24,918 bases of DNA from a virus, in IMG/VR virus record IMGVR_UViG_3300008267_000547, positions 1 to 24,918 of that record, one strand, 5' to 3'. The notes beneath the pieces are model-generated. The model made no database searches. It saw nothing but the letters and a program-made list of their open reading frames with translations, and was not told where the DNA came from. This document shows, piece after piece, positions 1 through 24,918 of the stretch. Both the position numbers and the translations under genes were made by a program. The stretch's first letter is position 1. Every line of letters begins with the position of its first letter.

Positions 1-1
1 C

Positions 2-1477
2 GGACGTGATGACACTATATTAATATGCGAGGGCTATTCCACAGGTGCAACCTTACATGAAACCACAGGACAAACCGTTATTTGTGCAATGGATTCGGGC
101 AACATTTTACCAGTTGTAAAAGACTTAAGAAAAAATCCACGCTTTGCACAATCACGCTTTATTATTTGTGCTGATAATGATTATTCAAACGACCAAAAAG
201 AACAACAGCGAATCACCAATAGGCTTAATGATTGGAAGCAATATGCCGAGGTTGTTATACCCCCTAAAGGTCCAACCAGTGGCTATGATTTTAATGATAT
301 GGCTTGCAGCGGCCAAAGTGTTAAAGATTATATATTCCCCCCTGCCAAGCGTAATTGGTTAATCAATGCGGAGGACATGATAACCGATTTATCACCACCG
401 TCATTTATCATTGACGAAATTATACCAGATTATGGCTTTGGCATGATTCATGGTCAGTCAGGGCATGGTAAAACATTTTATGTTATGGACATGGCTTATC
501 ATATTGCAACGGGCATGGATTGGCACGGTAAAAAAACAGAGGGCGGTCATGTTATCTATCTTGCAGGGGAGGGACACCATAGCTTAAAATATCGCTTAAT
601 AGGCTTAAAACAAAAACACGGTCAATCATTATCACGGCTTCATGTTTCGCAGTCAGGCTGTAATTTAAATACGCCCGAGGGATTAGAATTAGCACGAACC
701 GCAATCAATGCAACCATAGAGACCACAGGCGAATCACCCAAAGTAATATTTGTTGATACACTTCACAGATTCCTTGAGGGAGACGAAAATTCCAGTAAAG
801 ACGCAAAAAGCATGATTGATTCCTGCGATATTTTAAAGCATGAGTTTGGCTGCACTGTTATTTTAGTACACCATACAGGCTTAAATTCAGACGATAGAGC
901 GAGGGGGTCGTCCAGCTGGAAAGGTGCTATGGACTTTGAGTATAACATCAAGAAAAGCGGAAATGTACTTACTCAATATTGTAAGAAAATGAAGGACAGT
1001 GAAGAGCATAAACCAATCGTATTTAATCTTAAATGCGTGGATTTAATCGGTATCAATCACAAAACAGGGAAACCAGTAACCACGCTATTGTTAGAACTTG
1101 CAGAAAATCAAGAACCACCAAAACCAAGAGATAAAGAAACCGAAAACAAAGTTAAAGAAGATACTAATACTTTAAAAGCGTGTTGGAGACACTACCGAAG
1201 TGTTGACGCAAACAGGGCTTACGTAAGCCCTAAACAATTAAAAGAATACGCTATGGAGCAAATGGGAAAGAAAGAGGACGATGCTAAAAATATGCTAAAG
1301 ACAGCATCAAATAGATTTATTGGGAGGCTAATTGAAGCCAAAATCATTGAGAAAATACCACATCAAAATGACTTGTGCTTTTTCTTTTTAGACCCTGCCA
1401 CCAATTTTGCACTCATAAATATTAAAAAAGAGGAGAATTGTGACAATGAAGAGGGAAGCGAAGAAATACCGTTCTAA
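2..1477 (+). CDS. Toprim primase / RecA-type replicative helicase (5' end outside window)
   Basis: The frame is open from the window edge, so the gene starts upstream; 491 residues are visible. The visible part begins inside a Toprim domain: EGYSTG (Glu at visible residue 10), then ADND (58-60) and DFND (96-99), the acidic metal-binding positions used in primer synthesis. A RepA/RecA-like ATPase follows, with Walker A GQSGHGKT (151-158), Walker B VIFVDT (248-253) and VILVHHTG (286-293). The C-terminal ~120 residues are charged and look like a winged-helix DNA-binding tail. Phages of this kind use such fused primase-helicases to prime and unwind their own DNA. An internal ATG at 89 lies in the middle of the Toprim fold and is not the real start. 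The non-coding repeat region just downstream fits a replication role. Family assignment is from motifs I can read; the missing N-terminus probably holds a zinc-binding primase domain (inference). Confidence 0.93.
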   Translation, partial: GRDDTILICEGYSTGATLHETTGQTVICAMDSGNILPVVKDLRKNPRFAQSRFIICADNDYSNDQKEQQRITNRLNDWKQYAEVVIPPKGPTSGYDFNDMACSGQSVKDYIFPPAKRNWLINAEDMITDLSPPSFIIDEIIPDYGFGMIHGQSGHGKTFYVMDMAYHIATGMDWHGKKTEGGHVIYLAGEGHHSLKYRLIGLKQKHGQSLSRLHVSQSGCNLNTPEGLELARTAINATIETTGESPKVIFVDTLHRFLEGDENSSKDAKSMIDSCDILKHEFGCTVILVHHTGLNSDDRARGSSSWKGAMDFEYNIKKSGNVLTQYCKKMKDSEEHKPIVFNLKCVDLIGINHKTGKPVTTLLLELAENQEPPKPRDKETENKVKEDTNTLKACWRHYRSVDANRAYVSPKQLKEYAMEQMGKKEDDAKNMLKTASNRFIGRLIEAKIIEKIPHQNDLCFFFLDPATNFALINIKKEENCDNEEGSEEIPF

Positions 1478-1487
1478 TTGTGAATTT

Positions 1488-1503
1488 TGACATATAAATG
1501 TCA
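1488..1503. repeat. Inverted repeat TGACAT-N4-ATGTCA
   Basis: TGACAT at 1488-1493 and ATGTCA at 1498-1503 form a perfect 6-base inverted repeat with a 4-base centre, 10 bases after the stop of the primase-helicase gene. The arms contain the same TGAC/GTCA core that recurs through the region, so this is probably a dimeric binding site of the same protein rather than a terminator, since no T-run follows. Confidence 0.55.
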
Positions 1504-1565
1504 TAAATAGGTTATTTAATGCCATAGTCACAAGGGTCAAGGTTTGGGGTCACGGCTAGGGTCAA

Positions 1566-1595
1566 GGGTCACGACAATATAAAAAACCGTGACCC
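1566..1595. repeat. Inverted repeat GGGTCACG ... CGTGACCC
   Basis: Perfect 8-base arms at 1566-1573 and 1588-1595 are separated by 14 mostly A/T bases. The arms are copies of the recurring GGGTCA word. It could act as a paired binding site or a weak hairpin; the AT-rich segment begins immediately after it. Confidence 0.6.
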
Positions 1596-1717
1596 CTAAA
1601 TAAACCATTGATTTTAAAAGAATTTTAATAAAAATATGGAAAATCATAAAAATGTCACATAGAATACACACAAAAAAAGCTAATAAAGTCAAGGGGTTAG
1701 CGTTGTCAGACACTAGG

Positions 1718-1762
1718 GTCACAGGGTCATATACACAGCTTTAGCTGTATATGACCCGTGAC
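1718..1762. repeat. Long hairpin / inverted repeat built from GGGTCA arms
   Basis: GGGTCATATACA (1724-1735) pairs perfectly with TGTATATGACCC (1746-1757). GTCAC (1718-1722) also pairs with GTGAC (1758-1762) across a single unpaired A (1723). Together these make about 17 base pairs around a 10-base centre, which can itself re-pair as CAGC-N4-GCTG if two bases bulge out. The orientation of the surrounding GTCA/TGAC words flips across this hairpin. Possible roles are a single-strand origin, an initiator-bound palindrome or a two-way transcription stop; there is no strong T-run. Confidence 0.65.
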
Positions 1763-1788
1763 ATGACGTGAATGACGCTCGGCTCGCT

Positions 1789-1816
1789 ATGACACTGGCT
1801 ATCATGACACTAGGCT
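1789..1816. repeat. Short direct repeat ATGACACTGGCT / ATGACACTAGGCT
   Basis: Two near-identical 12-13 base units begin at 1789 and 1804, spaced by three bases, differing by one inserted A. They carry the TGAC word and close the repeat region on the right, about 60 bases before the nuclease gene. Confidence 0.5.
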
Positions 1817-1874
1817 ACTAATTCACAATGTTAAAGTTTTATTACAATTTATTAACACAACTTAAGGTTTAATC

Positions 1875-2240
1875 ATGGCACTATCCGAACACCACGAACA
1901 AGTCGCAATTTTTGAATGGGCAAAATTGAACATGGAAAAATATCCACAGCTTGAAAATATGTTTGCAATCCCGAATGGTGGTCAAAGGTCACGGGTTACA
2001 GGGGCAATGCTGAAAGCGGAGGGAGTTCGCTCGGGTTGTCCTGATTTGTTTTTACCCGCACCCAGTGGCAAATATCACGGGTTATTTATCGAACTCAAAC
2101 GCCGTGACGGTGGCAAGGTATCACCCCAACAGCAAAATTGGATTAACCGCCTCAACAAAGCAGGTTACTTGGCAATCGTGGCATATGGTGCAAAAGAAGC
2201 GGTTAAAATTATCACAGATTACTTAAATATGCGTTTTTAA
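1875..2240 (+). CDS. VRR-NUC domain nuclease
   Basis: A 121-residue single-domain protein matching the VRR-NUC branch of the PD-(D/E)xK nucleases found beside phage replication genes. Visible features are an N-terminal helix with H6, E8 and Q9, FAIPNGG (30-36), SGCPDLFLP (53-61, Asp57), GLFIELK (69-75, Glu73 and Lys75) and the downstream QQQNWINRLNKAGYLAIVAYG block (86-105) typical of the family. Length is normal for stand-alone members. The ATG is preceded by AAGG about 7 bases upstream. In related systems such enzymes cut branched or flap DNA, so it may process replication or recombination intermediates for the phage (inference from family and from its place after the primase-helicase and the candidate origin). 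Confidence 0.9.
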   Translation: MALSEHHEQVAIFEWAKLNMEKYPQLENMFAIPNGGQRSRVTGAMLKAEGVRSGCPDLFLPAPSGKYHGLFIELKRRDGGKVSPQQQNWINRLNKAGYLAIVAYGAKEAVKIITDYLNMRF

Positions 2241-2447
2241 GCGTGTTTACTGTTTGGTTGGTATATTTTATGGTTTTAAGATTTACACCGCTAGAAACGC
2301 AAAAAAATGCGGTTTGCGTAAGTAAGTTAGCTAATAAAAAAATGGTAAATGATTTTTTGGTATGGTTGCATGGTTGTGAGTTACCGTTCCAAAGCTGTTA
2401 TAAAACGCTTGCATTTTTTGTAAAATTGGTATAAATAATTTAATAGC

Positions 2448-2479
2448 TCCACCACCTCTTGGTTTACCTACGTGGTGGA
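2448..2479. terminator. Possible bidirectional terminator hairpin between converging genes
   Basis: TCCACCAC (2448-2455) and GTGGTGGA (2472-2479) are perfect 8-base arms around a 16-base loop. The hairpin sits between the plus-strand nuclease gene and the end of the minus-strand lipoprotein gene, where transcription converges. Flanks are A/T-rich on both sides but lack a clean T-run. The roughly 200 bases between the nuclease stop and this hairpin hold no gene I can support, only a minor inverted repeat at 2297-2319. Confidence 0.45.
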
Positions 2480-2483
2480 TATC

Positions 2484-2714
2484 TTATTTACGCAAACTGC
2501 TATAAAACGCCACGTGCTGGGCTTTAAACTTTTGCATAGCCTCGTATTCGCTCCGTGCTGTGCTGATAGCTGGTGTGTATTGATTGGCTAACTGGTGTGT
2601 ATTGCCGTGTTGACGTGGACTGCAACCACCTAAAACAAAGCCTATAAAAATTAACATGGCACAAAAGGCTAATTTATTGAAAAACGCATCACCTGATAAT
2701 AAAAATTTATACAT
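2484..2714 (-). CDS. Small lipoprotein, unknown role
   Basis: A 76-residue protein starting at the ATG whose first base is 2714. An AAGGGG Shine-Dalgarno lies 6 bases upstream, which argues against the longer reading from 2753. The N-terminus has Lys3 and Lys14, a hydrophobic stretch (about 15-28) and a lipobox LGGC with the lipidated Cys at 31. The Ser after the Cys predicts outer-membrane sorting under the usual Lol rule. The mature part is only 46 residues, polar and without a recognised domain. It is read opposite to all neighbouring phage operons, with its own strong promoter and hairpins on both sides, like a phage moron gene. Small phage lipoproteins of this size can block receptors (superinfection exclusion, as T5 Llp does), but that role is inference. 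An Rz1-type spanin is less likely because no Rz partner is present here. Confidence 0.75.
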   Translation of the reverse strand: MYKFLLSGDAFFNKLAFCAMLIFIGFVLGGCSPRQHGNTHQLANQYTPAISTARSEYEAMQKFKAQHVAFYSSLRK

Positions 2715-2735
2715 AAATAACCCCTTACATTTACT

Positions 2736-2764
2736 ATAATACAAATATAACATGGAATTGTTAA
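2736..2764 (-). promoter_or_regulatory. Sigma-70-type promoter for the lipoprotein gene
   Basis: On the minus strand a -35 box TTAACA (2759-2764) and a -10 box TATTAT (2736-2741) are separated by exactly 17 bases; each box has one mismatch to consensus. The expected start of transcription is about 15 bases before the Shine-Dalgarno of the lipoprotein gene. It lies after the terminator of the HTH gene, so the lipoprotein is transcribed on its own and could be expressed from a dormant prophage. Confidence 0.7.
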
Positions 2765-2775
2765 AATACGGTTAA

Positions 2776-2800
2776 GGGCAGGGACAATTTGTCCCCACCC
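2776..2800 (-). terminator. Terminator of the minus-strand 193-aa/HTH operon
   Basis: GGGACA (2781-2786) and TGTCCC (2790-2795) pair around a 3-base loop, and outer GGG/CCC arms (2776-2778, 2798-2800) extend the stem past a small internal loop. It begins six bases after the HTH gene stop. On the minus strand it is followed by TTAACCGTATTTT, a weak T-rich tail. It separates the HTH operon from the lipoprotein promoter. Confidence 0.6.
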
Positions 2801-2806
2801 TCAAGA

Positions 2807-2998
2807 TTATTCCTGCATCCCCTGCATTAATTTTTCATAATAATCATTTAAAACAATAACATTGCTATTGCTTTTCATCGGTGCTTTACCATTTAACCAA
2901 TTACACAATGTCTTTTGATTGATGCCAGTATCGCAAGCAATGCGATACCGTGTTATACCTAGCGATTCTAGGGTTTGGATTTGTGATTGGGGGGTCAT
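2807..2998 (-). CDS. Small helix-turn-helix regulator, Aca-like by context
   Basis: A 63-residue protein made almost entirely of one DNA-binding domain. GITRYRIACDTGINQKTLCNWLNG reads as the two helices and turn of an XRE/Cro-type HTH: ITRYRIACDTGI is the supporting helix and turn, and NQKTLCNWLNG is the recognition helix. Its ATG overlaps the TGA of the upstream 193-aa gene by four bases (2995-2998), so the two are translationally coupled. No strong Shine-Dalgarno stands directly before it. The operon promoter contains a perfect inverted repeat between its boxes, where a dimer of such a protein would act as an autorepressor. Size, position after an unknown gene and operator layout match anti-CRISPR-associated (Aca) proteins. 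A plain Cro-like regulator is the alternative. HTH assignment is firm; the Aca role is inference. Confidence 0.8.
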   Translation of the reverse strand: MTPQSQIQTLESLGITRYRIACDTGINQKTLCNWLNGKAPMKSNSNVIVLNDYYEKLMQGMQE

Positions 2999-3576
2999 GC
3001 TTTTACCAAATTTACAGATTCTCCTTCAATTGCTATTGTGCCGTCTAAGTTGACTTGCATATCTTTGAATGTATATCCATCTGGGGCATTGTAAGCACCA
3101 CATAAAATCTCATCATGGGTGTAATCATCAAATGATGCGTTTATTGCGTCTTGCTCGCTTGTAAAAGCTACACAATAATCACCGTGCATAATATCATGTG
3201 ATTTGTATGCGTTTATGTATAATTTAGTTGTTGTGTCGCTTGCAGGCTTTAAATCAGTTGTATCATTTTTAGCCGTGTCACGGTGTGGATTGTAACCCTC
3301 TCCACCCTCGTTATGTAGGTTATCATAGTTAATCTCTGCTTGTGATTTACTTGCAAAAACTCCCTTGTCATTTAAATCTTTTAAAATCTCCAAAGATGCC
3401 TCAAACGCAGGTGATAACGTGCCTTTACCTTTTTCAAAATTAATTTTTGTGCCGTCAGTCCATATTTTATAATTACGGTCACCAGCAAAACTTGCGTCTT
3501 TGCCTATTAAATTGATATATGTGCGTCCGTAAGCTTGGTTTGTGCTTGCTACTACATGGCAATTATTGATATTCAT
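2995..3576 (-). CDS. Unrecognised 193-aa protein, first gene of a self-regulated operon
   Basis: I do not recognise this protein. It starts at an ATG with AAGGAG eight bases upstream, 46 bases downstream of a near-consensus promoter -10 box. It is hydrophilic, has no signal peptide or membrane segment, and is probably cytoplasmic. An N-terminal part (1-75) and a C-terminal part (115-193) are joined by a polar Asp/Thr/Asn-rich linker (about 88-117). Both parts carry a YIN tripeptide followed nine residues later by Gly-Asp (YIN 20-22, GD 32-33; YIN 120-122, GD 132-133). The offset is exactly 100 residues, hinting at an ancient internal duplication, though other similarity is weak. It is followed with a 4-base overlap by an HTH regulator. 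The operon layout suggests an anti-CRISPR or other anti-defence protein, made in a burst after infection and then repressed. That function is inferred from context only. Confidence 0.8.
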   Translation of the reverse strand: MNINNCHVVASTNQAYGRTYINLIGKDASFAGDRNYKIWTDGTKINFEKGKGTLSPAFEASLEILKDLNDKGVFASKSQAEINYDNLHNEGGEGYNPHRDTAKNDTTDLKPASDTTTKLYINAYKSHDIMHGDYCVAFTSEQDAINASFDDYTHDEILCGAYNAPDGYTFKDMQVNLDGTIAIEGESVNLVKA

Positions 3577-3621
3577 TGTCGTTCTCCTTAATCGTCCGCT
3601 TGATTGCGTCCTTGTAAAATC

Positions 3622-3650
3622 ATTATACTGTAACTTTACAGTAAAGTCAA
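3622..3650 (-). promoter_or_regulatory. Strong sigma-70 promoter of the 193-aa/HTH operon
   Basis: On the minus strand the -35 box is TTGACT (3645-3650, one mismatch), the -10 box is a perfect TATAAT (3622-3627) and the spacer is exactly 17 bases. Transcription would begin near 3614-3616, about 40 bases before the ATG at 3576. This is the best promoter in the window. Confidence 0.85.
3627..3642. promoter_or_regulatory. Operator: perfect inverted repeat inside the promoter spacer
   Basis: ACTGTAACTTTACAGT is a perfect inverted repeat: 7-base arms ACTGTAA/TTACAGT around a 2-base centre. It fills nearly the whole spacer of the minus-strand promoter and touches its -10 box, so a bound dimer would block RNA polymerase. 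The natural candidate to bind it is the HTH protein of the same operon. I did not see this palindrome elsewhere in the window. Confidence 0.8.
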
Positions 3651-3702
3651 CACCTTTTTTTATTTGTTTGCATTTTTTTTCATTGTGGTGTATTTTTTAT
3701 TT

Positions 3703-4155
3703 ATGACAGTGAAAAAACTTACAGATAAACAACAATTATTTTGCAAAGAATACCTTATTGATTTAAACGGTACACAAGCGGCGATTCGTGCTGGGTATAG
3801 TGAAAATACAGCGCAGGAAATATCCTCTGAAAACTTATCAAAACCTCTTATACAAGAATATCTAACAGAACTTAAAGCTGAACGTGAACAGAAACTCGAA
3901 ATAAACGCTCAATGGGTACTTAATCAAGCGGTTAAAGTGCATAATATGACTTTACAAGATAAAGACCACACAAACGCCTTAAAAGCCCTTGATTTAATAG
4001 GTAAACACGTCAATATTGGAGCGTTTAATACAAAAATGGATATAAATCATAGTCATGTCCATAGTTTTATAACGGTTGCGGATAAAAATATCCTCGAAAT
4101 GGGTTTAGGACACCCTGTGATTATTGATAACGAGGCAAGTAATGCAAGCGGTTAA
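3703..4155 (+). CDS. Terminase small subunit
   Basis: A 150-residue protein of the Terminase_2 (P27/SPP1 G1P-like) type: LTDKQQLFCKEYLIDLNGTQ followed by AAIRAGYSENTA and a conserved KPLIQEYL stretch within the first 55 residues form the DNA-binding HTH that recognises the packaging site. The rest is helical and likely drives oligomerisation and contact with the large subunit. I chose the ATG at 3703. A longer frame back to a TTG at 3664 adds a Phe-rich extension translated from a T-run and is unlikely. No strong Shine-Dalgarno is visible before 3703 and no strong plus-strand promoter is obvious in the gap. The 3' end overlaps the large terminase start by 14 bases, the normal order of packaging genes. 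Confidence 0.92.
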   Translation: MTVKKLTDKQQLFCKEYLIDLNGTQAAIRAGYSENTAQEISSENLSKPLIQEYLTELKAEREQKLEINAQWVLNQAVKVHNMTLQDKDHTNALKALDLIGKHVNIGAFNTKMDINHSHVHSFITVADKNILEMGLGHPVIIDNEASNASG

Positions 4156-5602
4156 ACTTGATAACCCTCATGCGGTATTACACTACCTCCTAGGCAATAA
4201 CCTTGCTTCTTTTGTCCATAAAGCATTCAATCATTTATCCCCGAATCAAGAATATCTCCATAATTGGCACATAGACGCAATATGTGATTATCTCAATGCG
4301 GTTGAGAGTGGTGAGATACAAAGGCTTATCATCAATATGCCTCCACGATTTATGAAGTCTATATGCGTATCGCAGGCTTGGACAGCGTATTTATTAGGAC
4401 GCAATCCGAGTACTCAAATCATCGTGGCGTCTTACTCTAGTAACCTATCAAGCCAGTTATCAGTCGCTACAAGGGAGTTGATTCGCTCTGATTGGTACAA
4501 GCGGACATTTCCGCAGTTAAAACTTGCAGACGATTTAAACCGCCAAGAATGGTTTAAAACGACACAAAACGGACATAGATATGCGACTTCTGTCGGTGGT
4601 ACGATAACAGGCTTTGGTGGTGATTATCTTATTCTCGATGACCCTGTTAATCCTGCCGACGCAATGAGTGATACAATGCGAGAGAGTGCTAACAGGTGGA
4701 TTGGTTCGTCATTTCTTAACCGTGCAAACAATCCTAAAACCGCAAAAATCGTGTGTGTGATGCAACGATTACATGACAATGATGTATCTGGTTATCTTGA
4801 GAATTTAGGGGGCTTTGACGTGCTTAAATTGCCAGTGCAGTTTGAGCAAAAGACGTTTATCGAGACCCCTAAAAAACAGTATGAACTTGATAAGGGCGAG
4901 TTTTTACATGGCGAACGCTTAGGACAAAAAGAAGTTGATGCCTTATTAACTGGTATGGGTAGTTATTCATTCGCAGGGCAGTATATGCAGAATCCTGCCC
5001 CTGCCGAGGGTGGTATTGTTAAAAAAGCATGGATAAAACCTATCATTACTAAACCATTGTCATATGATGCAATTTATCACAGTTGGGACACAGCAAGCAA
5101 AGCAAATGCAGGCAGTGATTATTCTGCTTTAACTGTTTGGGGCGTACATAAAAACCATTTTTATTTGTTGTTATCGTTTAAAAAACAGATGGAATATCCT
5201 GAATTAAGAGATACTGTTGTTAAATATGCTAATATCTATAAGCCTGATACAATCCTATTAGAGGATAAGGCAAGCGGTATCGCACTTGCACAGGACTTGA
5301 TACGCAATACGGCTTTACCAATTATCACAATAACACCGATAAAAGATAAGGTTACACGGTTATCGAACGTAACGCAATTATTTGAGGGTGGTCGTGTGTT
5401 AATTGATGCTGAGAGTGATTGGTCTGATGATTATGTGTATCAGTTGACCACTTTTCCCAACGCTGTTAATGATGATTTAGTCGATAGTACGTCACAATTT
5501 TTAAACTATGTTAAATTTAAAAGTCATGATAAAGATGACGAATATTTTTATCAAAATGATTATGACAGTTACCAAGGGGACAATGTAAATGTTGGATATT
5601 AA
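4142..5602 (+). CDS. Terminase large subunit (packaging ATPase-nuclease)
   Basis: A 486-residue terminase. The ATPase half shows a Walker A-like NMPPRFMKS (65-73), IIVASYS (94-99), Walker B YLILDDP (162-168) and a coupling segment CVMQRLHDNDVSG (205-217). The nuclease half shows HSWDTA with Asp316 followed by GSDYSALTVWG, LLEDKASG with Glu374, and a C-terminal NDDLVDS (443-449), giving the acidic RNase H-fold metal site. It pumps DNA into proheads through the portal and cuts concatemers. Start: ATG at 4142 with GAGG six bases upstream, preferred over an in-frame TTG at 4124. The Walker A has Phe-Met where related enzymes often have His-Gly; similar variants occur in this family, so it is not evidence of inactivity. 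It overlaps the portal gene by 14 bases. Confidence 0.96.
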   Translation: MQAVKLDNPHAVLHYLLGNNLASFVHKAFNHLSPNQEYLHNWHIDAICDYLNAVESGEIQRLIINMPPRFMKSICVSQAWTAYLLGRNPSTQIIVASYSSNLSSQLSVATRELIRSDWYKRTFPQLKLADDLNRQEWFKTTQNGHRYATSVGGTITGFGGDYLILDDPVNPADAMSDTMRESANRWIGSSFLNRANNPKTAKIVCVMQRLHDNDVSGYLENLGGFDVLKLPVQFEQKTFIETPKKQYELDKGEFLHGERLGQKEVDALLTGMGSYSFAGQYMQNPAPAEGGIVKKAWIKPIITKPLSYDAIYHSWDTASKANAGSDYSALTVWGVHKNHFYLLLSFKKQMEYPELRDTVVKYANIYKPDTILLEDKASGIALAQDLIRNTALPIITITPIKDKVTRLSNVTQLFEGGRVLIDAESDWSDDYVYQLTTFPNAVNDDLVDSTSQFLNYVKFKSHDKDDEYFYQNDYDSYQGDNVNVGY

Positions 5603-7664
5603 AAATAAATTAAAACCTGCCGATATTGATAAAACAGATAACCTTGTTGAGATATTAGATTCCTTTGATGTCAAAGCGATTGCAACGCAAATTGTCGAGT
5701 TTTACGATAGAGATTTAAACGATTGTCAACCGCATCATGACAAGATGAAGCGTTATCTTGGCGTATGTGACAATGAAGAAGAATATTTGCGTACCGCTCG
5801 GGTAAATGGTGGTTCTCGTTTGCATTATATGTTGTTAACCGATGCAAGCAATGAGTTTTTAACTACATTTATCAATGAGTTTCCGCTTGATAAGCCTGTT
5901 AAAGCAAAAAATGCAAAGGACGTGCCGAGTCAAGAGGATACCGCTGTTACACTTGCAATGACTGGGCAAATACCAGAGGGGCAGGACGCTAAGCCTATTG
6001 TTGATGGTGCGATTAAGCAAGCACGCATTTTAAATCATAAAGCATTAATGGATTCAGAGGACGCTGTTAAAATACTCAATTATCAATTTACAGAGGATAT
6101 GCCTGATTGGGTTGAAGAAACGCAAGAATTAGCAAAGCTATTGTGCGTTCAAGGGACTGTTTTACGTAAATACACATATTGTCCAGTTGAGCAACGCCCT
6201 ATTCATAAAATAGTCAAAGCAACTGATTTTGTGGTTAATAAAGAAGCAAAGACGATTGACGGTGCTAAGCGGTTATCCGAATGTAGTGCATACCGCAAAG
6301 AGGATATTATACCGCTATATGAATCAATGTATTTCAAAGAGCCTGAGACTGACGACGAACAAGAAGACGATACAGATTTTGATATTATTGAAATGAGTTT
6401 ACGACTTGATTTAGACGGCGACGATTATCCTGAGCCTTATGTCGCATGGGTTTTAAAAGATAAAGCTGAATTGTTAAGATTAGAAAAAAACTTTACAAAA
6501 GTGATTCGTTCTGAAAAAAATGATGACAAATCTAAGGCTATTGTTGTCAAGGCAAAGCCTCGGTATTGTAAATATTCATTCTTGCCAAGTAGTTGCTTTT
6601 GGGGCAAAGGCTTTGGTTCAATTTTAGAAATGTCTCAGAATGCTTTATCATCAATTCTTAATTTAACCATTGATGCAGGGGCAAAGTCCGCTTTGGGTGG
6701 CGGTGTATTTAGTGCTGATATAAATACCAAAGACCGTGTATTTAATTTTAGTGCGGGGGAATGGAAAGGTATTAGAGCAACAGGACAATCAATCCGTGAT
6801 TCATTTATGCCTATGCCTAATCCTGAACCTAGTCAAACACTTATGGGTATGATGCAATTACTTGATAGTAAATCATCATCATTGGCAAATCTTAATCAAA
6901 TGAACAGTGAAAACTTTACATCAAACACCGCGCCAACGACGGCAATGATTATGGCAGAGGAATCGACTAAGAAATTAAGGGCGGTATTAAAGCGCTTTTA
7001 TGTCGAGTTTAAAAAAGAGATACAATCACTTGTCGAAGCAAACAAAGAATATTTTAATACAGCAAGATACGCAGAATTAACAGGAATTGAGGTTGATAGT
7101 TCTGTATTTGCAAACAAAGAAATTGTATTTTTGCCAAATAAAGATATTGACGCAATCGGTAACGCTAGACAGATGGCACAAGTGCAATTTTTTGAAAGTA
7201 AAACACAAGACCCATTCTATGACGGCAAACGGACAAGAAAAGAAGTATTGCGATTAATGGGCATTGATAACCCTGATTATTATTTAACTGACCCACCAGA
7301 AGCACCGCAAGCACAGCCTGACCCGTTAATGATGGGGCAGTTAGAACTTGGCAAGGCACAGTTAGAATTACAAAAACAAATAAGCGATGCTAAAGATAAA
7401 ATTGATACGCTTAAAGTGTTGTTAGACAATGAAATTAAACAAGACAAGTTAGAAATTGACCGCATTAAAGCAATATCTGAAATCGAAGATGCTAATTTAG
7501 ATAGACAATTACAAGAGATAAACCTACGCAATACACCAGATATGGGAGCAGTAAATGGACAACAGGACATTAACAATCAACAACCTAACGGTAACGGAGC
7601 AGTCCCTGATGGGGTTGTTACAAACCAACGAGGGAATGTTCCTACAGGAATACCTACGGCTTAA
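5589..7664 (+). CDS. Portal protein
   Basis: A 691-residue protein directly after the large terminase with the size and composition of P22-type portals. It has an N-terminal head-like domain, a central clip/stem region around residues 330-480 (including FLPSSCFWGKGFGSIL and LNQMNSENFTSNTAPT), and a long helical C-terminal coiled coil at about 585-650 rich in Gln, Leu, Lys and Asp, corresponding to the barrel of P22-like portals. It ends in an Asn/Gln/Pro-rich tail. As a dodecamer it forms the DNA entry and exit channel and docks terminase, then the tail adaptor. Start ATG at 5589 has AAGGGG about nine bases upstream. The tail is overlapped by 110 bases by the next gene in another frame. Confidence 0.9.
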   Translation: MLDIKNKLKPADIDKTDNLVEILDSFDVKAIATQIVEFYDRDLNDCQPHHDKMKRYLGVCDNEEEYLRTARVNGGSRLHYMLLTDASNEFLTTFINEFPLDKPVKAKNAKDVPSQEDTAVTLAMTGQIPEGQDAKPIVDGAIKQARILNHKALMDSEDAVKILNYQFTEDMPDWVEETQELAKLLCVQGTVLRKYTYCPVEQRPIHKIVKATDFVVNKEAKTIDGAKRLSECSAYRKEDIIPLYESMYFKEPETDDEQEDDTDFDIIEMSLRLDLDGDDYPEPYVAWVLKDKAELLRLEKNFTKVIRSEKNDDKSKAIVVKAKPRYCKYSFLPSSCFWGKGFGSILEMSQNALSSILNLTIDAGAKSALGGGVFSADINTKDRVFNFSAGEWKGIRATGQSIRDSFMPMPNPEPSQTLMGMMQLLDSKSSSLANLNQMNSENFTSNTAPTTAMIMAEESTKKLRAVLKRFYVEFKKEIQSLVEANKEYFNTARYAELTGIEVDSSVFANKEIVFLPNKDIDAIGNARQMAQVQFFESKTQDPFYDGKRTRKEVLRLMGIDNPDYYLTDPPEAPQAQPDPLMMGQLELGKAQLELQKQISDAKDKIDTLKVLLDNEIKQDKLEIDRIKAISEIEDANLDRQLQEINLRNTPDMGAVNGQQDINNQQPNGNGAVPDGVVTNQRGNVPTGIPTA

Positions 7665-7872
7665 GGCTGAAAGCGTATTAAGAACGGCTTATATTGTATT
7701 GGCAGGGCAAGATGACAGCCTTGCTAAAACATATAATCCACAGTTAGAAAGAGATATTTTAAAGAATATTCGTCAAATATCAGACGCATTGTTTGATTTT
7801 GACAATATGATTGTGGAAGTTGAGGCTATTCACAAAATACTACAAGCAAGTAACCAGTCAATAGGAGCGTAA
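7555..7872 (+). CDS. Small unrecognised protein overlapping the portal gene
   Basis: I do not recognise this 105-residue protein. The ATG at 7555 has GGAG about six bases upstream, so the unusual 110-base overlap with the portal 3' end looks genuine. A later in-frame ATG at 7639 outside most of the overlap has AGGG directly against it and is less likely. The C-terminal two thirds are predicted helical and amphipathic (residues about 28-100), as in small head-assembly or scaffold-partner proteins. It sits between portal and the GroES-like gene, with one base separating its stop from the next start, so a morphogenesis role is likely but unspecified. Confidence 0.7.
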   Translation: MDNRTLTINNLTVTEQSLMGLLQTNEGMFLQEYLRLKAESVLRTAYIVLAGQDDSLAKTYNPQLERDILKNIRQISDALFDFDNMIVEVEAIHKILQASNQSIGA

Positions 7873-7873
7873 A

Positions 7874-8206
7874 TTGACAGCAGAATTAGTAAATATTGGC
7901 AACATTGATGATGTTGTAGTGACATTTAACCGTATTTTAATACAGGTTGAAAAACATGAGGATAAAACAACAGAAAGCGGTTTAATTATTCCAACGATTG
8001 CAACACAAAAAGATTTTCTTAAAGGTGGCAACGGTAAAATAATTAAAATTGGTATTTTATCGTTTTTAGACCACGGAGAAGCTGCCCCTAAGGTTGGTGA
8101 TAATGTTATAACAAATTTACATAGTGGGTTTTTGTATCAAGATAACAACGGTAATCATTACCGATTGATTAAAGACCATGACGTTTTAGCAGTGATTGGA
8201 CAATAG
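7874..8206 (+). CDS. GroES-like co-chaperonin (Cpn10)
   Basis: A 110-residue protein with the chaperonin-10 pattern throughout. It has a first strand VVVTFNRILIQVEK (14-27), a mobile loop EDKTTESGLIIP (29-40) with the hydrophobic tripeptide Leu37-Ile38-Ile39 that in GroES (IVL) docks onto GroEL, and a GKIIKIG strand. These are followed by PKVGDNVITN and a terminal IKDHDVLAVIG matching the canonical ending of GroES. Known phage relatives (T4 gp31) replace host GroES on GroEL so that the phage coat protein fits the folding cage. Its place between portal and scaffold/coat genes supports that. Translation appears to start at TTG (7874) with AGGAG seven bases upstream; no in-frame ATG would keep the first strand. 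Confidence 0.9.
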   Translation: MTAELVNIGNIDDVVVTFNRILIQVEKHEDKTTESGLIIPTIATQKDFLKGGNGKIIKIGILSFLDHGEAAPKVGDNVITNLHSGFLYQDNNGNHYRLIKDHDVLAVIGQ

Positions 8207-9184
8207 ATGAACACCGAAGCAAAAAGTTTCTTATCGTTTTCAGATGCTGACAATGATTTACCGTTAGATAATGATATTCCTGATGTTGCTAACGATGACA
8301 CGCCTGATGATGTTGTAACTGATGACACAAGCGATGATGTGCCTGAAAGTGTTAAAACTGATATTAATACAGACGAAGCACCACAAAAACCAAAGACAAA
8401 TAATTCATACATTGACTCAATGGCTGATGATGATGTGCAAAGATTAGCTCGTGAGATTGGTTGGAATCCTAACGGCAAGAAATCCGCTAAGGAATGGTTA
8501 AAAGGTGCTAATAATTACGTTTTTAAAACTAAAGACGTTATGGATTCAATGCAAAAAAAGCTAGATAGCATTGAAGCATTAAACATACAACGTGAAAAAA
8601 AGATACGAGAACAAGAACGGCAACAATTCAAAAACCTACTCAAAAATTTAGAGAAAAGAAAAATTGAAGCTGTTGAATTATCAGACATTGACACCGTTAA
8701 TGATATTGATGAACAAAAAGATATTGTTAAACAACGCCTTAGCGAATATGAGCAAGAGGATAAGCAGTTTAATAATAACCAAACACACCATAATCAAGCG
8801 GAAGTTTTTCAGACTGTCAAACAATTTGTTGACGAAAATCCTTGGTATGAAACAAACGCAATAATGAAAGTACGATACGATAACGCCTTGCAAGGGTATT
8901 TAAATGCAGGCGTTAATATTAACGATGCTTTAATTGGTGCAAAAGAGGATTTAGAGCGTTTATATCCTGATAAATTTGCAACCAAAACACAGACACCGCC
9001 ACGTGGTAATGTTTTAGGTACTGTTAATAACGCTCCCAAACAACAATCTGACGGGCTTAATGCAGAACAAAGAGAAGTGTTCAATTATTGGGTTTCGGGG
9101 TTTAAAGATATGTTCCCAAACGCAACAAAAGCACAGTTAGACGCTTATAAAAAAACAACAATAGCAGAAATTAAAGGACGCTAA
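8207..9184 (+). CDS. Probable scaffolding protein
   Basis: A 325-residue protein. Residues 1-65 are extremely acidic with repeated Asp-Asp and Asp-Val/Thr units. Residues ~70-100 form a small conserved block (DVQRLAREIGWNPNGKKSAK). Residues ~105-190 are a long charged coiled coil. A compact tail ends in a basic helix with YWVSGFKDMFPNATKAQ. Acidic N-terminus, central coiled coil and basic C-terminal coat-binding helix are the hallmarks of podovirus scaffolds, and the position just before the capsid genes is canonical. It would nucleate and shape the prohead and then exit or be recycled. No protease gene is visible next to it. Start ATG immediately follows the stop of the GroES-like gene. Assignment rests on architecture and synteny. 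Confidence 0.75.
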   Translation: MNTEAKSFLSFSDADNDLPLDNDIPDVANDDTPDDVVTDDTSDDVPESVKTDINTDEAPQKPKTNNSYIDSMADDDVQRLAREIGWNPNGKKSAKEWLKGANNYVFKTKDVMDSMQKKLDSIEALNIQREKKIREQERQQFKNLLKNLEKRKIEAVELSDIDTVNDIDEQKDIVKQRLSEYEQEDKQFNNNQTHHNQAEVFQTVKQFVDENPWYETNAIMKVRYDNALQGYLNAGVNINDALIGAKEDLERLYPDKFATKTQTPPRGNVLGTVNNAPKQQSDGLNAEQREVFNYWVSGFKDMFPNATKAQLDAYKKTTIAEIKGR

Positions 9185-9186
9185 TT

Positions 9187-9774
9187 ATGGTTACTGTATC
9201 AAATAAAGCAAAACAAATGATTGCTAAAAAAAGACAAGAATTACACCCTGCGACTGTTAGGGCATTAAACAATGATGATATTAATATCGGACATAGCGAT
9301 GTGGTTTTACCGTGTGAAACAGAGGTATTATCGGGGGGTATGGCACAATTAAGAAAATTCTTGAATCAAGCTCCTATCTATGATAATCTAAACAAAAGTA
9401 CATTAGATGTACTCAAAAAAGCAGTTAATGACCCTGATAATATTGTAGATTTTCGATGGGTATTAGTTAAGCGTGATTCTTTGGGTTATGATTTTTCTAA
9501 CCTACAAAAGAAAAAAGAGCTTGGCTATGTAGAAATAACAAAGCAAGACTTAAAGCCTGATATGCAACACGTTGCACTGGAAAAACAGACATCAGAAGGC
9601 AAAATGATTGCTATGATGTGTATCAGTGAACACAGGCTCAAGCGTTTAGCAGTTAAAAACCAACAAGCGACAGAAATCTTTTCAAAGGACATGCAAGATG
9701 CAAGACTTGAAATGAATGGACGTGCTGACATCAAAACAAATCAAACCAATATAGATATAGGCAATTATGGCTAA
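9187..9774 (+). CDS. Unrecognised protein between scaffold and cement genes
   Basis: I do not recognise this 195-residue protein. It is soluble and mixed alpha/beta, with no signal or membrane segment. The core (about 60-155) contains the DFRWVLVKRDSLGYDF block, and a basic/helical segment ISEHRLKRLAVKNQQATEIF follows. Its ATG at 9187 has AAAGGA eight bases upstream, two bases after the scaffold stop, and its 3' end overlaps the cement-like gene by eight bases. The position within the head operon argues for a head-assembly or minor virion role, but the sequence itself does not show which. Confidence 0.7.
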   Translation: MVTVSNKAKQMIAKKRQELHPATVRALNNDDINIGHSDVVLPCETEVLSGGMAQLRKFLNQAPIYDNLNKSTLDVLKKAVNDPDNIVDFRWVLVKRDSLGYDFSNLQKKKELGYVEITKQDLKPDMQHVALEKQTSEGKMIAMMCISEHRLKRLAVKNQQATEIFSKDMQDARLEMNGRADIKTNQTNIDIGNYG

Positions 9775-10333
9775 TTCAAATTCACCAAAGGGATTTATTC
9801 CCTTGTATAACCGCGGTACGTCGCTTATTCCGACTTCACGGTTTCGTATTCCATCATCAGATTCCACAGCTGTTTACGTTGGCGACCCTGTTATTTTAGC
9901 AGGAACTTCCGATGCAAAGGGTATTCCTGATGTTATTCGTGCAACAGCAGGGGCGACAAATTATGTCACTGGTATTGTTACAAGCGTTGAAGCAGTAACG
10001 AATGACTCAACCGTTTATCGTGCAGCATCAACTGAGCGTTATGTTTATGTATCAAATCACCCTGATACAATTTACGCTATTCAAGGTGATGCAAGTGCGA
10101 CTCCTGCTACTGGCGATGTTGGTGCAAATGCAGACTTCACATTTGCTGTCGCAGGCGAAACTGTTTACGGTAATTCTGGGGCTCAAATTAGTACAACATC
10201 AGTAGGTACTGGTGCGACAAAACAATTACGAATAATTGGCTTTGTTCAAGACCCATCAAACGAGGTTGGGGCGTATGCAAAATATCTTGTTGCAATCAAT
10301 CTTCATTCAGTTAACAACACGACAGGAATTTAA
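9767..10333 (+). CDS. Probable capsid cement / decoration protein
   Basis: A 188-residue, beta-rich protein low in charge and rich in Gly, Ala, Thr, Ser and Val, lying directly upstream of the major capsid protein gene. The N-terminal KGFIPLYNRGTSLIPTSRF and YVGDPVILAG (38-47), followed by VTGIVTSVEAV and a C-terminal IGFVQDPSNEVGAYAKYLVAI block, follow the pattern of phage structural cement proteins that stabilise expanded heads. The start ATG overlaps the end of the preceding gene and has AGG six bases upstream. A capsid decoration role is inferred from composition, pattern and synteny. Confidence 0.75.
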   Translation: MANSNSPKGFIPLYNRGTSLIPTSRFRIPSSDSTAVYVGDPVILAGTSDAKGIPDVIRATAGATNYVTGIVTSVEAVTNDSTVYRAASTERYVYVSNHPDTIYAIQGDASATPATGDVGANADFTFAVAGETVYGNSGAQISTTSVGTGATKQLRIIGFVQDPSNEVGAYAKYLVAINLHSVNNTTGI

Positions 10334-10336
10334 TGT

Positions 10337-11254
10337 ATGGTTAATATTATTACAACGGGTAACTTTCCCAAAAATTTAAAACCTGGTATTCGTGGTTTTT
10401 TAGAAATGGGTTACAAGAAAAACCCTGAAATTTGTCCACAGTTATTTGAAAAACTAACGGCAAAATACAAATATGAAGAGGTTGTATCTGCTTCATCGTT
10501 TCCTTTGGCACAAATTAAAGCCGAAGGCGGTGCTACTTCTATTGCTTCCGAAAAACAAGGCTATACAGTTAAAACAAATATGTTTGCTGTTGCTTTGGGT
10601 TTTGGCGTTACCAAAGAAGAAAAGCAATATGGGCAAGATAAAAAAGTAACTATGAAACGTGCAATGCGTTTAGGCGATTCATTCCGTGAAACAAAAGAAG
10701 TTTTAGGGCATTTAATCTTTAATAACGCATTTACAAATACACGTTCAGACGGTGACGGGGTTGCTATGATTTCAGCAAGTCACCCAAGTGCAACTGGTGG
10801 GGTTCAAGGTAACTTAATATCAAGTGGTAACACTGATTTATCAGAAGCTGGTATTGAGCAAGTTATTACTGATATTCTTAAGACCAAAGATACAAACGGT
10901 AAACAAATCATGATTCAGCCTAAAAAATTACTTGTTCATTCAAGTAACTGGGCAGAAGCACACCGCATTATGAAATCACAATTAAGAGTTGGCACTTCTG
11001 ATAATGATGCGAACGCTGTTGGTTCATTGTATCCTTTAGAAATTATCAAATCACCATATTTGACAGACGAAGACGCATGGTTCATTATCAATGATGTTTC
11101 TATGGGTGAAGGTCTTGTTCATTATGTTGCTAATTCTCTTGAATTGGACACTGATTATGATTTCTCAACCAAAGTAGAATATACAATGGGTTATGAATCA
11201 TATGCGTTTAACTATCATGACTGGCGTGTTATTAACGGTTCAGCAGGAGCTTAA
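10337..11254 (+). CDS. Major capsid protein (HK97 fold, gpT-like)
   Basis: A 305-residue protein in the coat position. It resembles Mu gpT-type HK97-fold coats: a central LGHLIFNNAFTNTRSDGDGVAM followed by SASHPSATGG (about 137-155), NTDLSEAGIEQVITDI, then IMIQPKKLLVHSSNWAEAHRIMKS (about 193-216), a DNDANAVGSLYPLEIIKSPYLTD stretch and AWFIINDV. These correspond to the backbone helix, P-domain and A-domain of the family. No delta-domain protease site is obvious, so the coat probably assembles around the separate scaffold. It is the likely client of the phage GroES. AGGA precedes the ATG by about nine bases. Confidence 0.88.
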   Translation: MVNIITTGNFPKNLKPGIRGFLEMGYKKNPEICPQLFEKLTAKYKYEEVVSASSFPLAQIKAEGGATSIASEKQGYTVKTNMFAVALGFGVTKEEKQYGQDKKVTMKRAMRLGDSFRETKEVLGHLIFNNAFTNTRSDGDGVAMISASHPSATGGVQGNLISSGNTDLSEAGIEQVITDILKTKDTNGKQIMIQPKKLLVHSSNWAEAHRIMKSQLRVGTSDNDANAVGSLYPLEIIKSPYLTDEDAWFIINDVSMGEGLVHYVANSLELDTDYDFSTKVEYTMGYESYAFNYHDWRVINGSAGA

Positions 11255-11258
11255 ATAG

Positions 11259-11951
11259 ATGGTAAGTCATTTCCCTAATGGGGTTTCAGACGATAGACTT
11301 GGACTGAATTATGATTTCCCTGCTTTAAACTCTTCTCGGACTTATGGCATACTTCAAAATGGTTCAGAATATCTTGCAGGGAACTATACAGTTACAACAA
11401 CTGGTAGTGGTACTGCGACAATTACAGCAGGTAAGGGCGGTCTTTTAACTCTTACCAATGGTGCTTCCAATGCGGATAATATCTTTTTGCAATGGAAGGG
11501 TGGCAACTCAACAACAATAGAGCCTTTTTTATTTGAAGCAAATAAAAAGATTGTGTTTAAAACACGTTTTAAAGTCGATAACGTAACTAATTCACAATTA
11601 GTGTTTGGATTGCAAAAAACAGATACAACACCTTTAGCAGTTTCTGACGGCGTGTATTTCTTAAAAGTTAATAGTACAGCTTCGGTGAGTTTAATCCTTG
11701 CTAAATCAAGTACATTAACGACTCTTGCGTCTGTTGCTACTGTTGTTAATGATACGTTTATTGAGTTAGCTTATTATTACAATGGTGCTGGCAAAATTGA
11801 AGTATTTGTAAATGGTGCTAAAACTGTTACACAAACAGATTTAACTAATTTACCAACCGTTCCTCTTACGTTATCGTATGGCGTGCAAAACGCTTCTGCG
11901 GTATCAAGAGTATTAAGTATCAATTATATTCATTCACAAGGTGAGTTTTAA
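11259..11951 (+). CDS. Minor structural protein with a lectin-like beta-sandwich
   Basis: A 230-residue Thr/Ser/Asn-rich protein. Residues ~85-228 read as a concanavalin-like jelly roll: KKIVFKTRFKVDN, LVFGLQKTDTTPLAVSDGVY, then FIELAYYYNGAGKIEVFVNG, and a C-terminal SINYIHSQ strand. Similar proteins follow the coat gene in many podophages and are found on virions. It may decorate the head or weakly bind cell-surface sugars. GGAG lies about nine bases before the ATG, and the stop overlaps the next ATG (TAATG). Confidence 0.72.
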   Translation: MVSHFPNGVSDDRLGLNYDFPALNSSRTYGILQNGSEYLAGNYTVTTTGSGTATITAGKGGLLTLTNGASNADNIFLQWKGGNSTTIEPFLFEANKKIVFKTRFKVDNVTNSQLVFGLQKTDTTPLAVSDGVYFLKVNSTASVSLILAKSSTLTTLASVATVVNDTFIELAYYYNGAGKIEVFVNGAKTVTQTDLTNLPTVPLTLSYGVQNASAVSRVLSINYIHSQGEF

Positions 11952-12289
11952 TGGCTAATAGGTCGGCAAAGGTTGCGGTTAACATTCCTAACGGTTCAAC
12001 AACATCGACTGCTGTCGGCGTTCCATCAGGTGTTGTTGTGGGGATTCAATTCCCTGCAACAATGACTGGTACTTCCGTTACGTTAACATCATCACATTTA
12101 CAATCAGGAACTTATAGAAATCATTATATAGCGGCAGGGACAGCATTAACAATTCCTTTTGTTGCAAGTTCCACTGTTCAAATTAATGCAAACGATGTTT
12201 CGGCATTAAGTCAATGGATTAAAGTTATTTCTAACGGCACAGAAGGTGCTAGTCGAGATTTAAAATTAATCATTAGAGATATTGAATAA
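11951..12289 (+). CDS. Small beta-rich structural protein
   Basis: A 112-residue, Ser/Thr/Ala/Val-rich protein without Cys. VGIQFPATMTGTSVTLTSS (about 30-48) and SQWIKVISNGTEGASRDLKLIIRDI (to the C-terminus) resemble small virion proteins placed between coat and tail-adaptor genes in short-tailed phages. Beta-sandwich composition suggests a decoration or head-fibre element. It starts at the TAATG junction with GGTGAG upstream and ends at another TAATG junction, so translation is coupled. Precise role not shown. Confidence 0.68.
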   Translation: MANRSAKVAVNIPNGSTTSTAVGVPSGVVVGIQFPATMTGTSVTLTSSHLQSGTYRNHYIAAGTALTIPFVASSTVQINANDVSALSQWIKVISNGTEGASRDLKLIIRDIE

Positions 12290-12510
12290 TGACTGATTAT
12301 AAAGTTCAATGCGATGTTAGCGGTCAAGTAGTGCTTGCATCACAAACACGCATGACTTATGACGGTAAACGTGTTTATTATAAATATTGGTATGAACAAC
12401 ACCCACAAGAATTAATGGCTAAACCTATTAATGAAATAATAGCAGTTAAAAATCCACGCCCTAGAAACCTTGTAGATGTGAGTTTAACAGGATATGTCGG
12501 TCTCGAATAA
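12289..12510 (+). CDS. Small conserved phage protein with a CDVSG ... HPQE signature
   Basis: A 73-residue protein. The N-terminal QCDVSGQVV (7-15), a central MTYDGKRVYYKYWYEQHPQE and a later NPRPRN match a small protein family often found just before head-tail connector genes in phages (C-D-x-(S/T)-G, then W/Y-x-G-x-x-V, HPQ and RP). Only one Cys is present, so a zinc finger is unlikely. Function is unknown in the family to my knowledge. Coupled by TAATG to the previous gene and overlapping the next by 17 bases. Confidence 0.65.
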   Translation: MTDYKVQCDVSGQVVLASQTRMTYDGKRVYYKYWYEQHPQELMAKPINEIIAVKNPRPRNLVDVSLTGYVGLE

Positions 12511-13438
12511 TTTTAATTTTAGCCTTACTCGTAATGATATTATTTACGAGGCTTACAGGCTAGCGTCTATCATAGACCCTGTTGAAACATTATCATCAAC
12601 GGAAATCACCAACGCTTCACAATCGCTTAATATTATTATGAAAAACCTTATGGCAAGGGGTTTGCGATTATGGTCTTATGAAAGTGCTGTTCTAATTCCT
12701 AAGCTTGCACAATCAGAATATACACTATCTGAATCAGGCGATAGGTTTATTTTAAAAAACGATTTTATACAAACAAAATTAAGCGTTGCTATTGCATCAA
12801 GCGATACGTCTTTTACTGTTGCAAGCGGTTCAGGAATTGCGGTATCTGATACAATTGGGGTATTAAATTCAAGCAATGTCTTTGTATGGCGTACTGTAAG
12901 TAATGTTGCAACAAATGTAATAACCGTTTCAAGTGCGTTTACAAGTGCTTTTGCCGTTGATGCAAAGGTGTATTCATATACAGCACGCATAACAAAACCT
13001 TTAAGTATTTCAGACGCTACAGTACAATATGACACTAATTCAGAAATAGGCATTAGTAAAATGTCAATGAATGAATATCAAGCGTTATCATATAAAGCTA
13101 TGGCAGGCAATCCAACGCAATATTATTATCAGCCTAAAATAGACGAAGGGCGGTTGTTTTTATATCCGCAATCAGAAAATGAAAGTCAATACATTAATCT
13201 TGTTATTGAAAAACCCTTTGATGATTTAGATAGTTCAACTGATACAATACCATCTCCGAATGAATATTATGATATTATCATTTATACGCTTGCTCAAAGG
13301 CTTGCTATGCAAAATGGGTTTTATAGTAAAGCAAGCCTATTAGGTGCAGAGGTCGAAAGATTATTTTCATTGCAACGATTGCATGATTTTGAAGATTCGT
13401 CAATGAGTGTTGGTTTTTCAGAGGGGATTTTTGATTAA
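12494..13438 (+). CDS. Head-tail adaptor protein (P22 gp4-like position)
   Basis: A 314-residue protein. The first ~60 residues (LTRNDIIYEAYRLASIIDP and NASQSLNIIMKNLMARGLRLWSYE) form the helical start common to podovirus tail adaptors. A central Ser/Thr/Val-rich beta insertion (about 95-165) contains a VSDTIGVLNSSN segment. The C-terminal YDIIIYTLAQRLAMQNGFYSKASLLGAEVERLF is helical again. In P22-like virions the protein in this position binds under the portal and begins tail assembly. Its 3' stop overlaps the gp10-like start (TAATG). Identification is by pattern plus synteny with the following gp10-like gene. Confidence 0.75.
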   Translation: MSVSNNFNFSLTRNDIIYEAYRLASIIDPVETLSSTEITNASQSLNIIMKNLMARGLRLWSYESAVLIPKLAQSEYTLSESGDRFILKNDFIQTKLSVAIASSDTSFTVASGSGIAVSDTIGVLNSSNVFVWRTVSNVATNVITVSSAFTSAFAVDAKVYSYTARITKPLSISDATVQYDTNSEIGISKMSMNEYQALSYKAMAGNPTQYYYQPKIDEGRLFLYPQSENESQYINLVIEKPFDDLDSSTDTIPSPNEYYDIIIYTLAQRLAMQNGFYSKASLLGAEVERLFSLQRLHDFEDSSMSVGFSEGIFD

Positions 13439-14850
13439 TGCCTAAAATAAATATCCCCTTATCAAAAGAAGTATCAGTTAATAGTGCTAAAAACCCTAAT
13501 AATCAACTGTTACAAAATATGTACTCGATACCTAATCAGTATGGAGAAGAAAGTGAATATACATTACGTCAAAGGGGCGGTTTAGATTTATTTATAGATA
13601 CAGGGGAAGAAATTAGAGGCTTAACATATATAAATAACTTTTATTATGTTGTAGGTACAACAAAAATACGAAAATATGATTTAACAGGCACTTTGGTTGC
13701 TGATTATGCTTTTACAACAGCATCAGGGGAGGTTTATGATATTCTTGATAACTCGGTTGGTCAAATAGCATTTTTATCATGGAAATATGGAGTTGATTCA
13801 GTATATAGAGTTCTTGAATCGGGTACATTGTATAATCCATCATTGCCATATAATCCAAAAACATTTACCGATATGGACGGTTATTTTATATTTCGTAAAA
13901 GAAGTTCACAACAATTCTTTATATCGGCATTGCTTAATGGTCGTACGTTTTCGTCTTTGGATTTTGCAAGTGCAACGCAAAAATCAGATAATATTATAAG
14001 GGTTTTATCTTGTGCTGGCATATTATACGCTTTTGGTACACGTTCTATTGAGTTTTTTCAAAATACAGGCAATTCAACATTTCCATTTGAAGCAATTAAA
14101 GGAACGGCAAATACAACATTGGGGTGTGGTGCAGATTTAACCCCTGTCGCAATTTTAAATGAAGTTTATTTTTTATCAAGAAATGGTCTTGTTTATAAAA
14201 TAAGTGGGTATAGTTTTACAAAAATATCGAATGAAACAATAGATAAATTATTTCAAAATATCAGTGCTGTTAATGCTATTGGATTTTCATTTCGTGAAAA
14301 TGGTCAATGGTTTTATGGAATTACTGTAGAAGATGCAGGGTTTACAGTATGTTGCAATTTGCAAACTTTAGAATGGCACAAAAGAACAAGTGAAGGTTAT
14401 ACATATTGGAGACCTCGATTTGTGCAAAATGCGTTTCTAGAGCAAAATACTAAAAACACAATTTGTTCAATCGGTAGTAAAATTTATTTTATTAATCAAG
14501 ATAATACCGATGATGATGGTGATGACATTGAAAAAGTATTTACCACAACAGTTATTCAAGGTGATGGTAAACGTGTTATACATCATTCAATACAACCTGT
14601 AATTACTACTGGTACAGCAGATGTTGGCATTTCACCTACAATAGAAATGTCATATTCAGATGATGGCGGGTTTACATATAGCACAAAACGAAGCCTATCT
14701 CTTGGCACAAATACACAATATGGACGCAAAATAGAATTTAGAAACTTAGGCGTTTCAAGAAAGAGAATTTATAAATTTGAAACATCGAGTAATGTTTCTA
14801 TCAGTATTGCAAGTTGTAAAATACGATTAGAGGTTGAAGATGACGAATAA
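13438..14850 (+). CDS. P22 gp10-like packaged DNA stabilisation protein
   Basis: A 470-residue protein of the gp10-like family that plugs the portal vertex and forms the tail hub after packaging. Recognisable blocks are NQLLQNMYSIPN (22-33), RQRGGLDLFI, FTDMDGYFIFRKRSSQQFFISALLNGRTFSSLDFASA (roughly 143-180), LYAFGTRSIEFFQNTGN, and GCGADLTPVAILNEVYFLSRNGLVY. These repeats suggest a beta-propeller, as described for P22 gp10. The length is close to that of P22 gp10 (472 aa). The ATG lies at a TAATG junction with GAGGGG upstream. It overlaps the following gene by 11 bases. Confidence 0.88.
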   Translation: MPKINIPLSKEVSVNSAKNPNNQLLQNMYSIPNQYGEESEYTLRQRGGLDLFIDTGEEIRGLTYINNFYYVVGTTKIRKYDLTGTLVADYAFTTASGEVYDILDNSVGQIAFLSWKYGVDSVYRVLESGTLYNPSLPYNPKTFTDMDGYFIFRKRSSQQFFISALLNGRTFSSLDFASATQKSDNIIRVLSCAGILYAFGTRSIEFFQNTGNSTFPFEAIKGTANTTLGCGADLTPVAILNEVYFLSRNGLVYKISGYSFTKISNETIDKLFQNISAVNAIGFSFRENGQWFYGITVEDAGFTVCCNLQTLEWHKRTSEGYTYWRPRFVQNAFLEQNTKNTICSIGSKIYFINQDNTDDDGDDIEKVFTTTVIQGDGKRVIHHSIQPVITTGTADVGISPTIEMSYSDDGGFTYSTKRSLSLGTNTQYGRKIEFRNLGVSRKRIYKFETSSNVSISIASCKIRLEVEDDE

Positions 14851-15241
14851 TGCACCTCCAATAATAGGTTTTGAAGCTGTTCAATTAAAAAACAATCGAA
14901 TGTATTTTACTAATTATTGGTTTTTGTTCTTGCAAAAATTGTTTGATAAAATATACAATCCAAGTTATACTATCAATACGTTTTCTAGCAGTCCTGTAAC
15001 TGTTACAAAAGATTATGAAATGCTTTTGATTGATACAACATCAGGGGCAATTACGGCAAATTTGCCTACAGCAGTTAATCTACAAGGTAGATACATAAAA
15101 TTCAAAAATACTGGCACAAATAATTTAACAATCGACGGTTTTTCAACTGAAACTATAGACGGTTCAACGACGTTGGTTTTAGCAAGTAATGGTTATGCTA
15201 CAATTATGAGTGACGGTACAAACTGGCGTAGGATAGGTTAA
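14840..15241 (+). CDS. Small tail protein with fibre-type beta motif
   Basis: A 133-residue protein. I take the ATG at 14840, with GAGG six bases upstream, over a TTG two codons earlier. The first ~45 residues are aromatic and helical (MYFTNYWFLFLQKLFDKIY), a possible docking segment. Residues ~60-133 are a beta module of the kind found in phage tail fibres: LIDTTSGAITANLPTA, then GRYIKFKNTGTNNLTIDG, then IMSDGTNWRRIG. It probably forms part of the tail tip, or a linker for fibres or ejection proteins. TAATG couples it to the next gene. Confidence 0.7.
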   Translation: MTNNAPPIIGFEAVQLKNNRMYFTNYWFLFLQKLFDKIYNPSYTINTFSSSPVTVTKDYEMLLIDTTSGAITANLPTAVNLQGRYIKFKNTGTNNLTIDGFSTETIDGSTTLVLASNGYATIMSDGTNWRRIG

Positions 15242-15735
15242 TGGGTTGGTTTAAAAAAGTTACAAAAGGCGTTACCAAGGCAGTTAATGCAACTATGGAC
15301 GATGCCCTAGGTTTTGACCCTAACGGCGGTGGTTTTGTGCCGTATTATAATATTGCAGGCATGGCAACCGTTGGCGCTCCAGTGGGAAGTATGGGTAGTG
15401 CAAGTGTTAATGTTTTAAACGGCGACATGGATAAAGCACTAAAACAAGGTTTAAATGGTGCTATGGCTTATGGTGCAGGCAGTCTTGGTGGTATCCTTGG
15501 CGGTGGTGGCGGTATTGGTGGTATGTTAGGCGGCATTTTAGGCGGTGGGCAACAAGCACAAGGTGGTACTGTTATTGCCCCACAATCTCCAAGCGTCAAT
15601 ATCATGCAAGATACGCCGATTCAAAAAATGGCATTGCTTAACAATCAATCTCCTCTTACATCAAGACCTCGGAAAGAATTAACAGATATGCTTCTTAATA
15701 ATTTAAAAGCAAAGCATGGTGGCATGAATGGCTAA
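15241..15735 (+). CDS. Gly-rich ejection / internal virion protein
   Basis: A 164-residue protein. A basic amphipathic N-terminus (WFKKVTKGVTKAV) is followed by a hydrophobic, very Gly-rich centre (about 77-105, runs such as GGILGGGGGIGGMLGG) and a helical C-terminus. Gly-rich, membrane-prone segments like this are typical of the small ejection proteins that short-tailed phages send into the envelope. The next gene ends with a similar Gly-rich tail carrying the same ILGGGQ motif, suggesting that they work together. Role assigned from composition and position. Confidence 0.68.
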   Translation: MGWFKKVTKGVTKAVNATMDDALGFDPNGGGFVPYYNIAGMATVGAPVGSMGSASVNVLNGDMDKALKQGLNGAMAYGAGSLGGILGGGGGIGGMLGGILGGGQQAQGGTVIAPQSPSVNIMQDTPIQKMALLNNQSPLTSRPRKELTDMLLNNLKAKHGGMNG

Positions 15736-16993
15736 TGAAACAACCCCTGCTCCAAGTTTAATGACAGATTTATCTAATCTTGGTATATCCGCTTACGATT
15801 ATTTTCAAAATCAAAAAGCCTATAATGACATTATCCAGCGTTATCGTGACGCAATGGCACAAAATACGCAAGCAAGCAATAATGCTATAGGCTTAATGAA
15901 TAATGCTTATGATGCAACGGCAGGGTATAGCAAGAATAAATATGATGATTTAATGCATATGGTTGGACAAACTTCAAATGCGTTAAATCAACAAAGCAAC
16001 AATCAATACGACAAATCAACAGCAATTAATGCTAATAATTTAAATACGCAAAACAATCAGTTAGCAAGCAATTTAAACACACAAAAAAACCTTGTACAGC
16101 AAGGGTACAATGATTCACGCAATGATTTATCAAGTCAAATGAATCCTGCTATAAATGCATATAATTCATATACACAGGGTGGTAATAACGCACAAGGATT
16201 GTTAGATAGATTTTTAACTGGTGACCCTAATACTCGTGTTGCGGATTATATCAAAACACCCGGCTATGACTTTCGATATAAAGAGGGTATGAATGCACTT
16301 GATAGGTCTGCGTCTGCTCGGGGTGCTTTATTGGGTGGTGCTGCAATTAAAGAGGCTATGAAGTATGGTCAAGACATGGCACAACAAGGTTATGATAGCT
16401 ATCTTAATCAATTAGCAGGGCAATCGGCACAAGGATTAAACGCAACCAATGCACAAGGTAATTTACGTCAAAATTACGCTACAGCGTTAGGCAATACAAG
16501 TGCAAATAGAGCTAATGCCTTAGCAGGTGCTAATCAAGATTATACTAATGCTGTTAATCAAAATACAGGTGCATATAATCAACAAGCATTGACTAATATT
16601 AATAACAGCACAAACATGAATAATGATTTAATTAAGTTTGGTTATCAAGAAAGAACAGGTGCTACAGATAATCGCTACAATGATTTAGCTAATATTATTA
16701 TGGGTAAAAATCAAAACCAAGCGAATATTGGTATGCAAAATCAAGGTGTGTTAAATGATATTTTAGGTAAAATTGCACAGCAACAATACAATCAAACATC
16801 AAACATTAAACCAGTATCAAATTTAGTTACTACAGGCGGTAATCTTTTAGGTAATATTTTAGGTGGTGGACAAAGTGGCAGTTCTACTGGCGGCGGTATT
16901 GGTGATTTGTTTAAAAATATACTGGGTGGTTCTAGTGGTGGTTCTAATACTGGCAATTCTAGTTGGCTAAATACGATAGGGAGTTGGTTTTAA
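15728..16993 (+). CDS. Asn/Gln-rich DNA-transfer (ejection) protein
   Basis: A 421-residue protein dominated by Asn, Gln, Ala and Tyr. The recognisable block is TPGYDFRYKEGMNALDRSASARGALLGGAAIKEAMKYGQ followed by YDSYLNQLAGQSAQGL (about residues 178-238), a signature of phage DNA-transfer proteins (P-G-Y-x-F-R-x-x-E-G, R-S-A-x-A-R-G). Regions on either side are long helical repeats, and the C-terminus (about 375-410) is Gly-rich like that of the previous protein. It probably leaves the virion during infection and helps build the trans-envelope channel. GGTGG lies five bases before the ATG at 15728, which overlaps the upstream gene by eight bases. Confidence 0.8.
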   Translation: MANETTPAPSLMTDLSNLGISAYDYFQNQKAYNDIIQRYRDAMAQNTQASNNAIGLMNNAYDATAGYSKNKYDDLMHMVGQTSNALNQQSNNQYDKSTAINANNLNTQNNQLASNLNTQKNLVQQGYNDSRNDLSSQMNPAINAYNSYTQGGNNAQGLLDRFLTGDPNTRVADYIKTPGYDFRYKEGMNALDRSASARGALLGGAAIKEAMKYGQDMAQQGYDSYLNQLAGQSAQGLNATNAQGNLRQNYATALGNTSANRANALAGANQDYTNAVNQNTGAYNQQALTNINNSTNMNNDLIKFGYQERTGATDNRYNDLANIIMGKNQNQANIGMQNQGVLNDILGKIAQQQYNQTSNIKPVSNLVTTGGNLLGNILGGGQSGSSTGGGIGDLFKNILGGSSGGSNTGNSSWLNTIGSWF

Positions 16994-18369
16994 TGAGTGG
17001 TATTCTTAATAATTTCATGGCTAATTTACAACCAATTCCAAGCGGTTCATTTAATCCAGTATTAGATAGTAAATATGCCGATATAGGCGGTTTAGAAATG
17101 CTTAATCAGTCAAGAGACGCTATTGCACGTTCTAAAGTTGATGACATGATACGACAAGCACAATTAGAGGGTCGTGATTTAAATCAGTATGAAGCAGGTT
17201 TAATTAGTCGTGTGAGTCCTAACGCTACAGCAGGGTATAATAATAACCTAACAACACAAAGCACTTTAAAATCAAATGAAATTGCTCAAAATGTAAAAAA
17301 ACAAGAATTAGAAAATCAATGGATAGTAGATACAGCACGAATTTTAAAAAGTTCAGACCCTGCCATTAAAGAGGACGTTTATAAGCGTCAAATTCAAAAA
17401 GCTATAGATATGGGTATTCAAGACGAAACAGACCCTACAGAATATAGCCCAGAAACTGAAAATCAGTTAATAAAATATTCCGAAGCAATGCTTCAAGAGC
17501 AAAGAGATGCACGTTCTTATGGCTCTCCTGCTAGTTTACAATCATATGCAAAATTAAAAGAATTAAAAGACAAAGGCGACCAAACAGGGGATTATACTGA
17601 TTATAATTTATTCCGAGACACTTTAAAATTAGATGATAAAGGATTGCAAATTGTTGATGGTAAAACAGTTGTCAAGCCTAATTATGACACTGCATTAGCA
17701 ACAATTAATAGTACTGTTAAAGGCGCAGAAGCTAATGCACAACTTCCTGCTAAACAAGCAGAACAAAATATGCGTGTTAATGCAGAACAGGAAATAATCA
17801 CAGGCAAAAACACGGCTGAATTAAATCAAATAGACGCTAAAAAAATCCAACAATTAACCCAAGATTTACCAATAGCAGAAAACGTAACAGCACAATCTAT
17901 TTCGGGAATTGATGATACTATTAGTAAATTAGAGCAAGCTAAATCAAAAGTAGGTAGCAATACAGCAGGTTGGGAGGGGTTATTAAAAATAATGCCTGTA
18001 TCTGATTATAATGATTTAAAAGTGCAATTAAAGACTTTAAACTCACGCTTTGGTTTGGATTCGTTACTTAAATTGAAAAGTCAAGGCGGTACATTGGGAC
18101 AAGTTGCGGTAAAAGAATTTGAAGCATTACAAGATTCTATAAGTAATTTAACGCAAGCGCAGCGTCCTGAACAATTAAAGCAAAATATGGACGATGCAAT
18201 TAGACAACTAAGAGTTGCACAAGACTCTATAGAAAGAGCGTTTCAAGCTGAATATGGTCGTGTTTTGGGGCAATCACAAGGGCAAGGGCAACAACCACAG
18301 ACGCAACAAAGCAATCAAACGCAAGAACGCATAAGAACATATAATCTACAAACAGGGAATTTTGAATAA
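16993..18369 (+). CDS. Helical ejection / internal virion protein
   Basis: A 458-residue, mostly helical, Gln/Lys/Asp/Asn-rich protein. I start it at the ATG of the TAATG junction (16993) with GGGAG upstream, not at the TTG at 16963 inside the preceding gene. The N-terminus (PSGSFNPVLDSKYADIGGLEMLNQSRDAIARSK) resembles ejection-set proteins, the centre (about 240-420) is predicted coiled coil, and the last ~35 residues are a Gln-rich low-complexity tail. No enzymatic motif is visible. The position between two other ejection proteins supports the call. Confidence 0.7.
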   Translation: MSGILNNFMANLQPIPSGSFNPVLDSKYADIGGLEMLNQSRDAIARSKVDDMIRQAQLEGRDLNQYEAGLISRVSPNATAGYNNNLTTQSTLKSNEIAQNVKKQELENQWIVDTARILKSSDPAIKEDVYKRQIQKAIDMGIQDETDPTEYSPETENQLIKYSEAMLQEQRDARSYGSPASLQSYAKLKELKDKGDQTGDYTDYNLFRDTLKLDDKGLQIVDGKTVVKPNYDTALATINSTVKGAEANAQLPAKQAEQNMRVNAEQEIITGKNTAELNQIDAKKIQQLTQDLPIAENVTAQSISGIDDTISKLEQAKSKVGSNTAGWEGLLKIMPVSDYNDLKVQLKTLNSRFGLDSLLKLKSQGGTLGQVAVKEFEALQDSISNLTQAQRPEQLKQNMDDAIRQLRVAQDSIERAFQAEYGRVLGQSQGQGQQPQTQQSNQTQERIRTYNLQTGNFE

Positions 18370-20861
18370 TGCAAAAAATACGTGTTGGCAATGATATTTT
18401 GCAATTCCCTGACGATATGGACGATAACGCAATAAAAGCGGTTATTCAAAAAGAATATGGCGGCTTGCAGTTACAAAAACAACCAACGCAAGCGATGCAG
18501 ACTTCACAGCAAGAACAGCCTGATGCAGTTATGAATGGCAAACGGTATAAAACACAAGATTTTACTGACGCACAAAAAAAAGAAATGGACGCTTTTAAAG
18601 TAAGTGGTGCAACGCAAGGCGAATCGTCTCCTTATCGTGATTACAGCCCCTATAGTCCATTGGGTTATGCTGATATGGCTATGTCTGATACAGTTACTGG
18701 TGCTTCTCAATTAGGGGCTTATGGATTAAAAGCATTAGGCAAAGGTGCTGATTATTTAGCAAACAAAGTAGGTTATAATCCTGATTTAGAAAATAAATTA
18801 GATTACACTGGTAAATTTGATAAAGTAGCACAAGGACAACAAGCTGATTTTGAAAAAAATTATGGAACAGGTTTAACGCCTGCTTTAATTCGTGGCGGTG
18901 CAGGAATTTTAGCTCCTATTGGTGCTATTGGTAAAGTTGACGATGCGTTAAATGCAGGTAAACAAATTTTAAAAAGCGGCATTAAATCAAAATTAGCAGG
19001 GGCAGGTAAACTTGTAAAATCGTCTGCTATTGGTGCAGGATTAACGCCTTATGTTACCTCTGATAAAGAAAGTGGTGATTTGTCAAGTTTTGCACAAAGA
19101 AAAGCGATTGATACAGCGGTGGGTGTTGCTGGTGGGGCAATTGCAAAAGGTGCTGGTGCGGTTGGACGACAAATTGTGCCAAAAGTTGATAAAAATATTA
19201 AAAACTTAGCAAAGATTGCAATTGATAAATTTAAATTACCCCTTAGGCTTGACCAAATAAACCCCTCAAGAGTAAGAAATACCGTACAAAAAGTTAGTCA
19301 AGAAATACCATTTAGCGGTGTTGACGCACAAGAAACAGCTTTAAAAACAACGTGGAATAAAGCAGTTGCTGGCACTATGGGAATTGAGGATTTAACACCT
19401 GATTCAATAAAATCTTTTCGTACAAAAAATTCAAAAATGTTTAACGATGTTTTAGATGGTGTTGACGTTAAATTTAGTACAGATGATGCCAAAAGAATTA
19501 ATAATATTATTTACGAAGCAACAGACAAACTCGGCGACAATAGCGATGCTTTAAATGTTGTTAAAAAACAAATTAAAAATGTAAATGTAAATTTACAAAC
19601 AGAAAAAAAAGCAAGTAGTATTGTTGATAAATACGGTAATCCTATGGAAATAAAGGAGATACAAAAAAAACTAAATGGACAAAAACTATCGAGTATTCGT
19701 TCTGATTTGGTTTTATCAATGCCTGATTTTGACCCCAAAGCAAGAAAATATGTTTCAAAAATAATTGATGTCATTGATGACATTGCAAGTAAAAATTTAT
19801 CACCTGAAAAATCCGCACAATTAGCAATAGCAAGACAACAATACAAATATTACAAAACCATACAATCTTTATTAAAAAAATCGCCTGATGGTGAATTAAA
19901 TCCAACAGATTTAATCAATAAAGTTGGTGCTAATGATTTTATACCGTCTGATAAAATATCGACTGGAGAAGATGATTTAGTAGACTTAGCACGCATTGCA
20001 AAACAGTTTTTACCTAAAAAAGGCGGTTCTGATACTTTTCAAAAAAGTGCTTTAGCAGGGGTTGGTGGTGCTTCAATTTATAACCCAACCGCAATACCTA
20101 TAGCAGGCGGTACTTTTGCTGTTAATAGAGCGTATCAAAAAGGAATTAATCAAAATCCTAAATACGTTGCTAAATCTATCGCAGGTCAAAGTGGCATTAA
20201 CACACTTGACGCAATATCAAACAATGCTGATACTATAGCCTCGCAATCATCACGCATGACTGGGCAGGCTATGAATGCGATGAGTAATCCACAATCAGAA
20301 ATCCAACAATCACAACCACAAAGACGCACTATTGATGATATTAAGCGTGGTTTTTATGAAAAAAAGCAAAATACTGTTACTGATACAGATACAAGAATGC
20401 AGGATATTTTAAAACGTATTCGTACGCAAAAACCACAAGCAAGCAATCAAACACAATATGAACAGCGTGGATTAAGAAATAATAATCCCCTTAATATTGA
20501 ACATAATGCTAATAATGATTGGCAAGGACAAAGCAGTACCGATGGACGTTTTGCACAATTTGAAACACCTGAACATGGATTGCGTGCTGGTTTTAAATTA
20601 TTGAAAAACTATGAAAAAAATGGTAACAATACAATAACAAAAATATTAAATAGGTTTGCTCCAAACAATGAAAACAACACAAAACAATATATTTCTTTTG
20701 TGGCTAGAAAAATGGGTATCTCTCCAAATGATAAAATCAATATGAAAAGTCAAACACAAGCAAGAGAACTTTTAAAAGCAATAATAACCATGGAGAATGG
20801 CGATATGCCATACGATGATAAAACAATCAACAAATCATATTTAATGGCTTTAAGGACTTAA
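18369..20861 (+). CDS. Large ejection protein with C-terminal peptidoglycan-hydrolase-like domain
   Basis: An 830-residue multidomain protein. Residues 2-32 hold a short N-terminal module (IRVGNDILQFPDDM and VIQKEYGG) shared by many phage injection proteins. A Gly/Ala-rich amphipathic region (about 165-270) could insert in membrane. A long helical middle (270-560) follows, then a Gln/Ser/Asn-rich linker (about 640-697). The C-terminal ~130 residues contain RGLRNNNPLNIEHN, FAQFETPEHGLRAGFKLLKNYE, NTITKILNRFAP, NNTKQYISFVARKMGI and a terminal MENGDMPY. That pattern belongs to virion-associated muralytic proteins related to PRD1 P7-type transglycosylases. It probably opens a hole in the cell wall during genome entry. 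Catalytic residues are not certain from inspection. Confidence 0.82.
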   Translation: MQKIRVGNDILQFPDDMDDNAIKAVIQKEYGGLQLQKQPTQAMQTSQQEQPDAVMNGKRYKTQDFTDAQKKEMDAFKVSGATQGESSPYRDYSPYSPLGYADMAMSDTVTGASQLGAYGLKALGKGADYLANKVGYNPDLENKLDYTGKFDKVAQGQQADFEKNYGTGLTPALIRGGAGILAPIGAIGKVDDALNAGKQILKSGIKSKLAGAGKLVKSSAIGAGLTPYVTSDKESGDLSSFAQRKAIDTAVGVAGGAIAKGAGAVGRQIVPKVDKNIKNLAKIAIDKFKLPLRLDQINPSRVRNTVQKVSQEIPFSGVDAQETALKTTWNKAVAGTMGIEDLTPDSIKSFRTKNSKMFNDVLDGVDVKFSTDDAKRINNIIYEATDKLGDNSDALNVVKKQIKNVNVNLQTEKKASSIVDKYGNPMEIKEIQKKLNGQKLSSIRSDLVLSMPDFDPKARKYVSKIIDVIDDIASKNLSPEKSAQLAIARQQYKYYKTIQSLLKKSPDGELNPTDLINKVGANDFIPSDKISTGEDDLVDLARIAKQFLPKKGGSDTFQKSALAGVGGASIYNPTAIPIAGGTFAVNRAYQKGINQNPKYVAKSIAGQSGINTLDAISNNADTIASQSSRMTGQAMNAMSNPQSEIQQSQPQRRTIDDIKRGFYEKKQNTVTDTDTRMQDILKRIRTQKPQASNQTQYEQRGLRNNNPLNIEHNANNDWQGQSSTDGRFAQFETPEHGLRAGFKLLKNYEKNGNNTITKILNRFAPNNENNTKQYISFVARKMGISPNDKINMKSQTQARELLKAIITMENGDMPYDDKTINKSYLMALRT

Positions 20862-20862
20862 A

Positions 20863-23163
20863 ATGAGTTTTTTTTATTATTACGGTATTAATAGCGGTGG
20901 GGGTATTCCTTTTGACCCATTATCAGACCCAAGTATTATAATGTGGTTAAGTGGTGACAACCCTGCTAATACAACAACAACATTAGATATTTCTTTTAAT
21001 CCGTCTGATGTTAATACAACAACAAGTGTCATTACGGTTGCACTCCCTGCTACACAATTTGTTAGAGGCAGTAATTACAATTCGACAAGAGTTAAATTTA
21101 CCACAACTGGCACATTGCCTGCTCCGTTAGATGCAAATAAAGAATATTTAATAGAAGACTTAAACAATGGTACAGCTGTATTATATCCTGTTTTAAGTGA
21201 CGCAGATTTTGCTATGTTACCGTCTTATGTAAGTGGAGAGGTTATCCCTCCGCATCAAGCGTATGCGTTTAAAAAAAATAAAATAATATTTACTACACAA
21301 GGTACTGGTGTTCACAAAATAGTATCAGAACCGATAATTACTAAAATTGCCGATAAGACCGCAAACGCTATTGATTTTGGTGTCGGAAGTAAATTAAACG
21401 AAACATTTAGATTGTTGACTGATGGTTCAGGACGAAAATATATTGAAAAACCAGGTGCGTTAGGTAAACCACAAGCAAATTATGATTTCTATGGTAAAGT
21501 AATTTATGATAATGTTTCAGGTGCTACTTTAGGAAGTTTATGGTCTGGCAAAAGATTCATGTATTCTGTCATTGTGGCAAATATGAAGTTTAATAATTCA
21601 GTTTCTTTGCGTAGACAATTCTTTTTGCCAAGTGCTGTTAATACTGGCACAGGTGTTATTACCGCGATTAATCATAGCGTACCTACAGGAACTAAGGTTG
21701 CTTATGGTGTGATAGGTGATACTGGAACTTTCCCAACTCCAACAGTGTCATTTGCAAGTAATATATATTTACGGTCTGTTAGTGCTGATACATTTACTTT
21801 ACACCCAACAGCAACCGATGCGACAAATAATACCAATAAATATGTTTATTCAAGTGCGGGTAGTGGTGAGTTTTATGTTGTTGATAATGCGGGGGCTCAA
21901 ACAGAATCATGCACAAGGCAAATTATTTATGATGTCTGTTCTTTAGACACTAACGGACATGATTTCTCGCCATCAAATTACGTGTATCATCAAATTATTG
22001 ATTGCGCAGGTAGCATTTTCTTTGGGGACGGTTCGAGTGGTTTATTATTTGAAACGGCACAACAATCAAAAATAGGACGAAACTTTACGTCAATGCCTAT
22101 TAAAATATTTGTACCTCCCGAATCAGTACCACCAACGTGTAATGATACAGGATTGCGATTAACAAGCGGTACATATTGGATAAGCAACGAAAGCACTAAT
22201 AACGTCTATTTATATCGTACTCAAGCACACGCAATCGCTCGTACCCCAAAGATTACATATAATAAAACAGGTGCAAGTGGTAATATTTTATTTTACATCG
22301 AAAAAGCGTTTTTTAGAGGGTTTGACGACGGTACAGTATTAACTACTAGTGATACCTTAAATGATAACAATAAATTTGGTATATTTGTCCTTATACGTGA
22401 CTATGCAAAAACCGCAGGAACAATATTAGAAACTATTGGTTTTAACGCTGTCAATAATGTTTACAATAATCGTGCTATTGCAAATACAAATTATTCGTTG
22501 ATAACTAATGCAGCAAATAACATAAAATCAGGTAATGCCGCAGAGACACACGTTTCTAGTTTTCTTGATGAGTATGAAACATTTTTAGGTGTATCTAACA
22601 CAGACCCCACCACATCAATTACAAATTTAATTAATTACACAAAAGAAAAATATTTTATTTCCGTTACTTTAAGTCTTTCAATATCTGCAACAACAGAAAC
22701 CTCACTTGCTTTAACTTGGACAATATCAGGGACATCATATAACGTAAGAGTTAAAGCGGTAAATGCAAGCAATATAAGTAGTGATTATAGCAATACAGTA
22801 ACTCAAAGAACAACATTAACAGCAGCTGACACGTTTTATTCAACAGCAAACTCTGTTTACTCACTCCGCAAGTTAAACCCATATTACACTGGTAATTGTA
22901 TTCGTATTCGTCGCTCGAATGACAATGCAGAAACTAATATAGGGTTTGTAGGCAAGGACTTGGATACCGCAACAATTACAAGTTTTGTGGGTGCCAATAG
23001 TGCGTTTGTTACCACAATGTATAATCAAAGTGGTAATGGTTTAAATTTAACGCAAACCACAGCGTTAAATCAACCCAGAATAGTTAATGCAGGGGTTATT
23101 GATACTTTACCTATGACATATAACACAAGCAACATTAAATGTAGTCAGTGCTTATGCAAGTAA
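20863..23163 (+). CDS. Tail fibre/spike protein, N-terminal part (frame broken at 3' end)
   Basis: A 766-residue beta-rich protein, probably the receptor-binding fibre or spike. Residues 1-40 (start of the conserved SDPSIIMWLSGDN) should attach to the tail. Three copies of a tail-type beta module recur: residues ~50-145 (LPAPLDANKEYLIEDLNNGTAVLYPV), ~265-345 (VPTGTKVAYG followed by SADTFTLHPTATDA), and ~420-475. A shortened fibronectin-III repeat (about 605-645) lacks its middle. From ~651 a lectin-like domain begins (VYSLRKLNPYYTGNCIRIRRSNDNAE, then TTMYNQSGNG), similar to the start of GH54-type arabinofuranosidase-like domains; catalysis is not implied. The frame stops at 23161-23163 inside that domain, and its continuation is in the +1 frame. 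AGGA precedes the ATG. Confidence 0.8.
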   Translation: MSFFYYYGINSGGGIPFDPLSDPSIIMWLSGDNPANTTTTLDISFNPSDVNTTTSVITVALPATQFVRGSNYNSTRVKFTTTGTLPAPLDANKEYLIEDLNNGTAVLYPVLSDADFAMLPSYVSGEVIPPHQAYAFKKNKIIFTTQGTGVHKIVSEPIITKIADKTANAIDFGVGSKLNETFRLLTDGSGRKYIEKPGALGKPQANYDFYGKVIYDNVSGATLGSLWSGKRFMYSVIVANMKFNNSVSLRRQFFLPSAVNTGTGVITAINHSVPTGTKVAYGVIGDTGTFPTPTVSFASNIYLRSVSADTFTLHPTATDATNNTNKYVYSSAGSGEFYVVDNAGAQTESCTRQIIYDVCSLDTNGHDFSPSNYVYHQIIDCAGSIFFGDGSSGLLFETAQQSKIGRNFTSMPIKIFVPPESVPPTCNDTGLRLTSGTYWISNESTNNVYLYRTQAHAIARTPKITYNKTGASGNILFYIEKAFFRGFDDGTVLTTSDTLNDNNKFGIFVLIRDYAKTAGTILETIGFNAVNNVYNNRAIANTNYSLITNAANNIKSGNAAETHVSSFLDEYETFLGVSNTDPTTSITNLINYTKEKYFISVTLSLSISATTETSLALTWTISGTSYNVRVKAVNASNISSDYSNTVTQRTTLTAADTFYSTANSVYSLRKLNPYYTGNCIRIRRSNDNAETNIGFVGKDLDTATITSFVGANSAFVTTMYNQSGNGLNLTQTTALNQPRIVNAGVIDTLPMTYNTSNIKCSQCLCK

Positions 23164-23176
23164 TACTGGCTATAAA

Positions 23177-24436
23177 ATGTTTGCTGGTGTAGCAAACATT
23201 GATTTTGGGTTAGCAATAAACATTTTATACCTAGGTGCAACTGGTATAGTTGCAGGGAGCGGAACAACTATTTTAGCAAACACACCATACGTGTTAAGTG
23301 GGAATCCTATATCAGGCTCTCCTGCCCATAACTGGGCTAATGGCGCACAATCACCAGCTTCTTTATCTCCTACAGTGAACGCTTCAAAAGCTCTTACTGT
23401 TTTAGGTTCAAGAGGAGCAAGCGCATTAAGTAACAATGTACTAGTAAATGGTTGGGTAGCGGAATATGTAGTTACATCGCCAGTATTATCTGATGCAAAC
23501 CGTAGAATCATTGAAGCTGATCAAGGTCAATACTATGGCATCACAGTTGCTACTTTACCTGTTACGCCAGTTTTAGGCACACCTACAGTAACAGACACCA
23601 CGATTTCTTTGACTTGGACAATGTCAAGTGATACAGGCGTTACAGATTATATCGTGGAATATAAAGCGTCAAGTAGCGGAACATGGCTTGTATTTTCTGA
23701 TAGCACATCGACGGCAAAATCTGCAACGATTACAGGATTAACATCGTCAACATCGTACGACACAAGGGTCAAAGCAGTTACTGGTGCAGGTAGTGGCGAT
23801 TATAGTAATACACAAACAATAAGCACAGAATCAGGACAAAACAATCATCTTGTGCAAGCGACAGGGTCAAGACAACCAACTTACGACGGCACAGCAAAAT
23901 CAATAAACTTTGATGGTGGTGATTGGCTAGACCGTGCTTCTTTTGGTATGTTTAACAATGGAAGTGCCACTTGTTTTGCCGTTACTAGCGATAGGGTTAT
24001 TGTTAATGCCGATACATTGTTTGCAGAAACTGGTACGCTTGATTTTTATACATTCCAAAGACTTACAGGTTCGGGGAATACAACCACTCAAATTAGAGTA
24101 AATGCCGTAACACTTTTAAATGATGTTCCTTTAAATGGAACTAATACGGTGCCAACAACTAAACATATACAGACGTATAAAGATACAGGGTCTATAATCA
24201 CGTATTATGAAAATGGTGTAGCAGGAACAACACCACAATCATACACACGTTTAACATCTGCAACTATGGATAGATTTGCTTTAGGTGGTAGAATATTAGC
24301 TGGTGCTGATGATAGAACTATTCAAGCTAAGGTGTATGAATTATTAATTTATTTTGGTGCTTTAAGTAATTCTGACATTAATTTAATAGGCAATTATCTA
24401 AATACAAAATGGAGTGCATCATGGACAAACCTGTAG
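23177..24436 (+). pseudogene. Tail fibre/spike, displaced C-terminal part in the +1 frame
   Basis: The 419 residues from 23177 continue the lectin-like domain begun in the previous frame. This frame is open from 23117, overlapping the end of the first part by 47 bases. The ATG at 23177 lies inside the domain and has no Shine-Dalgarno, so an independent start is unlikely. Content: the second half of a lectin domain ending VLSDANRRIIEADQGQYYGI (about 97-118), a complete fibronectin-III repeat (about 127-215), then a second jelly-roll lectin domain (about 225-419) ending ALSNSDINLIGNYLNTKW. Explanations are a real frameshift mutation or phase variant, a +1 recoding event, or an assembly/sequencing error. 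The rest of the frame is intact, so the break is recent or artificial. Confidence 0.7.
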
Positions 24437-24660
24437 TTGTTTTTAACACAAAAGCAGAGGCTGACGCTTTACAAGAAAGAGATTATGCTCAATTTATATC
24501 ACTATCTAGTGATGTAGATTATGAAAGAACAACGACAGCGTGGGACATTCCAAAGCAAAAAACCAATGGTGATTGGACATATCTTACGTATCCCCCTGCT
24601 GATTATACAGGCTACACGCTAGAGGAATACGATGAAGATAACTATCCAACGGGGGAATGA
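24421..24660 (+). CDS. Small conserved late protein after the fibre gene
   Basis: A 79-residue acidic protein from the ATG at 24421, chosen because GGAG lies six bases upstream; an ATG at 24409 is poorer. It begins VVVFNTKAEADALQERDYAQF, continues DYERTTTAWDIPKQKTNGDW and ends in an acidic, Tyr-rich tail. Small proteins of this pattern lie between tail fibre and lysis genes in related phages. It could be a fibre-assembly helper, but nothing in the sequence proves that. It overlaps the fibre gene by 16 bases. Confidence 0.65.
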   Translation: MDKPVVVFNTKAEADALQERDYAQFISLSSDVDYERTTTAWDIPKQKTNGDWTYLTYPPADYTGYTLEEYDEDNYPTGE

Positions 24661-24830
24661 TGGACGCATTAATACATAACGACTACATAAGCATATTTAC
24701 CGCAATCGTAACAATAGCAAGTGCGATTACCAATTACACTGATACCCCCAAAGACGATAGTTTTATTAAAAAGCTATATTCAGTGATAGAATTTTTTGCT
24801 ATGGTAAACTTTAAGGCAAAGGATAAATGA
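24660..24830 (+). CDS. Small protein with a hydrophobic N-terminus, next to the endolysin
   Basis: A 56-residue protein: a hydrophobic stretch (YISIFTAIVTIASAIT, about 9-24), a turn with NYTDTPKDD, then a basic C-terminal half ending NFKAKDK. The TDTPKDD/KLY/FFA/KAK arrangement is seen in small phage proteins beside lysis genes. One short hydrophobic segment and a place directly before the amidase make a holin-like or lysis-accessory role possible, but 16 residues is short for a membrane span. Two consecutive ATGs (24657 and 24660) overlap the previous stop; either may be used. Its stop overlaps the endolysin ATG. Confidence 0.65.
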   Translation: MDALIHNDYISIFTAIVTIASAITNYTDTPKDDSFIKKLYSVIEFFAMVNFKAKDK

Positions 24831-24918
24831 TGGCATTTAAAAAACCAAACAGATTTGTAAACCGTGTTTTTTTGCATTGTAGTGCTAGTGATAACCCAAA
24901 GCATGACAATGTTAAGAC
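24830..24918 (+). CDS. N-acetylmuramoyl-L-alanine amidase endolysin (start only)
   Basis: Only the first 29 codons lie in the window. RVFLHCSASDNPKHDN matches the beginning of T7-lysozyme/PGRP-type (Amidase_2) endolysins. The His in LHCSA is the first zinc ligand, and the D/K-H-D loop after it is common in phage members. The enzyme cleaves the amide between MurNAc and L-alanine to release progeny. AGGA lies seven bases before the ATG at 24830; a second in-frame ATG at 24827 also exists. There is no signal peptide in the visible part, so export would depend on a holin. Truncated by the window edge. Confidence 0.8.
   Translation, partial: MAFKKPNRFVNRVFLHCSASDNPKHDNVK

Follow-up and report, generated by a model that had tools for sequence, protein, structure and literature searches.

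An acr-aca-like operon with a putative autorepressor and exchanged cargo genes beside the terminase genes of a tailed phage

The window, a stretch of 24,918 nucleotides from an IMG/VR virus record (IMGVR_UViG_3300008267_000547), belongs to a tailed phage with P22-like head genes and shows, beside the terminase and portal genes, a small minus-strand unit with its own promoter and terminator. The features of this region are:

5589 to 7664: portal gene
3703 to 5602: terminase genes
3645 to 3650, minus strand: -35 box, TTGACT
3627 to 3642, minus strand: proposed operator, a perfect 7-2-7 dyad between the -35 and -10 boxes, with compensatory changes in the related phages L003 and L004
3622 to 3627, minus strand: -10 box, TATAAT
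3594 to 3610, minus strand: conserved 5' leader element, GACGCAATCAAGCGGAC, kept in four phage types
2995 to 3576, minus strand: cargo gene, an ORF encoding an acidic protein of 193 aa (pI 4.8)
3352 to 3555, minus strand: N-terminal domain of the 193-aa protein (residues about 8-75, RxYINLxxK...GDRNY), with homologues in the prophage-type sequence L064 and in Mannheimia phages
2807 to 2998, minus strand: HTH gene, an ORF encoding a Cro/C1-type protein of 63 aa, proposed as an Aca-like autorepressor, with matches to phrog_6831 and phrog_4779 and homologues in L003, L004-L006 and L008
2926 to 2950, minus strand: conserved 10-bp RNA hairpin, CGGUAUCGCA-loop-UGCGAUACUG, within the HTH coding sequence and present in all four homologues
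2772 to 2804, minus strand: the operon's intrinsic terminator, with a stem of 15 pairs and a T-rich tail after it

The original prediction had described a minus-strand operon of two genes, and this arrangement is present in full: the ORFs 3576-2995 and 2998-2807, both on the minus strand, overlap by the four bases (ATGA) that the stop of the cargo gene shares with the start of the HTH gene, and the terminator follows. The cargo gene shows a strong Shine-Dalgarno sequence, AAGGAG, at 3584-3589. The TTGACT-17-TATAAT promoter holds as well, with 11 of 12 consensus matches and no better one in the region; as a class, promoter-like sites are not enriched (six found, 7.6 expected from shuffles). The predicted inverted repeat between the -35 and -10 boxes, ACTGTAA-CT-TTACAGT, is perfect, reaches into the -10 box by one base and extends even to an 8-2-8 form at 3626-3643; no second copy is found in the window when up to two mismatches are allowed. 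An Rfam search of the window found nothing. Upstream of the -35 box (3650-3720) lies an A-rich tract with one or two copies of ATGCAAA, likewise found in L003 and L004, which might serve as an UP element or belong to the divergent terminase promoter. A lipoprotein-like ORF of 89 aa with an LGGC lipobox lies downstream of the operon (2484-2753, minus strand) and has its own weak promoter; a homologue is found at the same position in L003 (8354-8608).

The 63-aa protein is a Cro/C1-type HTH protein whose best family matches, phrog_6831 (E 4.6e-5) and phrog_4779 (E 8.5e-5), have models of 68 and 98 positions that cover nearly its whole length; these matches are weak (E 1e-5 to 1e-4), and both families are defined only as regulators. 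An NCBIfam match to AimR (E 0.0014) was discarded as HTH resemblance only, far below the family cut-off. Scans of IMG/VR recovered HTH homologues in L003 (75% identity), L004-L006 (60%) and L008 (48%), and L002 is an identical copy of the window locus in another record. L004-L006 were counted as one type because their operons look alike. The HTH-bearing units of L003, L004-L006 and L008 are all divergent from terminase genes, and each homologous unit contains a TTGAC-17-TATAA promoter with the element ACGCAATYAAGCGRA 10-12 bases further on. As in acr-aca operons, the HTH gene and its cargo share one transcription unit in the window, L003, L004 and L008; the ATGA coupling places the HTH gene second in the window, L003 and L008, and first in L004, where the order is reversed. 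The transcript leader ACGCAATYAAGCG is nearly invariant across the window operon and three further phage types: its element at 3594-3610 is the same in the window and L003, with one change in L004/L005 and three in L008. This element has no known counterpart and is conserved more strongly than the operator, while operator and cargo change. A collection-wide scan for the promoter-leader pattern recovers these loci and one unrelated phage group (L043-L045, L047 and L048), whose matches come without -35 box, dyad or HTH gene and were rejected as chance. A scan of genome contigs gave weak HTH matches only, none of them linked to this system. In L008, a tRNA-Gln (TTG) gene is found at 5730-5804, near where the HTH operon ends.

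In these phages the frequency of perfect 7-2-7 dyads is about 2.6e-4 per position (17 in 66,081), so that one at a fixed position of the spacer is unlikely by chance. At the sequence level, the decisive argument that the dyad would be more than a chance repeat comes from two homologous operons, in which it lies at the same offset, altered in sequence and still perfect: the arms are ACTGTAA in the window, ACTCTTA in L003 and AGTATAA in L004. Among these three operators, both bases differ in three of the seven pairs and every pair stays intact; pairing is 100%, against 19-48% in slid controls. The covariation is good and not overwhelming, since 11 of 500 shuffles score as well and there are only three distinct operators. 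The putative recognition helix also varies (INQKTLCNW in the window, ISQDQLRRW in L003 and IPKMQLCNW in L004), as expected if the HTH protein and its DNA site change together. In L008, the most distant homologue, a perfect 7-2-7 dyad is absent at that position, and the best candidate pairs six of seven positions and overlaps the -35 box; the inverted repeat in the core promoter that marks acr-aca operons is thus found in three of the operons and takes another form in L008. The dyad kept perfect through compensatory changes, together with the changing recognition helix, supports an autorepressor with its own operator, and the tiny HTH protein probably represses the strong promoter from which it is expressed. 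A lysogeny-type switch, in which the HTH protein would act as a Cro-like regulator of late or packaging genes, would account for its Cro/C1-like type, and the divergent gene encodes a terminase small subunit (Terminase_2), so that a repressor could influence that promoter region too. However, the window has a single copy of the dyad, in the promoter of the operon itself, a divergent CI partner is absent and the turnover of cargo genes does not fit, which makes such a switch extremely improbable. The Cro/CI pair that the original prediction had named as evidence against itself is not what lies here, since the operon diverges from the gene for the terminase small subunit.

The cargo genes differ from one phage type to the next. 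The window encodes one protein of 193 aa, L003 two proteins (68 and 86 aa), L004 one of 123 aa, located after the HTH gene, and L008 three (150, 148 and 80 aa). The cargo sets of the window, L003/L004 and L008 have no full-length similarity, and only the 68-aa protein of L003 and the 123-aa protein of L004 match each other weakly (E 0.003). The window and L003 are colinear, with 77-86% DNA identity across the head and tail genes; between them the cargo is replaced, and so is the terminase except for its 5' end. The same HTH family therefore adjoins different cargo in different phages, which is also a feature of acr-aca operons. The first gene had been called unrecognised, and it stays so: the 193-aa protein has no match in Pfam, NCBIfam or PADLOC, nor among plasmids or annotated phages at E 1, and its relatives are only the identical copy in L002 and the homologues of its N-terminal domain. 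A structural or replication family, which would have spoken against the prediction, was sought for this protein and not found. For the cargo genes as a whole, searches of Pfam, PHROGs and NCBIfam for all of them and of the PDB for four gave no convincing or named-family match, and none matched a known anti-CRISPR or anti-defence protein in libraries that do not contain every Acr. The AlphaFold model of the 193-aa protein alone is unusable (pLDDT 33). In L003-type and L005-type phages (L058 4345-4833 and L060 198-638), a short ORF resembles, by eye only, a DUF262/GmrS-type N-terminus.

The exchange of cargo also bears on a type II toxin-antitoxin module, in which, as in HigBA, a toxin gene would come first and an HTH antitoxin gene second, the antitoxin repressing its own operon through the dyad. 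The gene order, with the would-be toxin first and the HTH gene overlapping it, a HigA match below threshold (TIGR02607, E 0.099) and the structural likeness of several Acas to the HigA and GraA antitoxins (PMC9410906) agree with it. But the same HTH family is found with unrelated cargo, which in one case follows the HTH gene, an arrangement incompatible with a specific antitoxin; in addition, the 63-aa HTH protein is too short for a separate toxin-neutralising domain, and the 193-aa protein has no toxin-family match in Pfam, NCBIfam or PADLOC. We consider such a module very unlikely.

The N-terminal domain of the 193-aa protein shows 42% identity with L064 and 35% with proteins of Mannheimia phages (phrog_16984), the matching stretch being residues about 14-70. 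Its AF2 model, built from five sequences, has a pLDDT of 64 and a beta-beta-beta-beta-alpha order, and no fold can be named for it because neither Foldseek (PDB and BFVD, E 0.001) nor VIA-align (Z >= 5) returned a match for the model. In L064 the domain stands alone, as a protein of 83 residues, and adjoins an integrase gene; the host of L064 is probably a member of the Pasteurellaceae, as judged from its similarity to Mannheimia prophages. In L064 and Mannheimia the next gene encodes a protein of 172-173 aa with an HTH-like C-terminus (in L064 a call from weak Pfam matches only), unrelated to the HTH protein of the window, so the domain precedes two different regulators. The pairs of Mannheimia and other Pasteurellaceae prophages (phrog_16984/phrog_12690) are like the window operon in having an RxYINL..GDRNY cargo upstream of an HTH-like gene in an accessory region, and they differ from it in the partner of phrog_12690 type and in the C-terminal halves of the cargo proteins, which are unrelated too. 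An AIPR_N match in the Mannheimia cargo (E 0.0034) was rejected, as it is below the cut-off and lies in the half absent from the window protein. The L064 region 3914-5180, adjoining the integrase gene, is a prophage unit of three genes, encoding the GDRNY-domain protein, the protein with the HTH-like C-terminus and a protein of 165 aa with an HTH-like N-terminus; it is a candidate for a separate anti-defence locus. HTH proteins related to the L064 partner are found in Edwardsiella phage EPP-1 (L068 1666-2372) and Acidovorax phage Aval (L069 1474-2189), in both cases behind a small uncharacterised gene in a terminal accessory region.

Among the known systems, the same layout is seen in acrIF8-aca2 of Pectobacterium phage ZF40, likewise a minus-strand pair with the small cargo gene first and the HTH gene second, set between the early and late genes of a plus-strand phage. 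In its proven promoter, too, the spacer ahead of TATAAT contains an inverted repeat, GTTCGC-GATT-GCGAAC, which differs in sequence from the window operator and which Aca2 binds (PMC8434428). AcrIF8 is a proven anti-CRISPR, whereas the 193-aa protein is a candidate anti-defence factor. Aca2 has 116 aa with its own dimerisation domain, in contrast to the 63 aa of the window HTH protein; hhalign of the two aligned only 7 columns (probability 0.5%), and the window protein has no match in Pfam to PF08965 (Aca2_YdiL, DUF1870/YdiL), so that membership of the Aca2 family was rejected on length, alignment and family match alike. Its size agrees with that of Acr-associated Acas, which average 60-65 aa (PMC9410906). 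All Aca families examined carry an inverted repeat in their core promoters, and repression was seen for every one tested (PMC9410906). Like the Aca1-Aca10 class, the window protein has a single domain of about 60-65 aa, is encoded by the downstream gene and comes with a core-promoter inverted repeat, but no known Acr adjoins it and the L004-type HTH gene precedes its cargo. The HTH profile found no Aca chain (Aca1, Aca10 or others) in the PDB at E 5, with a thin profile and in a class of short HTHs that diverge beyond the reach of this test; the comparison covered Aca2 and the solved Aca chains. Of the earlier proposal that the HTH protein is a new Aca, the layout and the covarying operator thus agree, and a sequence match to Aca2 or to the Aca structures of the PDB was not obtained.

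The layout shows all the acr-aca features that could be checked. Given the covarying operator, the ZF40-like layout, the exchanged cargo and an HTH sequence not detectably belonging to any Aca family tested, we read the window HTH protein as a new Aca-like regulator, set apart by sequence from Aca2, in an acr-aca-like operon. That the unit is an accessory (moron) operon under its own control, on the plan of acr-aca units, with a cargo most likely directed against host defence, seems to us reasonably probable. The near-consensus promoter would fire on host RNA polymerase and give the 193-aa cargo protein, behind which the 63-aa HTH protein would be translated by translational coupling; on accumulating, the HTH protein, presumably as a dimer, would bind the dyad between the -35 and -10 boxes and shut the promoter. 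Cargo would be made in a burst as infection starts, and the operon would then fall silent. Between related phages the cargo would be swapped, with the regulator, the position of the operator and the leader retained. The architecture, the operator symmetry with its compensatory changes and the exchange of cargo find support in the sequence comparisons; that the HTH protein binds and represses, that expression is early and that the cargo acts against defence is what we infer from them. The exchanged genes are good anti-defence candidates, since the same switch with different genes behind it is seen in known anti-CRISPR units; an anti-defence cargo is likely but unproven, and an anti-CRISPR is just one of the forms that it could take.

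Any self-limiting cargo would fit this layout too, toxin-antitoxin or superinfection-exclusion genes among them. A self-repressed accessory operon whose cargo serves superinfection exclusion, host takeover or lysogen fitness, the likeness to acr-aca being purely regulatory, would agree with the small ORFan cargo and the location next to the packaging genes, both of which fit morons generally, and with the lack of any anti-defence family match among the cargo genes. Only 15% of Aca-like homologues lie beside known Acrs, and Aca operons resemble toxin-antitoxin units (PMC9410906), both of which limit what architecture can prove. Rapid exchange of ORFans behind a constant autorepressor is nevertheless most familiar from acr loci, and nothing else separates the two readings; we regard a non-defence cargo as possible and rather less than probable. 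Of the original acr-aca-like reading, the regulatory half is thus upheld (an Aca-like HTH protein, a covarying operator, a constant regulator with exchanged cargo), and the anti-defence half is plausible by association only. The regulator family and its predicted operator could be used as bait for anti-defence genes by association. The four phage types together contribute seven cargo genes, all of them small and uncharacterised. The covarying operators offer a natural experiment on the joint change of recognition helix and DNA site, and the cargo domain recurs in prophages of cultured Pasteurellaceae, where its role can be tested.

The RNA hairpin inside the HTH gene occupies the same place in the window, L003, L004 and L008. 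Its inner 8-bp stem arises in about 3.3-3.6% of random synonymous recodings with phage codon usage, it retains CGG, the rarest arginine codon (11 of 191), and its fold z-scores range from -2.3 to -3.2. Coming from four related sequences, this evidence is suggestive only; the hairpin may possibly serve RNA-level control or be a recombination site. Aca2 is reported to bind RNA in addition to DNA. A new Aca family under control at two levels, with repression through the dyad and a post-transcriptional step at the CGG-bearing hairpin, and with the GDRNY domain as a new anti-defence domain shared with Pasteurellaceae prophages, would join these observations and is in our view unlikely.
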